Shown here: one piece after another, positions 1 through 64,000 of the stretch | How the letters are laid out: every line of letters starts with the position of its first letter | Position numbering within the stretch: the first letter of the stretch is position 1 | Assembly (NCBI RefSeq): GCF_900185015.1 | Contig: NZ_FXYD01000005.1 | Coordinates: forward strand, 62,001-126,000 | DNA length: 64,000 nucleotides | Reading direction: 5' to 3' | From: Octadecabacter ascidiaceicola | Lineage (GTDB): Bacteria > Pseudomonadota > Alphaproteobacteria > Rhodobacterales > Rhodobacteraceae | Position numbers and translations under genes: made by a program | Notes under the pieces: generated by a model | Databases searched by the model: none | Told to the model about the DNA's origin: nothing | What the model saw: only the letters and a program-made list of their open reading frames with translations

Positions 1-589
1 CAATAACTGTTTCCGATTGCCGTTCGGAATTTCGGATTTCTTCCGCGAGAATGTGACGTGGCTGTATAATTCCAACCCGACCTGTCTGCGTCTGTTCCCG
101 CTGCGCGGCTTAACGTCATCTGATTTTGACACGCTCAGTACGTGGGGGCAGATCAAAGACTACTTCCACCACATCGCGCTTCCCGTTCTGGCATCGACCA
201 TTTCGGCCTTTGCAACGCTGACCCTGCTAACCAAAAATAGCTTCCTCGACGAGATCAAAAAGCAGTACGTCATCACAGCGAAGGCCAAGGGCCTGTCCGA
301 GCGCCGCGTTCTTTATGGCCACGTTTTCCGCAACGCGATGTTGATCGTAATCTCCGGTTTCCCTGCGCTGTTCATCGGCGTTTTCTTTGGCGGATCCTTG
401 ATCATCGAAACGCTGTTCTCTCTCGACGGTCTTGGGCGATTGGGCTTCGAGGCCACGTTGCAACGCGACTATCCTGTCATGTTCGGCACGCTATTCGCGT
501 TCTCGTTAATGGGCCTCGTTGTCGGCATACTAACGGATATTACTTACGTACTGATCGATCCCCGCATCGACTTTGAGAAGAGGGGATAG
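1..589 (+). CDS. yejB: YejB-type ABC transporter inner-membrane permease, 5' end cut by window
   Basis: This is the C-terminal half of an inner-membrane permease of a peptide/microcin C-type importer. The frame is open from base 2, so the gene begins outside the window; YejB is normally about 360 residues and roughly 195 are seen here. The visible part has a binding-protein-dependent permease (EAA-type) loop, [20 protein letters not shown], which docks on the ATPase, followed by hydrophobic segments. It ends two bases before the start of a second permease, then a double-domain ATPase follows, the yejB-yejE-yejF order. The substrate in this organism is not known; peptides are likely from the family. 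Confidence 0.85.
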
Positions 590-591
590 AC

Positions 592-1737
592 ATGGATACA
601 GCTACTCCCTCAGCCCCAAAGAACAGCCGGTTCAGTCTGTCACCGCTGAACAAACGCCGTTGGCGCAATTTTACGCGCAACCGCCGTGCCTATTGGTCGC
701 TTTGGATATTCCTGTTCCTGTTCGTGATGTCGCTGTTCGCCGAATTTTTGGCCAATGACAAACCCATCTTGGTGAATTACCAAGGCGATTACCGTATGCC
801 GATATTCAGCTTCTATTCAGAACGTGACTACGGCGGGGATTTCCCCACGCAGGCCGAATACAAAGACATCGAAGTGAAGTGCCTTATTGAAACGGGTGGT
901 TTGCAAACTTGCTTTGATGACCCTGAAGGTATGATCGAAGCGGCACGTGCAGGCACGATCGAAGATCCCGACTTTGTTAAAGGCTGGCTGATCTGGCCTC
1001 CGATCCCCTACAGCTATGACACCATCGTAGACATTCCCGGTGTTGCGCCTTCCCCCCCGGATGAAAACAATTGGCTCGGCACGGATGATACCAAACGCGA
1101 CGTTGTTGCGCGGGTGATCCACGGGTTCCGCCTGTCGATCCTGTTCACCATCATCGTGACGACCTGCGCGTCGATCATCGGAATCATCGCCGGCGCTGTG
1201 CAGGGCTATTTCGGTGGTTGGGTGGACCTTGTGTTCCAGCGTCTGCTTGAGATTTGGGGCAGTACCCCGTCGCTATATGTCATCATTATCCTATTCGCGA
1301 TTCTGGGGCGCAGTTTCTGGCTGCTTGTCTTCTTGACCATCCTGTTCGGTTGGCCAGCATTGGTCGGTGTTGTGCGTGCCGAATTCCTGCGGGCGCGCAA
1401 TTTCGAATACGTCCGCGCGGCCAAAGCGCTGGGCGTATCGGACCGCACAATCATGTTCCGCCACATGTTGCCCAACGCGATGGTCGCCACCGTTACGATG
1501 TTGCCATTCCTGATTACCGGAACAATCGCAACTCTGGCATCCCTCGACTTCCTCGGGTTTGGCCTGCCATCCTCGGCGCCTTCCCTGGGCGAGATGACAC
1601 TGCAAGCGAAACAAAACCTGCAAGCACCGTGGCTTGGCTTCACGGCGTTCTTTACCTTCGCGATCATGTTGTCGCTTTTGGTGTTCATCTTCGAGGGCGT
1701 GCGTGACGCCTTCGATCCGCGAAAGACTTTCTCATGA
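592..1737 (+). CDS. yejE: YejE-type ABC transporter permease
   Basis: This is the second inner-membrane permease of the Yej-type importer, 381 residues. A transmembrane helix near residues 30-50 is followed by a long extracytoplasmic segment (about 50-175) typical of YejE, then five or so helices. The EAA loop YVRAAKALGVSDRTIMFRHM lies near residues 275-295. It starts two bases after the preceding permease and overlaps the following ATPase gene by four bases (ATGA), so the three are one operon. The binding protein should lie upstream of the window. Confidence 0.88.
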   Translation: MDTATPSAPKNSRFSLSPLNKRRWRNFTRNRRAYWSLWIFLFLFVMSLFAEFLANDKPILVNYQGDYRMPIFSFYSERDYGGDFPTQAEYKDIEVKCLIETGGLQTCFDDPEGMIEAARAGTIEDPDFVKGWLIWPPIPYSYDTIVDIPGVAPSPPDENNWLGTDDTKRDVVARVIHGFRLSILFTIIVTTCASIIGIIAGAVQGYFGGWVDLVFQRLLEIWGSTPSLYVIIILFAILGRSFWLLVFLTILFGWPALVGVVRAEFLRARNFEYVRAAKALGVSDRTIMFRHMLPNAMVATVTMLPFLITGTIATLASLDFLGFGLPSSAPSLGEMTLQAKQNLQAPWLGFTAFFTFAIMLSLLVFIFEGVRDAFDPRKTFS

Positions 1738-3317
1738 CGCGGGTTCTCGATGTTCAAAACCTCACCGTTGATTTTCGCCAGGATGGCGAAGTAACCCACG
1801 CCGTTCGCGGTGTGTCGTTTCACGTTGATAAGGGCGAAACGGTAGCGCTGGTTGGTGAATCCGGTTCGGGCAAATCCGTGTCCGCGCTGTCCACTGTGCA
1901 ATTGCTTGGCGATAGTGCCACTTATGGCGGGTCGATCACCTATGACGGCACCCAAATGGTTGGCGCGCCTGAGAAAGACCTCCAGCGTGTGCGCGGCAAT
2001 GACATCAGTTTCATTTTTCAGGAACCGATGACGTCGTTGAACCCGCTGCACACGATCGAAAAACAGCTGAGCGAAAGCATCGAGTTGCACCAAGGCCTGC
2101 GCGGAGATTCCGTGCGAACCCGTATCATCGAACTGTTGTTGCAGGTCGGCATTCACGAACCAGAAAGCAGACTTTCGGCCTATCCGCACCAGCTTTCTGG
2201 TGGGCAACGCCAGCGCGTGATGATCGCGATGGCGTTGGCAAACGGCCCTGAAATGCTGATTGCGGATGAACCGACAACTGCGTTGGATGTCACCATCCAA
2301 GCGCAGATTTTGGACCTGTTGGCAGACCTTAAACGCGACTTGAATATGTCGATGTTGTTCATCACCCACGACCTGACGATTGTGCGCAAAATCGCGGATC
2401 GTGTTTGCGTGATGAAAGACGGTGAAATTGTCGAACACGGCCCCACGGCCGAGATTTTTGCGAATCCGAAGCACGAATACACGCGTACCTTGCTGGAGGC
2501 TGAAAGTACGGGATCGCCAGTACCTGTCGATCCTTCTGCAAAGGTTGTGGCGAAGGCCGAAAACCTGAAAATCTGGTTCCCGCTGACGTCTGGTTTGTTG
2601 CGCCGCACCACCGGCTACGTGAAGGCCGTCAATGATGCGAGCTTCACTGTGAGGGCAGGGGAAACCGTCGGCATCGTCGGCGAATCTGGTTCCGGCAAAA
2701 CGACCCTTGCGCTTGCGATTATGCGTTTGATCCGCTCGGAAGGGCGCATTGTGTTTATGGGGTCAGAATTGCAGGGGCTGGCCGACCGCCAAATGCGCCC
2801 CCTTCGCAGTGAGATGCAGATTGTGTTTCAAGACCCGTACGGATCGCTTAGTCCGCGCATGACCGTTGAACAGATCATTGCCGAAGGCTTGACCGTTCAT
2901 GGTACCGCAGGCGGAAAAAATTCGCGCGAAATGGTGTCCGATATCATGCAAGAGGTCGGACTTGATCCGTCATTGATGGACCGCTACCCGCACGAGTTTT
3001 CCGGTGGCCAACGTCAACGCATCGCGATTGCACGTGCCATGATCCTACGCCCGAAGTTGGTCGTTTTGGATGAACCAACATCCGCGCTGGATATGACGGT
3101 GCAGGTTCAGATAGTTGAGCTACTGCGCAATTTGCAACAGAAATACCAACTCGCGTATCTGTTCATTTCCCACGATCTGAAAGTCGTGCGTGCGCTGTCC
3201 CACAAGGTGATGGTCATGAAGCGTGGCGATATAGTTGAGGCGGGGGACGTCGACGCTGTGTTTGACGCCCCGAAGGAAACCTACACGCAAGAATTGATGA
3301 AAGCGGCGTTTGGTTAG
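1734..3317 (+). CDS. yejF: YejF-type ABC transporter, two ATP-binding domains
   Basis: This 527-residue cytoplasmic ATPase carries two complete ABC domains. Each has a Walker A (GESGSGKS at about 41-48, GESGSGKT near 319-326), an SGGQRQR signature (about 155 and 423) and a DEPT Walker B end. It powers the two permeases encoded just upstream. The tandem-ATPase form is typical of YejF, GsiA and related peptide/opine importers; the YejE-type permease next to it favours YejF. Its stop shares a TTAG tetramer with the stop of the convergent hydrolase gene. Confidence 0.88.
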   Translation: MTRVLDVQNLTVDFRQDGEVTHAVRGVSFHVDKGETVALVGESGSGKSVSALSTVQLLGDSATYGGSITYDGTQMVGAPEKDLQRVRGNDISFIFQEPMTSLNPLHTIEKQLSESIELHQGLRGDSVRTRIIELLLQVGIHEPESRLSAYPHQLSGGQRQRVMIAMALANGPEMLIADEPTTALDVTIQAQILDLLADLKRDLNMSMLFITHDLTIVRKIADRVCVMKDGEIVEHGPTAEIFANPKHEYTRTLLEAESTGSPVPVDPSAKVVAKAENLKIWFPLTSGLLRRTTGYVKAVNDASFTVRAGETVGIVGESGSGKTTLALAIMRLIRSEGRIVFMGSELQGLADRQMRPLRSEMQIVFQDPYGSLSPRMTVEQIIAEGLTVHGTAGGKNSREMVSDIMQEVGLDPSLMDRYPHEFSGGQRQRIAIARAMILRPKLVVLDEPTSALDMTVQVQIVELLRNLQQKYQLAYLFISHDLKVVRALSHKVMVMKRGDIVEAGDVDAVFDAPKETYTQELMKAAFG

Positions 3318-4006
3318 GCTTCGAACGTTACCTTCGCAGGTGACAGTCCGTCGATCTCACAAACACAAGTCTGTCCCATTTCGATTGGTCCAACGCCAGC
3401 CGGTGTACCCGTCATGATGATGTCACCGGGTTCAAGTGTCACAAGCTTGGACAAAGTCGCGATGACTTCCGGCACAGACCAAATCATTTGGTTCAAATCA
3501 CCATTCTGACGCGTCTCTCCATCAACTGAACAGGTAACTGCGCCTGCGTTCAGATGACCAACTTCTGAAACAGGATGCACTGTGCCGACAATTGCCGAAT
3601 TGTCGAAGCCTTTGGCCATATCCCACGGTGCGCCTTTGCTTTTGGCGGCGGCTTGGATGTCTCGGCGGGTAAGGTCATTGCCCGTTGCGTAGCCATAAAC
3701 GTGTTCTAGGGCGTCTGCTTCAGAAATGTTCGCGCCGCCACGTTGCAGCACAACGACAAGTTCGACTTCGTGATGAAGGTTATCTGTCGCAGGTGGGAAC
3801 GGGATCGTTTTTCCAGATGCCACAACAGCGCTTGCAGGCTTCATAAAGAAGATCGGCGGGTCCGCTTTTGCATCGCCGCCCATTTCCGCAACATGTTCGG
3901 CGTAGTTCTGACCAACACAAAAGACGCGGTGCACGCCAACGTAGTGGTCCGTTTTGCTCGTGCGAAGAGTAGGTGCGTTAGGTGGGCGGACGTCTAATAC
4001 AGCCAT
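3314..4006 (-). CDS. Fumarylacetoacetate hydrolase family protein
   Basis: This 230-residue enzyme has the FAH fold that hydrolyses or decarboxylates acylpyruvates. Visible hallmarks are FCVGQNYAEH near the N-terminus, the metal-binding HHEVELVVVL segment (E-x-E) and GNDLTRRDIQ, then the TGTPAGVGP loop near the C-terminus. The length fits acylpyruvase or fumarylpyruvate hydrolase more than true fumarylacetoacetase (about 420 residues). Nothing nearby fixes the substrate. It reads convergently with yejF and shares its stop tetramer. Confidence 0.8.
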   Translation of the reverse strand: MAVLDVRPPNAPTLRTSKTDHYVGVHRVFCVGQNYAEHVAEMGGDAKADPPIFFMKPASAVVASGKTIPFPPATDNLHHEVELVVVLQRGGANISEADALEHVYGYATGNDLTRRDIQAAAKSKGAPWDMAKGFDNSAIVGTVHPVSEVGHLNAGAVTCSVDGETRQNGDLNQMIWSVPEVIATLSKLVTLEPGDIIMTGTPAGVGPIEMGQTCVCEIDGLSPAKVTFEA

Positions 4007-4021
4007 TGTACTTCCTTGGGT

Positions 4022-5440
4022 TTAATCAGGCCCGATCATGAAGCACGTGGTGCCACGTGCTTGCAAGCGTGCACATGCTTGTTCGGCACCATCACGTGTT
4101 AATCCCATAAAGTTTGCATCAAACCCGCGGCTCGATTGGTTCACGCGGCGCAGGCTGCCATCAAGTGTCGACATTTCGTTCAAAGCCACGCGAAGCAACA
4201 CACGCTCTGCTTGATAGCGTGAATTATAGCGGCCTACGTTGACGCCCCAATGACGGCTACCAGATGTAGAAATGCGTGTGACGATCTCGGGTTCGTTTGG
4301 TGCTGGGCTGGCCTGTTGAACCGCGGCCAGAACGACATCCGAAGGGCGTGCTTGTGGGGTTTGGCTTGCGCTAGGCGCTGCGGCGGCTGTTTGTAGGACT
4401 TCGGTGACGGTACTTTCGATGGCTTCTGCATCGACCGCGACCAATGCGACGGTTGGCGCTTCTGGCGCCTCTGGCACAGCGCGTGCGTTCGGGCGGAGGG
4501 AACGACTAACAAGGCCATTCACACGGACAGTTCGCGCAGTTGTTCCTGGAGCAGGGGCGTTTGCGCTTCCTGACCCTTGTGGTGCAACGGGGCTAGGGCG
4601 GTTGAGGTTCGCAGTGCTCGGTGCACGGGCAAACCCCATGTCGAGCAGTTCAGCCACGCGTGCGTTACGTTGTGCGGTAGAAGACCCACCAAACATTGTC
4701 GCAATAATGCGTTCTTGGCCACGTTCAGCGGAGGCCACGAGGTTGAAGCCGGCTGCTCGTGTGTATCCTGTTTTGATGCCATCAGCACCGCGATAGTTGC
4801 TCAGGAAACGGCGGTTAGTGTTGGCGACTTCGCGCACGCCAGCATCCGTCGTGATGCGGCTGAAGATGTTATAGTATTGGGGGTAGTCGTAAATCATGTG
4901 GCGACCGAGCACTGTCATGTCGCGTGCTGTTGACATGTGGCCAGCCTCTGTCAGGCCGTGTGCATTGCGGAATGTCGTACGTGTCATTCCCATAGCGCGG
5001 GCTGTGGCGGTCATGCGACGAGCAAAGGCGGCTTCGTTGCCTTCCAATGCTATACCAATCGCAGTTGCGGCATCATTGGCAGATTTCACACCGGCGGCAC
5101 GAATAAGGTAACGGAACTGAATGCGCTGCCCTGCAACGAGGCCAAGCTTGCTGGGAGGCTCATTGGCGGACAGGGGGGTGATCGTAACCATATCATCAAG
5201 GCTTATCTCACCGCGTTCAACCGCTTGGAACGCAATATAAAGCGTCATCATCTTGGTCAGCGACGCTGGGTGCAATTGTGTATCCGCGTTGCGCGAGTGC
5301 AAAATTTCACCCGTCCGTGCGTCCATCACCATCGCCGCGTAGGGCGCAGCACTACTTGTTGCTGGCGCTAAAGCCGCCATCAGGAGAGTAATCAATAGAA
5401 GAATACCCGCCAACGCGGGGTTTTGAATACGACGTTTCAC
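4022..5440 (-). CDS. D-alanyl-D-alanine carboxypeptidase with C-terminal SPOR domain
   Basis: This is a periplasmic penicillin-binding protein of the PBP5/DacA class, 472 residues, that trims the terminal D-Ala of peptidoglycan stem peptides. A signal peptide covers about residues 1-32. The three active-site motifs are all present: SLTK at 60-63, SAN at 120-122 and KTG at 223-225. After the catalytic domain comes a Pro/Ala-rich linker (about 270-385) and a C-terminal SPOR module (about 390-472), which in other proteins binds denuded glycan at the division septum. A septal role is inferred from that domain. Confidence 0.9.
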   Translation of the reverse strand: MKRRIQNPALAGILLLITLLMAALAPATSSAAPYAAMVMDARTGEILHSRNADTQLHPASLTKMMTLYIAFQAVERGEISLDDMVTITPLSANEPPSKLGLVAGQRIQFRYLIRAAGVKSANDAATAIGIALEGNEAAFARRMTATARAMGMTRTTFRNAHGLTEAGHMSTARDMTVLGRHMIYDYPQYYNIFSRITTDAGVREVANTNRRFLSNYRGADGIKTGYTRAAGFNLVASAERGQERIIATMFGGSSTAQRNARVAELLDMGFARAPSTANLNRPSPVAPQGSGSANAPAPGTTARTVRVNGLVSRSLRPNARAVPEAPEAPTVALVAVDAEAIESTVTEVLQTAAAAPSASQTPQARPSDVVLAAVQQASPAPNEPEIVTRISTSGSRHWGVNVGRYNSRYQAERVLLRVALNEMSTLDGSLRRVNQSSRGFDANFMGLTRDGAEQACARLQARGTTCFMIGPD

Positions 5441-5593
5441 GCCACTGCCTCTTTACTGCCTCGTGAGCCCCGATTTTTTTAGTGGGGTCTCGTTTTATGA
5501 AATAAGGCTAACACAAGGCGGCGTTTCAGAAAATACCTTAATTTCAAAGGCTTTCGGTGTGCTTTTCATGCACATCTTGCGCGTCGGCTCCCA

Positions 5594-5629
5594 TATCTAG
5601 CGGTGGAATTTGCGAATACCCCCTAGATA
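5594..5629. repeat. Imperfect inverted repeat upstream of the carboxypeptidase gene
   Basis: The arms TATCTAG and CTAGATA flank a 22-base spacer in the 229-base gap between the HAD gene and the carboxypeptidase gene, both read leftward. It could be an operator or chance. No protein is implied by it. Confidence 0.25.
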
Positions 5630-5669
5630 GCGGATTAAGGCAAGAATGAGGCAATTGGTTAATTGTCCC

Positions 5670-6365
5670 TTACGTCAGGTGTTTCACCAGCTCAGGCAAA
5701 TCGCTGAGCGTGGAAATTTGGCGAAAGTGGCGATGCGTGACGGGTGCTTCGGCATGCTCATATTCCCATGTCAGCTCATGCGGAACATGGACGCCCCATG
5801 CGCCAACTTCGATTGCCGGTATCACATCCGAGCGCAACGAATTGCCCACCATCATCTGATGGGCCGTGTCTTGGCGGGCGAAAATACGTGAATAGATGTC
5901 AGGTGTTTTGTCGCTTACAATCTCAACCACATCAAAAAGATCTCCAAGTCCGGATTGCGCGAGCTTACGTTCTTGATCCAGCAGGTCACCTTTCGTGATT
6001 AACAGGATTTCGGCGTCCGGTTTAACCGCTTCAATCGCCTCTCGAACACCGGGCAGAAGTTCGACTGGGTCTGCAAGCATTGAACGCCCCATCGCAAGAA
6101 GTTCTGAAATGACATCGGTAGAAACAGCGCCATTTGTGACTTCAAGCGCGGTTTCGACCATCGACAGCGTGAACCCTTTGATACCGAATCCGTAGATGTC
6201 GAGATTGCGACGCTCAGCCGCCAACAAGCGTTGCATCAAGTGATCACCGTCGGTGTGCTCCTGTAAAAGCTCAGCAAAACGAGCTTGTGTTAACGCAAAG
6301 CCACGCTCGTTGTGCCAAAGTGTATCATCAGCGTCAAAAGCGATGGTCCAATTTGGTTTGTTCAT
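5670..6365 (-). CDS. HAD family hydrolase
   Basis: This 231-residue cytoplasmic protein belongs to the haloacid dehalogenase superfamily, mostly small-molecule phosphatases. Motif I is FDADDTLW, with the nucleophile Asp11 and acid/base Asp13. LLITKGD holds motif II, and GNSLRSDVIPA matches the motif III/IV region with its Asp. The cap domain lies between about residues 20 and 100. The substrate cannot be read from the sequence. It is a single gene facing away from clpS. Confidence 0.8.
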   Translation of the reverse strand: MNKPNWTIAFDADDTLWHNERGFALTQARFAELLQEHTDGDHLMQRLLAAERRNLDIYGFGIKGFTLSMVETALEVTNGAVSTDVISELLAMGRSMLADPVELLPGVREAIEAVKPDAEILLITKGDLLDQERKLAQSGLGDLFDVVEIVSDKTPDIYSRIFARQDTAHQMMVGNSLRSDVIPAIEVGAWGVHVPHELTWEYEHAEAPVTHRHFRQISTLSDLPELVKHLT

Positions 6366-6476
6366 TTAAAGGCCCCTTGAAGCTGAATATCGTGCCCCCC
6401 TTTTCATAAGGGGTGTGAAGGTTATATTAAGCGGCTGAACGCACACTCTGCTAGAGACTCGCGCCAAAGGACTAAG

Positions 6477-6818
6477 ATGCTGCACGACGTTAACATGATG
6501 GCTGATCGGGATGATGACAGCGATAGCGATATCGGTGTTAAACTTGAAACACGTCCGAAAACCAAACGCCCGCCGCTGTATAAAGTCATGATCCTGAACG
6601 ACGATTACACGCCTATGGAATTTGTCGTGACGGTTTTAGAACGCTTTTTCGGCATGACCCACGACCAGTCCGTTGAGATTATGTTGGCAGTTCACCAAAA
6701 AGGACTAGCGGTCGTTGGTGTCTTTTCGCATGAGATCGCGGAAACCAAGGTTGCCCTTGTGATGGACTATGCTGGTCGTCATCAGCATCCGCTGCAGTGC
6801 ACAATGGAGAAAGAGTAG
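6477..6818 (+). CDS. clpS: ATP-dependent Clp protease adaptor ClpS
   Basis: ClpS hands N-degron substrates to the ClpAP protease in the cytoplasm. The protein is 113 residues, the usual size, with an acidic flexible N-terminus, the core [20 protein letters not shown] that forms the N-end residue pocket (N-D-D and M), and the [19 protein letters not shown] segment. The start at 6477 is preceded by AAAGGA at a normal distance; later Met codons could also serve. clpA is not visible; the next gene is a methyltransferase. Confidence 0.93.
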
Positions 6819-6840
6819 GGCGCATGCCCACTCGGATTAC

Positions 6841-7779
6841 ATGAAACATTCCCGCCTTTTTACCGCGCTGGACGAAGGTCTGGACCTGTCCGGAACCCTG
6901 CACGTTCTGCGCCCACCTGCTGGCTATGATCTGGCGGGCCTAAGCGATGTGAGCGTTGAAGCGACCTATTATCCAGATCATCGATACTGGGACGCGATGG
7001 GTTTCATCGGTGACGGCGCTGCACGCGCTGGAACACTTGTTGTGTTGCCGCGGTCCAAAACCCTTGCGCGGACTATGATTATGTCTGCGATTGCCGCGGG
7101 TGGTTTGGTAATCGTTGACGGGCAGAAAACGGATGGCGTTGAAAGCGTCTATAAAGACATTCGCAAGGTCGCGCCGATCTTGGGCGTTATCACCAAAGGC
7201 CACGGGCGCCTTTTCTGGTTTGAGGCCGGTGCAACACCCAAATGGGACACGACGGTTAAGTCACCAGAAGGGTATAAAACCGTCGCGGGCGTGTTTTCCG
7301 AAGCCAAGATCGATGCGGGATCGGCCTTGTTGGCCGATCACCTCGATAACCTGAAAGGCGAGGTCGCTGATCTTGGCGCTGGTTGGGGGTATCTCAGCCG
7401 TGAGATCCTTACGCATGAGGATGTGACGCGCCTTGATATGATCGAAGCGGAAAAGACTGCGCTTGAGTGTGCGGTTGAGAACACCAATGACCCGCGCGCG
7501 CGGGACGTTTGGACAGACGCGCTTACCTATTCAGGCGGTCCATATGACACCGTCATCTCAAACCCGCCCTTTCACGCCAGTCGCGCAGGCGACCCTGATC
7601 TTGGCAAAGGGTTCATCGCAACTGCTGCACGAATTCTGAACCCGCGCGGCGTGTTCTACATGGTCGCAAACCGCCACTTGCCCTATGAGGCCGAACTTGA
7701 CGCCAAATTCGCCCGCGTCGAAGAGCTTTCCGGTTCTGGCGCGTTCAAGATATTCCGCGCGACTCGCCCAAAACGCTAA
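6841..7779 (+). CDS. RsmC-like class I SAM-dependent methyltransferase
   Basis: This 312-residue protein resembles 16S rRNA (guanine-N2) methyltransferases of the RsmC/RlmG group. The N-terminal half is a degenerate methyltransferase-like domain. The C-terminal half has the SAM-binding DLGAGWG (about 177-183) and the catalytic NPPF (about 241-244) typical of enzymes that methylate exocyclic amino groups. I chose the ATG at 6841 because the longer frame would run back into clpS. The exact target base is not shown by the sequence. Confidence 0.82.
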   Translation: MKHSRLFTALDEGLDLSGTLHVLRPPAGYDLAGLSDVSVEATYYPDHRYWDAMGFIGDGAARAGTLVVLPRSKTLARTMIMSAIAAGGLVIVDGQKTDGVESVYKDIRKVAPILGVITKGHGRLFWFEAGATPKWDTTVKSPEGYKTVAGVFSEAKIDAGSALLADHLDNLKGEVADLGAGWGYLSREILTHEDVTRLDMIEAEKTALECAVENTNDPRARDVWTDALTYSGGPYDTVISNPPFHASRAGDPDLGKGFIATAARILNPRGVFYMVANRHLPYEAELDAKFARVEELSGSGAFKIFRATRPKR

Positions 7780-7792
7780 ATTCCCGTAGCCT

Positions 7793-7810
7793 GCCCGAAT
7801 CTAGTCGGGC
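7793..7810 (+). terminator. Short stem-loop between the methyltransferase and SDR genes
   Basis: GCCCGA and TCGGGC form a six-pair stem with a six-base loop just after the methyltransferase stop. There is no T-run, so it may be a weak terminator or an mRNA end stabiliser. Confidence 0.35.
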
Positions 7811-7823
7811 GTCAGGAGCTTTC

Positions 7824-8627
7824 ATGTCCTTTTCAATTGCCGGTAAGACAGCCATCGTCACGGGTGCCGCGAACGGTGTTGGCCTTGCGATCGGGAGACA
7901 CTTTGTTTCTCAAGGCGCAAATGTCGTGTTTGCAGATATGGATGAGGAGCGCCTTGAAGAAGAGCTGGGTTCATCTGAAATCGAACAGGAACACTACCGG
8001 AGTTTCGCGTGTGATCTGCGCCAGAAACTTTCAATCAACAACCTATTGTCGATGACGATTGATAGCTTCGAACGTGTAGACATTCTTGTGAACGCGTCCC
8101 GCCAGATGGTGCCGTCTGATCCTCTGAACCCAAAAGAAGACCAGGTTGAAGCGCTGTTGAACCAAAACCTGATGACGTCACTTCGTCTGACGCAGGCGAT
8201 TTCAAAGCGCATGATCAAGCAAGCAGAAGACCAAGAAGAAGGCGTCGTTGGATCGATCATCAACCTCAGCTCTATCGCGGCACGACGCGCAAATCCTGAC
8301 CTACTGGGATATTCAGTTTCCACCGCAGCGCTCGATCAGATGACGCGGTCCATGGCGGTTGCACTGGCGCCATCGCGCATCCGTGTGAATGCAGTTGCCT
8401 TCGGTTCTGTGATGTCATCGAGCCTGCAACAGCAGCTTAAAGAGCATGACGAATATCGCAGCGATATCATCGAACACACGCCCTTGGGCCGCATTGCAGG
8501 GCCGGGGGAAGTATCCGACGCGGTACAGTATCTTGCGTCAGATGCGTCGAGTTTCGTGACCGGTCAGATTATTACGGTCGACGGCGGCCGGACCTTGATC
8601 GATCCGGCCAATTCACCTGCGCACTAA
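7824..8627 (+). CDS. Short-chain dehydrogenase/reductase with catalytic Lys replaced by Thr
   Basis: This 267-residue Rossmann protein has the SDR cofactor motif TGAANGVG (13-20), an Asp-rich strand end (ADMD, 37-40) suggesting NAD(H), and the usual C-terminal GQIITVDGG. Asn115, Ser150 and Tyr163 match three members of the SDR tetrad. The fourth, the Lys four residues after the Tyr, is Thr167 (codon ACC at 8322-8324), and the usual NNAG motif reads VNASR. Without that Lys a normal hydride-transfer mechanism is doubtful. It may be a pseudoenzyme or use an altered mechanism. It abuts the convergent lipoprotein gene with no gap. Confidence 0.8.
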   Translation: MSFSIAGKTAIVTGAANGVGLAIGRHFVSQGANVVFADMDEERLEEELGSSEIEQEHYRSFACDLRQKLSINNLLSMTIDSFERVDILVNASRQMVPSDPLNPKEDQVEALLNQNLMTSLRLTQAISKRMIKQAEDQEEGVVGSIINLSSIAARRANPDLLGYSVSTAALDQMTRSMAVALAPSRIRVNAVAFGSVMSSSLQQQLKEHDEYRSDIIEHTPLGRIAGPGEVSDAVQYLASDASSFVTGQIITVDGGRTLIDPANSPAH

Positions 8628-9017
8628 CTATTCCGGATGAGTGGCGATGCATTGCTGGGCGGCAGCTTGGGCATTGCGTACTGCTGCGGCACGGCGTTCT
8701 TGAAGTTCGGCAAGTTTAACACGTTCTTCTGCAACACTAATTGAAACTGGGACTTCACGGGTGAAGCGTTCAGTTTCTGAACATGGATACCGTGATACGG
8801 TTCCATCAGGATTGTCGCGCTCGCACACGGTGCGGACAATGCGTACGTCTTCGACCTCGGCCAGAGCATAACCGCGTTGAATGTTGCCGCGTGCAACGGC
8901 GATTTGCCGATCAATTGCAGCCACAGGCCGGTTCGCGTTGTTTATGCATTGTTCTCGCGGAGTGCCGCACGCCGCCAGAGCTATGAGCGGAACGAGAAAT
9001 AGGGTCTTATAGGTCAT
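8628..9017 (-). CDS. Small predicted lipoprotein of unknown function
   Basis: This 129-residue protein has an N-terminal export signal ending in the lipobox LAAC with Cys17 as the lipidation site, so it should sit in the envelope. The mature part has four further cysteines and a helical, charged C-terminal half (residues about 90-125) that could be a coiled coil. I do not recognise the family. It is a single gene, convergent with the SDR and divergent from hemF. Confidence 0.7.
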   Translation of the reverse strand: MTYKTLFLVPLIALAACGTPREQCINNANRPVAAIDRQIAVARGNIQRGYALAEVEDVRIVRTVCERDNPDGTVSRYPCSETERFTREVPVSISVAEERVKLAELQERRAAAVRNAQAAAQQCIATHPE

Positions 9018-9125
9018 TAGGTCTTCCTTTGGCAGCCATATGGTCGCGGTCGCTTTGCGGGCGCTTGGCCTGCTCTTACAATCAATGATAGGTCTGCTTG
9101 ATATGCAATAACATCGGGTAGCGAC

Positions 9126-10022
9126 ATGGCGTTGGATGACATGGAACAGCAGAAATCAACGGCGTCGGCGTGGTTCCGCACGCTGCGCGATGAGATTGTG
9201 AAAGCCTTTGAAAATTTGGAAGATACTCAGATGGAAGGTACGTTTTCTGACCTTCCAGCCGGGCGATTTGAAGTGACTGAAACCAAACGCACTGGTGATA
9301 GCGGCGAGGACGCCGGTGGCGGTTTGATGTCAGTGATGCGTGGCGGGCGTGTATTTGAAAAAGTCGGCGTCAATATCTCGACCGTTTACGGCACCTTGGG
9401 TGCGCGCGCGCAGGCGGCAATGATGGCCCGTAAGGGGCTGGATGGAATGGCCGATGATCCGCGCTTTTGGGCGTCCGGTATTAGCCTTGTTGCGCATATG
9501 CAAAACCCGCACGCACCTGCGGTTCATATGAATACTCGCATGTTCTGGACGCCCCATGCGTGGTGGTTTGGCGGTGGGTCTGACCTGAACCCCTGCATTG
9601 AATATGATGAGGACACGGCGCATTTTCATGACACGCAAAAAGCATGGCTCGACACACATGGCGACGCGCATTACCCCAAGTTCAAGGCATGGGCGGACGA
9701 GTATTTCTACATCCCGCACCGCAACCGCGCTCGTGGCGTTGGGGGGGTGTTTATGGACGATCACTGCACGGGTGATTGGGCCGCTGATTTCACCCTGACG
9801 CAGGACTTGGGGCGCGCATTTTTGCCCGCCTATGTGCCTTTGGTTGAGAAACGCCGGAACAACGAGTGGTCTGAAGCTGACAAGGATGCGCAGCTTGTGC
9901 ATCGCGGCCTCTATGCGGAATATAACCTTGTGTATGATCGCGGAACGAAGTTCGGCCTAGAAACAGGGCATGACGCGAATGCAGTGCTGATGAGCCTGCC
10001 GCCGTTGGCAAAATGGGTTTAA
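9126..10022 (+). CDS. hemF: Oxygen-dependent coproporphyrinogen III oxidase
   Basis: HemF decarboxylates two propionates of coproporphyrinogen III to vinyl groups with O2, giving protoporphyrinogen IX for heme. At 298 residues it is the normal length. Family landmarks include the HMNTRMFW segment, WWFGGGSDLNPC and FKAWADEYFYIPHRNRARGV. Near the C-terminus the YNLVYDRGTKFGL signature and MSLPPLAKW are present. The last ten bases overlap the next gene, which implies coupled translation. hemE and hemC follow within 2 kb, a small heme cluster. Confidence 0.95.
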   Translation: MALDDMEQQKSTASAWFRTLRDEIVKAFENLEDTQMEGTFSDLPAGRFEVTETKRTGDSGEDAGGGLMSVMRGGRVFEKVGVNISTVYGTLGARAQAAMMARKGLDGMADDPRFWASGISLVAHMQNPHAPAVHMNTRMFWTPHAWWFGGGSDLNPCIEYDEDTAHFHDTQKAWLDTHGDAHYPKFKAWADEYFYIPHRNRARGVGGVFMDDHCTGDWAADFTLTQDLGRAFLPAYVPLVEKRRNNEWSEADKDAQLVHRGLYAEYNLVYDRGTKFGLETGHDANAVLMSLPPLAKWV

Positions 10023-10537
10023 GCGAAAAAGACTACCGCGCGGGTCTTGTGATTGAGGTCAACGACCGTATGCAGCGCGATTACCGATATGAATTGGCCG
10101 TTGATGTTGGCGGCCTGGCGGACGGGTTCACGCCCCATTACTCGCCGGCAGAAATGCTGGCGATGGGCGTGTTTGAGGGCAAGTATTGCAACGACTGCAC
10201 CGATGAATTGCCCACTGAATGGTTTGATGGAGCCAAAACATCGGACGTTGCGAACGTTGAGCTGAACTATTTCGGTGTAAAAAGCCGCCAACGCCTCTCG
10301 GAATGGCGTCGAAAGGGCTGGATATACGAGCCCGACCCACGTGGCTGGTTTCAATGGTATTGCCGCTATTATTTGGGTCGTCGCATTGAGGCGCTCGACG
10401 CGGTTCAAATCAAACGCTGGCGTGCGTTTTCACGGCATGCGGGGCAGGTGCGGGCAAACTGCGACCCGGGCGACATTTTTTGCCGCCCGCGCCAACGGCA
10501 GGGTTTGCTGCAATGGGCCCATGATCCGCTGATCTAG
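10013..10537 (+). CDS. Conserved protein of unknown function coupled to hemF
   Basis: The 174-residue product is hydrophilic with no signal peptide or membrane segment. It has paired cysteines (KYCNDC near residues 59-64, and NCDPGDIFC near 150-158). The region between them is rich in Trp and Tyr (WYCRYYLGRR), with a C-terminal RQRQGLLQWAHD motif. I recognise it only as a conserved hypothetical. Its ATG lies inside the end of hemF (ten-base overlap, different frame), so it is probably made together with HemF. The Cys pairs could bind metal, but that is speculation. Confidence 0.75.
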   Translation: MGLSEKDYRAGLVIEVNDRMQRDYRYELAVDVGGLADGFTPHYSPAEMLAMGVFEGKYCNDCTDELPTEWFDGAKTSDVANVELNYFGVKSRQRLSEWRRKGWIYEPDPRGWFQWYCRYYLGRRIEALDAVQIKRWRAFSRHAGQVRANCDPGDIFCRPRQRQGLLQWAHDPLI

Positions 10538-10547
10538 GCCCCCGCGC

Positions 10548-11582
10548 TTAGCCGTTTCTGATCGTATCAATCATCAATTGAACGTTCTCTGGATCCGCGT
10601 CTGGCGTGATCCCGTGACCGAGGTTGAAGATATGCGGCCCGTTTTGCAGCGCATCCACGATGCGACGTGTTTCCGAAACGAGGGCGTCGCCGCCAGTGAC
10701 CATGTGGGATGATTTCAGGTTGCCCTGCACGCAGCCGCCGATTTGCATTTTGTCGGCTGCCCATGCGGCTGTGACACCGTCATCCAGCGCAATGCAGTCG
10801 GCACCAATGGCCTCGTGGAGACCAACGTATTTCTCGCCCGCGCCACGGGGGAAGGCGATGATCGGTGTATTCGGGTGTTTTGCCTTAAGCGCGGCGACGA
10901 TGCGGGCCATTGGTTTGATCGAGTAGTTTAGGAAGTCATCACCCTTAAGCGAACCCGCCCAGCTGTCGAAGAGCTTAACGACTTCGGCGCCAGCGTCGAT
11001 CTGCATTGACAGGTAATCGATCGTGCCCTCGGTGATCACATCAAGAAGCCCTTCGAAAACGGCTTTGTTTGCATCTTTCAATGCATGTGCTGGCCCTTGA
11101 TCCGGCGTGCCTTTGCCCGCGATCATATAGGTCGCAACGGTCCAAGGTGCGCCCGCAAAGCCTATGAGTGTTGTTTCGGACGGCAATTCACGGGACAGGA
11201 TTTTGACCGTTTCATAGATCGGGGAAAGCGTGTCGTGGATCGCGCTGACGGGTTTCAGCGCCTTCAGCTCATCTGACGTGGTGATTGTCGACAGGCGCGG
11301 GCCTTCGCCGGTGACAAACCACAAATCAGCGCCCAAAGCTTGGGGCAGCAGCAAAATGTCAGCAAACAGGATGGCCGCGTCGAAACCGTAGCGGCGAATT
11401 GGCTGTAATGTGACCTCAGCGGCGAGTTCGGGATTGTAGCACAGGGACAGGAAATCACCGGCTTGCGCGCGGGTGGCTTTATATTCTGGCAAGTAGCGGC
11501 CCGCCTGCCGCATCATCCAAATCGGGGGCGTTGGCAGGGTTTCACCTGCTAGGGCGCGAAGAATTGTCTTTTGCGTGCTCAT
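10548..11582 (-). CDS. hemE: Uroporphyrinogen decarboxylase
   Basis: HemE removes four acetate carboxyls of uroporphyrinogen III to give coproporphyrinogen III in the cytoplasm. The 344-residue protein has the N-terminal signature [15 protein letters not shown], followed by [13 protein letters not shown] and the [12 protein letters not shown] region. The C-terminal [16 protein letters not shown] also matches. I placed the start at 11582, where GGAGG sits a suitable distance upstream; a longer frame begins at 11636. It converges with the hemF pair and diverges from hemC across a 93-base promoter region. Confidence 0.95.
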
Positions 11583-11675
11583 TATGGCCTCCAATTGCTT
11601 TCTTGTCGGTGTCTCGTTTGGGCGTTGCCGAGTCAAGTGGTTGTAAGGGCCACGGGGCGCGGCTAATTGTGCGTT

Positions 11676-12641
11676 ATGGAAATTGATTTGCCCTCAGCGG
11701 CCCAGCCTTTGAAAATCGGTACACGTGGATCGCCCTTGGCGGTCGCGCAGGCTCATGAAACCCGTGCCCGCTTGATGAAAGCGCATGATTTACCTGAAGA
11801 TGCGTTTGAGATTTGCGTGATCAAAACGACCGGTGATGATCGCACATTGATCGATGCGGATATCGCGCTGAAGACGATTGGCAACAAAGGTTTGTTCACC
11901 AAAGAGATCGAAGAGGCGATGTTGCGCGGCGATATTGATATCGCGGTGCATTCCACCAAGGACATGCCAGTTGAGCAGCCCGATGGGTTGGTGCTGGACG
12001 TGTTTTTGCCGCGCGAAGATATGCGCGATGCGTTCGTGTCTGTTAATCATGCCGGAATTTCCGATCTGCCGCAGGGCGCCGTGGTTGGCACATCCAGCCT
12101 GCGCCGTCGTGCACAGCTATTGGCGAAACGTCCGGACCTGAAGGTCGTTGAATTTCGCGGTAACGTGCAGACGCGGTTGAAAAAGCTGGGGGACGGCGTG
12201 GCCGAAGCGACGTTTTTGGCGATGGCGGGGCTGAACCGCATGGATATGGGTGTTCACGCGACGGGCGCGATATCCGTTGAAGATATGTTGCCAGCGATTG
12301 CCCAAGGCACCATCAGCATCGAACGCCGCGTCGACGATCTACGTGCGCGCGATATGCTGGTGGCTATTCATGACGTCGCGGCGGGGCAGCAAATGGCGGC
12401 GGAACGCGCGTTTCTGGCGGCGCTTGATGGGTCTTGCGAAACACCGATTGCGGGCTTGGCTTTGATTGAGGGTGACCAGATTTGGCTGCGCGGAGAAATA
12501 TTGAAGCCGGATGGCAGCCAAGTGTTTACCGGAGAGAGGCGTGGGCCGATTGCGGATGGTGCTGCTATCGGACGCAGTCTGGCTGAAGAATTACTTGGTC
12601 AAGCTGGACCAGATTTCTTTGAGGCGGTGGTGGCGGGTTAA
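11676..12641 (+). CDS. hemC: Porphobilinogen deaminase (hydroxymethylbilane synthase)
   Basis: HemC joins four porphobilinogens into hydroxymethylbilane on a covalently bound dipyrromethane primer. The 321-residue product has [13 protein letters not shown] at the N-terminus, the HSTKDMP loop and the [11 protein letters not shown] motif. Cys254 in DGSCETPI is the primer attachment site. The ATG at 11676 fits the family start; a TTG nine bases earlier is less likely. The gene is divergent from hemE, so the two probably share control. Confidence 0.95.
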
Positions 12642-12688
12642 CTGAAGTCCGTTCACTGTACTTCTTAACCGAATGCAAAATGTGAGTC

Positions 12689-12838
12689 TTACTCCTCAAG
12701 TTCGCAACTTTTCGTGGCTTCATCCCAACTGCCACCTGCGTCCAAGCAACTGTCTATTTGAAGAAAAACACTATCAATTAACCAGATCAATCCAACGAAA
12801 ATGATAGTGGCAAGTCCAAATCTTCGCGCAAGTGTCAT
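12689..12838 (-). CDS. 49-residue single-pass membrane protein with a paired-Cys tail
   Basis: This small reading frame encodes one hydrophobic helix (about residues 9-27) followed by the tail CLDAGGSWDEATKSCE, whose two cysteines (31 and 45) are 14 apart. The C-x2-GG-x-W pattern is familiar from small envelope proteins, so a periplasmic disulfide-bonded loop is likely. GGGAAG lies just before the ATG. It begins 16 bases after the stop of the FAD dehydrogenase on the same strand, so they may be cotranscribed. Its function is unknown. Confidence 0.6.
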   Translation of the reverse strand: MTLARRFGLATIIFVGLIWLIDSVFLQIDSCLDAGGSWDEATKSCELEE

Positions 12839-12854
12839 TCTTCCCGCCATTCCC

Positions 12855-14234
12855 CTAATCCGGTATCAACTTCCCCGGATTGAGGATGCCATTGGGATCT
12901 AGTGCGCCTTTAATCTTGCGCATCATATCAAGGGCGACTGGATCTTTTCGGCGGCGCATGGTGTTGAGTTTGGACAGGCCGACGCCGTGTTCGGCGGAGA
13001 AACTGCCGCCGAGGTCGGCGACGATGTCTTCCACGGCTTCGATGATTTTGTCCATTAAGTCTTGATCGTCACGCGAGGGGTAGACGCTGTAATGGATGTT
13101 GCCGTCCCCTAGGTGCGCGACGAAGTTCGGCTCATGGTCAGGGTCGAGCGCGGCCATGGCAACGCCTACACGCTCAAAAAACTCCGGAACCAGATCGAGT
13201 GGGAATGCGATATCGGTGTCGACGATGGGTTGGCGCCAGAACGCCAGCTCTGCGGCGGCTTCACGGCGTTCCCACATTTCGCGACGTTGGGATTCGTTTT
13301 GGGCAACGGCGGCGTCTAGGACCATGCCGCTTTCCATCATATCGGACATGATCTCGAGCAAGGTTTCATTCACGTCCGTATCAGTCGTAGTGGCGACCTC
13401 GACCATGATGTTGATGTCTTGGGGCCCCTCGAACGGTTCGCGTGCACCTTCAAAGCGGTCCATATAGACGTCGATATAGTTGCGCGGCATGTATTCGAAC
13501 GCCTCGACCGCGCCGCCCGTGGCGTCTTGAGTGCGGTTCAGTAGGGTAAGTGCGTCTTCAAGGGTCGGCGTGGCAACCATAGCCGTTGCGTAGGCTTTGG
13601 GCTTGGGTGCGAGTTTGACGACGGCCTTGGTGATGACGCCAAGGGTCCCCTCAGAGCCAATCAGAAGCTGGCGCAGGTTCAGGCCGGAATTGTCTTTGTG
13701 CAGCGCTGTCATGAGGTCGACGATTCGACCGTCAGCAAGCACGGCCTCAAGGCCCAGCACCAGATCACGTGTATTGCCGTAACGCAGCACGTTGGACCCG
13801 CCCGCGTTGGTAGACATCACGCCGCCGATCATTGCAGAACCCCGTGCGCCGAAAGTCAGTGGAAAAATCAGGTCTTCGGCTTCTGCGGCGTCGTGCAATG
13901 AGGATAGAATCACGCCAGCATCGACCACAGCGGTACGGGCACTGGTGTTGATGTCATGAATTGTGTTCATCCGATCAAGGGACAGCAAAACGCCACCGGG
14001 GGCGTAGGTGCCGCCAACCAGCCCAGTATGGCCCGAAACCGGGGTGATGGATTGGCGCTGTTCGTTGGCCAGTGCCATGATTTGCGAGACTTCTTGTGTG
14101 GATGCTGGGCGTAAAACGACACCAGGTTCGCCAGAATACTTGCCCGACCAGTCTTTTGACCAGCGCGCGACATCGTCCCCGGTCAACGCATTGGCGGTCC
14201 CTACGATCGCCTCAAAATCTTGCAACAGTGCCAT
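12855..14234 (-). CDS. FAD-binding dehydrogenase of the GlcD / D-2-hydroxyglutarate / D-lactate type
   Basis: This 459-residue flavoprotein oxidises a D-2-hydroxy acid. The N-terminal PCMH-type FAD domain contains SGHTGLVGG and MSTNAGGSNVLRYGNTRD. The C-terminal domain contains the metal/substrate motifs AHLGDGNIHY and SAEHGVGLSK, and NPGKLIP closes the protein. These features are shared by glycolate oxidase GlcD, D-2-hydroxyglutarate dehydrogenase and D-lactate dehydrogenase. No glcE or glcF is adjacent, so a stand-alone D-2-hydroxyglutarate or D-lactate dehydrogenase is more likely than glycolate oxidase. Confidence 0.85.
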   Translation of the reverse strand: MALLQDFEAIVGTANALTGDDVARWSKDWSGKYSGEPGVVLRPASTQEVSQIMALANEQRQSITPVSGHTGLVGGTYAPGGVLLSLDRMNTIHDINTSARTAVVDAGVILSSLHDAAEAEDLIFPLTFGARGSAMIGGVMSTNAGGSNVLRYGNTRDLVLGLEAVLADGRIVDLMTALHKDNSGLNLRQLLIGSEGTLGVITKAVVKLAPKPKAYATAMVATPTLEDALTLLNRTQDATGGAVEAFEYMPRNYIDVYMDRFEGAREPFEGPQDINIMVEVATTTDTDVNETLLEIMSDMMESGMVLDAAVAQNESQRREMWERREAAAELAFWRQPIVDTDIAFPLDLVPEFFERVGVAMAALDPDHEPNFVAHLGDGNIHYSVYPSRDDQDLMDKIIEAVEDIVADLGGSFSAEHGVGLSKLNTMRRRKDPVALDMMRKIKGALDPNGILNPGKLIPD

Positions 14235-14310
14235 ACATTACCTCTAGCAGTCAGAGCCTACGCAACTTGTGCGTGAAATCAAAGGGAGACAAGTCGAAAT
14301 AAAGGGTGTG

Positions 14311-14387
<77 letters not shown>

Positions 14388-14508
14388 ATGCACAGCGGGC
14401 GGAATAGTCGCGCTAGCGCTGCCTGTCAAATCGAAACTGACGCTTTTGGGGGGTTGTTCTTAGTCTCGCACCTTGATCAAGTCCGCTGACAAAGACAAAG
14501 GGCGCATT

Positions 14509-17500
14509 ATGTCATCAAAACAGTGGGAATTTTGGGTAGACCGGGGCGGTACATTTACCGACATCGTTGCACGCACACCTGATGGAAAATTGGTGACTCA
14601 AAAGCTTCTGTCGGAGAATCCAGAGCAATACGCAGATGCAGCCGTGCAAGGGGTGCATGATTTGATTGGCACTCCGAATCCCCCCGTCGGTTCGATTTCT
14701 GCTGTGAAGATGGGCACGACCGTTGCAACCAACGCGTTGCTGGAACGAAAAGGCGAGGACGTGTTGTTGCTGATCACCGAAGGTTTTCGTGATCTTCTTA
14801 AGATCGGCTATCAAACGCGGCCCGATTTGTTCGCGCTTGAGATTAAGCGCCCTGAACTTTTGTACACCGAAGTCGCGGAGGTGCAGGAGCGCCTGAATGC
14901 GGATGGTAGCATTCTGAAAGGTCTGGATGAGGTGGCGGTGCGTGCCGCTCTACAATCGGCGTTTGATAAAGGGGTGCGGGCCGTCGCGGTTGCACTGTTG
15001 CACGCATATCTTAACCCTGCACACGAGATTCTGATCGCAGAAATCGCGCGGGAAATCGGGTTTACACAAGTTAGCACAAGTCATGAGGTTTCGCGCCTCG
15101 CCAAGCTTGTTGGACGTGGGGACACGACGGTTGTAGATGCCTATCTGTCACCAATTCTGCGGCGATATGTAAACCAAGTCGCGGGTGCGTTGGATGTGGG
15201 CCGCGTTTGTGAGCGGTTGTTTTTTATGCAGTCCAGTGGCGGCCTAACAGATGCTGGACGTTTCCACGGGCGCGACGCGATCTTGTCCGGTCCTGCCGGT
15301 GGAATCGTCGGCATGGTCAAGACGGCTGAGGCCGCTGGCTATGGCAAGTTGATCGGCTTTGACATGGGCGGCACGTCTACCGATGTGAGCCACTATGCAG
15401 GCGAATACGAACGCTCCTTTGAGACCGAAGTCGCTGGCGTGCGGATGCGGGCACCTATGATGGATATTCACACGGTTGCGGCAGGTGGTGGGTCGATCTG
15501 TCGGTACGGCGATGGCCGTTTTCAGGTTGGTCCGGAAAGCGCAGGTGCCAACCCGGGCCCTGCGTGTTATCGCCGTGGTGGGCCGCTGACCGTCACCGAT
15601 TGCAATGTGCTGTTGGGTAAGCTGAACCCAGATCATTTCCCCCATGTGTTCGGGCCAAACGGTGACCAACCTCTGGACGTTGCGACCGTACGGTCAAAGT
15701 TTGAAGCCCTCGCTGAAGAGGTCGCCAACGAAAGTGGTGAAGCACCACGCGCGGTGGAAGACATCGCCGAGGGGTTCCTTGCGATTGCCGTCGATAATAT
15801 GGCGAATGCGATCAAGAAAATCAGTGTTCAGCGTGGTCATGACGTGACGGATTACACCTTGCAGTGCTTTGGTGGCGCAGGTGGGCAGCACGCCTGCCTT
15901 GTGGCCGAGGCGCTGGGCATGTCCCGTGTGCTGATCCATCCGTTCGCGGGCGTTCTGTCCGCGTTTGGCATGGGCTTGGCTGAACTGCGCGATTTGCGAG
16001 AGGTTCAGTTTGACGCCCCGCTTGCTGATGTGTCAAAGGCTGAAGCGACCTTGGCTGAACTGGGATCTGCTGCGCGTGATGCGGTGTTGTCCCAAGGCGC
16101 GAAAGACGTACGTAGCGAACTCTGGGCCTACTTGCGCTACAGCGGGACACAGCAAGACCTGAAAGTTGCCTTTGGTGCGGCTGACGCGATGAAGGCCGCG
16201 TTTGAGGCGGCACATTTGGCGCGTTTCGGGTTCACAAGCCCTGAGGCCGAAATTCTGTTCGAAATGCTGAGCGCCGAGGCCATTGGCGAGGGCGCGGCAC
16301 TGCCCGACCTTCGGGTAAAACAAGCGCAATCCCCTGACCCAATCGCTGTACATGATCGCCCATTCTATGAGCGTGCATCGTTGGGAATAGGCGATAAAGT
16401 CAGAGGCCCTGCGATCATTTTGGAACCGACAGGCACCAATGTCATCGAACCCAATTGGTCAGCAGAAGTGGATACATTGGGTAATCTAGTTTTGACGTCT
16501 GAGGCGCAACAAACAAACCGCAGCGCAAGCACCGAAGTCGACCCTGTCGTGCTTGAGGTGATGTCCAACTTATTCATGTCCGTGGCGGATCAGATGGGCG
16601 CGACTTTGGCCAACACGAGCCAGTCGGTGAATATCAAAGAACGCTTTGATTTTTCCTGCGCGATCTTTGATGGCTCTGGGGATCTGGTGGCGAATGCGCC
16701 ACATGTTCCGGTGCATTTGGGGTCCATGTCCGACAGTATCAAAACGGTGATGAAAGGCTGGCCATATGTGGTCGAGGGCGACGCGTTCATGCTGAATTCG
16801 CCCTACAACGGTGGTACGCATTTGCCGGATGTCACGGTGGTTACGCCTGTGTTTATCGATGGCAAGCCGCGCTTCTGGCTTGGGTCACGGGGACATCATG
16901 CCGACATTGGCGGCCGCACGCCGGGGTCCGCGCCGCCCGACAGTCAACACATCGATGAAGAGGGCGTGTTGATCGACAATGTTCAGCTGGTTTCAAAGGG
17001 GCGTTTTCTCGAGGACGATACTCGCGCGACGCTGTCATCAGGGCGATACCCGTGCCGCAACATTGATCAGAACGTTGCGGACCTGAAGGCACAGGTGGCT
17101 GCGAACGCGACGGGTATGGCGGAGATAAAACGGATTTGCTCTGGCTATGGTGTGGATGTCGTCACAGCCTATATGGGCCACGTCCAAGACAACGCAGAAG
17201 AAAGCGTACGCCGTGTGATTGATCGATTGTCAGATGGGTCGTTCACCTACCCGATGGACATCGGCCAAACGATACAAGTCTCCGTTTCCGTGGATAAATC
17301 CACTCGTACTGCGACTGTTGATTTCACTGGAACGAGTGCGCAGCATAGCGGCAATTACAACGCCCCCTATTCGGTTTGCTGTGCCGTGGTGCTGTATGTT
17401 TTCCGCACGCTTGTTGGCTCAGCCATTCCCCTCAACGAAGGGTGCTTGAAACCGCTCAAGATTGTTGCGCCGAGTGGCAGCATGCTGAACCCGACTTATC

Positions 17501-18057
17501 CGGCAGCTGTGATTGCGGGCAATACCGAAGTCAGTCAAGCGGCCTGTAACGCGCTTTATGGTGCGTTGGCTGTTATCGCTGGCTCGCAAGCCACGATGAA
17601 CAACTTTGTTTGGGGGAATGAGCGGTTTCAGAACTATGAAACGATCGCTGGTGGCACCGGCGCAGGCCCCGATTTCAATGGATGTGATGCCGTGCAAAGC
17701 CACATGACCAACACGCGCATGACGGACCCGGAAATTCTGGAGAAACGGTTTCCTGTTCGGCTCGATCGGTTCGAAGTTCGTGATGGGTCCGGTGGTGCTG
17801 GAGCCTTTACAGGCGGAAACGGTGCCCGCCGCGTCATGACGTTCTTGGAACCTGTCACGGTGACGACGCTTTGTTCTCATCGGGTTGTCCAGCCGTTCGG
17901 CGTGGGCGGCGGCGAAAACGGTGCGGCCGGGCGCAATTGGGCAGTAATGCCTGATGGGACGCGTCACGATTTGCGCGGGAACGATGAGATCGACTTGCCT
18001 GCAGGTGGCGCGTTTTACCTCGAGACACCGGGTGGCGGAGGCTGGGGAAAACCCTAG
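14509..18057 (+). CDS. 5-oxoprolinase / hydantoinase, HyuA-HyuB fusion
   Basis: This large cytoplasmic enzyme (1182 residues) fuses the ATP-dependent hydantoinase A-type half with the hydantoinase B-type half, as in 5-oxoprolinase, which opens pyroglutamate to glutamate using ATP. The N-terminal half starts with the phosphate-binding [11 protein letters not shown] and has [11 protein letters not shown] and the GGAGGQHAC motif. The second half begins near residue 685 ([12 protein letters not shown]) and contains [16 protein letters not shown] and a Gly-rich C-terminus. I used the ATG at 14509 because RGGTFTD then sits at the usual position. Hydantoins are an alternative substrate. Confidence 0.85.
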
Positions 18058-18998
18058 CGAGAAAAACGCCACTGTGTGATTTGTTCAATCGGGGCTTGGG
18101 GCGCGACTTCGATACTTGGGAAATGGTTGTGGCGCGGTGCGTCGGGCCAACCTTGGGCTTCGATTGCGATGCTATCGTGAGCGGGGCGATTGTCGTAGAT
18201 GTGCATGCCGGTTTCTGTCGTTGCGACACGCATCGATAGGCCATTCGCGCCAGTAAGGTGCAATACTTCAGTCAATGCGCGGCGCTGCTTTGTAATGCAG
18301 AATGTGTGATCAACAGGCGGAGACCCCAGCGCGAGCGGCCTTTGTTCCGTGAAATCGAACGGTGTTTGACGGACGGGTGCAATCTCTCCGGTTGGAAAAC
18401 TTGCTTCGTCTGTTGGTAGATATTCTAAAGCATCGATCTGCAATGAATGATCGCGCATGTGATCGCTACCGTCCAAGTTCCAATAGCTGTGATTGGTTAG
18501 GTTGGCGACGGTGGTCGCATCGGTTGTTGTCATGATGGCCAGACGCAAGGCAGGGCCTTCAAGGATTTCAAATCGCGCGGTTACCGTTCTGTTCGCGGGA
18601 AAGCCGCCGTCACCGTCACCTAACTTCAGCGTTAGTTCTAGACGGTCAACACTGTGATGGGCCACGTCCCAGATGCGCGTTTGTGTGCCACGTGTCCCGC
18701 TATGAAGCGTGTGCTTGCCGTCTAAATTTGCCTCAAAACGATGATCATATCCGTCGATAACGGCAGTTGCATTTGTAATGCGGTTGGCGACTGGGCCAAC
18801 GATTGCTCCATGATACTGAAACGTACCCTCATAGCGGGATAAGTCAGGCGCGCCGACAGTCAGGTTGTGTTCAATGCCGCTCAACCGAACGTCTTGCAAA
18901 ATTGCGCCAAGCGTCAAGACACGTGCACTCAATCCGTGCGCCGAGATTGTCAGTGCATCAACGGTCCGGCCGTCGGAGGTTGTCCCAAACTGTGTCAA
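18054..18998 (-). CDS. galM: Aldose 1-epimerase (mutarotase), TTG start
   Basis: GalM interconverts alpha- and beta-galactose so that released sugar can be used. The 314-residue product has the mutarotase pattern WGAILQDV-like [22 protein letters not shown], the catalytic His in TNHSYWNL and a C-terminal Glu in [14 protein letters not shown] placed the start at a TTG whose TTGA overlaps the beta-galactosidase stop by four bases; this gives the family-like N-terminus [12 protein letters not shown] longer frame begins at 19046 but lies inside the upstream gene. It is the last gene of the galactoside operon. Confidence 0.83.
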
Positions 18999-20887
18999 AG
19001 CGCTTCCCAATGGACGCCCGCGGCAGGTATTTCGGTGCCGTTCCATTCGATCGTTTCTGGGGCGTAGTTGAACACGAAGCGATGGGTTTGAGTGTTCCTG
19101 ATACGAAGACCGTCAGGTAACGCGTGGTGCGTTAGGCCGGTTTCATCGCACAGATCTTTTAGGATCAGGTCCCAAGTCGCATCATCCGGCCAGCCAGCAA
19201 GGTAGCGAAGTTTATCGCCCATGATCGCAGCATGCCCGTCAGTGGTACGCAATGTAACGGACGCGTCCCCCTCCAGCATCTCGCGCCAATGCACGAATTG
19301 CCCACCGTTTTCCAGCGGCACGCCGACGTCCGGTGGCAGGCTTTCGGTAAGTGTTACGGAAACATTCAAACCGTCGACGTTCGGGCCAAGTGGGGTCGGG
19401 ATAGATATGTCTTGTGTCTTGGTGTCCGTTCGCGGACCGATCAGCGCGGTTGCTCCAGTTAGGGCGTTCCGTAGCGACCCTGATAGGTGCATGAGGCCTG
19501 GGGCGAGCGTGAATTTGTATGCTGACAGATCATCCGTGTCCGGTGGCAGGACATCCACGTTTAGGCCGGCGCGACGACAGGCACGGTATGCTGAAAATGC
19601 AAGCCGGAACTGATCAAAGTCCGCACCTTGCGGTTGCGCTTCCCACGCCCACGCGCTTTCATAATCAAACACCAAAGCAACGTCTGCCTTTGCCGTGCCT
19701 ACATCTGGCAAGTCGTTGATTTCTTGCGAAACCTGTTGGGCTTCAGCCAGTGCTGGCGCATCTTGGTCATCTGTACGCAACAGCCCTGCGTGCATTTGTT
19801 CTTGGGCAAATGGGGCCTGACGCCAGCGGAAATAACACACGGTTTCAGCGCCATGTGCAAAGGCCTCCCATGCCCATAGTCGCGCCATCCCGGGCAACGG
19901 GGCTGGGTTGTAGGGTGCCCAATTCACAGGGCCCGGTTGTTGCTCCATGATCCACCATCGACCTTTGCCAACGGCACGGTAAAGATCATGGTGAAACGCC
20001 TGATTATCAGGGTGACCTTGGCGCAAAAACCGTCTCTTGAACTCGGGTGAACCTTCTAAGCGGTCGGACAAAAATCCTATCGGGTAGCTGTCCCAAGATG
20101 CGATATCAAGGTCCGCGCCAACTTTGAAATGATCAAAAGATGTCTCGCGCCCCATGTAATTGTGAATGATCGGCGCGCTGGTGTGTTTGCGGATTTCATC
20201 AACTTGTTCGCGGTTGAATCCGACAACCATGTCTGAGGAGTAACGGTAAAAATCAAGGACATGAGGGTGGTTTGGTTCCGTGACAGTCAGGTTGGGCAAA
20301 TCGATGTCTACGAAGTCATCGTATTCCATCGACCAGAACACATTGCCCCAGGCACGATTGAGCGCATCAATGGATTGGTACTTCTGTGCCAGCCAGAAGT
20401 GGAACCCTTCAGTTGCGGCATCGGAATAGCTGCGGGTTGTATCGTGGCAGGCATATTCATTATCCGTTTGCCATGCTTGAATGTGTTTATTTGTCCCGTA
20501 TCGTTCGGCGAACTTGCGCGTGATACGCTTGCTTTCTTCACGGTAACCACGGTGCGAAAAGCAATAGTGGCGTCGTGAACCAAAACCACGTGGGCGGCCC
20601 TGTTCATCAACTGCAAGCATATCGGGATGCTTGTCGAGCATCCAGCGTGGTGGCGTTGCAGTGGGTGTGCCAAGGATGACTTTCAGGCCTGCATTGCCCA
20701 GAACATCAATCGCGCGGTCCAGCCAACCCCAATCGAACTCATCCGGTTTCGGCTCTAGTCGCGACCACGCGAATTCGCCAATGCGGACCCAACTTAGCCC
20801 CGCATCCACCATTCGGCGTGCGTCTTCTGCCCAGATATCTTCGGGCCAGTGTTCAGGATAATAGCAGACGCCGAGTGTGCGTTTCAT
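18995..20887 (-). CDS. Beta-galactosidase, glycoside hydrolase family 42
   Basis: This 630-residue enzyme splits beta-galactosides such as lactose. The GH42 acid/base is Glu144 in TDNEYACHD and the nucleophile is Glu315 in WWIMEQQPGPVNW. The N-terminal LGVCYYPEHWPEDIW and RIGEFAWSRLEP are classic GH42 blocks. There is no signal peptide, so it acts in the cytoplasm on imported sugar. I used the ATG at 20887, where the family begins; a frame extension to 20917 exists. It lies 38 bases after the lactonase gene and overlaps galM. Confidence 0.93.
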   Translation of the reverse strand: MKRTLGVCYYPEHWPEDIWAEDARRMVDAGLSWVRIGEFAWSRLEPKPDEFDWGWLDRAIDVLGNAGLKVILGTPTATPPRWMLDKHPDMLAVDEQGRPRGFGSRRHYCFSHRGYREESKRITRKFAERYGTNKHIQAWQTDNEYACHDTTRSYSDAATEGFHFWLAQKYQSIDALNRAWGNVFWSMEYDDFVDIDLPNLTVTEPNHPHVLDFYRYSSDMVVGFNREQVDEIRKHTSAPIIHNYMGRETSFDHFKVGADLDIASWDSYPIGFLSDRLEGSPEFKRRFLRQGHPDNQAFHHDLYRAVGKGRWWIMEQQPGPVNWAPYNPAPLPGMARLWAWEAFAHGAETVCYFRWRQAPFAQEQMHAGLLRTDDQDAPALAEAQQVSQEINDLPDVGTAKADVALVFDYESAWAWEAQPQGADFDQFRLAFSAYRACRRAGLNVDVLPPDTDDLSAYKFTLAPGLMHLSGSLRNALTGATALIGPRTDTKTQDISIPTPLGPNVDGLNVSVTLTESLPPDVGVPLENGGQFVHWREMLEGDASVTLRTTDGHAAIMGDKLRYLAGWPDDATWDLILKDLCDETGLTHHALPDGLRIRNTQTHRFVFNYAPETIEWNGTEIPAAGVHWEAL

Positions 20888-20925
20888 GATGGTCCTATGG
20901 GTTTTGGGCCGAGGCAAAGTTGAGA

Positions 20926-21750
20926 TTAAAGGATCACTTGATGCTCAGCTTGTCCAACGGCATCGACAGGGGTTGCGAAGGTTTTACCTTCGTCAGCTCC
21001 CGTAAGCCCGTCAGCGGCGGATGTGCAGAACAGTGTTTTGAGGTCAGAACCACCAAATGCCGGGCAAGATGTTTGCGTGGCTGGGAAGGCGACAGTTTGC
21101 ACCATGGTGCCGTCCGGCGCATAGCATGCAACATGGTTAGCGCCCCATTGGGCGTTCCAAAAATTGCCCGTGCTGTCGATAACTGCACCGTCCGGCCCCC
21201 AATTCGTTTCCCCGAAATCGAGCCAGACTTCTGGATCACCCGTGGGCCAGCCATCTTTTTCCGAAAGGCGTTGTCGCATGATCTTTTTGGTTGGCGTGTC
21301 GGTGAAGCAGGCATAGGTGCCATCAGGCGCAAAACAGATCGCGTTGGAAATGGTGATGTCTACAAAAAGCCTGCGAACTTCGCCGCGGTAGTAGCGATAG
21401 ATCGCCCCAGCATTCGGTTCGGCGTTCAGCCCCATGGTTCCGATCCAAAAGCCGCCCCAAGGGTCTGCACGCCCATCGTTGGAACGGGTAGCAGGTGTAT
21501 CGATTTCGATCTCGCAAATTTGATCGGCGGTTTCCCGTGCCAAATCGAAAACGTGCAGACCAATGCTATCCGCCAGCAGCAGACGGGTATCGTCGATCCA
21601 ACCCGCTGCAGAAACATGGCGCGAAAACTGCCAATGCCGTCCTTTGATGTGGAGGCGTTTGGACAGAATATCGAACCAGAACAGCTCACCTCGTTCTGGG
21701 TGCCAAAGAGGGCCTTCACCCAACGTGCATTGGGTCTCATCGAAAATCAT
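20926..21750 (-). CDS. SMP-30/gluconolactonase family lactonase
   Basis: This 274-residue six-bladed propeller lactonase probably opens galactonolactone to galactonate, a step of the galactose oxidation route. [17 protein letters not shown] carries the metal-ligand Glu, and [17 protein letters not shown] carries the Asn/Asp ligands. The start overlaps the stop of the aldolase gene as ATGA. Substrate assignment comes from the neighbours (KDGal kinase and KDPGal aldolase); arabinono- or gluconolactone are other options for the family. Confidence 0.85.
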
Positions 21751-22349
21751 CTTGCGTCGTCGTATGCGGCCACGAGGTCTTTGGCGCGTGCGGAGATGTC
21801 AGCCGTTGACATGCCTCGTTTATAAAGCGCTGACCCAATGCCGAAACCATCAGCGGACGCTGCAAACCAATCGGCAAAGTTTTCGGGGCCTGCGCCGCCA
21901 ACTGCGTAGATAAAGGTGTTTTCAGGAAGGACCGCACGGATCGCTTTTAACCCGTCAGGGCCAAGCAAAGAGCCTGGAAAAATTTTTAGACCGTCCGCGC
22001 CGTTTTTCAGTGCCGCAAAGCATTCGGTAGGTGTCATGACGCCTGGCCAGCTCTGCATCCCGGCGGTCTTGGTTGCGACGATCACACGCGGGTCGACGTT
22101 CGGAGAGACGACGAGCTTGCCACCCGACTGCGCAACGCGATTTACATCTTCAACTGACAATACCGTACCCGCGCCGATCAATGCTTGTTCGCCAAAAGCA
22201 TCGGCCATTGCTTTGATGCTGTCGAATGGATCGGGTGAGTTCAAAGGTACTTCGATGGTTGTGATACCAGCGCCGATCAAAGCTTCGGCGGCGGCGGTCG
22301 CTTCGGGCGGTGTGATGCCGCGCAGAATTGCGATAATGTTGCGTGTCAT
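21747..22349 (-). CDS. dgoA: 2-dehydro-3-deoxy-6-phosphogalactonate aldolase
   Basis: This 200-residue class I aldolase cleaves KDPGal to pyruvate and glyceraldehyde 3-phosphate. The Schiff-base lysine is Lys122 in DGLKIFPGS and the general-acid Glu33 lies in [11 protein letters not shown]. The N-terminal [13 protein letters not shown] is typical of DgoA more than of KDPG aldolase Eda, and adjacency to the KDGal kinase supports this. The gene starts directly after the kinase stop, without spacing. Confidence 0.9.
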
Positions 22350-23255
22350 TTATTCGGTCTCCAGAATGGCATGCGCGGTTTTGATGCCTGCAAGCGTCAT
22401 TTCAGTGGCATCTGCGTGGGCGACGTTAACGCCTTGGGCGGCAAGCCCTGCAAGGTAGGGCTGAGAAACAGCATCTGCCCCAATGAGCGCCACGTTCTGA
22501 CCAAGCCAATAGGGTTTGGTCGACGCGAGTTCTGCGCCAATCAGCAGGCCTGAAAGTCGTGCACGGAGTGTTTGCGGATCGGTGTCATGGACAAGTTGCG
22601 CAGCGCGCAGCGAAAACAGCTGTCCCGCCATGCGTTCAGGGCGCGACATCGTTTCAGACAGCGCTTCAAGGAAAGTGCCGTCATTCCATCCGCTTTCAGC
22701 GATGGAGTGACGCAACACGGATTCTTCTGCAAGGAGAGAAAACATTTCGCCGGTCATACAGGTTTGAAAGCTAACGACCTCACCAGCGGACATATGCACC
22801 CATTTGGTGTGGGTGCCGGGAAGGCAAATTATGCCGTCCCAGTCGTCATTCAGTGACAAGAAGCCTGCTATCTGGGTTTCTTCGCCACGCATAACGTCCG
22901 CAGGATCCGTTTGGCGGATACCGGGAACAACGTGAACGGTAAGCCCATCGCGTTGAACGGCGGCTTTGACCATGGTGTTCGGGCAAACGCTGCAGGGAGC
23001 GGTTTGGTAAGGCGCTTCGACCCATCCTTGGCGTGAACCAACCATGCCACAGGCAACGACTGTGTCCGCAGTCTTTAGCCAATCGGCAGCAACATCAACC
23101 AAAACGGGTTCAAACGCATCAGGTGCTAATTGCCCCATGCCTTTCTCCGACGTCCGCATGTCCAAAACGGTCCCGTCATTGCTGATTGCCCAAAGTCGTA
23201 GGTTCGATGTGCCCCAATCAGCGGCGATCCATGTTGGCGTTTGATTAGCAGTCAT
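22350..23255 (-). CDS. dgoK: 2-dehydro-3-deoxygalactonokinase
   Basis: DgoK phosphorylates 2-keto-3-deoxygalactonate with ATP. The 301-residue protein begins with the ASKHA-type IAADWGTSNLRLW phosphate loop and contains CGMVGSRQGWVEAPY and LPGTHTKWV, which match the DgoK family. I used the ATG at 23255, which overlaps the GH36 stop as ATGA; a longer frame starts at 23279. Substrate is then handed to DgoA, encoded next. Confidence 0.9.
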   Translation of the reverse strand: MTANQTPTWIAADWGTSNLRLWAISNDGTVLDMRTSEKGMGQLAPDAFEPVLVDVAADWLKTADTVVACGMVGSRQGWVEAPYQTAPCSVCPNTMVKAAVQRDGLTVHVVPGIRQTDPADVMRGEETQIAGFLSLNDDWDGIICLPGTHTKWVHMSAGEVVSFQTCMTGEMFSLLAEESVLRHSIAESGWNDGTFLEALSETMSRPERMAGQLFSLRAAQLVHDTDPQTLRARLSGLLIGAELASTKPYWLGQNVALIGADAVSQPYLAGLAAQGVNVAHADATEMTLAGIKTAHAILETE

Positions 23256-25330
23256 AGACGTTTCCCTTCGATCACCCACATGGTTTCAGGGAACGCCCAA
23301 GGCAAGGTCAATCCGTGATGCATCAGGTAAGCGCCTGAAAGTGTGGCCGGCCCGTCCTTTAGCGCAAGTATGCCGCGTGACAGGCGCGATGCAGATGAAC
23401 GGTTGGCCAAAGTGACCTCATACAGTGCGCCCGGATCCAACGCCGTGAGGCGTAAGGGACGTGGTGCAACCTGAGCGGAGGTCGCTGCTTTGCCTGCAAA
23501 CACGACAAACTGTTCACCAGACGGGTGTATTTGTTGCTCGGCAATAACTGCAGGGTCTGAGCTATCGAGCAAAAGAATATCCGCCTTCTGCATCCAACTA
23601 CGGTTGTGTTTCCACCAGTTAGTAACTTCGGTCAGCACGCGGATTTCGTGATCGTCGAGTTCGCGGGGATCCATCTCGAACCCCATATGCCGCTGTGCCG
23701 CGACCCAAGCGCGGAACGAAATATCGAGCGTCCGCCCAGACGTATGACACTTACGAGGACCAACATGGGATCCCGTAATCGACAGTGGTAGAAACAATGC
23801 GGCGTTGTGCTGAATATGTAGGCGTTCAAGCGCGTCGTTTGAATCAGACAGCCAAACCCGTTGTGTGCGTTTCAGGATGCCAAAATCAATACGCCCGCCG
23901 CCAGACGCGCAGCTCTCAATTTCCACGTCCGGGAAGGCGTCGCGCAATCGATCAATCAAGGCATAAGAGCCACGCGTTTGCGTTGCATCCGGCATAGGCA
24001 GTACGCGGTTGTGGTCCCATTTGATGTAGTCGATGTCGTAATCGCGCAGAATCGCTGACATGCGATCGAACAAGAAGTTGCGCACTTCAGGTAGCGCCAT
24101 ATTGAGCGCCTTTTGCTGGCGTCCCAATGTCTGGTCTTCACTACCCAAGGCCCAATCAGGATGGGCACGATGAATGTCGCTATCTGGGTTGATCATTTCC
24201 GGCTCAAACCAGATGCCAAACGACATGCCAAGGGAATGCACGTGGTCGATTAATGGGTCGAGGCCGTCGGGGTATTTACGTTCGTCGACCTCCCAGTCGG
24301 ACAATGCGCGTGTATCGTCGTCACGGTTGCCAAACCAACCGTCATCTAACACGAAACGTTCGGCGCCCAGTTTGGCGGCGCGATCGGCAATGTCGGACAG
24401 CACGTCAATTTTGTGGTCAAAATAGACAGCTTCCCAGCAATTGTAATGGACAGGGCGTGGGCGGTCAGGTTTGGGCCACGTTACAACGCGGTCCCGAACG
24501 TGACGCTGGAACGAAACAGCGCAACCGTTCAATCCGCTATTCGAATAGGTCATGAATAGCGGTGCGGTGCTAAATTCTGTCGCCGCTTCTGTTTCCATCC
24601 GTGCGGCATGGCCCCACTGAACTTGTCGGCGCCCATCCGGAAGTTCTTCAGCGATCATTCGGTGACCACCGGACCAGCCATAGTGGAACGCGTAGGCTTC
24701 ACCTTGGGTATTTGTGGCGCCAGTAACGGGCACGATGAGTCCTGGGAAATGCTCGTGCCCTGTGCGACCGGTGCGATTTTCGCGGTACCGAATGCCAGGG
24801 GACCAAGCTGTGCGGTTCGTCTCAAACTCACGGCACCAGCGACCTGAGAAATCGATCATTTCTTCAGATTGCTGTGGTGCCGGCATGACAGGCGCTGCCA
24901 GCCAGTGCAGATGAACGGGTGCGTCGGAATTGAGTACGGTTATCGCGCGAATGACGTTGGTGTGTACTTCGGTTTCGAACACGAACGTCAGCGTGAGGCC
25001 GCTATCTTCGTCGCGGTATTTGAGCGTCAGGTTGCTGCCGTTTTCAGCCGAAAGGAAACAGAATTTTGGCAGCAGGGGTGTGCCGTTTTCACTGTGCACA
25101 ATAAGTCCCGGTTGGCCGGGGAAGGTGCGCGATGCTTCGGGGGACAGCGACAGGTCGGGGTTCTCGTCGAGCATACCGCCGGTTACGTCAATCGCGTGCG
25201 CTGCGAGCAAGGTTTCAAGGTTCTCGTCCTTAGGCAAAACAGCGCCCCAGTATACGACCTCGGGCAAACGCTCGCGCCGCGCGGCCAGTACCAACGTCTG
25301 ACAGCCATCATCCAATCGCCAAGTTTTCAT
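23252..25330 (-). CDS. Alpha-galactosidase, glycoside hydrolase family 36
   Basis: This 692-residue enzyme releases galactose from alpha-galactosides such as melibiose or raffinose. The catalytic barrel shows the nucleophile Asp439 in YIKWDHNR and acid/base Asp482 in ESCASGGGRID, both diagnostic of GH36. The block FVLDDGWFGNRDDD lies upstream of them. An N-terminal beta-rich domain covers about residues 1-290. No signal peptide is present, so it is cytoplasmic. Its start overlaps the permease stop by one base (TAATG). Confidence 0.92.
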   Translation of the reverse strand: MKTWRLDDGCQTLVLAARRERLPEVVYWGAVLPKDENLETLLAAHAIDVTGGMLDENPDLSLSPEASRTFPGQPGLIVHSENGTPLLPKFCFLSAENGSNLTLKYRDEDSGLTLTFVFETEVHTNVIRAITVLNSDAPVHLHWLAAPVMPAPQQSEEMIDFSGRWCREFETNRTAWSPGIRYRENRTGRTGHEHFPGLIVPVTGATNTQGEAYAFHYGWSGGHRMIAEELPDGRRQVQWGHAARMETEAATEFSTAPLFMTYSNSGLNGCAVSFQRHVRDRVVTWPKPDRPRPVHYNCWEAVYFDHKIDVLSDIADRAAKLGAERFVLDDGWFGNRDDDTRALSDWEVDERKYPDGLDPLIDHVHSLGMSFGIWFEPEMINPDSDIHRAHPDWALGSEDQTLGRQQKALNMALPEVRNFLFDRMSAILRDYDIDYIKWDHNRVLPMPDATQTRGSYALIDRLRDAFPDVEIESCASGGGRIDFGILKRTQRVWLSDSNDALERLHIQHNAALFLPLSITGSHVGPRKCHTSGRTLDISFRAWVAAQRHMGFEMDPRELDDHEIRVLTEVTNWWKHNRSWMQKADILLLDSSDPAVIAEQQIHPSGEQFVVFAGKAATSAQVAPRPLRLTALDPGALYEVTLANRSSASRLSRGILALKDGPATLSGAYLMHHGLTLPWAFPETMWVIEGKRL

Positions 25331-26178
25331 TACTTCACAGCCCCAAGGGTTAGACCCGCGATAAAGTGTTTCTGCATTAGGAAGAACATTGCCACAGGGG
25401 GCAGTGCCGCCACAATCGAACCCGCACTCATTAAATGATACGCCGCGCGGTACTGGCTGTTAAAACTGGTGATCCCTGCAGTGACCGGCTGGCTGTCTGG
25501 GCCTTGGGTTAGGACGATTGCCCAGAAGTAGTCATTCCAGATGAAGGTGAAGATCAGTACAGACAGGGCGGCCAGCGCGGGTTTCATCAGCGGTAAAACC
25601 ACGAACAGGAAGATGCGCCATTCTGAGACACCTTCGACACGGGCGGCCTCGATTAGGGGAAAGGGAAGCGCACGGATAAAGTTGCGCATGAACAACGTGC
25701 AAAATCCGGTTTGGAAGGCGATGTGAAACAGCACGAGGCCTGTTTTGGTGTCATAAAGCCCAAGGCCCAGTGTCAGGTCACGCACAGGGACCATTAGGAT
25801 CTGGAACGGAACGAAGTTGCCGGCAATGAACATGAAAAAGATCGGCAGATTGCCTTTGAATTTGTACACACCCAGCGCAAAGCCCGTCATCGACGACAAA
25901 ATGACTGCGCCAATGACTGTCGGAATGGTGATCAGCACCGAGTTCCACAAATACCGCGGCATATCGGATTCAAAGAAAACCTTGCCGTAATTGTTGAACA
26001 TCTCAAACGAGCTGGGGATGCCCCAGTAGTTGCCGTTGGTGAAATCCGCGTCGGGTTTGATTGAAAAAATCGCGACGGCGATAAGCGGTAGCAACCAAAT
26101 GATCAGGACGATTGGCAGCAGGACTTGATAGCTGATCTGCCATTGGCGGGAAGTTTTTTCGAGCGGTGTCGGAAACAT
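25330..26178 (-). CDS. Carbohydrate ABC transporter permease, MalG type
   Basis: This is the second inner-membrane permease of the galactoside importer, 282 residues with about six helices. The EAA loop EAARVEGVSEWRIFLFVVLP lies near residue 190, and the family C-terminus HFIAGLTLGAVK is present. I used the ATG at 26178, one base inside the preceding permease stop, rather than the longer frame from 26214. The binding protein and first permease are encoded just upstream and the ATPase on the other strand at 29398. Confidence 0.9.
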   Translation of the reverse strand: MFPTPLEKTSRQWQISYQVLLPIVLIIWLLPLIAVAIFSIKPDADFTNGNYWGIPSSFEMFNNYGKVFFESDMPRYLWNSVLITIPTVIGAVILSSMTGFALGVYKFKGNLPIFFMFIAGNFVPFQILMVPVRDLTLGLGLYDTKTGLVLFHIAFQTGFCTLFMRNFIRALPFPLIEAARVEGVSEWRIFLFVVLPLMKPALAALSVLIFTFIWNDYFWAIVLTQGPDSQPVTAGITSFNSQYRAAYHLMSAGSIVAALPPVAMFFLMQKHFIAGLTLGAVK

Positions 26179-27089
26179 CAGCGCGCTCCTTTTTCGTCTT
26201 GATACATGGACCACAGGAAGTAGCCGATGAAACCGAGCATGATGAAAAACAGCACAACTGCGATGGCTGCGCCGTAGCCCATGCGGAAGCCGAACTCGGA
26301 TAGGGATTCTTCAAACATGTAAAAGCTCAGCACGCGGGTTGATCCGAAGGGGCCGCCGTTGGTCATTACGGCGATGAAATCGAACGAGCGGAGCGCACCG
26401 ATGATTGTCACAACGAAGGCGATGAAGGTCGCAGGTTTCAGCTGTGGTAGGATCACGTGCCAAAGCATGCGATGACCTTTAGCACCGTCCAGACGCGCGG
26501 CCTCGACTTGCTCAGGGTCTACTGAGTTTAAGCCCGTAAGATATAGGATCATGCAGTAAGCCGTCTGCGGCCAAAGGCCGGCGGCGATGATGCCGTATGT
26601 CGCGGTGTCTGGGCTGCCGAGGATATTGTAAGGGCCAAGGCCGAATACGCCGACCACGTTGTTCAAAAGACCTTGATCGCCGGGCAAATAGAACCATGAA
26701 AATACAAGGCCCACAACGACCTGCGAGATGACAAAGGGGAAGAAGAAAAGCGATTTGTACAGCCGAATGCCAAAGACCTTTTGGTTCAGGAACAACGAGA
26801 TGAACAGCCCCATCGGGATCGCCAGTAGATACAAAACCAACCACTTCAGGTTGTTCCAAAACGACGTCTCGAACTTGCGATCACCGCCAAGCAGACGTTC
26901 GTAGTTGTCCAACCCAACCCATGTCTTTTCACCCAAACCGTCCCATTCATGAAACGAGATCCAGAAGGACTGGAAAATCGGGATGATCACGTAGAGCGCG
27001 AACATGGCGATGCCCGGGATCAGGAACAGCCACGGCGTCACCGCGATTTCATTGCGCTTGTACCAGCTGCGGTGGGTGGAGGTTGACAT
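26178..27089 (-). CDS. Carbohydrate ABC transporter permease, MalF type
   Basis: This is the first inner-membrane permease of the galactoside importer, 303 residues with about six helices. The EAA loop EAARLDGAKGHRMLWHVILP is near residue 210. I used the ATG at 27089, which has GGAG upstream; the frame stays open to 27131. It is separated from the binding-protein gene by 117 bases that hold a stem-loop, a layout that often lowers permease expression relative to the binding protein. Confidence 0.9.
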   Translation of the reverse strand: MSTSTHRSWYKRNEIAVTPWLFLIPGIAMFALYVIIPIFQSFWISFHEWDGLGEKTWVGLDNYERLLGGDRKFETSFWNNLKWLVLYLLAIPMGLFISLFLNQKVFGIRLYKSLFFFPFVISQVVVGLVFSWFYLPGDQGLLNNVVGVFGLGPYNILGSPDTATYGIIAAGLWPQTAYCMILYLTGLNSVDPEQVEAARLDGAKGHRMLWHVILPQLKPATFIAFVVTIIGALRSFDFIAVMTNGGPFGSTRVLSFYMFEESLSEFGFRMGYGAAIAVVLFFIMLGFIGYFLWSMYQDEKGAR

Positions 27090-27170
27090 GATTATCTCCT
27101 GACGGGTCAACACATGCGAAAATCGCACCAAAGGGTGAACGGGCGGCTTTCGAATGGGTTAAGTGGGGAA

Positions 27171-27194
27171 GGGGCAGGCCCAAAGGCCTACCCC
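27171..27194 (-). terminator. Stem-loop between binding-protein and permease genes
   Basis: GGGGTAGGCC and GGCCTGCCCC (read leftward) pair with one mismatch around a short loop, 12 bases after the binding-protein stop. No long T-run follows. It probably stabilises the binding-protein mRNA or partly terminates it; both are known for such operons. Confidence 0.6.
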
Positions 27195-27206
27195 AATTAA
27201 AATCGC

Positions 27207-28457
27207 TTATTCGTAGATGCGCTGACGCGCTTCTTCGAGACGGGCGAGGATGTCATCGACGTTCTCTGGGAACACCATGAACTCCTGCAAGCCTTCCATG
27301 CCCACGGAGGCCATTTCTGCTGGGAAGTCACGGTCAAAGAACTGTGCCACGCCGCCTTGTGCGTTGGTAGACAGCATGTCGAAGCCCTGCTCGAGGAACT
27401 CGTCCGCATCAACAGAAGAATCCGCGTTTACAGGCAGCTGACCCAAAGCCGCGCCAGCGTTGATTGCTGTCTGAACTTCAGCAGAAGCAACGAAAGCGAG
27501 GAATGCACGGGCGTTGTCTTTGTTCGTCGCCTGAGCTGGGATGTGGAACGTATCTGTTGGGGCGTCTTCGCCCTGTGGAACGTCCGCGATCAACGGGAAC
27601 TGGTAGAAGTCGATTTGGCTATCGTCCAGACCTGCGTCACGCATAGGTGCCACAGCGAAGTTACCGATGAGGTAAGCTGTTGCGTCACCGTCTGTCATGA
27701 ACTTCAACGCTTCCTGCCAGCTGTAAGACTGGTGGTCGTCGATGAATGCGCCCATTTCGATCAGAGCAGCCCAGTTGGCCATTGTCTGTACAACACGTTC
27801 GTCTGTCCATGCCACTTCGCCACGTGCGAGTTCCATGTGGAAATCGAAGCCGTTTGTGCGCATGTTCATGTAGTCGAACCAGCCGCCAGCAGTCCAAAGG
27901 AACTTTGTACCGATTGCGTAGCACTTGCGACCAGAGGCGAGGATAACCTGGCAATTGGCCATCTCTTCTTCCATTGTCGTAGGCTCGGTCAGGCCCAGCT
28001 CGTTGAAGATGTCTTCACGGTAGTAGATGCCCCACTGGTAGAACGTGTAAGGCACGCCCCACTGGGCGCCGTCCAATGTCATCGCGCCCTTAACGGCCTC
28101 AAGACCTGGCAAAGAGCCGTCTTCGTACATGTCAGACACGTCTTCAAACAGGCCAGCTTCGACATATGGACCCATACGGTTGGCTGCATACCAGTTTACA
28201 ACGTCTGGTGCGTTAGCTGTCAGCGCGTTGCGGATTTGTGTTTTCCAAGCTTCGCGATCAACGATCTCAAGCTCGATGTTTAGGTCTGGGTTTGCCGCGC
28301 CGAAATCTGCGACAAGACCTTCCATCACCGCGCGTGGCGCAGGGTTGGACATGTCGGACACAATACGAAGATCGCCTGACAGGCCGTCAGCGAACGCGGA
28401 TGTTGATGCAACACCCAAAGCAAGCGCCGCAACGGACGCCTTCAACATGGAATTCAT
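27207..28457 (-). CDS. Sugar-binding protein of an ABC importer
   Basis: This 416-residue periplasmic protein (signal peptide about 1-23, ending TSAFA) captures sugars for the two permeases encoded next. It has the family 1 extracellular solute-binding pattern: an early LRIVSDMSNPAPR strand, YTFYQWGIYYREDIFNELGL and a Trp-rich ligand region. I used the ATG at 28457 so the signal peptide has a normal length; the frame extends to 28496. It heads the galactoside operon, and galactosides are the likely ligands from the glycosidases behind it. Confidence 0.88.
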   Translation of the reverse strand: MNSMLKASVAALALGVASTSAFADGLSGDLRIVSDMSNPAPRAVMEGLVADFGAANPDLNIELEIVDREAWKTQIRNALTANAPDVVNWYAANRMGPYVEAGLFEDVSDMYEDGSLPGLEAVKGAMTLDGAQWGVPYTFYQWGIYYREDIFNELGLTEPTTMEEEMANCQVILASGRKCYAIGTKFLWTAGGWFDYMNMRTNGFDFHMELARGEVAWTDERVVQTMANWAALIEMGAFIDDHQSYSWQEALKFMTDGDATAYLIGNFAVAPMRDAGLDDSQIDFYQFPLIADVPQGEDAPTDTFHIPAQATNKDNARAFLAFVASAEVQTAINAGAALGQLPVNADSSVDADEFLEQGFDMLSTNAQGGVAQFFDRDFPAEMASVGMEGLQEFMVFPENVDDILARLEEARQRIYE

Positions 28458-28490
28458 GGTTTCCTCCCTTAGATTTCCATTCCAACAAGG

Positions 28491-28505
28491 TTTCATTATT
28501 TGAAA
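28491..28505. promoter_or_regulatory. Candidate operator in the galactoside divergent promoter region
   Basis: TTTCA and TGAAA form a perfect inverted repeat with a five-base centre, 34 bases before the binding-protein start and in an AT-rich tract between the operon and the divergent iclR-type gene. IclR proteins bind such short palindromes. The link is inferred from position only. Confidence 0.4.
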
Positions 28506-28596
28506 CTTAGTTTTGAATATTGAAATCTAATCTCGAATCGCCCATGCTTGTCAACACTGGGGTTGGACGACTTCAGTTCAGCGGGAGGAACAAGCA

Positions 28597-29382
28597 GTGG
28601 CTTCAAACGACGGAACAGTTGGTAAAGCATTGGAAGTATTGGATCAGGTGGCGTCTTATGGCCGCCCAGTTCGATTTTCCGAGCTGATCGATGCATCGCC
28701 ATTTCCCAAAGCGACCCTCTACCGATTCGTGCAAACGCTGACGAGTCAGAGCATGCTTGCTTACGATCCGGATCGTGGAACCTACGCGCCCGGCGTCCGC
28801 TTGGTGCGCCTCGCCCATGCGGCATGGCAACAGGCCTCGCTCGCACCAATTGCCCGTGAGGAAATTGACCTGCTGAGTGCAGAAGTCGGGGAAACAGTGC
28901 ACCTTGCCCAGCTGGACAACGCACAGGTTATCTATGTCGATAAACGTAACGCCGCAGACCCTGTGCAGATGTATAGCCAAGCAGGAAAAGTCGGCCCAGC
29001 CTATTGCACAGGTGTCGGCAAAGCGATGTTGGCGTATCTGCCCGAAAATGAACTTGCCGATGTGCTGGGTCAGCAAAGCTACCACCGTTTCACCGATTCC
29101 ACGCACACGTCACCTGATAGTCTGCGCGAAGAGTTGGGTGACATACGTGCAAACGGTTACGGATTTGACCGAGAAGAGCACGAGCCTGGAATCATTTGCG
29201 TCGCGTTGCCGATCCTCTCTGAAACCAATCGCGTTTTGGGGGCTCTTTCTGTCACCAGCACCACGACCCGTACAAACCTTGCGGGGCTGGAAGGCCTCGT
29301 TCCACGCATCCAAACAGCAGCCGCCGCGATCGCGAAAGAAGCCAGTGCTTGGCAATTTCCTGCGACGGCCGCCAATTCCTAA
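28597..29382 (+). CDS. IclR family transcriptional regulator
   Basis: The 261-residue regulator has an N-terminal winged helix ([20 protein letters not shown], about residues 28-47) and a C-terminal effector domain with [14 protein letters not shown] and [19 protein letters not shown], both IclR signatures. It starts with GTG behind GGGAGG. It is divergent from the galactoside operon and precedes the transporter ATPase by 15 bases, so it probably controls both in response to a sugar or a pathway intermediate such as KDGal. Confidence 0.9.
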
Positions 29383-29397
29383 GGAAGGTCCACCAAT

Positions 29398-30459
29398 ATG
29401 TCCGGTGTTACGCTCAATAACGTGATCAAAAAGTACGGCGACGTACAGGTGATCCACGGGATCGACCTTGAAATCAAAGACGGCGAATTTTGCGTTTTCG
29501 TCGGGCCATCTGGTTGCGGTAAATCCACGCTTTTGCGGATGGTTGCCGGCCTTGAAGAAACCACTGCCGGCACCATGAATATCGGCGATCGGGACGTCAC
29601 AACCATGGACCCATCCGAGCGCGGTGTTGCGATGGTGTTCCAGACTTACGCGCTTTACCCGCATATGACCGTAAAAGAAAATATGGGATTCGGTTTAAAA
29701 ATGAACCGTCATCCGAAAAAGGAAATTGAGGAAAAGGTTGCGGAAGCAACGCGTATCCTGAAGCTCGAAGATTACCTTGATCGCAAACCTGCGGCTCTGT
29801 CCGGCGGTCAGCGTCAGCGCGTTTCCATTGGCCGCGCGATTGTGCGTGGCCCCGAAGTGTTCCTGTTTGATGAACCTCTGTCCAACCTTGACGCTGAACT
29901 GCGCGTCGAAATGCGGGTAGAAATTGCGCGTCTGCATAAAGAAATCGGCGCGACGATGATCTACGTGACGCACGATCAGGTCGAAGCGATGACGCTTGCG
30001 GACAAGATCGTTGTGCTGCGCTTGGGCGTGATTGAACAGGTTGGTGCACCGATGGACCTTTACCGTGATCCTGACAACAAATTCGTGGCGGGCTTTATCG
30101 GTTCACCTGCGATGAATTTTATGGATGGCATTATCGGGGACGGCGCGATTGAAATTACTGCGCTCAAGACATCGGTCCCGATAAAAATTGCAGCAGCCTA
30201 CAAGGGTAAAGCGGTGAGTGTTGGCCTGCGTCCCGAACATCTGGTCGTTGATCCCAAGGGCGACTCCCTGCGTGTCGACCTTACCGAAAGCCTTGGTGGT
30301 GTTAGTTATGCCTATCTGGTGCCCGACAACGGCGAACGTATCGTTGTTGAAGAACGAGGTGATGATCGTGTGAGTGAAGGGCAACGTGTAGGTTTGAAGT
30401 TCGAAGACGAGCGCGTTTATCTGTTTGATGCCGAGACTGAGGAACGCATCCGCACTTGA
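29398..30459 (+). CDS. Carbohydrate ABC transporter ATP-binding protein, UgpC/MsmK type
   Basis: This 353-residue cytoplasmic ATPase drives the galactoside importer. It has Walker [10 protein letters not shown] (about 37-45), signature LSGGQRQR (about 135), Walker [13 protein letters not shown] and a switch His in THDQ. A C-terminal OB-fold domain (about 240-353) is of the type regulated by EIIA or other proteins in MalK. It follows the iclR-type gene, with a pair of hairpins after its stop. Confidence 0.92.
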
Positions 30460-30463
30460 GCGA

Positions 30464-30513
30464 AACAGACTTTCTTTGAAAGTCTGTTCACAAAGTCTTC
30501 TAGAGACTTTGTG
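30464..30513 (+). terminator. Two adjacent perfect hairpins between convergent genes
   Basis: The first hairpin (30464-30488) has an 11-pair stem and a 3-base loop. The second (30489-30513) has a 10-pair stem and 5-base loop, with no base between them. They lie between the ATPase stop and the convergent soeC stop and probably serve as a terminator in both directions, although neither has a long T-run. Confidence 0.7.
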
Positions 30514-30516
30514 CGG

Positions 30517-31386
30517 TTAACGTTTGCCGTAGTACAGCCCAACAACATGTTCGGCCTCTGCAAAGAACAACCAACGTGCGGCGAAGACGCCAACAAGGTG
30601 GCTGAGAACTGCAAACGCCGCAAGGATGTGTGAGTGCGTGATAAGCAATAGAACCGGCAATACCACCATCAAAACAATCGCGATAATCCGCAGCTTTAGC
30701 GCGTGTTTGCGCGCGATCACGTAAACGAACTCTTTCAGTAGATAGTTGGTGCCCGTGTGTGGAGGCTCGAATGCTCGCACGTCACCACGTGCGCCAAGGC
30801 CCGTTGCTGTCGCCAGTGTAGTGCCTGAATTCACCAGTGCTTTGTCACCGAATATCCAATGCGCAATCTGGGCAACGCCGGCTAAGATCAACAACGGAGT
30901 CGCTAGGCTGACTTGGCCAGAAAGTAGGGCACCGCCCCCGATACAAATGCTGAGGAACATCACTGGCGTTGTCCAATTATGCCAGCGGGGTACGGTTTTG
31001 ATCTGGGTATAAATCATTGAAGTGGTGAAAACGGTTCCGATTGAAAGTACTGCGCCAACGACACCGATCAGCGTCCAGTTCGCCCCAAGGAAGACTGCCC
31101 CAAATCCATAGAGCGCCATCACCAGCAATGCTGCGACCGCGCAAATGCCTTCGCGCGATAGCCAACTTGACCGCCATTGCTTGAACGCCTTAAGCGCGCG
31201 TTCTGGGTGCCCAAGGTGGAATGTAGACGCAATAAGACCTCCCACGGCCAAAAGGTATGCGATTGCAAACCAGATAAATGCCATGAACCCAGTTGGGGAC
31301 GGCATACCAAAGCCAAGGAATGCCAATAGCCCAAAGCCAAGGCCAGAGAGTGTGGAAAATAGAATAACTGATGGTGCGGGATGCAT
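30517..31386 (-). CDS. soeC: DmsC-like membrane anchor of a sulfite dehydrogenase complex
   Basis: This 289-residue protein has about eight membrane helices and matches the DmsC/SoeC quinone-linked anchor family (FHLGHPERALKAFKQWRSSWLSREG block). In SoeABC it takes electrons from the Fe-S subunit and passes them to quinone. It overlaps soeB by one base (TAATG). The assignment as SoeC rather than DMSO reductase rests on the xsc-pta-tpa neighbours and the cytoplasmic molybdoprotein. The two are hard to separate from sequence alone. Confidence 0.82.
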   Translation of the reverse strand: MHPAPSVILFSTLSGLGFGLLAFLGFGMPSPTGFMAFIWFAIAYLLAVGGLIASTFHLGHPERALKAFKQWRSSWLSREGICAVAALLVMALYGFGAVFLGANWTLIGVVGAVLSIGTVFTTSMIYTQIKTVPRWHNWTTPVMFLSICIGGGALLSGQVSLATPLLILAGVAQIAHWIFGDKALVNSGTTLATATGLGARGDVRAFEPPHTGTNYLLKEFVYVIARKHALKLRIIAIVLMVVLPVLLLITHSHILAAFAVLSHLVGVFAARWLFFAEAEHVVGLYYGKR

Positions 31387-32165
31387 TAGTTCTTACCCCC
31401 TTTTGAGGAACCGGGCATAGATTCGAGCGCTTTGTCGAGCCATCCAAGGAATCCTGTGGCCTCAGTCGCAACAGGTTCAAGGAATGGTGCAAGAATGTCG
31501 ACATCTTCAGAGCGGTCACGGTCCTTAGGGCGTGGTGGGAGGTACTTGTTGACGGGCTTGGTGCCCATCTCAGGCATCAAATCCATACCGCCGCGTTCAG
31601 CCGTCAGAATTGACACGTTACTTTCGGGATCCGCGAAATCCCCAAAGTGACGCGCACCAGCGGGGCAGGTGCGCACACAGGCTGGCTCACGGTCTTCTTC
31701 GGGCAGGTTCGTGTTGTAGATACGGTCCACGCAGAGGGTACATTTTTTCATGACCTTCTCTTCTTGGTCCATCTCGCGTGCACCATAAGGACATGCCCAA
31801 GCGCAAAGACCACAACCGATACAGTCTTGCTCGTTAACCAGAACAATCCCGTCTTCAACGCGTTTGTAGCTCGCGCCAGTCGGGCAGACGGTCACACAAG
31901 GCGCATCCTCGCAGTGCAAACATGATTTCGGGAAGTGGATCAGCTGCGCGGGCGCTTCCTTGGGTTGGATTTCGTAGGAATGCACACGATTGAGGAAAGT
32001 ACCCGTCGGGTTTTCGCCATAAGGGTCTTGGTCCGACAATGGCGCGCCGTAGTTTTCCGTGTTCCAGCCTTTGCATGAAATGACACAAGCGTGGCAGCCG
32101 ACGCAGGTATCAAGGTCGATCACGAGGCCGAGCTTCTTGGCCGTGGAAGTGGGAAGTGTGGTCAT
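31386..32165 (-). CDS. soeB: Iron-sulfur subunit of a SoeABC-type sulfite dehydrogenase
   Basis: The 259-residue protein carries four 4Fe-4S cluster motifs, for example CVGCHACVISC near the N-terminus, CLHCEDAPCVTVCP and CIGCGLCAWACPYG. It moves electrons from the molybdenum subunit to the membrane anchor. No Tat signal is present, so the complex faces the cytoplasm as described for SoeABC. I chose the ATG at 32165, which overlaps the preceding 46-residue gene by ATGA. The C-terminal 70 residues are an extension without clusters. Confidence 0.88.
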   Translation of the reverse strand: MTTLPTSTAKKLGLVIDLDTCVGCHACVISCKGWNTENYGAPLSDQDPYGENPTGTFLNRVHSYEIQPKEAPAQLIHFPKSCLHCEDAPCVTVCPTGASYKRVEDGIVLVNEQDCIGCGLCAWACPYGAREMDQEEKVMKKCTLCVDRIYNTNLPEEDREPACVRTCPAGARHFGDFADPESNVSILTAERGGMDLMPEMGTKPVNKYLPPRPKDRDRSEDVDILAPFLEPVATEATGFLGWLDKALESMPGSSKGGKN

Positions 32166-32302
32166 GTGAGGGCCCCTGTTTGAGTGGGTCGGATCGAATT
32201 GACGGGATCTTCTTTGCTGGCGTCCCATGTGATGACAAACCAAATGAAAGTGCCAATCATCAGGGTGAGAAAGGCGAAGATGAGGAGGAGGGTGCGGGTC
32301 AT
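32162..32302 (-). CDS. 46-residue single-pass membrane protein inside the soe operon
   Basis: This short frame encodes a hydrophobic helix (about residues 4-25, TLLLIFAFLTLMIGTFIWFV) and a short polar tail. It overlaps the upstream gene and soeB by four bases each as ATGA, so it is translationally coupled on both sides. That makes it very likely a real gene. It could be a small subunit or assembly factor of the sulfite dehydrogenase, analogous to small subunits of other membrane respiratory complexes. I do not recognise the family. Confidence 0.68.
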   Translation of the reverse strand: MTRTLLLIFAFLTLMIGTFIWFVITWDASKEDPVNSIRPTQTGALT

Positions 32303-32802
32303 TGGCACAATTCCGGAAGGCCGACGGCGAAGTGGAAAATGGCTTCGTCTTCCTGGATTGGTAACAAGGCCATGCAGGGATTATCCAATAAGACGAGGGC
32401 GGAGCGTGCCATGCACTCGGCTGCCGAGAAGGTGTCAGTTGTGTCGATCATTTCGTCTGGCCAGCCTTCTTCTGTCAGGCGGGCCTGTGTTATCAGGCTC
32501 TTGGTAAAGCTGAATTGAGTGGTGCCGGGAATTTGGAGCGCCCAATCGCAGGTGCCATTATTGTAGGCACCTATAAAATCCAGTCGCACGTTTTGAGTGG
32601 AGCCGTCGTGGAAGGTGATTGGTGTTGTGCCGTTTGGTTGCATTTGGGACGTCGCGATCCCCTTGAACGCCACAATGTCTTGCAGATGGGCGTTGCGATC
32701 TGACGCAATGGTCACGGCGTTGGAAATAATTTCCTGCACCGGTGGTTCGTCAGCCGCCAGAGGACCTGCCAAAAAGAGAAGTACTGCAAATGACCGGATC
32801 AT
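32299..32802 (-). CDS. Secreted protein of unknown function between soeA and soeB
   Basis: The 167-residue product has a clear signal peptide (about 1-17, ending LAADE) and should be periplasmic. It has four cysteines in the mature part (GTCDW, AECMAR, DNPCMA and the C-terminal ELCQ), which could form disulfides. Overlaps of four bases (ATGA) with soeA upstream and with the 46-residue gene downstream tie it to the complex. Since SoeA and SoeB lack export signals, a periplasmic partner is unexpected. No family is recognised. Confidence 0.75.
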   Translation of the reverse strand: MIRSFAVLLFLAGPLAADEPPVQEIISNAVTIASDRNAHLQDIVAFKGIATSQMQPNGTTPITFHDGSTQNVRLDFIGAYNNGTCDWALQIPGTTQFSFTKSLITQARLTEEGWPDEMIDTTDTFSAAECMARSALVLLDNPCMALLPIQEDEAIFHFAVGLPELCQ

Positions 32803-35627
32803 TTGCCGACCTTCCACGCCAAACGAGAAGGGCCCTTCGGGACAGGGGCATTTTGCGGCGGAGTGACCGGTTGCGCTTCGGCAGGTGCTGCAACCTTTTC
32901 TATTTTTACGCGCAGATCAAACCATGCGGCTTGTCCTGTGATTGGATCCGAGTTGGACCAGCGCATTCCGTCGGCCTGTTCTGGCAACAACTCGTGGATC
33001 AGGTGGTTTAGCAGGAACCCTTCGGTCGCTTCGGGTGCCTTTTCATCAAGCGCCCATGCACCTTTGCGTTTGCCGATCGCGTTCCATGTCCATACGGTGT
33101 TTTCGTTCAATGCGGCCATGTGCATGACTGGGACGGTGATGACGCCGGATGGCGATGTGACCTTGGCCCAGCTACCTTCTTCGAACCCGTGCTGTTCCCA
33201 AATCTTGGTCGGTACATAAAGCGGGTTGCGGCCATGAAGCTGGCGCAGCCAAGCGTTTTGCGATCCCCATGAGTGATACATCGCCATCGGGCGTTGCGTC
33301 AGCGCGTGGACGTTGAATTCGTCAGTGTCGATCCGGTCATCAGACAGGGGGGCATACCAAATCGGCAGCGGGTCCATCGTGTCTTTGACTTGCTCGCGTA
33401 GATGGTCAGGCGGTTGCACCCGTCCATGTCCTTCGGCGGCAAGTTGCATGCGGCGCAGGGGCTCGACGTAAGGAGTGAAAATGTAGGGCTGGACGCTGTC
33501 AAAGAAACCCATTTCCACGGCCCAATCTTGATAGCCCATGTTGAACGGTTTGTAATATGCGGCTTCTTTCGGCACCTCGGCATGCCAGAAGCCACCGTTA
33601 TTGATGTAGCTGTCGAGCTGGCCTTCGTTGGGCTCACCGCGCCCGTCTTGTGTTCCGTTTTCACCCATGCGCCAGCCTGCAAGCGGGCCAATACCCGGGC
33701 GGCGAATGTGGTTTGTGATGTAGTCGGCGTAGTCTTCGTACTTTTGGCTACCGTCTTCGTTCACAAAACCGGGCAAGTTTAGGCGTGCGCCAAGTTCACA
33801 AAGCACAGATTGGAAGCCACGCACGTCGCGGTCCGGCTCCAAAACAGGCCAACGGATCGCATCAGCAACGGCATCGGCTTCGCAGATCGGGCGATCCAGA
33901 AGAGAGATGCAATCGTGACGTTCAAGGTATGTGGTGTCCGGTAAGATCAGATCGGCGAAGGCCACCATTTCCGAGGAGTACGCGTCAGAGTAGATGATGC
34001 GCGGAATGACGTATTCGCCGTCCTCATCCGTGTCGGTCAGCATCTCCATTACACCCGTCGAGTTCATCGACGAGTTCCACGACATGTTCGCCATGTACAT
34101 AAACAGCGTGTCGATCTTGTACGGGTCGCCCGCATGGGCGTTGGAAATCACCATGTGCATCATGCCATGGGCAGACAGCGGGTTCTCCCATGTGAAGGCT
34201 TTGTCGATCCGAATGGCGCTGCCATCGTCCTTTAGCATCAGGTCTTCGGGGCCGTGCGGGTAGCCTAAGTGCGGGCCGTTTAGGGCTGCTCCGGGTGTAA
34301 CTTTGCCGTGCGGCTTTGGGTGCGCGGTTGCAGGTTTGGGGTAGGGCGGTTTGAAACGCATACCGCCGGGGGTTTCCACCGCGCCAAGGATGATTTGCAG
34401 CGTGTGCAGAGCACGGCAGGTTTGGAATCCGTTGGAATGCGCCGAAATCCCGCGCATCGAGTGCATGGACACAGGGCGACCAATCATCTTGGCGTGTTTT
34501 TTGCCGCGGAAATCTGTCCATGGGCGGTCCAGTTCAATCGCTTCGTCAAACGCGACATGGGCCATGTCTGCCGCCAGTTGCTTGATACGATCTGCGGAAA
34601 TACCTGTGGCCTCTGCGACCTCATCTGGTGCGTATTTCGGGTCTAGGAAACGATCCGCCATCAAGTGGAAGACGGGGCGATGGCTGACACCCGCATGGCG
34701 GTACGCTGTGCCAAGATCAGGCTCAACGCCTTTACCATTCCATGGCGCAAGGTTGCCCGTATTGCGGTCAATGACTTGGGGTTGACCATCATCATCGCGC
34801 AACAGCAGACCCCTTTCGTCGCTGCTTGGGTCCTCGTTGACAATGCAAGACGCGTTGGTGAACCGCGCGAGGTAGTCGAGGTCGAGTTTGCCAGCCTTAA
34901 ATAGCTCATGGATCAGCGCCATGATCAGCAGGCCGTCTGTACCGGGTGTGATGCCGAACCAGTCATCGGCCACAGCGTTGTACCCTGTACGGATCGGGTT
35001 CACGCCAACCATGCGCGCGCCACGTTTTTTGATCTTGCCGATACCCATTTTGATCGGGTTACTGTCGTGGTCTTCGGCGACACCGAACAGCACGAACATC
35101 TTGGTGTGGTCCCAGTCGGGCTGGCCAAATTCCCAGAAAGCGCCGCCCATCGTGTAGATGCCAGCTGCCGCCATGTTCACCGAACAGAAACCGCCATGTG
35201 CGGCGTAGTTCGGCGTGCCAAAGCCTTGCGCCCAGAGCGACGTAAAGGATTGCGACTGATCGCGCCCTGTAAAAAACGCGAGCTTGGACGGATCGTCTTC
35301 GCGCACAGGTGCCAGCCAATCGGTTGCGATTGTCAGCGCCTCTTCCCACGAAATCTCCTCGAACTCGCCCGACCCGCGCGGGCCGACACGTTTCAAAGGG
35401 GATTTCAGTCGTGATGGCGCGTTGACCTGCATGATCCCCGCAGAGCCTTTGGCACAAAGCACGCCTTGGTTCACCGGATGGTCTTTGTTGCCCTCAATAT
35501 AGGCGACTTTGCCGTCCTTCATGTGAACGTTAATCCCGCAGCGGCAGGCGCACATGTAGCATGTCGTTTTTCTGACCTCGTCTGAGACCTTTGGTGACGT
35601 GTCGAGGATCGGTTGATCTTTGGGCAT
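32799..35627 (-). CDS. soeA: Molybdopterin catalytic subunit of a SoeABC-type sulfite dehydrogenase
   Basis: This 942-residue molybdoenzyme of the DMSO reductase family probably oxidises sulfite to sulfate in the cytoplasm. The N-terminal 4Fe-4S site uses Cys23, Cys26, Cys30 and Cys58 (CYMCACRCG and GVLCAKGSAG). Molybdopterin-binding blocks follow, and the C-terminal domain contains the ALTQRPMAMYHSWGSQNAW segment. No twin-arginine signal precedes the cluster, unlike DmsA or PhsA. Sulfite released by Xsc, encoded in the same locus, is the natural substrate. Thiosulfate or polysulfide reductase activity is the alternative by family. Confidence 0.85.
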   Translation of the reverse strand: MPKDQPILDTSPKVSDEVRKTTCYMCACRCGINVHMKDGKVAYIEGNKDHPVNQGVLCAKGSAGIMQVNAPSRLKSPLKRVGPRGSGEFEEISWEEALTIATDWLAPVREDDPSKLAFFTGRDQSQSFTSLWAQGFGTPNYAAHGGFCSVNMAAAGIYTMGGAFWEFGQPDWDHTKMFVLFGVAEDHDSNPIKMGIGKIKKRGARMVGVNPIRTGYNAVADDWFGITPGTDGLLIMALIHELFKAGKLDLDYLARFTNASCIVNEDPSSDERGLLLRDDDGQPQVIDRNTGNLAPWNGKGVEPDLGTAYRHAGVSHRPVFHLMADRFLDPKYAPDEVAEATGISADRIKQLAADMAHVAFDEAIELDRPWTDFRGKKHAKMIGRPVSMHSMRGISAHSNGFQTCRALHTLQIILGAVETPGGMRFKPPYPKPATAHPKPHGKVTPGAALNGPHLGYPHGPEDLMLKDDGSAIRIDKAFTWENPLSAHGMMHMVISNAHAGDPYKIDTLFMYMANMSWNSSMNSTGVMEMLTDTDEDGEYVIPRIIYSDAYSSEMVAFADLILPDTTYLERHDCISLLDRPICEADAVADAIRWPVLEPDRDVRGFQSVLCELGARLNLPGFVNEDGSQKYEDYADYITNHIRRPGIGPLAGWRMGENGTQDGRGEPNEGQLDSYINNGGFWHAEVPKEAAYYKPFNMGYQDWAVEMGFFDSVQPYIFTPYVEPLRRMQLAAEGHGRVQPPDHLREQVKDTMDPLPIWYAPLSDDRIDTDEFNVHALTQRPMAMYHSWGSQNAWLRQLHGRNPLYVPTKIWEQHGFEEGSWAKVTSPSGVITVPVMHMAALNENTVWTWNAIGKRKGAWALDEKAPEATEGFLLNHLIHELLPEQADGMRWSNSDPITGQAAWFDLRVKIEKVAAPAEAQPVTPPQNAPVPKGPSRLAWKVGK

Positions 35628-35645
35628 ATCAAGTATCTTTCAAGG

Positions 35646-36407
35646 TCAGGCGAATTGGGTTCGAATTAGGCCCAGCAACGCGAGGCCGATGAGCAAGATG
35701 AGACAAACAGGACGGTAATAGGCAGACAGGCGTTCGGTAAAGAGCAGTTGGCCCATAAGGACGCCGATCATCGTCGGTACGGCAAATACAAGTCCACGCG
35801 ATATTCCGGAAAAGTCCATCACACCGAATAGTAAAAGCACAAGCATGGAAGTTGCGGAGCCGAGGAACAGGTACAGCACAAGTGACGCCCGCATAACATG
35901 CGCGGGTTTGTCCGCAGCCAAAACGTAAAATGCGACCACCATACCGCCGACATGCGCCACGCCAGAAGCGATTCCCGCCAAAGTGCCAGTTCCGTAGAGG
36001 CCGGCTTTGCTTGCCAAAAACGGCAGCTTTAGTTTCGCCAGTTGGCTTATTGCTAGGACAACAATCACACTCAGTGCGAGGGCCTTAGATATCTCAACGG
36101 GTAGCGACAATGTTAGCCAAAGACCAATGGGCCACCCGACCAAAGCACCAATCACGAGCCCATAGGCCATGGGGCGATCTGCTTCTGCCCAGCCGTTCTT
36201 CAACATCAACAACGACGCGGACATTTCTAACCACCACAACATCGGGATCAACTCGACTGGGGGAAGAATGACCACGGCAGTTGCCATAACCATCGCAGAG
36301 AGTGCGAAGCCTGAAAACCCACGTACGACACCGGCAAACATTGTTAATCCCAATAAGATCAAAAATTCGCCCTGCGTCAGGTTGGTCGTTTCAAGCAGCC
36401 AGTCCAT
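35646..36407 (-). CDS. TauE/SafE family membrane carrier, probable sulfite exporter
   Basis: This 253-residue protein has about eight hydrophobic helices in two repeats, the TauE/SafE layout, with the N-terminal GLTMFAGVVRGFSGFALSAM block. Family members export sulfite, sulfoacetate or related anions. It starts one base inside the ackA stop and lies 18 bases before soeA, within the taurine operon, so removing excess sulfite made by Xsc is the likely job. Direction and substrate are inferred. Confidence 0.82.
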   Translation of the reverse strand: MDWLLETTNLTQGEFLILLGLTMFAGVVRGFSGFALSAMVMATAVVILPPVELIPMLWWLEMSASLLMLKNGWAEADRPMAYGLVIGALVGWPIGLWLTLSLPVEISKALALSVIVVLAISQLAKLKLPFLASKAGLYGTGTLAGIASGVAHVGGMVVAFYVLAADKPAHVMRASLVLYLFLGSATSMLVLLLFGVMDFSGISRGLVFAVPTMIGVLMGQLLFTERLSAYYRPVCLILLIGLALLGLIRTQFA

Positions 36408-37468
36408 TATGAAGCGCCCAGTGTGGCGGCGTCCACCGCGATTTGACGTTCTTCGTCGGCCTTGATGACATGCAATGGCACATCACCAAGAAATTTCAGG
36501 TGGGTCATAATACGGTCGCGAATTTCAGCGGAGTTTTCACCGATTCCGCCAGTAAACGCGACGGCATCAACGCCACCCATCGCCACAATCGCAGACCCTG
36601 CATGGCGTGCGGCCCAGTAGCAAAAGTGATCAACTGCGAACTTGGCTTGTTCGGTGTCAGCGGCCAACAGTAAGCGCATGTCATTGGCGCCTCCCAACCC
36701 CTTTAAGCCAGAATCCTTGTTCAAACGGCGAGACGCCTCGTCTGCGCCATGGATTTCCGCCATGCGCAGTACGGCCATGCCATCGATCGCGCCGGATCGT
36801 GTGCCCATTGTCAGCCCGTCCAGCGGAGAATACCCCATCGAAGTGGCAACGGACTTGCCATGATGGATCGCACAAAGGGACGCGCCAGAACCGAGGTGAA
36901 ACGCGAGAAGGCGGTTAGGTAGTTTGTCTTCGAACTGCGTAACGATCCAAGCGTATGACAGCCCATGGAACCCGTATCGGCGAATGCCCATGTCACGGTC
37001 TTTTTTGGGGATTGCGTAGGCGGTGGCAACATCGGGATTTGTCGCGTGAAATGCTGTTCCGAAGCTCGCGTATTGCGGCAGGTCCGGTGCCAAAGTTTGC
37101 AACGCACGAATGCCCGCAAGGTTGTTTGGATTGTGTAGCGGCGCCAGCGGGGTCGCCGCCTCAATGCCCGCAATTACGTCATCGGTCACGCGACATGGTT
37201 GCACCAAGGACGTGCCGCCATGCACAACACGGTGGGCAGCGGCGGTCAGGTCTTTGGTTTTGATGCCTTGAGCGTCAAGGCTGGCAAGGATCGCTTTTAA
37301 TGCTACGTCGTGATCGGGTGCGGTAATGTTTTTGTCATCCGCCCCAAGCTCGATATGCGCCAGTGAGCCACCAATGCCGCTGACTTGTCCCTTCAACACT
37401 TCGGTCAGGTCGGACTTAAACAATGCCACCTTGATGGAGCTGGATCCTGCGTTGACGACTAAAATCAT
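36407..37468 (-). CDS. ackA: Acetate kinase family protein with an altered active site
   Basis: At 353 residues this is shorter than the usual 390-400. It keeps VNAGSSSIKV, the Arg80 in HRVVHGG, YGFHGLSY, the GTRSG Arg224 and FTGGIGEN, so the ASKHA kinase fold is clear. The catalytic Asp expected in FDTAFH is Gly137 (codon GGA at 37058-37060), and the usual GTRSGDID reads GTRSGAID. Activity may therefore be weak or changed. It overlaps pta by four bases (ATGA) and would turn acetyl phosphate from Xsc into acetate and ATP if active. Confidence 0.82.
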   Translation of the reverse strand: MILVVNAGSSSIKVALFKSDLTEVLKGQVSGIGGSLAHIELGADDKNITAPDHDVALKAILASLDAQGIKTKDLTAAAHRVVHGGTSLVQPCRVTDDVIAGIEAATPLAPLHNPNNLAGIRALQTLAPDLPQYASFGTAFHATNPDVATAYAIPKKDRDMGIRRYGFHGLSYAWIVTQFEDKLPNRLLAFHLGSGASLCAIHHGKSVATSMGYSPLDGLTMGTRSGAIDGMAVLRMAEIHGADEASRRLNKDSGLKGLGGANDMRLLLAADTEQAKFAVDHFCYWAARHAGSAIVAMGGVDAVAFTGGIGENSAEIRDRIMTHLKFLGDVPLHVIKADEERQIAVDAATLGAS

Positions 37469-38391
37469 GAGGCAGCTACAATTGCGCCAAGGGCGATTGA
37501 ACTCAGGCGCGCGGCTGCGGGGTCAGCCCTTGATGTCAGCAAAATCGGCACCTTTGCACCCATGACGATGCCGCCAGCGCAGCCGCCTGTAAGGTAAACA
37601 AACGATTTGAACAGCGCGTTGCCCGAAACGATATCCGGCACGATGATCGCATCCGCTTGCCCTGCAACTGGGTCATCCGTCAGCTTCTTGGCGCTCACAG
37701 CTTTGGGCGACATGATGAGGTCAAATGCCAAGGGGCCGGAAAAGTCGGCGTCTTTGATGTTTTCAATCGCCCAGTCCCGCAATTCGCGACCTTCCATAGA
37801 TGATGGCACGCTTTCAATCGGGGATTCTGTCGCAGATAAAAACGCGACCTTCGGGCGTGGGTTTCCAATCTTGTGCAGCAAGCTCACGACCTCAGAGGTC
37901 GCATCTTGACGGGTTCGAATGTCTGGGTTCACGTTTACAGCCGCATCCGAGATTGTGATTGAGCGGCTGCCATCGGGCGTGGTGATATGGAAGATATGCA
38001 CAAACCGCTTGCCGGTACGCAAGCCTGCATCACGTGACACGGCAGCGCGCATAAATGCGTCGGTGTGCAGTTGTCCCTTCATCAAAACATCGGCGCGTCC
38101 TTCACCACAGGCAAGGGCGGCAGCAGCACCCGCTTCAGCTTCGCCGTTTGTGTCGATGATCTCAAATCCGGAAATGTCCCAGCCCAGTTTGTCAGCTTCT
38201 GCCTCGATATCGGCGCGCTCGCCTGTGAACAGCGGCACCATCATGTTGGCTTGTGTCGCTTCCATCGCGGCAAGCATCGGCAATGGTGCGCCAGCGCGGG
38301 CGATTGCGACGCGCGGGCTGGGCGCGTTTTGGGCTTGCTGAATGATGTGGGCAGGGGCGTCGGCCACGGCGTCAGATAGGAATGATGACAT
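37465..38391 (-). CDS. pta: Phosphate acetyltransferase (short form)
   Basis: Pta converts acetyl phosphate, the product of Xsc, to acetyl-CoA for central metabolism. The 308-residue protein is the short, catalytic-domain-only form (PTA_PTB family). It ends with NALFKSFVYLTGGCAGGIVM and has DVLMKGQLHTDAFM and VAFLSATESPIESVPSS in the middle. I used the ATG at 38391; the frame extends to 38409. It follows xsc after a strong hairpin and overlaps ackA. Confidence 0.9.
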   Translation of the reverse strand: MSSFLSDAVADAPAHIIQQAQNAPSPRVAIARAGAPLPMLAAMEATQANMMVPLFTGERADIEAEADKLGWDISGFEIIDTNGEAEAGAAAALACGEGRADVLMKGQLHTDAFMRAAVSRDAGLRTGKRFVHIFHITTPDGSRSITISDAAVNVNPDIRTRQDATSEVVSLLHKIGNPRPKVAFLSATESPIESVPSSMEGRELRDWAIENIKDADFSGPLAFDLIMSPKAVSAKKLTDDPVAGQADAIIVPDIVSGNALFKSFVYLTGGCAGGIVMGAKVPILLTSRADPAAARLSSIALGAIVAAS

Positions 38392-38419
38392 GAGTACGAG
38401 GCCTTTCAAAATTAGAGAA

Positions 38420-38445
38420 CCGAGGCGGAGTTTCCCCCGCCTCGG
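38420..38445 (-). terminator. Strong hairpin between xsc and pta
   Basis: CCGAGGCGG and CCGCCTCGG form a nine-pair GC-rich stem 19 bases after the xsc stop, followed in the reading direction by TTCTCTAATTTTG. It may partly terminate transcription so that xsc is expressed more than the downstream pta-ackA-soe genes. Confidence 0.7.
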
Positions 38446-38464
38446 TCATGGCTTGCAAGGGTGA

Positions 38465-40246
38465 TTACGCCATTGGCTGTTCGCGCATGTCGTCCTTGGA
38501 AATGCCAGCAACTTCTACCGGCTTCTTCATAGCGTCGCGGCGGAATGGTTCACCGAGTTCCTGGTTGATCATGGCTTCGATCAACGTTGTGATTCCGTTT
38601 TCCATCTGGTCCTTGATCGCTTGATCCAGTGCAGCAGTCAGTTCTTCCTGTGTGCGTGCGATAACGCCCTTCAGGCCACATGCATTGGCGATGCCAGCGT
38701 AGGAAACGCCTTCGTCCAATTCTGTGCCGACGAAGTTGTCGTCAAACCACAGGGTAGAGTTCCGCTTTTCAGCGCCCCACTGGTAGTTACGGAACACGAT
38801 CTGTGTGATCGCAGGCCATTCGCCACGGCCAATCGCCGTAAGTTCGTTGACGGAAATACCGAACGCACCGTCACCTGCAAAACCGACAACAGGCGTGTCA
38901 CGCTGGCCGATTTTCGCTCCGACGATGGATGGCAGACCGTAACCACACGGGCCGAACAGGCCGGGGGCCAGATATTTGCGGCTGTCGTTGAAAGACGGGT
39001 AGGCGTTGCCGATGGCACAGTTGTTACCGATATCGGATGAGATGATTGCCTCAACCGGAAGCGCCTGCTGGATTGCGCGCCATGCCATACGCGGGGACAT
39101 CCAGTCTGGCTTGTCAGCACGTGCACGTTGGTTCCAAGTTGTGCCCGGATCGTCCTGCTCTTCGTTCATGGATGTCAGTTCTTGCGCCCATGAAGATTTA
39201 GTCTGCGCGATTGTGGACTTACGCTCTGCGCGGTTTGTGTCGCCTGCACCGTCGGACAGTTTGGATGTGATGCCTGATGCAACCTTGGCCGCGTCACCAA
39301 CGATACCAACAGTGACCTTCTTGGTCAGGCCGATACGGTCAGGGTTGATGTCAACTTGGATGATCTTTGCGTCTGTTGGCCAGTACTCCATGCCGTAACC
39401 CGGCAAAGTGGAGAACGGGTTGAGGCGTGTGCCAAGGCAAAGCACGACGTCCGCTTGCTTGATCAATTCCATACCAGCCTTGGAGCCGTTGTAGCCCAAT
39501 GGCCCAGCATAAAGTGGGTGGTTGCCCGGGAAAGCGTCGTTGTGCTGGTAGCCAACGCAAACCGGCGCGTCGAGTGTTTCAGCCAACACGCGAGATGCTT
39601 CGATGCCGCCCTTGGACAGGATCGTGCCTGCACCGTTCAGGATGACGGGGAACTTTGCGGAAGACAGCAGGTCAGCTGCGTCTTGAACAGCTTGCTCACC
39701 ACCCTGTGGCAGTTCGAAATCGACGATGACGGGGAGGTCGATGTCGATGACTTGCGTCCAGAAATCACGTGGCACGTTGATCTGTGCCGGAGCAGAGGCG
39801 CGTTTCGCCTGCATGATCACGCGGTTCAGCGTTTCGGCGATACGTGAAGGGTCGCGTACTTCTTCTTGGTAGGCGACGCAGTCAGCGAACAGGTTCATCT
39901 GTTCCATTTCCTGAAAACCACCTTGGCCGATTGTCTTGTTTGCAGCTTGCGGCGTGACCAACAGAACCGGAGTGTGGTTCCAGTAGGCGGTCTTAACAGC
40001 CGTTACAAAGTTCGTAATGCCGGGACCGTTCTGCGCGATCATCATGGACATCTTACCAGTCGCACGGGTGTATCCGTCCGCCATCATGCCGCCAGATGTT
40101 TCGTGCGCGCAGTCCCAGAATTGGATACCCGCATCAGGGAAAATGTCAGAGATTGGCATCATGGCAGAGCCGATAATACCGAATGCATTGTCGATGCCGT
40201 GCATCTGGAGTGTTTTTACGAAGGCTTCTTCGGTCGTCATTTTCAT
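38465..40246 (-). CDS. xsc: Sulfoacetaldehyde acetyltransferase
   Basis: Xsc is a thiamine-diphosphate enzyme that splits sulfoacetaldehyde with phosphate into acetyl phosphate and sulfite, the key C-S bond cleavage in taurine breakdown. The 593-residue protein has the three domains of the acetolactate synthase fold: N-terminal TPP half with the Glu in CAHETSGGMMADGYTRATG, a central domain, and the C-terminal GDGAFGISVNELTA diphosphate motif. The N-terminal IIGSAMMPISDIFPDAGIQF is characteristic of Xsc. It has a TauR-like direct repeat upstream. Confidence 0.95.
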   Translation of the reverse strand: MKMTTEEAFVKTLQMHGIDNAFGIIGSAMMPISDIFPDAGIQFWDCAHETSGGMMADGYTRATGKMSMMIAQNGPGITNFVTAVKTAYWNHTPVLLVTPQAANKTIGQGGFQEMEQMNLFADCVAYQEEVRDPSRIAETLNRVIMQAKRASAPAQINVPRDFWTQVIDIDLPVIVDFELPQGGEQAVQDAADLLSSAKFPVILNGAGTILSKGGIEASRVLAETLDAPVCVGYQHNDAFPGNHPLYAGPLGYNGSKAGMELIKQADVVLCLGTRLNPFSTLPGYGMEYWPTDAKIIQVDINPDRIGLTKKVTVGIVGDAAKVASGITSKLSDGAGDTNRAERKSTIAQTKSSWAQELTSMNEEQDDPGTTWNQRARADKPDWMSPRMAWRAIQQALPVEAIISSDIGNNCAIGNAYPSFNDSRKYLAPGLFGPCGYGLPSIVGAKIGQRDTPVVGFAGDGAFGISVNELTAIGRGEWPAITQIVFRNYQWGAEKRNSTLWFDDNFVGTELDEGVSYAGIANACGLKGVIARTQEELTAALDQAIKDQMENGITTLIEAMINQELGEPFRRDAMKKPVEVAGISKDDMREQPMA

Positions 40247-40304
40247 TTGGGAATCCCCTTTGGAGCAAGTTTGTGCGCAACTTATGGCTTACGCGGCAGG
40301 CGAG

Positions 40305-40337
40305 TTAGGTCCAGTTCACATTGGTGATTAAGGCCAG
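40305..40337 (-). promoter_or_regulatory. Candidate TauR direct repeat upstream of xsc
   Basis: Read leftward, CTGGCCTTAA and CTGGACCTAA are spaced 23 bases start to start, 59 bases before the xsc start. They match the CTGGAC-type direct repeat reported, as I recall, for TauR in Rhodobacter capsulatus. Similar pairs lie before tauR and tpa. Confidence 0.65.
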
Positions 40338-40420
40338 CTATTTTACTATTAAGACTTCTAGTCTCATTTATGGCATGAAATATCGAATGAGGAAACTACT
40401 CGTTCTCGAAGGCAAGCCCG

Positions 40421-41884
40421 CTAGCCCATTTCACGCAAAGTTCGCGCTACAATCTCTACGCCTTCAGCGATTCGTTTTGATGAGATCGAGCTGTAAGCTA
40501 AGCGATAGTAGTTCTTTGGAACATCCGGGCCGTTAAAAAAGGAATGGCCTGGTTCAATCAAGACACCCTTTTCAGAAAGGCGCTGGGCAAGGTCACGGGT
40601 GTCGATGTGCTTTGGCGCGCGCATCCATAGTGCTGAACCGCCAAAACTACCCGCGCCAGCAACCGTCAGGCCGGTTTCTTCAAGGGCTTTGTCCATCGTT
40701 TTGCGTCGCTCATGAAACGCGCGCCCCATGCGCCCAACAAGGGCGTCGTAATGGCCGCGCGATAGAAAATACGTAACCGTACGTTGGATATGCCCGGGAG
40801 GATGGCGTAAAACAGACGCCCTAAGGGCGCGGGCTTCGCGAATAAAGGGAGCTGGACCGACCAAGTAACCAAGCCGTAAACCAGGAAAAAGCGATTTGGA
40901 GAAACTGCCCACATAGATAACTCGCCCATTCTTATCGAGAGACTTCAGCGCGGGGGACGGCGGGTTCAGAAATGACATCTCAAATTCGTAGTCATCCTCA
41001 ACGATCAAAAAATCGTCCTTTTCTGCCTTGTCGAGTAACGCCATACGCCGCGACATCGACATCGTCGCTGCGGTCGGACACTGATGGCTCGGTGTTGTGA
41101 AAACAACATCCGTTTCAGCTGGGAGATATTCAGGTGGCAGGCCACCCTGGTCAACGGGAATCGCGTGCAAGTGGCAGCGAGATTGTTCCAGAATGCCGCG
41201 CAAAGCCGGATAGCACGGGTCTTCGATTGTGGCGGTCCGCCGTTGCGTGAGCAACACTTGCGCGGTCAACCACAGTGCGTTTTGTGCGCCCAAGGTCAGT
41301 AATATCTCGTCCGGCTTTGCTAGGATGCCGCGGCGCGGCAGTGTTTGCCGTGCGATAAAGTCAAGCAGTTTAGGGTCGTCGCTGTCGTAGTAATCCGCGG
41401 TGAGGGCTTCAAAGTCCTTCTTGCCGAGCGCCTCAAGCGCGCAAAGACGCCAGTTTGCGGAATCAAATAGGGATGGGTCGGCTTGGCCGTAGACGAACGG
41501 GTATTTGTATTGCGCCCAGTCGCGCGGTTTGGTGATCCCGAGCGTCGGGGTGAAACGCTGCCCGATCGCGCGGTTCCAATCCACGGTACTGACTTCGCTA
41601 GCGGTGGCGGGGAACTGTGGTGGCTCAGGCGCGTTCTCAGATACGAAGTAGCCTGACCGTCCTTTTGCAACGATGTAGTCATCCGCAAGAAGTTCGGTAA
41701 AGGCGAGCGTGATGGTTATCCGGCTAACGCCAAGGTGGGTCGCCAACTTGCGTGATGACGGCAGTTTTTCACCGGGGCGGAAACGACCCGCAAGGATACC
41801 CTCCGCAACCAATTGGCGGACTTGGGTTTGTAACGTACCCTCAGCATCGGGCTGCAAGAAAAAGGTTTCGACAGGAAGCGCCAT
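40421..41884 (-). CDS. tauR: TauR, MocR-type (GntR HTH plus aminotransferase domain) regulator
   Basis: This 487-residue regulator pairs an N-terminal GntR winged helix (about 15-80, KLPSSRKLATHLGVSRITI) with a fold-type I aminotransferase domain. Lys330 in GSFSKSLFPGLRLGY should bind PLP. MocR proteins of this type sense a substrate through PLP chemistry; TauR activates taurine genes in Rhodobacter. Its position between xsc and tpa and the repeats CTGGCCTTAA found before all three genes support this. It reads in the same direction as xsc. Confidence 0.88.
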   Translation of the reverse strand: MALPVETFFLQPDAEGTLQTQVRQLVAEGILAGRFRPGEKLPSSRKLATHLGVSRITITLAFTELLADDYIVAKGRSGYFVSENAPEPPQFPATASEVSTVDWNRAIGQRFTPTLGITKPRDWAQYKYPFVYGQADPSLFDSANWRLCALEALGKKDFEALTADYYDSDDPKLLDFIARQTLPRRGILAKPDEILLTLGAQNALWLTAQVLLTQRRTATIEDPCYPALRGILEQSRCHLHAIPVDQGGLPPEYLPAETDVVFTTPSHQCPTAATMSMSRRMALLDKAEKDDFLIVEDDYEFEMSFLNPPSPALKSLDKNGRVIYVGSFSKSLFPGLRLGYLVGPAPFIREARALRASVLRHPPGHIQRTVTYFLSRGHYDALVGRMGRAFHERRKTMDKALEETGLTVAGAGSFGGSALWMRAPKHIDTRDLAQRLSEKGVLIEPGHSFFNGPDVPKNYYRLAYSSISSKRIAEGVEIVARTLREMG

Positions 41885-41928
41885 AGGGCCAGACTAACTG
41901 GCTCTATGTGAAAGTAAACTGGCCTTAA
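41883..41928. promoter_or_regulatory. Candidate TauR repeats overlapping the tauR start region
   Basis: On the plus strand CTGGCTCTAT (41898) and CTGGCCTTAA (41919) are 21 bases apart start to start. A third copy, CTGGCCCTAT, lies on the other strand at 41883-41892 over the tauR start codon. The arrangement suggests autoregulation. Confidence 0.5.
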
Positions 41929-41948
41929 CTAAGTACGTGCCGATTTAA

Positions 41949-43937
41949 TTACTGCTGCTGAGCAACAGCCGCCGCAAATGCACGGCTATCAACGGCGAGG
42001 TTCGCTTGGCTGAACGGGGATTTATCCTGATCATCGGAACGGAAGAACTGGCTGTCGACTGCGATTATTTTCCATTCACCATCAATATTGAGCAAAAACG
42101 GCGAGCCACTGTCGCCCTGCGCCGTATCACATTCGTGCAAGATTGAATTGTCCTCAAACGCCTCAACAACGCGACACCCTTGGTTGCCTGACAGGTTATC
42201 GCCAGTGTCCCAAGAATACCCGGCTTGATTGACCAGCAGTCCGGATCGTCCGATCTGGCTTATGTCTGCGGTCGTGAGTTCATGCACGTCCAAATAGCCG
42301 ATTTCGTCACCAAGATTGCGATCAAGAACAACCAACGCCCAGTCATGGCCATTGCCTCCGCCAGCCTCTTGGGTGTCTGGAGTGTAGCTAGGGTCAAACA
42401 CTGCGGCAGTTACTTTGGCTTCACCAATTGAGTTACCCAGTGATAGCCCTGCGCGGAACATAACAGGCGTGAGGGTTTCGTTCCCTGTATCCGTGACGCA
42501 ATGCGCAGCCGTCAGTACTAATGCTGGGCCCACAAGCGTTCCTGTGCATGAGCCTTCTTGCAGTTCCAGTGATCCGATAGAACGCCAAGGTGATTGCGTT
42601 GCATCAACCAGAAAGCGGTCGTCGCGGCCAAAGAAGTGGTTCTCAAGACCAGCAGGGCGCGAACGGCCAAGGCAATCAGCCGTGTCGGAAAACGCTTCGC
42701 ACGTACCATCGCCAACAGAGGCTTCGTTACAAATGCCATCAAACGCGGTGTTACAGGTGTCGGTGCGGTTGCGCAGGTAAGCAACTGCCGCGCAGTCGGT
42801 TACATCTGTGCCGGATGTGCAGTTGTCTGTGCCGATACCCGGCTCATCACATTCGTTGTCATTGGCCCAGCGGCAGCTGTCTTCGCCGCCAATCGCCATG
42901 GCACGACAATCGGTCGCGTCGGTACCGGTGTCACAATAGATCGTGCCGCCAAAGTTCACATCATCGCATTCGCCGTCATTGGAATACTGGCAAGAATCGT
43001 CGCCCAGTTGCGTGCGCAAATCTGCCGGAACGAGCGAAAGCAAGCGGGCTAAAGCTTCCGGCGACGTTCCGTACATATCGCAGTCCGTCGCGTCAGAGCC
43101 ATCAATGCATTGCCCGCCACCGCCATAGCGCAGCTCGTCACATTCGCCGTCGTTGGACCATTGGCAGCTGTCATCATCGAGGCCTGCAGCCAGTTGGCGG
43201 CAATCCGAAGTGTCAGTGCCATCTTCACAATAGCCACCGCCACCGTAACGTGCCTCATCACATTCGCTGTCATTAGCATATTCGCACGTGTCCCCGACGT
43301 TGCCGATAGGCGTCAACGTAAGGTCCCCAAATGCTGCGCAGTCGTTGGTGTCGGTGCCAGCATCACAAAACCCTTGGCCGCCATAACGTGCCTCGTCGCA
43401 TTCGTTGTCATTGGCAAACGGGCAGGAGTTGTCGCCGCCAACCAACGGATCAATCGCAGCGCTCGTGCTAACAGAAGAAAGGCAGTCGGTCGCATCAGTT
43501 CCAGGATCACACGCGCCCGTGCCGCCATAGAGTATGTCGTCACATTCGTTGTCATTATTCCATCGACAGGTGTTATTGCCCAACTCATTGATGGTTTGTT
43601 CTGCAATACCCAATGCCCGCGCGCGGTCTAGGAAGTCCGCTTCACGTTGAACCTGCCACGCGGCACAATCGCTTGTGTCGGATCCGTCCTGACATGACCC
43701 CGTGCCGTTATATCGGTACTCGTCGCACTCGTTGTCGTTGGCGAATGTGCAGCTGTCGTCGGCGATGCCTGCACGCAACAAGGTACAATCCGTCGTATCC
43801 GTGCCCGCGTCGCAGTACCCTTGACCGCCATAACGTTCCTCGTCGCACTCGTTGTCGCCAGCATAGTCGCAGGAATCTTGCGCAAAGGCGGGTAGGGCGA
43901 CGACGAAGGTCAAAAGGATCAAAAGTGAGCGAAGCAT
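41949..43937 (-). CDS. Secreted nine-repeat cysteine-rich protein with C-terminal trypsin-like domain
   Basis: The 662-residue protein has a signal peptide (about 1-19) and nine repeats of about 31 residues. Most have the pattern D-S-C-x-Y/F-x-N-D-x-E-C-D-E then R-Y-G-G, a third Cys and G-T-D-x-x-D-C. The spacing of Cys and Asp/Asn recalls calcium-binding LNR or LDL-receptor class A modules, but with four Cys each. Residues about 435-662 form a chymotrypsin-fold domain with His479 (TAAHC), Asp532 (GHDWALVVLD) and Ser610 (GDSGSP), so it should be an active protease. It lies between tauR and tpa yet has no evident link to taurine. Confidence 0.85.
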   Translation of the reverse strand: MLRSLLILLTFVVALPAFAQDSCDYAGDNECDEERYGGQGYCDAGTDTTDCTLLRAGIADDSCTFANDNECDEYRYNGTGSCQDGSDTSDCAAWQVQREADFLDRARALGIAEQTINELGNNTCRWNNDNECDDILYGGTGACDPGTDATDCLSSVSTSAAIDPLVGGDNSCPFANDNECDEARYGGQGFCDAGTDTNDCAAFGDLTLTPIGNVGDTCEYANDSECDEARYGGGGYCEDGTDTSDCRQLAAGLDDDSCQWSNDGECDELRYGGGGQCIDGSDATDCDMYGTSPEALARLLSLVPADLRTQLGDDSCQYSNDGECDDVNFGGTIYCDTGTDATDCRAMAIGGEDSCRWANDNECDEPGIGTDNCTSGTDVTDCAAVAYLRNRTDTCNTAFDGICNEASVGDGTCEAFSDTADCLGRSRPAGLENHFFGRDDRFLVDATQSPWRSIGSLELQEGSCTGTLVGPALVLTAAHCVTDTGNETLTPVMFRAGLSLGNSIGEAKVTAAVFDPSYTPDTQEAGGGNGHDWALVVLDRNLGDEIGYLDVHELTTADISQIGRSGLLVNQAGYSWDTGDNLSGNQGCRVVEAFEDNSILHECDTAQGDSGSPFLLNIDGEWKIIAVDSQFFRSDDQDKSPFSQANLAVDSRAFAAAVAQQQ

Positions 43938-43988
43938 AGAGTAAACCTTTGTCTTGAAATCAATGGTGTTACCTTGGCGCAAAACAAA

Positions 43989-44016
43989 GGGCCGGGTCCA
44001 GTGCTGAACCCGACCC
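43989..44016 (-). terminator. Hairpin after the short cysteine-rich gene
   Basis: Read leftward, GGGTCGGGT and ACCCGGCCC pair around a ten-base loop, followed by TTTGTTTTG. It should terminate the short cysteine-rich gene. A homologous hairpin follows tpa at 44575-44600. Confidence 0.75.
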
Positions 44017-44043
44017 TAAGGGATTTTGTTATTATTGCGGCTA

Positions 44044-44523
44044 CTAGTTGGTTGGCTTGGAAGCGACACAGTCCATTGCATCGGTGCCAACGTCACATGC
44101 ACCGGTTCCACCCAATGATGGGTCGTCGCATTCGTCATCATAGGACCAGCGACACGTGTTGTCGCCCAAAGCGTTGATCGCGACGTCGTTTAAACCAAGG
44201 GCACGCGCGCGCTCTACGAAGTTGTTCTCACGCTCAACCTGCCATGCTGTGCAGTCGGTTAGGTCAGATCCGTCCATACAAGCGCCTGAGCCGTTATAAC
44301 GGTATTCGTCACACTCACCGTCGTTGGCGAAGGTACAGCTGTCGTCGTTGATGCCCGCACTTACCAGTGAGCAGTCTGTCGTATCGGTGCCTGTTTCACA
44401 GTACCCCTGGCCGCCATAGCGCTCTTCGTCGCACTCGTTGTCGTTCGCGTATTCGCAAGAGTTTTGCGCATAAGCAGGCAATGCGATGATGAAAGTAATG
44501 AGTATTAGAAACGAGCGAAACAT
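44044..44523 (-). CDS. Secreted three-repeat cysteine-rich protein, paralogue of the neighbour
   Basis: This 159-residue protein (signal peptide about 1-19, ALPAYA) has three of the same four-Cys repeats and ends shortly after the third. It matches the first 155 or so residues of the neighbouring protease along its whole length. The match includes the linker AWQV-x-RE between repeats 2 and 3 and the RARALG helix. It lacks the protease domain. It is either a duplicated and shortened copy or the ancestral form. Function unknown; calcium binding is inferred from the Asp/Asn pattern. Confidence 0.8.
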   Translation of the reverse strand: MFRSFLILITFIIALPAYAQNSCEYANDNECDEERYGGQGYCETGTDTTDCSLVSAGINDDSCTFANDGECDEYRYNGSGACMDGSDLTDCTAWQVERENNFVERARALGLNDVAINALGDNTCRWSYDDECDDPSLGGTGACDVGTDAMDCVASKPTN

Positions 44524-44574
44524 AGAAACAGCCTTTGGTTGTGGATTTCACGGGCACCTTGCCGCAAAATAATA

Positions 44575-44600
44575 GGGCAAGTCCATCCCTGAACCCGCCC
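44575..44600 (-). terminator. Hairpin after tpa
   Basis: Read leftward, GGGCGGGTTCA and TGGACTTGCCC can pair with some G-T pairs around a four-base loop, followed by TATTATTTTG. It lies 31 bases after the tpa stop and resembles the hairpin at 43989-44016 in sequence as well as in fold. Confidence 0.65.
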
Positions 44601-44631
44601 TAAGATACTGTAACTGTTCTGTTTGTTTGGT

Positions 44632-46038
44632 TTAGGCGAAAACCCGCCCCAATGCGGCACCAACTGCATCTGTGATCTCGTCGATGTCATCTGTAGTGGC
44701 GATCAAAGCAGGGGAGAAACACAACGTGTTGTTCTTACCCGGAACAGAGCGGTTCGTCGCCCCGATGATTACGCCGTTCTTGTTGCAGTCCGCGACAACG
44801 GCGCCGACAAGCTGCTCAGACATTGGTTCTTTGGTGGCACGATCTGATACCAGTTCTGCCCCGACAAACAGCCCCTTGCCACGGACATCGCCGATTTGCG
44901 GGAACTTTTCAGACAGCGCTTGCAGGTTGGCAACCATACGGTCCCCCATCACCAGTGTGTTTGCCAAGAGATCTTCGTCTTCGATAATGCGCATGTTCTC
45001 AATAGCCGCAGCTGGGCCAGCTGTGCAGCCACCAAACGTGGAAATATCGCGGAAGTAGTTCAGCGGGTCCGAAGAGTCGTCTTTGAACATGTCAAAAACC
45101 TCTTCGGTCGTCACACAGCATGAAATTGCTGCGTAACCAGATGCTACACCTTTGGCCATCGTCACGATGTCTGGCTTGATGCCGTAGTTCTGGTAGCCGA
45201 ACCAAACGCCTGTGCGTCCGACGCCGCAAACAACTTCGTCGATATGCAGCAAGATATCATATTTTTTGCAGATTTCTTGAACGCGCTCCCAGTAACCATC
45301 TGGTGGGGTGATTACACCGCCGCCAGCGGTCACAGGTTCAAGGCAAAGTGCACCAATGGTGTCCGCGCCTTCTCGCAGGATCACTTCCTCGATCTGATCA
45401 GCAGCCCAAACGCCGTAGTTTTCGTCTGGCGCGCCGTCCTGTTCGTGCTTGCGGTATTCCATGCAGTGCGGAACGCGAATGAAGCCAGGCGCGAAGGGGC
45501 CATACTGTGCGTTCCGTTCGTCCTGACCGCCAGCGGACATCGTCGCCAAAGTAGACCCGTGATAGTCGCGATCGCGATACAGGACCTTATGCTTTTTGCC
45601 GCCGTAACGCTTGTGCGCGATCTGGCGCACGATTTTGAAGCCCTTCTCGTTGGCCTCAGAACCGGAGTTTGCGTAGTAAACGCGCGACATGCCCGGCATT
45701 TTGGAGATCAGTTTTTCCGCGAATAGCGCACCAGGGATGGACCCTACAGTGCCGCCAAAGAAGTTCATTTTCAGAATCTGATCGCGTACCGCATTTGCGA
45801 TGCTTTCACGGCCATAGCCTACGTTGACGGTCCAAACACCACCCGAAACAGCATCAATGGATTCTTTACCGTGCTGATCCCAAACGCGCATACCTTTGCC
45901 TTCGACAATAATACGCGGGTCAATTTGCGCGCTTTTATCAGCGTTCATATATTGCTGGTGCTGGCTGAGATGGTGCCAAACATGGGCACGGTCGGCGTCA
46001 ACCACGTGGCTCAGGTCATTTGTTGTCATTCCGTCCAT
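44632..46038 (-). CDS. tpa: Taurine--pyruvate aminotransferase
   Basis: Tpa moves the amino group of taurine to pyruvate, giving sulfoacetaldehyde and alanine. The 468-residue class III aminotransferase has the PLP lysine Lys296 in TMAKGVASGY, the Asp in HIDEVVCGVGRTG, and the YYANSGSEANEKGFKI block. I chose the ATG at 46038, which has GGAGG seven bases upstream; the frame is open much further. A TauR-like repeat lies upstream. Two unrelated genes separate it from tauR. Other omega-amino acids are possible substrates by family. Confidence 0.9.
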   Translation of the reverse strand: MDGMTTNDLSHVVDADRAHVWHHLSQHQQYMNADKSAQIDPRIIVEGKGMRVWDQHGKESIDAVSGGVWTVNVGYGRESIANAVRDQILKMNFFGGTVGSIPGALFAEKLISKMPGMSRVYYANSGSEANEKGFKIVRQIAHKRYGGKKHKVLYRDRDYHGSTLATMSAGGQDERNAQYGPFAPGFIRVPHCMEYRKHEQDGAPDENYGVWAADQIEEVILREGADTIGALCLEPVTAGGGVITPPDGYWERVQEICKKYDILLHIDEVVCGVGRTGVWFGYQNYGIKPDIVTMAKGVASGYAAISCCVTTEEVFDMFKDDSSDPLNYFRDISTFGGCTAGPAAAIENMRIIEDEDLLANTLVMGDRMVANLQALSEKFPQIGDVRGKGLFVGAELVSDRATKEPMSEQLVGAVVADCNKNGVIIGATNRSVPGKNNTLCFSPALIATTDDIDEITDAVGAALGRVFA

Positions 46039-46113
46039 CTCAAATCCTCCGCATGGAATCAGGGGCGCACAAAGGGCGCGATGCCTTACTATCTCGGTTC
46101 TAAAGGTGCGCGG

Positions 46114-46146
46114 ATAGGGCCAGTCGTTGTGCCGATGTAATGCCAA
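46114..46146 (-). promoter_or_regulatory. Candidate TauR direct repeat upstream of tpa
   Basis: Read leftward, TTGGCATTAC and CTGGCCCTAT are spaced 23 bases start to start, 76 bases before the tpa start. The first half matches the others only partly. The equal spacing to the xsc pair supports a common regulator. Confidence 0.5.
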
Positions 46147-46175
46147 AATTGATGCGAGCTGGGTGACGAATTCCT

Positions 46176-46206
46176 TTGACCTTCCCGTTACTGGAAGGTT
46201 TATGTA
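46176..46206 (+). promoter_or_regulatory. CueR-type copA promoter and operator
   Basis: ACCTTCC and GGAAGGT form a perfect palindrome (46179-46199, seven-base centre) that matches the known CueR operator. It lies between a -35-like TTGACC (46176) and a -10-like TATGTA (46201) with a 19-base spacer, the overlong spacing that MerR-family activators need. copA starts 23 bases on. Confidence 0.85.
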
Positions 46207-46228
46207 GAAGGCCAAAAGGAGAGTCGTT

Positions 46229-48397
46229 ATGGCCAGTTATCGCTTTGATGTAGATGAAATGACGTGCGGCGGCTGCGCTGCACGCGCTCAAAAGGCGATG
46301 GCTGGGGTTGAGGGCGTGACCTCTGCCCATATCAATTTTGCGGACCGCACAGCGACGGTTGAGGGCATCACAGGGCTGGAAAGCCTGATCGCTGCAGCCT
46401 CAACAAAGGCTGGTTATCCGGCAAGCCCAATCAAGGCAGGTGGCGTGGCGCAGGAACGTGTAGATGAGGCACCAGCCTTGTTGCGCTCAACGCTGATTGC
46501 CGGCGCAATAACGCTTCCGATTTTCATCGTCGAGATGGGTGGGCACGTATTTCCATCGGTCCATCATTTCATCGCACAAGTGATCGGCATGCAGGACAGT
46601 TGGTTGATCCAGTTTGTCCTTGCGACGCTCGTCTTGATCGGCCCTGGCCGTCGGTTTTACACCAAGGGAATCCCGGCATTGTTGCGTGGTGCGCCTGATA
46701 TGAACTCGCTCGTCGTGCTCGGTGCAACTGCTGCATGGGGCTATTCGACCGTAGCAACGTTTCGCCCGCAATGGCTACCGGACGGAACCATTGCGGTCTA
46801 TTTCGAAGCGGCTGCGGTGATTGTGACGCTCATTTTGCTGGGCCGCTACCTTGAGGCCCGCGCAAAGGGCCGAACGGGTGCCGCGATCAAGCGGCTGATC
46901 GGACTGCGCCCTGATACCGCGAAAGTTGAACGGGAGGGTGCGTTGATATCGGTGCCGCTCGACAAAGTTGTAGTCGGGGATGTGGTTCACTTGGCTGCGG
47001 GCGCACGTGTTCCGGTGGATGGAACACTGCAACGTGGCACAGGGTTCGTTGACGAAAGCATGATTTCTGGCGAGCCGATCCCAGTGGAAAAAACGATTGG
47101 TGACGCGTTGGTCGCTGGCACCGTCAACGGTACATCCGCGCTGGTGTTTGAAGCGCGCGCCGTTGGTTCTGATACCATGCTCGCGCGGATCATTGCGATG
47201 GTCGCCGAGGCTCAGGGCGCGCGGTTGCCGGTTCAAGGTCTCGTGAATAAAATAACGCTGTGGTTCGTTCCGGCGGTCATGGTGATCGCCGCGTTTACTG
47301 TGGTGATCTGGCTGGTTCTTGGGTCCTTACCACAGGCTTTGGTTGCTGGGGTTTCAGTTCTCATCATTGCCTGCCCCTGTGCGATGGGCTTGGCGACGCC
47401 AACATCAATCATGGTCGGCACGGGTCGCGCTGCTGAACTTGGGGTATTATTCCGCCGCGGAGATGCATTGCAGGCTTTGCAGGGTGTTGATGTCGTGGCG
47501 TTTGATAAGACTGGGACACTTACGATTGGCGCGCCTGTCGTGGTGTCCAATACGTTACGCACGCAAGACCTCGCAGCCGTTGCCGGTGTTGAAGCTGCCT
47601 CCGATCACCCATTGGCGAACGCAATCGTGACGTTGGCGGGGCGACATTTGCCTCTGGCAACCGAGGTTGAGACAATACCGGGTCACGGCGTGCAGGGCGT
47701 CGTCGAAGGCCGCCGCATCGTGATCGGCAATGCAGCGATGATGGCTTGGGAAGGCGTTACAGCGCAGGCGGACGTTCCCGCAGGGCAGACCCCAGTCATG
47801 GTCGCGATTGACGGGAAATTCGCCGGAACGCTTGGCTTATCTGATGCGCCGAAACCAACAAGCAAGGCGACGGTGCAAGCAATGAAAGCACGCGGTCTGG
47901 AGGTCGTAATGGTGTCTGGTGATACGCAAGAAGCCGCGGGTGCGCTGGGCGATGATCTAGGTATCGATCACGTGATCGCAGGCGTTCTACCGGACGGTAA
48001 AGTCGACGCCGTTAAAGAGCTGCAAACCGGCGGCCGTAAGGTCGCGTTTGTTGGGGACGGCATCAATGACGCCCCCGCACTTGCTGTGGCCGATGTGGGC
48101 ATCGCGATGGGGACTGGCACCGACGTTGCCGTTGAAAGCGCGGATGTTGTGTTGGTGTCGGGCAATCCCGCAGGCGTTGCGCACGCAATTGAAGTGAGCC
48201 GCCGCACGTTGCGCAATATCTGGCAAAACCTCGGCTGGGCCTTTGGGTACAACATCATCCTTATTCCCGTTGCGGCACTGGGGCTTTTGTCACCGCAACT
48301 TGCCGCTCTGGCGATGGCGGCGTCTAGTGTGTTGGTTGTTGTTAACGCTCTGCGGTTGCGCTGGGTCAAAGTGGCTGAATTGGAGGTATCACAGTGA
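46229..48397 (+). CDS. copA: Copper-exporting P1B-type ATPase
   Basis: This 722-residue inner-membrane pump expels Cu(I) from the cytoplasm. A single N-terminal heavy-metal domain binds metal through Cys13 and Cys16 (MTCGGCA). Eight membrane helices include the CPC motif (Cys382, Cys384). The phosphorylated Asp426 lies in DKTGTLT, and the N-domain HP pair (SDHPLANA) and GDGINDAPAL are present. The operator upstream and the cueR gene that overlaps its end (GTGA) point to copper rather than zinc or cadmium. Confidence 0.94.
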   Translation: MASYRFDVDEMTCGGCAARAQKAMAGVEGVTSAHINFADRTATVEGITGLESLIAAASTKAGYPASPIKAGGVAQERVDEAPALLRSTLIAGAITLPIFIVEMGGHVFPSVHHFIAQVIGMQDSWLIQFVLATLVLIGPGRRFYTKGIPALLRGAPDMNSLVVLGATAAWGYSTVATFRPQWLPDGTIAVYFEAAAVIVTLILLGRYLEARAKGRTGAAIKRLIGLRPDTAKVEREGALISVPLDKVVVGDVVHLAAGARVPVDGTLQRGTGFVDESMISGEPIPVEKTIGDALVAGTVNGTSALVFEARAVGSDTMLARIIAMVAEAQGARLPVQGLVNKITLWFVPAVMVIAAFTVVIWLVLGSLPQALVAGVSVLIIACPCAMGLATPTSIMVGTGRAAELGVLFRRGDALQALQGVDVVAFDKTGTLTIGAPVVVSNTLRTQDLAAVAGVEAASDHPLANAIVTLAGRHLPLATEVETIPGHGVQGVVEGRRIVIGNAAMMAWEGVTAQADVPAGQTPVMVAIDGKFAGTLGLSDAPKPTSKATVQAMKARGLEVVMVSGDTQEAAGALGDDLGIDHVIAGVLPDGKVDAVKELQTGGRKVAFVGDGINDAPALAVADVGIAMGTGTDVAVESADVVLVSGNPAGVAHAIEVSRRTLRNIWQNLGWAFGYNIILIPVAALGLLSPQLAALAMAASSVLVVVNALRLRWVKVAELEVSQ

Positions 48398-48780
48398 ACA
48401 TCAAAGACGCTGGTTTGCGGGTAGGGTTGCCGCCGAAAACCATTCGATATTACGAAGACATCGGGATAGTAACGCCAGACCGCGCGGATAACGGGTATCG
48501 CGATTTCAGCGACGCGCATCTTCATAAACTCGCGTTTCTTGCCCGCGCGCGCAGCCTTGGGTTTTCGATTGATGACTGCCGTGATCTGCTTGCGCTTTGG
48601 GAGGATCAAGACCGTGCAAGCGGTGATGTACGTGCCATCGCCAAAGAACACCTTGCAGCGATCGAGACGAAGATTGCGGGCCTTCAGGATATGCGCGCGA
48701 CATTGGCGGATTTGGTTCAGTCTTGCGCAGGGGACGCGCGGCCCGATTGCCCAATTATCGACAAATTGCAGCGCGGCTAG
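48394..48780 (+). CDS. cueR: Cu(I)-responsive MerR family regulator CueR
   Basis: CueR senses Cu(I) and activates copA by untwisting its promoter. The 128-residue protein has the MerR helix-turn-helix (LPPKTIRYYEDIGIVTP), a long dimerisation helix, and the metal loop with Cys111 and Cys119 (CAGDARPDC), the C-x7-C spacing of monovalent-metal sensors. It starts with GTG, four bases inside copA. Confidence 0.92.
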   Translation: MNIKDAGLRVGLPPKTIRYYEDIGIVTPDRADNGYRDFSDAHLHKLAFLARARSLGFSIDDCRDLLALWEDQDRASGDVRAIAKEHLAAIETKIAGLQDMRATLADLVQSCAGDARPDCPIIDKLQRG

Positions 48781-48861
48781 TACAAAAAACAACCTATACG
48801 TGCCCAAATCTTGCCCAAGACTGGCGGCAAAATTGGCCTCAACATTAGTTTGAAGTCTTCT

Positions 48862-50154
48862 ATGCCGCATATTCTATCCGCGCTTTACAATTTCCTTCGC
48901 CTTGGCCCTATCGGTCTTGGAGTTGGCGCAGCTATTGTGCTTGGCATCGGGTATTTCCTTCAGGTTTCCCAAAATGATCGCGTCGCTGCCAAGGCCGCCG
49001 CACTGGCCGCTGGCCCACCTGCGGCTGTTGATGTTGCAAAATTCGACCGTGAAAGTGATGCAACTGATCTGCGTGAAGTCGTGCTGCGTGGACAGGCCGT
49101 ATTTGATTACGCGTATCGTCTGACGCTTGAAAAAGATACCAGCGACCTTGAAGCCTTTATGGTGCCAATCGTGTCGGAAACCGCGACGAGCGAAAGAGAT
49201 ATTGTTGCGATTGCACTCTTCTACGAAAGCGGTTTTCGCCATGACAGACTAACGCCAGAGTTTCTAACAAACGGGTTGATGGGTTTTGGCGATATTGGCC
49301 CCATCATGGAATACAACGGTAAGCTAAGCTCATTAGGGTCGTGGGAAGAAATCACACAAGATGCGTTCGCCGAAAAGGGGCTTACGTTTAGCGATGACAT
49401 AATCGTTGTGTGGCCGTTCATCGATGGGCGCGAGGTTGCGTTTGCACCGCCTGAGGCGGACGACACCACAATGTTTGGCTTCTTTTCAAAGATCGCTGGG
49501 GCCATCGGGTTGCTCGCGTTGGCCAAGCTGGTGTTCCGCAAAGAACCTGAGGCGAAGATCGCGGCCCCCGATGTAAACTTGCCGCCACTTTCACCAGAGG
49601 TCACAACAGCCCCCCAACGCAGCGCCGCGCCGCTGTGGAAGCAGCGAAGCGGTCTAGTGGATGAAAGTTACAACGATGCGCCAGCCGCGCAATTTGATGA
49701 ACCGGGGATCGACGTTTTTGCGCCAAAAACTGCAAGTGTAATCAAACCACGTGCCAAATTCGGTGTCCGTAAAGTATTGATTGGCCTTGTCGGCGGCCTA
49801 TTTTTCTTAGGCCTCGCTTCGACCGTATCCGACCTGATCGGCAAGTCATCGACAGCGACTGTCGTTAAAACGCAATCCACTGCGGAGGTTATTGCGGAAA
49901 GCGCTGCCGCTGCAATTGTGCCTGATGCTGACCCGAACCGCCATTGGACCGACATTGACGTCGCACCGATTGCGGAATGGTTCGTGGCAAAGTTCTTCTT
50001 GGCGGTTTCTGGAGACTTTGATGCCCAGATATTGCTTTTAGGTATGCTACTTGGCGTGTTTGTCGCTCTGTTCGCGCTGCGTTGGTATTTCATCGTGCGC
50101 CGGACTTTGCGTCCAAAAACAACCGCGCGGTTCGACAGTATGGGTATCAACTAG
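48862..50154 (+). CDS. Multi-pass membrane protein of unknown function
   Basis: The 430-residue product has hydrophobic helices near residues 12-32, 205-225, 300-325 and 385-410. The region between the first two (about 35-200) is probably extracytoplasmic or cytoplasmic globular, and a Pro/Ala-rich stretch follows the second. The ATG at 48862 starts just before the first helix; a TTG 51 bases earlier is possible. I do not recognise a family. It converges with mipZ and shares a CTAG stop tetramer with it, which does not by itself imply a functional link. Confidence 0.7.
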   Translation: MPHILSALYNFLRLGPIGLGVGAAIVLGIGYFLQVSQNDRVAAKAAALAAGPPAAVDVAKFDRESDATDLREVVLRGQAVFDYAYRLTLEKDTSDLEAFMVPIVSETATSERDIVAIALFYESGFRHDRLTPEFLTNGLMGFGDIGPIMEYNGKLSSLGSWEEITQDAFAEKGLTFSDDIIVVWPFIDGREVAFAPPEADDTTMFGFFSKIAGAIGLLALAKLVFRKEPEAKIAAPDVNLPPLSPEVTTAPQRSAAPLWKQRSGLVDESYNDAPAAQFDEPGIDVFAPKTASVIKPRAKFGVRKVLIGLVGGLFFLGLASTVSDLIGKSSTATVVKTQSTAEVIAESAAAAIVPDADPNRHWTDIDVAPIAEWFVAKFFLAVSGDFDAQILLLGMLLGVFVALFALRWYFIVRRTLRPKTTARFDSMGIN

Positions 50155-50960
50155 AAATCGACGGTCACGCCCGGAAGGTTCAGCGATTTGATCAGCTCGC
50201 GCAGCTCTTGACGGGCAGCGACGTTTGAGATGTTCAGGCCTTTCACGCCGATGTCGCGCAGGTCCAGCAATGTAAGGCCGCGTGGGAACAGCTCACGGAA
50301 GATGACACGCTCGTTGAAACCAGGTGCCGTGCGGAACCCGATGCGGCGCGACAGCTTTTCAATCGCGGCTTCCATCTTTTGTTTGTTGACCATGTTCTGC
50401 GCGCCCATGCGGTTGCGCACAACGACCCAGTCAATCGGTTCAAACCCAGCCTGCGCGCGCAACTGCCGCGCATTCCAGACCATTTGCGAATAGACGGATG
50501 GGCCAGTGATGGTTTCTGCATCCCCGTCGATATGGGCCAGAAGGTCAAAGTCGATAAAGCTGTCGTTGAGGGGCGTAATCAACGTATCAGCAAGCGAATG
50601 GGCGACCTGTGACAGCCGTGTGTGGCTGCCCGGGCAGTCGATCAGAATGAAATCATTGTCCGGCTCAAGCCCCGCAACGGCCACGGACAGACGGTGGTCA
50701 AAGATGTTTTCGCCTTCTTTCAGCGTCGCAGGGTCGACCTCGGGCAAGTCGTGATAGGTCGGAGTGGGCAACGTCAGCCCTTCCTTTTCAAGGAACTTCC
50801 GACGGTTTTCGATGTAGCGGCCCAGCGTTTTCTGGCGCAAATCCAGATCAAGCGTGCCGACCTTATGCCCCATGCGCGACAGCGCGGTTGCTACATGCAT
50901 CGAAACCGTGGACTTACCAGCCCCGCCCTTTTCGTTCCCCACGACGATAATATGTGCCAC
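50151..50960 (-). CDS. mipZ: Division-site positioning ATPase MipZ
   Basis: MipZ is a ParA-type ATPase that in alphaproteobacteria forms a gradient from the poles and keeps FtsZ away from them. The 269-residue protein starts with GTG and has the deviant Walker A GNEKGGAGKST (8-18). Further landmarks are DLDLRQKTLGRYIENRR and FILIDCPGSHTRLS (Walker B), and the C-terminal RRIGFRTAPGFNERVIFREL typical of MipZ. The start at 50960 gives the family N-terminus; the frame is open to 51032. Confidence 0.92.
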   Translation of the reverse strand: MAHIIVVGNEKGGAGKSTVSMHVATALSRMGHKVGTLDLDLRQKTLGRYIENRRKFLEKEGLTLPTPTYHDLPEVDPATLKEGENIFDHRLSVAVAGLEPDNDFILIDCPGSHTRLSQVAHSLADTLITPLNDSFIDFDLLAHIDGDAETITGPSVYSQMVWNARQLRAQAGFEPIDWVVVRNRMGAQNMVNKQKMEAAIEKLSRRIGFRTAPGFNERVIFRELFPRGLTLLDLRDIGVKGLNISNVAARQELRELIKSLNLPGVTVDF

Positions 50961-51317
50961 TGCGCTTGCCCCTTTGCTGATCCGGATCGTTGTCCAGAGC
51001 GTCGGCGTAACTATACGCAGCGCTGGGCGCAAGGCAAAGAGGGATTGACTTGTGACATTGAAAGCCCCATTTGCCCCTCAGGAACGATGCTAGCTGCCGC
51101 GTGAGCAGGCGCAGATTTGCGCAAAGGTGCATCGTCCTAAGGTTCCCACCATCACGCAGGGGTGCCGCGCCAGTCGGCGGGCCTCGTTTTTGTTAGGCAT
51201 GGGCATTCGGCCCACCGCGAGCCTTTGGCGCATCCTCATGCGATGCTTCAGCCGTTCGGGTTGGGGCGAGAATTTTATGCGGGCGCTGCAGTGCCCGCCC
51301 CGATCTAAGGAAAACAC
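50961..51317 (+). promoter_or_regulatory. Gene-free region with a structured leader before the RNA helicase gene
   Basis: These 357 bases hold no convincing gene. Near the helicase start lies a GC-rich near-palindrome (51279-51298, outer arms GCGGGC and GCCCGC) and, further up, a smaller stem (GCATC and GATGC). They could form a structured 5' leader, as is common for cold-regulated helicases. The first part contains the mipZ promoter region, with a TTGACT at 51045 as a possible -35 for the helicase. Confidence 0.4.
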
Positions 51318-52634
51318 ATGGATTTCGACATGCTGGGCCTTGCGCCCCGACTTATTAAAGAACTGGAACGCCAAGGGATTACGGACCCGACGCCGATCCA
51401 AGCCCAAGCCATCCCGCACGCCATGAATGGCCGCGATGTTATGGGCCTTGCCCAGACAGGCAGTGGTAAAACGGCGGCCTTTGGCCTGCCGATGATTGAT
51501 ATGCTTCTGAAAGAGCAGGGTAAGCCCGAGGGTAAAACTGCCCGCGCCCTGATCCTCGCGCCGACCCGCGAATTGGCGAAACAAATTCAAGAAAACTTGG
51601 CGGCCTACACAACTGGTACACACCTCAAGACGATGTTGGTTGTTGGTGGCGCTGGTATTACGGGCCAGATCCGCAAACTTGAACGCGGTGTTGACCTTTT
51701 GGTTGCCACGCCGGGTCGTTTGATTGACCTGCTTGAACGCCGCGCCGTGCGCCTTGGCGATACCAAGTTCCTCGTGCTTGATGAAGCGGACCAGATGCTC
51801 GACATGGGGTTCATCCACGCGCTGCGCCAGATCGCGCCGCTTTTGGCCAAGCCGCGCCAGACGATGCTGTTTTCCGCGACAATGCCGAAACTGATGGGTG
51901 AACTCGCGGGTGCGTTCCTTGAAAACCCGATCCGCGTTCAGGTCAACGCACCGGGTAAGGCTGTGGATCGTATCGAACAATCAGTCCACTTCGTCGCCAA
52001 AGCTGCGAAGACTGACTTGTTGTTGGAATTGATCGACAAGCACCGCGACGAGCGCGCGATTGTTTTTGGCCGCACAAAGCACGGTTCTGAAAAGCTGCAT
52101 AAGCTTTTGACGAACAAAGGTTTCGCGTCAGCGTCCATCCACGGAAACAAATCCCAAGGTCAACGTGACCGCGCGATTTCGGATTTTAAAGCGGGTAAGG
52201 TGAAAATCCTTGTTGCGACAGATGTGGCGGCACGTGGCCTCGATATTCCTGAGGTAAAGCACGTTTATAATTACGACTTGCCAAATGTGCCTGAAAATTA
52301 TGTCCACCGTATCGGCCGCACGGCGCGCGCCGGTGCCGATGGCATGGCAATCGCGTTCTGCGCGCCTGACGAAATGGGCGAACTGCGCGATATCCAAAAG
52401 GCGATGAAGGCCGACATTCCAGTTGCCGGTGGCCGCCCGTGGGCGCGCGACGAAGAAGAAGCCAAGCCAAAGCGCGGCGGTGGCGGCGGCGGTCGTCGTT
52501 TTGGCGGCGGTGGCGGTCGTGGCGGCAAACCTGGTGGTGGTCGCCCTGGCGGCGGCGGTGGCCGCCCTGGTGGTGGAAAACCCGGTGGTGGCGGTGGCAA
52601 TCGCCGTCGCAAACCCAATAAGGCTTCATCTTAA
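51318..52634 (+). CDS. rhlE: DEAD-box RNA helicase, RhlE type
   Basis: This 438-residue ATP-dependent helicase unwinds RNA, probably in ribosome assembly or RNA decay. The motifs run in order: Q motif near 15-30, AQTGSGKT (45-52), PTRELAKQI, DEAD (155-158), FSATMP, and HRIGRTARAG in the second RecA domain. The C-terminal 60 residues are a Gly/Arg-rich tail that would bind RNA nonspecifically. A perfect 13-pair hairpin follows the stop. Confidence 0.9.
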   Translation: MDFDMLGLAPRLIKELERQGITDPTPIQAQAIPHAMNGRDVMGLAQTGSGKTAAFGLPMIDMLLKEQGKPEGKTARALILAPTRELAKQIQENLAAYTTGTHLKTMLVVGGAGITGQIRKLERGVDLLVATPGRLIDLLERRAVRLGDTKFLVLDEADQMLDMGFIHALRQIAPLLAKPRQTMLFSATMPKLMGELAGAFLENPIRVQVNAPGKAVDRIEQSVHFVAKAAKTDLLLELIDKHRDERAIVFGRTKHGSEKLHKLLTNKGFASASIHGNKSQGQRDRAISDFKAGKVKILVATDVAARGLDIPEVKHVYNYDLPNVPENYVHRIGRTARAGADGMAIAFCAPDEMGELRDIQKAMKADIPVAGGRPWARDEEEAKPKRGGGGGGRRFGGGGGRGGKPGGGRPGGGGGRPGGGKPGGGGGNRRRKPNKASS

Positions 52635-52654
52635 ATTAAGGCCTAAGTTGCATT

Positions 52655-52686
52655 TTTGGACACTTACCCTTATGTAAGTGTCCAAA
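52655..52686 (+). terminator. Long perfect hairpin after the helicase gene
   Basis: A 13-pair stem with a six-base loop (arms starting TTTGGACACTTAC) lies 20 bases after the helicase stop and 28 before the NUDIX start. It lacks a T-run downstream, but the stability suggests a terminator or transcript end. Confidence 0.7.
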
Positions 52687-52714
52687 GATAATAAGAAAAA
52701 ATGGCAGTTTCCAA

Positions 52715-53179
52715 ATGAACTCCGCAATCAACCGCGTTATCCGTGACTTCGTCGCGCCTATGTTCCGTCGTCCAAAAGGGCTGCAAGTCGCAGCGCTTTG
52801 CACACGAGGTACAGGTGATGACAAAGAGGTGCTGTTAGTCACGAGCCGAGGAACAGGGCGTTGGATCATTCCCAAAGGTTGGCCCATTCGTGGCCTCGCC
52901 TCGTCTCAGGCTGCTTTGCAGGAAGCATGGGAAGAAGCTGGCGTAAAAGACGCGACAGCGAAATCTGAACCCATCGGTAGCTACGGCTACGACAAAACAA
53001 TGGGAAGCGGCCTTCCGGTGCCGATTGAAACATTGGTTTACTCGGTTTCAGTAAATGAGCTTGAGAATGATTTTCCAGAAGCAGGCCAACGAGAGCGACG
53101 TTGGGTCAGCCCATCAGAAGCTGCAAATTTGGTGGATGAGCCTGAGCTGAAGTCTATCTTGAATGGCACAACCGCCTAA
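52715..53179 (+). CDS. NUDIX hydrolase with a divergent Nudix box
   Basis: This 154-residue protein has the NUDIX fold, which hydrolyses nucleoside diphosphates linked to other groups. The box GLASSQAALQEAWEEAGV keeps the catalytic EE-x-G core but has Ala for the first Glu and Gln for Arg of the consensus. The N-terminus RRPKGLQVAALCTRGTG and WIIPKGWP recall the DIPP/Ap4A-type subfamily. A role on diadenosine or inositol polyphosphates is a family guess. The next gene is a phosphate carrier, 90 bases on. Confidence 0.82.
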   Translation: MNSAINRVIRDFVAPMFRRPKGLQVAALCTRGTGDDKEVLLVTSRGTGRWIIPKGWPIRGLASSQAALQEAWEEAGVKDATAKSEPIGSYGYDKTMGSGLPVPIETLVYSVSVNELENDFPEAGQRERRWVSPSEAANLVDEPELKSILNGTTA

Positions 53180-53269
53180 ATATAAGATTTTCTGACCTAT
53201 CAAATCGCAAAAGCATTGATTTGATGCGTTGTTGCTGACAATTGTGCCGCCAAACTTATGGGGGGCACC

Positions 53270-54760
53270 ATGTCTGACAATAACAACGGCGACCTGCGCC
53301 ATCTTGAGACGCTAGACCGAGATCTCGCGCGTTTTTCGCGACTTGAAGTCGCGACGCAATATGTGGCGCGGCCGTTGGTTGGCCCGGGCATTTCACTTCT
53401 ATTTATCGTTCTAGCTGGCCTCACAGCCGCTTTGTTCTTTGGGCAAACCAACAATTCCATGATCGTAATCATTGCGACCTGCTTGGGTGCGTATATGGCG
53501 CTCAACATTGGTGCGAATGATGTGGCCAACAATATGGGCCCTGCCGTTGGTGCAAATGCGCTGACAATGGGTGGCGCCATCGCGATTGCGGTGATTTTCG
53601 AATCCGCTGGTGCGCTGATTGCGGGTGGGGATGTTGTTTCGACCATCGCCAAAGGCATCATTGCCCCGGAAAGCATGGGCACGCCTGAAACGTTCATTTG
53701 GGCGATGATGGCGGCGCTTTTGTCGGCCGCTTTGTGGGTTAACCTTGCGACGTTTGTTGGTGCGCCGGTTTCCACAACACATTCGGTTGTAGGTGGTGTT
53801 ATGGGTGCTGGTATTGCCGCGGCAGGTTTTGCTGCTGTGTCTTGGGGCACAATGGGCAAGATCGCTGCATCTTGGGTTATCTCGCCGGTCCTCGGTGGTG
53901 CAATCGCTGCGTTCTTCTTGTTCGTTATCAAATCGCGCATCATCTACCGTGATGACAAAATCGAAGCTGCCCGCCGCTGGGTTCCTATTTTGGTCGGCAT
54001 CATGGCGGGTGCATTCGGGTCCTACCTTGCGCTTAAGGGCCTTAAGAAGATCATCAAGATCGACCTGCCTACTGCATTGTTGATTGGTTTGGCGATCGCG
54101 ATTTTGGTCTGGCTGGTTATGATCCCTGTGATCAAAAAACAATCTGAGGGTCTTGAGAACCGCAACAAATCCCTCAAGGTTCTGTTCGGTATTCCATTGG
54201 TCGTGTCTGCTGCATTGCTTTCTTTTGCGCACGGCGCGAACGATGTTGCGAACGCGGTTGGACCGTTGGCTGCCATTGTGCAGGTCTCCCAATCCGGTGA
54301 CTTCACCAGCAGCTTCTCGATCCCGTTCTGGGTCATGGTGATTGGTGCCTTCGGTATTTCGTTCGGCCTGTTCTTGTTCGGGCCAAAGCTGATCCGCATG
54401 GTCGGCAGCCAGATCACCAAGCTAAACCCGATGCGCGCCTACTGTGTGGCGCTGTCAGCGGCGATCACAGTGATTGTGGCTTCATGGCTCGGCCTGCCTG
54501 TTAGCTCAACGCACATCGCCGTTGGTGGTGTGTTTGGCGTGGGCTTCTTCCGTGAATGGGACGCAGAGCGCCGCCTGCGAAAAGCACGCATCGCGATGCC
54601 AAACAAACCAGCCTATTCCGTCGAAGAACGCCGTCGCCGTAAGCTGGTGCGCCGTTCCCACTTCATGACGATCATTGCCGCATGGATCATCACGGTCCCT
54701 GCAGCGGCCCTGCTATCAGCGCTGATCTTCTGGGTGCTGGTGACGGTTGTTGGGGCATAG
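53270..54760 (+). CDS. pitA: Low-affinity inorganic phosphate transporter, Pit family
   Basis: This 496-residue inner-membrane symporter takes up metal-phosphate with protons. Two homologous halves each contain the PiT signature: GANDVANNMGPAVGANALT near residue 85 and HGANDVANAVGPLAAI near 325, with about ten helices. The N-terminal 45 residues are cytoplasmic and charged. I used the ATG at 53270 with GGGGGG just upstream; a start 12 bases earlier is possible. It is not next to phoU-like genes. Confidence 0.92.
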   Translation: MSDNNNGDLRHLETLDRDLARFSRLEVATQYVARPLVGPGISLLFIVLAGLTAALFFGQTNNSMIVIIATCLGAYMALNIGANDVANNMGPAVGANALTMGGAIAIAVIFESAGALIAGGDVVSTIAKGIIAPESMGTPETFIWAMMAALLSAALWVNLATFVGAPVSTTHSVVGGVMGAGIAAAGFAAVSWGTMGKIAASWVISPVLGGAIAAFFLFVIKSRIIYRDDKIEAARRWVPILVGIMAGAFGSYLALKGLKKIIKIDLPTALLIGLAIAILVWLVMIPVIKKQSEGLENRNKSLKVLFGIPLVVSAALLSFAHGANDVANAVGPLAAIVQVSQSGDFTSSFSIPFWVMVIGAFGISFGLFLFGPKLIRMVGSQITKLNPMRAYCVALSAAITVIVASWLGLPVSSTHIAVGGVFGVGFFREWDAERRLRKARIAMPNKPAYSVEERRRRKLVRRSHFMTIIAAWIITVPAAALLSALIFWVLVTVVGA

Positions 54761-54788
54761 GGTGATGTCGCCGCCAGTTGGAGGCTAG

Positions 54789-55298
54789 GTTATACAACAT
54801 CTATTTCGTATTGGCTTTTTTGTGTGCGCGTTCATGCTTCCAAGTGTGAGTTCAGCTTGTATGCTCAACAAAGTTTCATTTTCTGACTTCGTTCGGAGAT
54901 CGGACCTAGTGGTCATTGGGTTTCCTCAACCTGGAAGCTTACAGCCTCCGAGTGAGGAAAGACTATTTTGATCGTTCGAATTGGTGGTTCAAGAGGCCTT
55001 ACTGGGAGCGGTCTCTGAAACGTTGGATGTTCAAGTAACCATTTCTGATGTGCCTGATTGGTTTGAAGAAAGTGCAGGACGGGCATTTGTATTTCCGCTG
55101 CAATTTGTTCCGAACGCTGACGTGGGCGTAACAGACATCCATGTTATAGATATCCTCTGCGGACCTGAGATTTTTCCCGTTGATTCACCCAATGATCTCG
55201 CTGCACGAATGGTTATTGCAATCTACACTGGGGCTACTGATCCCGCAGTTGCAGCACGGGTATTTGATCAGATGTGGTTACGGCATGGTGAATATTAG
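54789..55298 (+). pseudogene. Degraded secreted-protein gene with an in-frame TGA
   Basis: A single frame runs from 54789 to 55298 and is broken by one TGA at 54969-54971. Before it the frame reads like a signal peptide ending SSAC, then VSFSDFVRRSDLVVIG. After it comes a 105-residue continuation (VVQEALLGAVSETLDVQVTI and so on) with no good start of its own. The usual ATG or GTG codons (54834, 54822) fall inside the signal segment. This fits a gene that lost its start and gained a stop. A sequencing error at the TGA is the alternative. Family not recognised. Confidence 0.55.
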
Positions 55299-55307
55299 TC
55301 CCTAAAC

Positions 55308-55337
55308 GAAAAACGCCGCCCCCAAACAGGAGCGGCG
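55308..55337 (-). terminator. Rho-independent terminator of rpmE
   Basis: Read leftward, CGCCGC and GCGGCG (extended by three further pairs) form a GC-rich stem directly followed by TTTTT. It lies 26 bases after the rpmE stop and ends the rplS-rpmE transcript. Confidence 0.9.
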
Positions 55338-55362
55338 ATTTCTTTTCCAAAAGGTAGGTGCT

Positions 55363-55584
55363 TTAGAAGCCCAGGCCTTCGTACTTTTTCTTGAACTTGG
55401 AAACACGACCACCAGTGTCCATCAGGCGTGCGCCTGCGCCGGTCCATGCTGGGTGCACGGAAGGGTCGATGTCCAAAGCCATCTGGTCGCCTTCTTTGCC
55501 CCAAGTGGATTTCATCTGGTGAACCGTGCCATCTGTCATTTTGACGTCGATGACGTGGTAATCGGGGTGAATATCTTTTCTCAT
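55363..55584 (-). CDS. rpmE: 50S ribosomal protein L31
   Basis: L31 is a small protein of the large ribosomal subunit at the subunit bridge. The 73-residue sequence [19 protein letters not shown] matches the family start and the basic tail [10 protein letters not shown] ends it. There is no cysteine, so this is the zinc-independent form. It follows rplS by 11 bases, and a T-run terminator lies behind it. Confidence 0.95.
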
Positions 55585-55595
55585 CTCGATCTTCC

Positions 55596-55982
55596 TTACG
55601 CTTGAGCGGCGCTCTTAGGCGCGCGGTAGTTTGTCTTCTCGACGATACGTGCGGACTTACCGCGACGCTCACGGAGGTAGTACAGCTTGGCGCGACGAAC
55701 GCGGCCACGGCGGACTACAGTGATGCTATCGATGTTGGTGGAGTACAGAGGGAACACACGTTCCACGCCTTCACCAAAGGAAATTTTGCGAACAGTGAAG
55801 GAACCAGCGATGCCCTTACCGTTTTTGCGTGCGATGCAGACGCCTTCGTAGTTCTGCACACGGGTACGTGTACCCTCGGTCACGCGGAAGCCTACGCGAA
55901 TAGTGTCGCCGGCTTTGAAGTCTGGGATGTCTTTGCCCAGTTCGGCGATTTGTTCCGCCTCGAGTTGTGCGATCAGGTTCAT
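55596..55982 (-). CDS. rplS: 50S ribosomal protein L19
   Basis: L19 lies at the 30S-50S interface. The 128-residue protein has the [20 protein letters not shown] and [19 protein letters not shown] blocks of the family. A small stem-loop (56003-56017, arms CGCGG/CCGCG around a five-base loop) sits 21 bases before its start. In most relatives rplS follows trmD; here an amino-acid permease pseudogene lies between. Confidence 0.96.
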
Positions 55983-56250
55983 GATCGTCTCCTATTTAGT
56001 CACGCGGTTTTTCCGCGGATGTGAGGGCTGCCAGAGCTTTGGTCTTCATCGGGTCAGTCGCGCTGCCCACCAAAGGTATTAACGGCCTTGTTTTGCAATT
56101 TGGCGGGTTCGCGGTGAAGAGGTCGCGGCCATACCAAAAAGGTGCTGCGACTCATTTGGGCCACGCACTCGGGCCGTATAGGGGTTAGGGGCGTTTGGGG
56201 CAAGAGGGATTGGAATTTGCACTAATATCGCGTGCCGATCAGATTAGCTG

Positions 56251-57485
56251 CTAGATGATCGTGCTAACGAAGAGGGCCACACTCGTTAGAATGCCGAATA
56301 GTGGTACAATGATGTGCACACGGTAGTAGTCGCCCGCTGGCGCGTTTTGCGTTTGATCGCGATCAGCGACAGGTTCACACAGACAAAAACCGCGAGGACG
56401 ATCTGCGAGGTCCAACCAGCGAGGCGTTCAATGTGTAGGAATAGGCTTAGTCCCATGATGCTGGCCGCGACAAAGGCTGTCGCGATGGTTGGCGTTTGCG
56501 TTCTTGGCGAAAGCATCGCGAACGGGGATGGGAAACGCCCGCGCTGTGCCATGCCGTAAATGACGCGCGACGCCATAATCATTTGAATAAGAACCCCATT
56601 GACCGTCACCACCACTGCGACTGCGGCGAAACCCGTCTGAACCGCCTGCGGCGCATTCACGAAAACCAGCGTCAGCGGTTCATCTGATCCGGACAGTTCG
56701 TCGATCGGGACAGCCAGTAAAACGGAAATGGCGACCAAAACATATAGGCCGGTTGCCACGATCAAGGTGTACACAATTGCAGGTGGGATCGTTTTGCGGG
56801 GATGTTCGACTTCTTCGGCGACATTAACCATGTCTTCAAACCCGATAAAGGCGAAGAACGCTAAAAGGGACGCGCTTGCAATGCCACCCCAGTGAGCGCC
56901 CTGAAGGGGTGGAAACAGCTCAGCCGTTGAAACCCCCGCTACGTTCGGACATGCCGAACCCCCAAGCGATTACAAATACAAGGCCGAAGATTTCGAGCAA
57001 GGTAATCGCGCCGGCGACCTTCACCGATTGGTTAATCCCCCACCACGCGATTAGCCCCATAGTGCCGACAATTGCGACGATTAGAACCGGGGACGACAGG
57101 CCCGTTAACCCGCCCAAGTATCCAGACGCCCCGACCGCAACTGCGGAGGCAGACACCATGCCGGATAAGGCGACAAACCCACCGACAAGGCTTGCCAATA
57201 ATGGCCAGCCAAATCCGGCATCAACATAGGCGGCTTCTCCGGCGTTGACAGGATATCTGGTGGCCAATTCGGCGTAGAAAACGCCGTAAACGCCACGACG
57301 AAAGCGGCGAGTAAGAACGATAACCAAGCATAGGCGCCCGCCTCAGCCACTGTTGCACCAATCAGGACGTAAATTCCCGCACCGACCGTTACACCAAGCC
57401 CGTAAAGCGTAAGAAGCGGTAGGGTGAGTGTACGATGAAGCGTCGGTGCGTCAGGCGTACCAAGATTGTTGTGCTGAGTGGCCAA
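56251..57485 (-). pseudogene. APC-family amino acid permease gene broken by three frameshifts
   Basis: The pieces read as one membrane transporter of about 410 residues. Piece one (from 57485) has YGLGVTVGAGIYVLIGAT, the APC start. The frame shifts near 57277, where one base is missing in TTTTC-TACGCC, and continues YAELATRYPVNAGEAAYVDA. It shifts again near 56925 just before a TGA, and continues ALFPP-like AELFPPLQGAHWGGI into FIGFEDMVNVAEEVEHPRKT. A third shift near 56345 restores DYYRVHIIVPLFGIL and a TAG at 56251. Three indels indicate a true pseudogene, unless the assembly is poor here. Confidence 0.85.
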
Positions 57486-57609
57486 AACGGAAGCTTTCGA
57501 TTTATTGAAGAACTATCCGCTTAGTTAAGCACTATTCTTGCCTTTGACGCATTGATCAGGATCAAGTGCCTTCAGTGGTGCACGCGCCGTGAAAAACGCC
57601 ACCGTTCGA

Positions 57610-58401
57610 TTACGTTTTCCCCCTCTTTGCCCACAAGTCGGGGCGGCGCTCCTGCGTGATTTTCTCGCTCGTTTCTTTACGCCATTTTGCGACTTTGCCG
57701 TGGTCGCCTGAGGTCAAAACAGGTGGGATCGTGCGGCCTTCCCATTCAGGGGGTCGGGTATATTGCGGGTGTTCAAGTAAGCCGTTGGAATGGCTTTCCT
57801 CAACCGCGCTTTCCTCGTTGCCCAAAACGCCGGGCAGAAGGCGCACGCAGGCGTCAATCAGGGTCATGGCGGGCAATTCACCACCCGTCAGCACATAGTC
57901 CCCCATGGACACCTCAATAATCTCGTAGTGTTCCAGCACGCGTTCATCGACACCTTCAAAACGGCCGCAAAGCAGCGTGACACCGTCTTGCTGGCTAAGG
58001 TCTTGCGCGATTTTTTGTGTGAACGGCACACCGCGCGGGCTGAGGTAAATCAACGGCATCCGGCCACGTGCCTTGCGCCGTGTATCGCCCAGCGCATTGG
58101 CAACCACATCTGCACGCAAAACCATGCCTGCGCCTCCGCCAGACGGAGTATCATCCACGTTGCGATGTTTACCGATCCCAAAGCGGCGCAAATCCGTGGT
58201 TTGCAGCTGCCAAAGACCGTCCTTCAACGCCTTTCCCGTCAGGCTTTCGCCAAGCAACCCTGGAAAGGCATCCGGAAACAGCGTGATAACCTGCGCCGTC
58301 CAAGCATGGGCGAGCTGGGGTTTGTCCGTCATTAACTCTTGCGGCTTCGCGCTCAGCTGCACCGACTTGCGGCCAATGGATTTTGAAGATTTGTTGCTCA
58401 T
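57610..58401 (-). CDS. trmD: tRNA (guanine-37-N1)-methyltransferase
   Basis: TrmD methylates G37 next to the anticodon to prevent frameshifting. The 263-residue SPOUT enzyme has VITLFPDAFPGLLGESLTGKAL, the GGGAGMVLRADVV loop, LLCGRFEGVDERVLEH and GDYVLTGGELPAM, which make the SAM trefoil knot. I chose the ATG at 58401 (AGGGGG upstream); 58332 is also possible. It lies near rimM and rpsP, as in most bacteria, but a kinase-like gene on the other strand separates them. Confidence 0.93.
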   Translation of the reverse strand: MSNKSSKSIGRKSVQLSAKPQELMTDKPQLAHAWTAQVITLFPDAFPGLLGESLTGKALKDGLWQLQTTDLRRFGIGKHRNVDDTPSGGGAGMVLRADVVANALGDTRRKARGRMPLIYLSPRGVPFTQKIAQDLSQQDGVTLLCGRFEGVDERVLEHYEIIEVSMGDYVLTGGELPAMTLIDACVRLLPGVLGNEESAVEESHSNGLLEHPQYTRPPEWEGRTIPPVLTSGDHGKVAKWRKETSEKITQERRPDLWAKRGKT

Positions 58402-58477
58402 GCCCCCTGTTAACGCAGGAGCGCAGTGGTGCCAATTGAAGGTTGCATCGCGTGCCAATTACCCGCAAATCTAGCAA

Positions 58478-59407
58478 ATGACGTCCAGCATTCTCAACAC
58501 ATTCGATACTTGGCAAACCCGACTGGGCAAGGAAAAAGAAGTTGTGAAGCTTTTGGCTGAGCGCGAGGCACCTGCGGTGGTCGATCTGGTGTTCCGCAAG
58601 CAAAGTCACAATGCCTGCGTTTTCCAAGCAACATTGGATGGATCGTCTGTGTTTATAAAACACTACGAAACCGACTATGGCTCGACGTTGACTTGGAAAG
58701 GTGTCGCGGAAACCGAACTTGTCACTGCACACATGCCACCTACAGCGGGAGGGGTCGCGCAAGTCATTTGGTCATCAGAACCAGATGGGTTGGTTCTAAT
58801 GTCGCAAGCCGTCGGCACGCCGGTGTCTGATGCATTGTCGACGGGGCAAGCGGACGAGGTGATTGCTGATGTCGCTACATGGTTGGCAGGTTACGTCGGT
58901 CCGCGTACTTTTACCGATACGTTCAGCCCTAGTTTTTGGGTTAAGAAACGCAAAGGCACTGAGGTCTCCACCCTGTCGCCTGAGGATCAAACGCGTGCAG
59001 CACAATTGATTGATCTTCAAAAGCAGCGTCATGCTCGAACGGGAAATATGACCGCGCTCAAGGGGCACCTGCCTAAGGACTTCGCGCCCCATAACCTGCA
59101 TTGGACTGGCGATGCGATTTGGGGTTTTGATATTGAAGGCTATTCAACCGACCCGATCTCCCGCGCAATCGCAAGGTTTGCGGTTTTGGCTGAACGCCGA
59201 TTGCCAGCTGAAGGGATGCGGCGGTTTGGGGTCCACCCGATCTGTCTTAATGCCTTTAAGGGCGCCTTTGATCTATCGGGGGATCACCCAGAATTGCTGC
59301 CATTTTTGATTGCAGATGAATTGTTGGATTCACTATTTCGCCGTCACGATGATCCGGTCGCAGGGCCCGTAATCCGGCGTGCATTAGACGCGCACTTGGA
59401 GAGTTAG
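58478..59407 (+). CDS. Phosphotransferase-like (aminoglycoside kinase fold) protein
   Basis: This 309-residue protein looks like a small-molecule kinase of the APH/choline kinase fold. VFIKHYETDYG resembles the strand with the ATP-binding Lys. GHLPKDFAPHNLHW matches the catalytic loop (Asp and Asn), and WGFDIEGYSTDP holds a metal-binding Asp. The usual HxD His is replaced in this loop. The substrate is unknown. It lies between trmD and rimM against the direction of the operon, and its stop shares TTAG with rimM. Confidence 0.7.
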   Translation: MTSSILNTFDTWQTRLGKEKEVVKLLAEREAPAVVDLVFRKQSHNACVFQATLDGSSVFIKHYETDYGSTLTWKGVAETELVTAHMPPTAGGVAQVIWSSEPDGLVLMSQAVGTPVSDALSTGQADEVIADVATWLAGYVGPRTFTDTFSPSFWVKKRKGTEVSTLSPEDQTRAAQLIDLQKQRHARTGNMTALKGHLPKDFAPHNLHWTGDAIWGFDIEGYSTDPISRAIARFAVLAERRLPAEGMRRFGVHPICLNAFKGAFDLSGDHPELLPFLIADELLDSLFRRHDDPVAGPVIRRALDAHLES

Positions 59408-59919
59408 TCTTCGCTAAACAACCCACCCGGTGGGTCGATTACAATGCGCCCTGCCGCGAGGTCCACGGTTGGCACGATTACCTTGGTGAATGGCACCAGA
59501 ACCGTGTCTTTGTCCAATGGGCTGATGATTTCGAGCAAGTCTTCGGCGCCATTGGTTTGAACCGCTTTGATGCGGCCCAATTTTTCGCCACCAGTATCGA
59601 AGGCCATCAAGCCCACGAGATCAGTGTGATAAAATTCGTCGTCTGGCAGGGACGGCAACTGGTCGCGGCGGGCAAACAGGTCCATGCCACGCAAACCGTC
59701 CGCTTCTTCCTTTGTCGTGATCCCGTCGACCCGAGCGATAAGCGCGCCCTTGGTTTGACCTTTGATCACGATAGTCATGATTTCTGTGCCGTCCGCGCGG
59801 GTCAGCGGCGTGTAGTCCGCCAGCGCTTCTGGGTCTGCACAAAATGATTTCAGGCGCACGTCACCGTGGACCCCGAAAGAGCCCGAGATGGTTCCGACAA
59901 TGATGCGGTCATCTGACAT
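59404..59919 (-). CDS. rimM: Ribosome maturation factor RimM
   Basis: RimM helps assemble the 30S head by binding S19 and 16S rRNA. The 171-residue protein has the N-terminal GTISGSFGVHGDVRLKSF and the PRC-barrel segment FYHTDLVGLMAFDTGGEKLG, with FTKVIVPTVDLAAGRIVIDPP at the C-terminus. It follows rpsP by 62 bases that contain a strong stem-loop. Confidence 0.95.
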   Translation of the reverse strand: MSDDRIIVGTISGSFGVHGDVRLKSFCADPEALADYTPLTRADGTEIMTIVIKGQTKGALIARVDGITTKEEADGLRGMDLFARRDQLPSLPDDEFYHTDLVGLMAFDTGGEKLGRIKAVQTNGAEDLLEIISPLDKDTVLVPFTKVIVPTVDLAAGRIVIDPPGGLFSED

Positions 59920-59943
59920 GTGCGGTCCTGTTAGGTTGGGGAA

Positions 59944-59971
59944 GGGTGGGGCAACCGTTGCCGCCCCACCC
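59944..59971 (-). terminator. Nine-pair hairpin between rpsP and rimM
   Basis: GGGTGGGGC and GCCCCACCC pair perfectly around a ten-base loop shortly after the rpsP stop, without a T-run. It may stabilise rpsP mRNA or reduce read-through to rimM. Confidence 0.6.
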
Positions 59972-59981
59972 GAAAGACTGA

Positions 59982-60428
59982 TTACTCAGTTGCTTCTGCA
60001 GCGGCTTCTTCAGCAGGTGCTTCTTCTTCAGCAGGTGCTGCTGCCGCTTCTGCTGCTGCGGCCTTAGCTGCTTCTTCTGCTTCAGCAGCGGCTGCTACTT
60101 TTGCTGCTTTTTCTTCAACGCGTTCTTGGGCTTTCTTGCCAGGAACCGCTTTCTTCATGTTCGTGCGCTCTTTCTTCTCAACAACGCCAGCTGCTTCGAG
60201 GAAACGGGAAATACGGTCGGTTGGCTGTGCGCCTTCGCCGAGCCAGTAGTTCACGCGGTCCATGTTCATCTGAACGCGGTTTTCGTCGTCTTTAGCCAGC
60301 AGCGGGTTATATGTACCGAGCTTTTCTACGTAACGGCCGTCACGTGGCATGCGGGAGTCCGCAGCAACAATACGGTAAAACGGGCGCTTCTTGGAGCCAC
60401 CGCGTGCGAGGCGAATTTTCATAGCCAT
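59982..60428 (-). CDS. rpsP: 30S ribosomal protein S16 with an Ala/Glu-rich tail
   Basis: S16 is a 30S subunit protein of about 80-90 core residues. The core here starts [20 protein letters not shown] and contains [11 protein letters not shown] and [17 protein letters not shown]. The remaining 60 residues form a long Ala/Glu/Lys tail, as seen in other Rhodobacteraceae. I used the ATG at 60428 rather than the open frame to 60515. Confidence 0.95.
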
Positions 60429-60450
60429 GAGTTTGATTTCCTTTAGGTTT

Positions 60451-60741
60451 TTATCGGTGTGATTTATGATGCTGAATGACTTCAGCGATGATGAAGTTGA
60501 GGAACTTCTTGGCAAATTCGGGGTCCAATTGGGCCTCGTTCGCCAAATCTTCTAGTCGTGCAATCTGGCGCGCTTCGCGGGCGGGATCGGACGGGGGAAG
60601 GTCGTGTTGAGCTTTGAGTTTCCCCACAGCCTTAGTGTGTTTGAACCGCTCGCCCAACGTATAGACAAGGATCGCATCGAGACGGTCGATGCTGTCGCGA
60701 TGTTCTTTCAAGAGGTCGCCAGCGCGGATGTCGTCAGTCAT
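60451..60741 (-). CDS. Chorismate mutase, AroQ class
   Basis: This 96-residue all-helical enzyme converts chorismate to prephenate for Phe and Tyr. [23 protein letters not shown] gives the first catalytic helix and [20 protein letters not shown] the next, with Arg and Lys in the expected places. It overlaps the GNAT gene by four bases and precedes rpsP by 22, which puts it in the ribosomal operon. Confidence 0.88.
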
Positions 60742-61313
60742 GTCAAAGCCCCCTTATGGTGACGCCAGATGTTTACCTGCGGACAGGTTTCGTTGGCGTC
60801 CTCGTAAAGTTCGCCACCCGGTGCATTGGCGATCTCGGTTTGCTGCGCATCGAACGTAGCACCCAATGCTTTGGCCACGGCGACAGAAGGCTCATTGCCC
60901 TCGTCGATGTGGGATTGCGCTGTGTCTACGCCCATGACGTCCCAAGACCACGGAATGATCGCGCGCATGGCCTCAGTCACATAGCCTTTGCCTTCGAATA
61001 CGGCGTCATATAGCGTCCAGCCAAATTCGGGTTCTTCCTGATTCATCAACGGGTGAAACACGCCAAACCCGCCGACAACAACGTCTGGGTCTGTCTTTGT
61101 GGTCGCCATGAACAACCCGTACCCTCGCAAAAGCCACTGGCCTGCAATCGATGCAAAATACATCGATGATTTGCTTGCTTCAATCGGGCCACCGGTAAAC
61201 TTGGACCGCTCAGACGCCTTGTAGGCGACGTAATCGGACATATCCGACATGCGCGGCAAGCGTAGGACCAGACGCTCTGTTTCAAGCGTAGGGAGGGTGA
61301 AGGTTGCGGTCAT
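60738..61313 (-). CDS. GNAT family N-acetyltransferase, RimJ/RimL type
   Basis: This 191-residue enzyme transfers acetyl from acetyl-CoA, perhaps to a protein N-terminus. The sequence begins with TLETERLVLRLPRMSD, the RimJ/L hallmark, and contains EFGWTLYDAVFEGKGYVTEAM with the acetyl-CoA loop. It overlaps ffh and the chorismate mutase gene by four bases on each side, so it is translated with them. Substrate not known. Confidence 0.85.
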   Translation of the reverse strand: MTATFTLPTLETERLVLRLPRMSDMSDYVAYKASERSKFTGGPIEASKSSMYFASIAGQWLLRGYGLFMATTKTDPDVVVGGFGVFHPLMNQEEPEFGWTLYDAVFEGKGYVTEAMRAIIPWSWDVMGVDTAQSHIDEGNEPSVAVAKALGATFDAQQTEIANAPGGELYEDANETCPQVNIWRHHKGALT

Positions 61314-62803
61314 TTCTTTTTGCCGAACCCGCTTAAGCCAGGGGGCAATGCAGCGCCGCCTAGACCGGGCATGCCGCCGCTGGGCATATTCGCGCCCAAC
61401 TGTTTGGCTGCCGCTTCCATTGCTGCTGGGTCGTTCATGTCAGGCATGCCGCCTTTGCCGAACATGCCTTTCATGGCCTGTTTCAGCATGCCGCCTTTAC
61501 CCATTTTTCCCATCTTCTTCATCATGTCCGCCATCTGGCGGTGCATTTTGATCAGTTGGTTCAACTCACGCACTTCGAGGCCAGCACCGGCGGCGATCCG
61601 TTTCTTGCGGGATGCCTGCAACAGTTGCGGGTTGGCGCGTTCTTTCTTGGTCATGGATTGGATCATGGCGATCTGGCGTTTGAAAACGCTGTCGTCCATG
61701 CCCGCTTCTTCGACCTGTTTGGCGGCTTTCTTCATGCCGGGCATCATGCCCATCATGCCTTCCATGCCACCCATCTTCATCATCTGCTCAAGCTGCATTT
61801 TCATGTCGTTCATGTTGAAGCGGCCCTTCTGGAACCGTTTCATCATGCGTTCAGCTTGTTCAGCCTCGATGGTTTCTTGGGCTTTCTCGACGAGGGAAAC
61901 GATGTCGCCCATGCCAAGAATACGGCCCGCAACTCGGTCAGCGTGGAACTCTTCAATCGCGTCCATCTTTTCGCCAAGACCGACGAAACGAATAGGCTTA
62001 CCGGTGACGGCCCGCATCGACAGGGCAGCACCGCCGCGTCCGTCACCATCCATACGGGTCAGGACAACGCCGGAAATCCCGATGCGCCCGTCAAAGTTCT
62101 CAGCGGTGGAAACCGCGTCTTGGCCTGTCAGACCATCGACAACCAAAAGTGTTTCGCGTGGATTGGCGACGTTACGAACAGCCTCAACCTGCTGCATCAG
62201 CTCTTCGTCGATGGACAAACGGCCTGCCGTGTCGAGCATATAAACGTCATAGCCGCCAAGGGAGGCTTGGGTCTTGGCGCGTTTGGCGATCTGGACAGGG
62301 TCTTCGCCCTTTACAATCGGCAGTGTGTCCACGCCGATCTGCGCACCAAGGATTTGTAGCTGTTCCATCGCGGCAGGACGGTTGACGTCCAAAGATGCCA
62401 TGAGGACTTTCTTGCCCTCACGCTCTTTCATCCGTTTCGCCAGCTTCGCGGTGGTCGTGGTTTTACCGGAACCTTGCAGACCAACCATTAGGATCGGGGC
62501 AGGCGGGTTGTCGATCTTCAGAGTGCCGTCGCCACCGTCACCGGCAAGCACATGCACCAATTCGTCGTGTACGATCTTAACGACCTGCTGACCGGGTGTG
62601 ACGGACTTGGTAACAGACTGGCCCGACGCCTTGTCTTGCACCGCTTTGATGAAGTCCCGCGCAACCGGTAGGGAAACGTCGGCCTCAAGCAAGGCAATAC
62701 GGACCTCGCGAAGCGCTGTTTTGACGTCTTCCTCGGACAAGGCACCTTGCTTGGTGAGGCGATCAAAAACACCGCCTAGGCGATCTGATAGTGACTCGAA
62801 CAT
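61310..62803 (-). CDS. ffh: Signal recognition particle protein Ffh
   Basis: Ffh binds the signal sequences of nascent membrane proteins together with 4.5S RNA and docks with FtsY. The 497-residue GTPase has the N domain, the G domain motifs GLQGSGKTTT (near residue 108) and DTAGRLSIDEEL, and the Met-rich M domain (about 310-450) that binds signal peptides. A Met/Gly-rich C-terminal tail follows. It is the upstream gene of the GNAT-chorismate mutase-rpsP-rimM series. Confidence 0.96.
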   Translation of the reverse strand: MFESLSDRLGGVFDRLTKQGALSEEDVKTALREVRIALLEADVSLPVARDFIKAVQDKASGQSVTKSVTPGQQVVKIVHDELVHVLAGDGGDGTLKIDNPPAPILMVGLQGSGKTTTTAKLAKRMKEREGKKVLMASLDVNRPAAMEQLQILGAQIGVDTLPIVKGEDPVQIAKRAKTQASLGGYDVYMLDTAGRLSIDEELMQQVEAVRNVANPRETLLVVDGLTGQDAVSTAENFDGRIGISGVVLTRMDGDGRGGAALSMRAVTGKPIRFVGLGEKMDAIEEFHADRVAGRILGMGDIVSLVEKAQETIEAEQAERMMKRFQKGRFNMNDMKMQLEQMMKMGGMEGMMGMMPGMKKAAKQVEEAGMDDSVFKRQIAMIQSMTKKERANPQLLQASRKKRIAAGAGLEVRELNQLIKMHRQMADMMKKMGKMGKGGMLKQAMKGMFGKGGMPDMNDPAAMEAAAKQLGANMPSGGMPGLGGAALPPGLSGFGKKK

Positions 62804-63035
62804 GGGCGCATCCTTTGCGTCGGTTTCATCGGTGTTCGTTATATAGGAACGAACGGTTCAAAGCAGTAGAGCCCCAGTGGGCGCAACGCGCTGACTGGGG
62901 GCGATCCTTACATATGCAAGGACCGGAGGTTTAACACTCCGGATTTATTGGGTCGTTTAGGCCTGCGGTGCGTCTGAGTCAACACGCGTGCGCTAAACTT
63001 TCGTCGACGACAATCCTCGAATGGCGCGATCTTTC

Positions 63036-63062
63036 ACTTGGGCCATTGTCAGCGGCCCAAGT
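63036..63062 (-). terminator. Nine-pair hairpin after the azoreductase gene
   Basis: ACTTGGGCC and GGCCCAAGT pair perfectly around a nine-base loop, 15 bases after the azoreductase stop. A weaker stem (62923-62942, CCGGAG/CTCCGG) lies further on. The rest of the 273-base gap before ffh shows no gene. Confidence 0.65.
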
Positions 63063-63076
63063 TGGATTTCGGTTCT

Positions 63077-63613
63077 TCAAGCTGCCGCGGCAGAAGCAAT
63101 ATCTTTGGCTGCGACGAATTCCACGTCTGTGATTCCGATGAAGCTGAGGAAAAAACGCAGATGTGGGGTCAGGAAATCAGCAGGTGTTCCGATGGCAACT
63201 CCACCTGATGCTACGGCGACAATCGCTTTTTTACCGCTGAGCAATCCTTCAGGGCCGTTTTCTGTATAGCGGAACGTCACGCGTGGACGCGCAACAAGGT
63301 CCATCCATGCTTTGAGGGATGCAGGGGCAGCGAAGTTATAGATTGGAGTGCCGATCACAATCGTATCCGCCGCCTGTAGTTCGGCAATCAAAGAATCCGA
63401 TAGGGCGAGCCGATCTTTGTCTTCGTCGCTTTGGTTGTCTGGGTCGACTAATCTTGATACGGCCCAAGCACCATCGATCTGCGGAAGCGGCGTGGTTGCA
63501 AGATCTCGTATGGTAACCGTGCCACCTAAGTCGGCTACCAGTTTTGCGGATGCCGCGCGGCTTATGCTGGTTTCGGTGTTCGCGGATGCGTCGATATGTA
63601 GTGTATGTGTCAT
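63077..63613 (-). CDS. azoR: FMN-dependent NADH-azoreductase family protein
   Basis: This 178-residue flavodoxin-fold quinone/azo reductase starts with THTLHIDASANTETSISRA, the FMN phosphate loop. It has GTPIYNFAAPASLKAWMDLV and FRYTENGPEGLLSGKKA, both AzoR signatures. It is somewhat shorter than the usual 200 residues. I used the ATG at 63613; the frame extends to 63697. A LysR gene is divergent from it and probably controls it; quinone detoxification is the family role. Confidence 0.87.
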   Translation of the reverse strand: MTHTLHIDASANTETSISRAASAKLVADLGGTVTIRDLATTPLPQIDGAWAVSRLVDPDNQSDEDKDRLALSDSLIAELQAADTIVIGTPIYNFAAPASLKAWMDLVARPRVTFRYTENGPEGLLSGKKAIVAVASGGVAIGTPADFLTPHLRFFLSFIGITDVEFVAAKDIASAAAA

Positions 63614-63626
63614 CTGGACCTCATGA

Positions 63627-63646
63627 ATATGTGATGACAGGCATAT
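63627..63646. promoter_or_regulatory. Candidate operator between azoR and the LysR gene
   Basis: ATATG and CATAT are inverted around a ten-base spacer in the 113-base divergent promoter region. It resembles, but does not exactly fit, the T-N11-A LysR box. Binding by the adjacent regulator is inferred from position. Confidence 0.35.
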
Positions 63647-63726
63647 GGCCTTTGCGTGGGTGAACGCTATAGTCCGTTTCAAACAGCTAATGTTCAAATT
63701 CGCACATAATTCAAAGAAGGGTCGCC

Positions 63727-64000
63727 ATGGATAACTGGGATGAAATCCGTACTGCGTTTCAGGTGGCCAATATTGGCACCGTTAGTGGGGCCGCTGATGC
63801 GCTGGGTGTTCACCATGCAACTGTCATTCGCCACATTGATGCGCTTGAGCAGCGTCTTGGGGTGAAGCTGTTTCAGCGTCACCCTCGTGGTTACACCGCG
63901 ACGGAAGCTGGGCAAGATCTAATGCAGGTCGCCGCGGCGACCGATGATCAGTTCACCCAACTAGCAGGGCGGATACGCGGGCAGGGTGAAGGCGTGTCCG
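63727..64000 (+). CDS. LysR family transcriptional regulator, 3' end cut by window
   Basis: The first 91 residues are visible: MDNWDEIRTAFQVANIGTVS, then GAADALGVHHATVIRHIDAL as the helix-turn-helix with the dimerisation helix starting after it. The frame stays open to the end of the window, so the effector domain is missing. It is divergent from azoR. The HTH pattern is the LysR type (A-A-x-L-x-V-x-x-x-x-V). Confidence 0.87.
   Translation, partial: MDNWDEIRTAFQVANIGTVSGAADALGVHHATVIRHIDALEQRLGVKLFQRHPRGYTATEAGQDLMQVAAATDDQFTQLAGRIRGQGEGVS

What the first reader, a model, noticed from the sequence alone, without database searches (positions are those of the whole stretch)
41949..44523. Secreted four-Cys repeat proteins, one fused to a trypsin-like protease, inside the taurine locus
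The sequence shows nine and three copies of a roughly 31-residue unit with four Cys and many Asp/Asn. The larger protein also carries a protease domain with intact His479, Asp532 and Ser610. The pattern recalls LNR or LDL-receptor class A modules but has fewer cysteines, so it may be an undescribed bacterial calcium-binding or adhesion module. The smaller protein could be a partner, inhibitor or decoy of the protease. Its place between tauR and tpa is unusual.
Basis: partly seen in the sequence, partly recalled or inferred. Interest (0 to 1): 0.72.

Follow-up and report, generated by a model that had tools for sequence, protein, structure and literature searches.

The report
Four-cysteine repeat collar on bacterial trypsin
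A marine bacterium carries a secreted trypsin-like enzyme preceded by nine small cysteine- and aspartate-rich modules, plus a separate mini-protein of three such modules; the module has no named family in the libraries searched, recurs across related bacteria, and looks like a calcium-held regulatory or binding part of the enzyme.

Summary
In detail: two adjacent genes for secreted proteins (Octadecabacter clade) carry nine and three copies of a ~31-residue four-Cys unit, and the larger ends in an S1 trypsin-like domain with intact His479/Asp532/Ser610. No Pfam or NCBIfam model recognised the repeat in the proteins scanned. It fails the LNR and LDL-A membership tests; only a weak match to the acidic end of LDL-A exceeds a permutation control. 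Relatives, nearly all alphaproteobacterial, attach the unit to S1 proteases, a caspase-like protein, peptidoglycan-binding or Sel1 domains, or carry it alone. A two-Cys sister form lacks Cys1 and Cys3 together, implying 1-3 and 2-4 disulfides. Asp27 and Asp30 are present in 397 of 397 units reaching that far. In 80 of 80 scripted cases the last repeat lies exactly 11 residues before the protease start, so the last repeats and protease look like one rigid unit with a variable N-terminal arm. The small gene stems from one tandem duplication of that arm, is adjacent in 5 of 5 cases, and is under purifying selection. Taurine linkage is a clade-specific address.

The parts
41949..43937 (-). large protein P0001, 662 aa: signal peptide, nine 4-Cys repeats, S1 protease domain
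43878..43937 (-). signal peptide of the large protein (residues 1-20, by eye)
43785..43877 (-). repeat 1 (residues 21-51)
   Evidence: profile match
43665..43757 (-). repeat 2
43482..43574 (-). repeat 3, after a longer linker
43338..43430 (-). repeat 4
43200..43292 (-). repeat 5
43080..43172 (-). repeat 6
42906..42998 (-). repeat 7 (first of the three core repeats)
42792..42881 (-). repeat 8 (core)
42672..42761 (-). repeat 9 (core), 11 residues before the protease start HFFG
41952..42638 (-). S1 trypsin-like domain from His434 (HFFGRDDR) to the end; H479, D532, S610
44044..44523 (-). small protein P0002, 159 aa: signal peptide plus three repeats, no protease
44371..44463 (-). small protein repeat 1
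44251..44343 (-). small protein repeat 2
44068..44160 (-). small protein repeat 3
43988..44017 (-). terminator-like hairpin between small and large gene (13 pairs)
44573..44602 (-). terminator-like hairpin between tpa and the small gene (13 pairs), similar in sequence to the other; suggests that the duplicated unit included the upstream region

Best explanation
An exported, disulfide-rich S1 protease whose N-terminal half is built of small modules, each closed by two disulfides (Cys1-Cys3, Cys2-Cys4) and most likely holding one calcium with the invariant aspartates. The last three modules are spaced rigidly onto the protease domain and act as a fixed collar that stabilises it or gates activity and substrate access. 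The further N-terminal modules vary in number and form a binding arm for a substrate or the cell wall. The small protein is a stand-alone copy of three arm modules, made by one tandem duplication, and probably binds the same target or the protease in trans. Shown: architecture, homology, spacing, selection; one duplication is supported but not strongly. Inferred: disulfide pairing, calcium, collar, arm and trans roles.
For: Signal peptides on both proteins by eye. Triad invariant in 64 of 64 rows. Even Cys count after residue 20 in 80 of 86 GDSG-bearing frames. Distance from last repeat to the protease start motif exactly 11 residues in 80 of 80 scripted cases; last two repeats 12 apart in 79 of 80; the next gap 10 or 11 in 78 of 78; earlier gaps 8 to 57. 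The five repeat-bearing protease frames that the motif had missed show the same 11 by eye, and 7 of 7 proteins found by the repeats alone, without the protease motif, show 11, 12 and 10 or 11. D27 and D30 in 397 of 397 units that reach that far, D8 89% (rest N), D12 84%. Two-Cys sister repeats are homologous by profile (Prob 97.4, E 1.4e-11; 0 of 120 permutations) and lack Cys1 and Cys3 together in 10 of 10 rows that I assembled. Repeats also occur on a caspase-domain protein and beside PG_binding_1 domains. Small proteins form one group in a tree (85/79) and are under purifying selection (e.g. dN 0.068, dS 1.28). Published analogue: PAPP-A LNRs, with two disulfides or one, bind calcium and are needed for cleavage of IGFBP-4 but not IGFBP-5 (PMC9579167, passages).
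Against: No direct evidence of calcium. At least 11 of 18 matching genus genomes lack the small protein, so it is not generally needed. A cleaved pro-domain would also explain a fixed linker. Six of 86 GDSG-bearing frames have an odd Cys count. The 80 loci were found by patterns that hold the HFFG and GDSG motifs, and the 410 units by a four-Cys profile; both favour what they were built on. Support for one origin of the small protein is below the starred level.
Confidence: 0.5

Rival explanations
1. The repeats are a pro-domain: the enzyme is secreted as a zymogen, and cleavage in the 11-residue linker before HFFG frees the new N-terminus that S1 proteases need, releasing the repeats.
For: The conserved H-[FY]-F-G stretch aligns near the N-terminus of the glutamyl endopeptidase chain 1p3c, and the linker length is constant. 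The need for a free N-terminus is recalled S1 biochemistry.
Against: Repeat number varies widely (2 to 11; 1 in three frames) and a stand-alone copy is kept under selection, which a discarded segment does not explain well. No cleavage data.
Confidence: 0.25
2. The repeats are mainly an adhesion or cell-wall targeting arm with no effect on catalysis.
For: Repeats occur without a known domain (L223, L226) and in proteins with PG_binding_1 domains (L225, L229); repeat number is variable.
Against: The last three repeats have fixed spacing to the protease, unexpected for a loose anchor.
Confidence: 0.2
3. The four cysteines bind a metal such as zinc, or sense redox state, rather than forming disulfides.
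For: Four cysteines per unit; a gene with HMA and E1-E2_ATPase domains lies on the far side of tpa (46229-48397).
Against: Both proteins look exported; two-Cys forms keep C2 and C4 and the acids; there is no CxxC pair.
Confidence: 0.04
4. The proteins belong to taurine catabolism or its control.
For: 13 of 80 named loci have the protease gene between tauR and tpa, and 16 of 80 have at least one taurine gene in the fetched flank.
Against: In the other 64 loci no tauR, tpa or xsc passed the cut (40% identity, 200 aa) in the fetched flank, though some flanks are cut by contig ends; terminator-like hairpins separate the genes here.
Confidence: 0.03

Closest known systems
S1 (trypsin/chymotrypsin) peptidases; nearest solved sequence 7uxg 'Serine protease' (E 1e-24), then glutamyl endopeptidase 1p3c (E 2e-11)
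   Same: Pfam Trypsin over cut-off, catalytic triad, GDSG
   Different: Preceded by the repeat collar at fixed spacing
Animal S1 proteases with N-terminal LDL-A modules (enteropeptidase and complement factor I chains appear as LDL-A holders; their architecture and function are recalled)
   Same: Small Cys-rich acidic modules N-terminal to a trypsin domain; C-x-D-G-[ST]-D-x3-C end similar to LDL-A
   Different: Four cysteines instead of six, no LDL-A model match, bacterial; no membrane anchor noticed in the window proteins
PAPP-A (pappalysin-1) LNR modules (PMC9579167, passages)
   Same: Protease with small calcium modules of reduced disulfide number that affect substrate choice, with parts that work in trans
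   Different: PAPP-A is a metalloprotease and its modules are LNRs; the profile test here does not link the repeat to the Notch LNR pieces used
Two-Cys repeats of secreted proteins and lipoproteins (alignment A5), e.g. in this genome at G000:C2:493207-493362
   Same: Homologous by profile
   Different: Lack Cys1 and Cys3, longer second half; no Pfam or NCBIfam model over cut-off in the members scanned

Membership tests
S1 peptidase (Pfam PF00089) | profile score above cut-off | tested here: met
   54 bits against 20.6
S1 peptidase (Pfam PF00089) | His-Asp-Ser triad | tested here: met
   H479, D532, S610 invariant in 64 of 64 rows
S1 peptidase (Pfam PF00089) | proteolytic activity | not testable with these tools
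   needs assay
LNR / Notch repeat (PF00066) | six cysteines, three disulfides | tested here: not met
   396 of 410 distinct units found have the four Cys of the consensus, which has no further Cys. Published PAPP-A LNRs have fewer disulfides, so this alone is not decisive
LNR / Notch repeat (PF00066) | match to the family model | tested here: not met
   no listed match at the repeat genes of 11 genomes at E<=10 (candidates pass a first filter); profile-profile Prob 2.2, 21 of 120 (Cys fixed) and 13 of 120 (free) permutations as good. The six Notch pieces used were cut as printed, most without their first Cys
LNR / Notch repeat (PF00066) | one bound calcium per module | not testable with these tools
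   acid conservation only
LDL receptor class A (PF00057) | six cysteines, bonds 1-3, 2-5, 4-6 (pairing recalled) | tested here: not met
   four Cys
LDL receptor class A (PF00057) | match to the family model | tested here: not met
   no listed match at the repeat genes of 11 genomes at E<=10
LDL receptor class A (PF00057) | acidic calcium cage DGSDE before the last Cys | tested here: inconclusive
   profile-profile Prob 21, E 0.001; 0 of 120 Cys-fixed and 1 of 120 free permutations as good
taurine catabolism gene set | linkage kept wherever the gene occurs | tested here: not met
   16 of 80 loci

The most novel reading that the evidence does not exclude
An undescribed bacterial calcium-module superfamily, in four-Cys and two-Cys forms, that serves as a shared regulatory or docking part for unrelated extracellular proteases (S1 and caspase-like), with free-standing module proteins acting on them in trans: a bacterial counterpart of the LDL-A/LNR-steered proteases of animals.
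Probability: 0.3. Interest if true: 0.65.

Novelty: new variant of a known kind. Interest (0 to 1): 0.45.

Why it matters
A recurring module that the searched family libraries miss can be named and placed: it marks a set of exported proteases and other envelope proteins, nearly all in Alphaproteobacteria as far as seen. The fixed collar gives a direct test of whether bacteria also steer trypsin-like enzymes with calcium modules, and the natural stand-alone copy gives a ready trans-acting reagent. If true, LDL-A/LNR-like control of extracellular proteolysis would have an independent bacterial version.

Tried and rejected
LNR membership: rejected. My first idea, an LNR with one disulfide simply removed (notes), does not hold on spacing: the first Cys of the unit lines up with the second LNR Cys in the printed Notch sequences, so only the Cys2-Cys4 bond has a clean LNR counterpart (C3-C6, recalled). 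LDL-A membership: rejected, with a weak similarity kept as a lead. Mobile or viral origin: no match of the small protein in plasmids or phages, and of 3 candidate stretches in viral contigs none was confirmed. Trypsin versus Glu specificity: the residue six before the active Ser is Asp in 85 of 86 GDSG sites, but 1p3c has Asp there too, so specificity is left open. Concerted evolution of the pair: not supported, the small proteins group together. Print: nine searches of the PMC open library were run. Five aimed at such a repeat or protease gave no paper that I recognised as describing it; one search looked for five repeat-motif strings and found 0 papers. Two were about LNR (39, 60), one about the genus (38), one for 7UXG (77, 0 papers). 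I saw listings and abstract beginnings only, except passages of PMC2605481, PMC2770060, PMC9579167, PMC2726630 and PMC3646047.

Full report
What is there. On the minus strand the window holds tpa, a 159-aa protein with a signal peptide (44044-44523), a 662-aa protein with a signal peptide (41949-43937), a PdxR/MocR-type regulator (tauR by position) and xsc (signal peptides judged by eye). The 662-aa protein carries nine repeats and an S1 domain; the 159-aa protein carries three repeats and no other recognised domain. A profile of the 31-residue unit finds these twelve units with E from 8e-16 to 1e-10. Five of its 40 rows came from the window, but relatives found apart from it share the pattern, so it is not chance. 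The genus is Octadecabacter by the named relatives.

The repeat. Consensus DSCRWANDGECDEPRYGGTGACDDGTDTTDC. A search of the open frames of the 213 sequences then held found 410 distinct units, of which 396 have all four Cys. Of the other 14, 12 show no Cys1 (11 of these matched only over the first half, one over the whole length, with Cys2 and Cys4 only), and 2 show Cys1 and Cys2 but are cut short; one of these lies in the gene split by an insertion. The profile is a four-Cys one, so it favours such units. D27, D30 and the last Cys are present in 397 of 397 units that reach that far; D8 is D or N in all; G18 is 98%. No Pfam or NCBIfam model over its cut-off covers the repeats in the window proteins or in the relatives scanned.

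Disulfides. A phylum search found 14 of 398 genomes with related units, among them a two-Cys form. Profiles of the two forms match strongly (Prob 97.4; 0 of 120 permutations), and the two-Cys profile also finds some of the window repeats (E 4e-6 to 8e-4; 5 of 299 genomes match it in all). In the 10 two-Cys rows I assembled, from six loci, Cys1 and Cys3 are both absent and Cys2 and Cys4 both present. The simplest reading is bonds 1-3 and 2-4. This is inference from joint loss, on rows that I picked from the search output.

Relation to known modules. The Pfam LNR and LDL-A models list no match at the repeat genes in any of 11 genomes at E<=10; their hits lie elsewhere and none is over the cut-off. 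Profile against profile, LNR gives Prob 2.2 and LDL-A Prob 21; LNR against LDL-A, as a yardstick, gives 1.2. Against 120 permuted profiles with Cys columns fixed, the LNR score is reached 21 times and the LDL-A score 0 times; with all columns permuted, 13 and 1 times. The LNR pieces were cut as printed, which weakens that test. The LDL-A likeness lies at C-x-D-G-[ST]-D-x3-C, the acidic end that holds calcium in LDL-A (recalled). I treat it as a lead for calcium binding, not as membership.

Distribution. Within the genus, 18 of 19 genomes have a match to the small protein's repeats and 5 of 19 have the separate small gene (G000, G001, G011, G015, G018), each time next to the large gene on the same strand. 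Of the 13 others, 2 (G009, G013) have 130 bases or fewer upstream before the contig ends, so 11 can be judged. Core-repeat profile: 10 of 388 genomes drawn from the family and 8 of 385 drawn from the class, own genome counted in both, at E 1e-10. A scan of named genomes gave 126 relatives of 168 candidates, of which 80 were kept: Octadecabacter, Marivivens, Pararhodobacter, Rubellimicrobium, Inquilinus, Maricaulis, Oceanicaulis, Bauldia and others, nearly all labelled Alphaproteobacteria or Proteobacteria; one Anaerolineae bin and one 'Mycobacterium' record may be misassigned. A search with the whole large protein hit 268 of 394 family genomes, but most of the listed matches cover only the protease. 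Other carriers: a caspase-domain protein with Sel1 and PG_binding_1 domains (L225), a PG_binding_1 protein (L229), a DUF4189 protein (L224), a Sel1 protein (L095) and proteins of about ten repeats without a known domain (L223, L226).

Architecture. 89 frames were taken from 78 of the 80 loci (none from L148, L169); 80 were scored and 9 left out, three of them small proteins. In 80 of 80 the last repeat ends exactly 11 residues before the protease start H-[FY]-F-G. The last two repeats are 12 residues apart in 79 of 80 (37 in one), and the next pair 10 or 11 apart in 78 of 78. Earlier gaps range from 8 to 57, and repeat number from 2 to 11, with 3 the commonest, 41 of 80. Of the six other left-out frames, five have repeats, and in the printed strings the same 11 residues stand between the last repeat and the start; the sixth has no repeat. 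So the last repeats and the S1 domain look like one rigid body, and the rest a variable arm. The small protein matches the N-terminus of the large one over residues 1-158 at 71% identity.

History of the pair. In a tree of 21 first-three-repeat segments the five small proteins form one group (support 85/79, below the starred level; 88% of bootstrap trees): one duplication rather than repeated copying. Substitution rates show purifying selection (G000-G018 small: dN 0.068, dS 1.28; several other pairs are saturated at silent sites). Similar terminator-like hairpins precede both genes, so the duplicated unit probably included the upstream region. The scan as a whole found 7 such sites against a shuffle mean of 4.8, so only the length and likeness of these two speak.

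Neighbourhood. 13 of 80 named loci have tauR and tpa on the two sides, and 16 of 80 have at least one taurine gene in the fetched flank: 14 Octadecabacter-clade loci, one Marivivens and one Rhodobacterales bin (some flanks are cut by contig ends). Other groups have other neighbours. The taurine address is kept in one clade and two further loci and says little about function.

Mechanism. I judge a calcium-held collar and arm on a secreted protease the most likely reading (0.5). The published parallel is PAPP-A, whose LNR modules have two disulfides or one, bind calcium and are required for one substrate but not another (PMC9579167, passages). The main rival is a cleaved pro-domain (0.25). What is missing is any structure, metal or activity measurement.

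Novelty. The protease is ordinary S1; the repeat has no model in the two libraries searched, and its coupling to several exported protein types was not found described in five searches of one open-access library. Interest 0.45.

Noticed in passing
L065 (G003:C1:3808000-3827000), about 10262-15452: In one genus member the large gene is split inside a repeat by an insertion holding three different transposase genes (DDE_3, ISL3, IS1595 types). Intact copies exist in other members.
   Followed up: partly
G000:C2:493207-493362 (locus L208): The window's own genome has a short, probably lipoprotein-type protein with one two-Cys version of the repeat (lipoprotein by eye).
   Followed up: partly
L154, L155, L156, L159: Inquilinus records, and a 'Mycobacterium sp. 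KBS0706' record with the same arrangement, carry two repeat-protease genes in tandem; the Mycobacterium label may be wrong.
   Followed up: no
L158:6911-8002, L168:4367-5476, L181:4749-5858: A second kind of S1 protein with one scored repeat, the same 11-residue spacing and a hydrophobic, perhaps membrane-spanning stretch further on.
   Followed up: no
L225 (G918:C64): A caspase-domain protein with Sel1, PG_binding_1 and about four of the same repeats; the same genome has several proteins of repeats without a known domain.
   Followed up: partly
L135:3796-6882: In Pararhodobacter a 1029-aa frame with a PPC-domain match (34 bits, cut-off 25.9) lies upstream of the repeat-protease gene.
   Followed up: no
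window 35646-38409: Near xsc: TauE-type exporter, acetate kinase family and phosphate acetyl/butyryl transferase family proteins.
   Followed up: no
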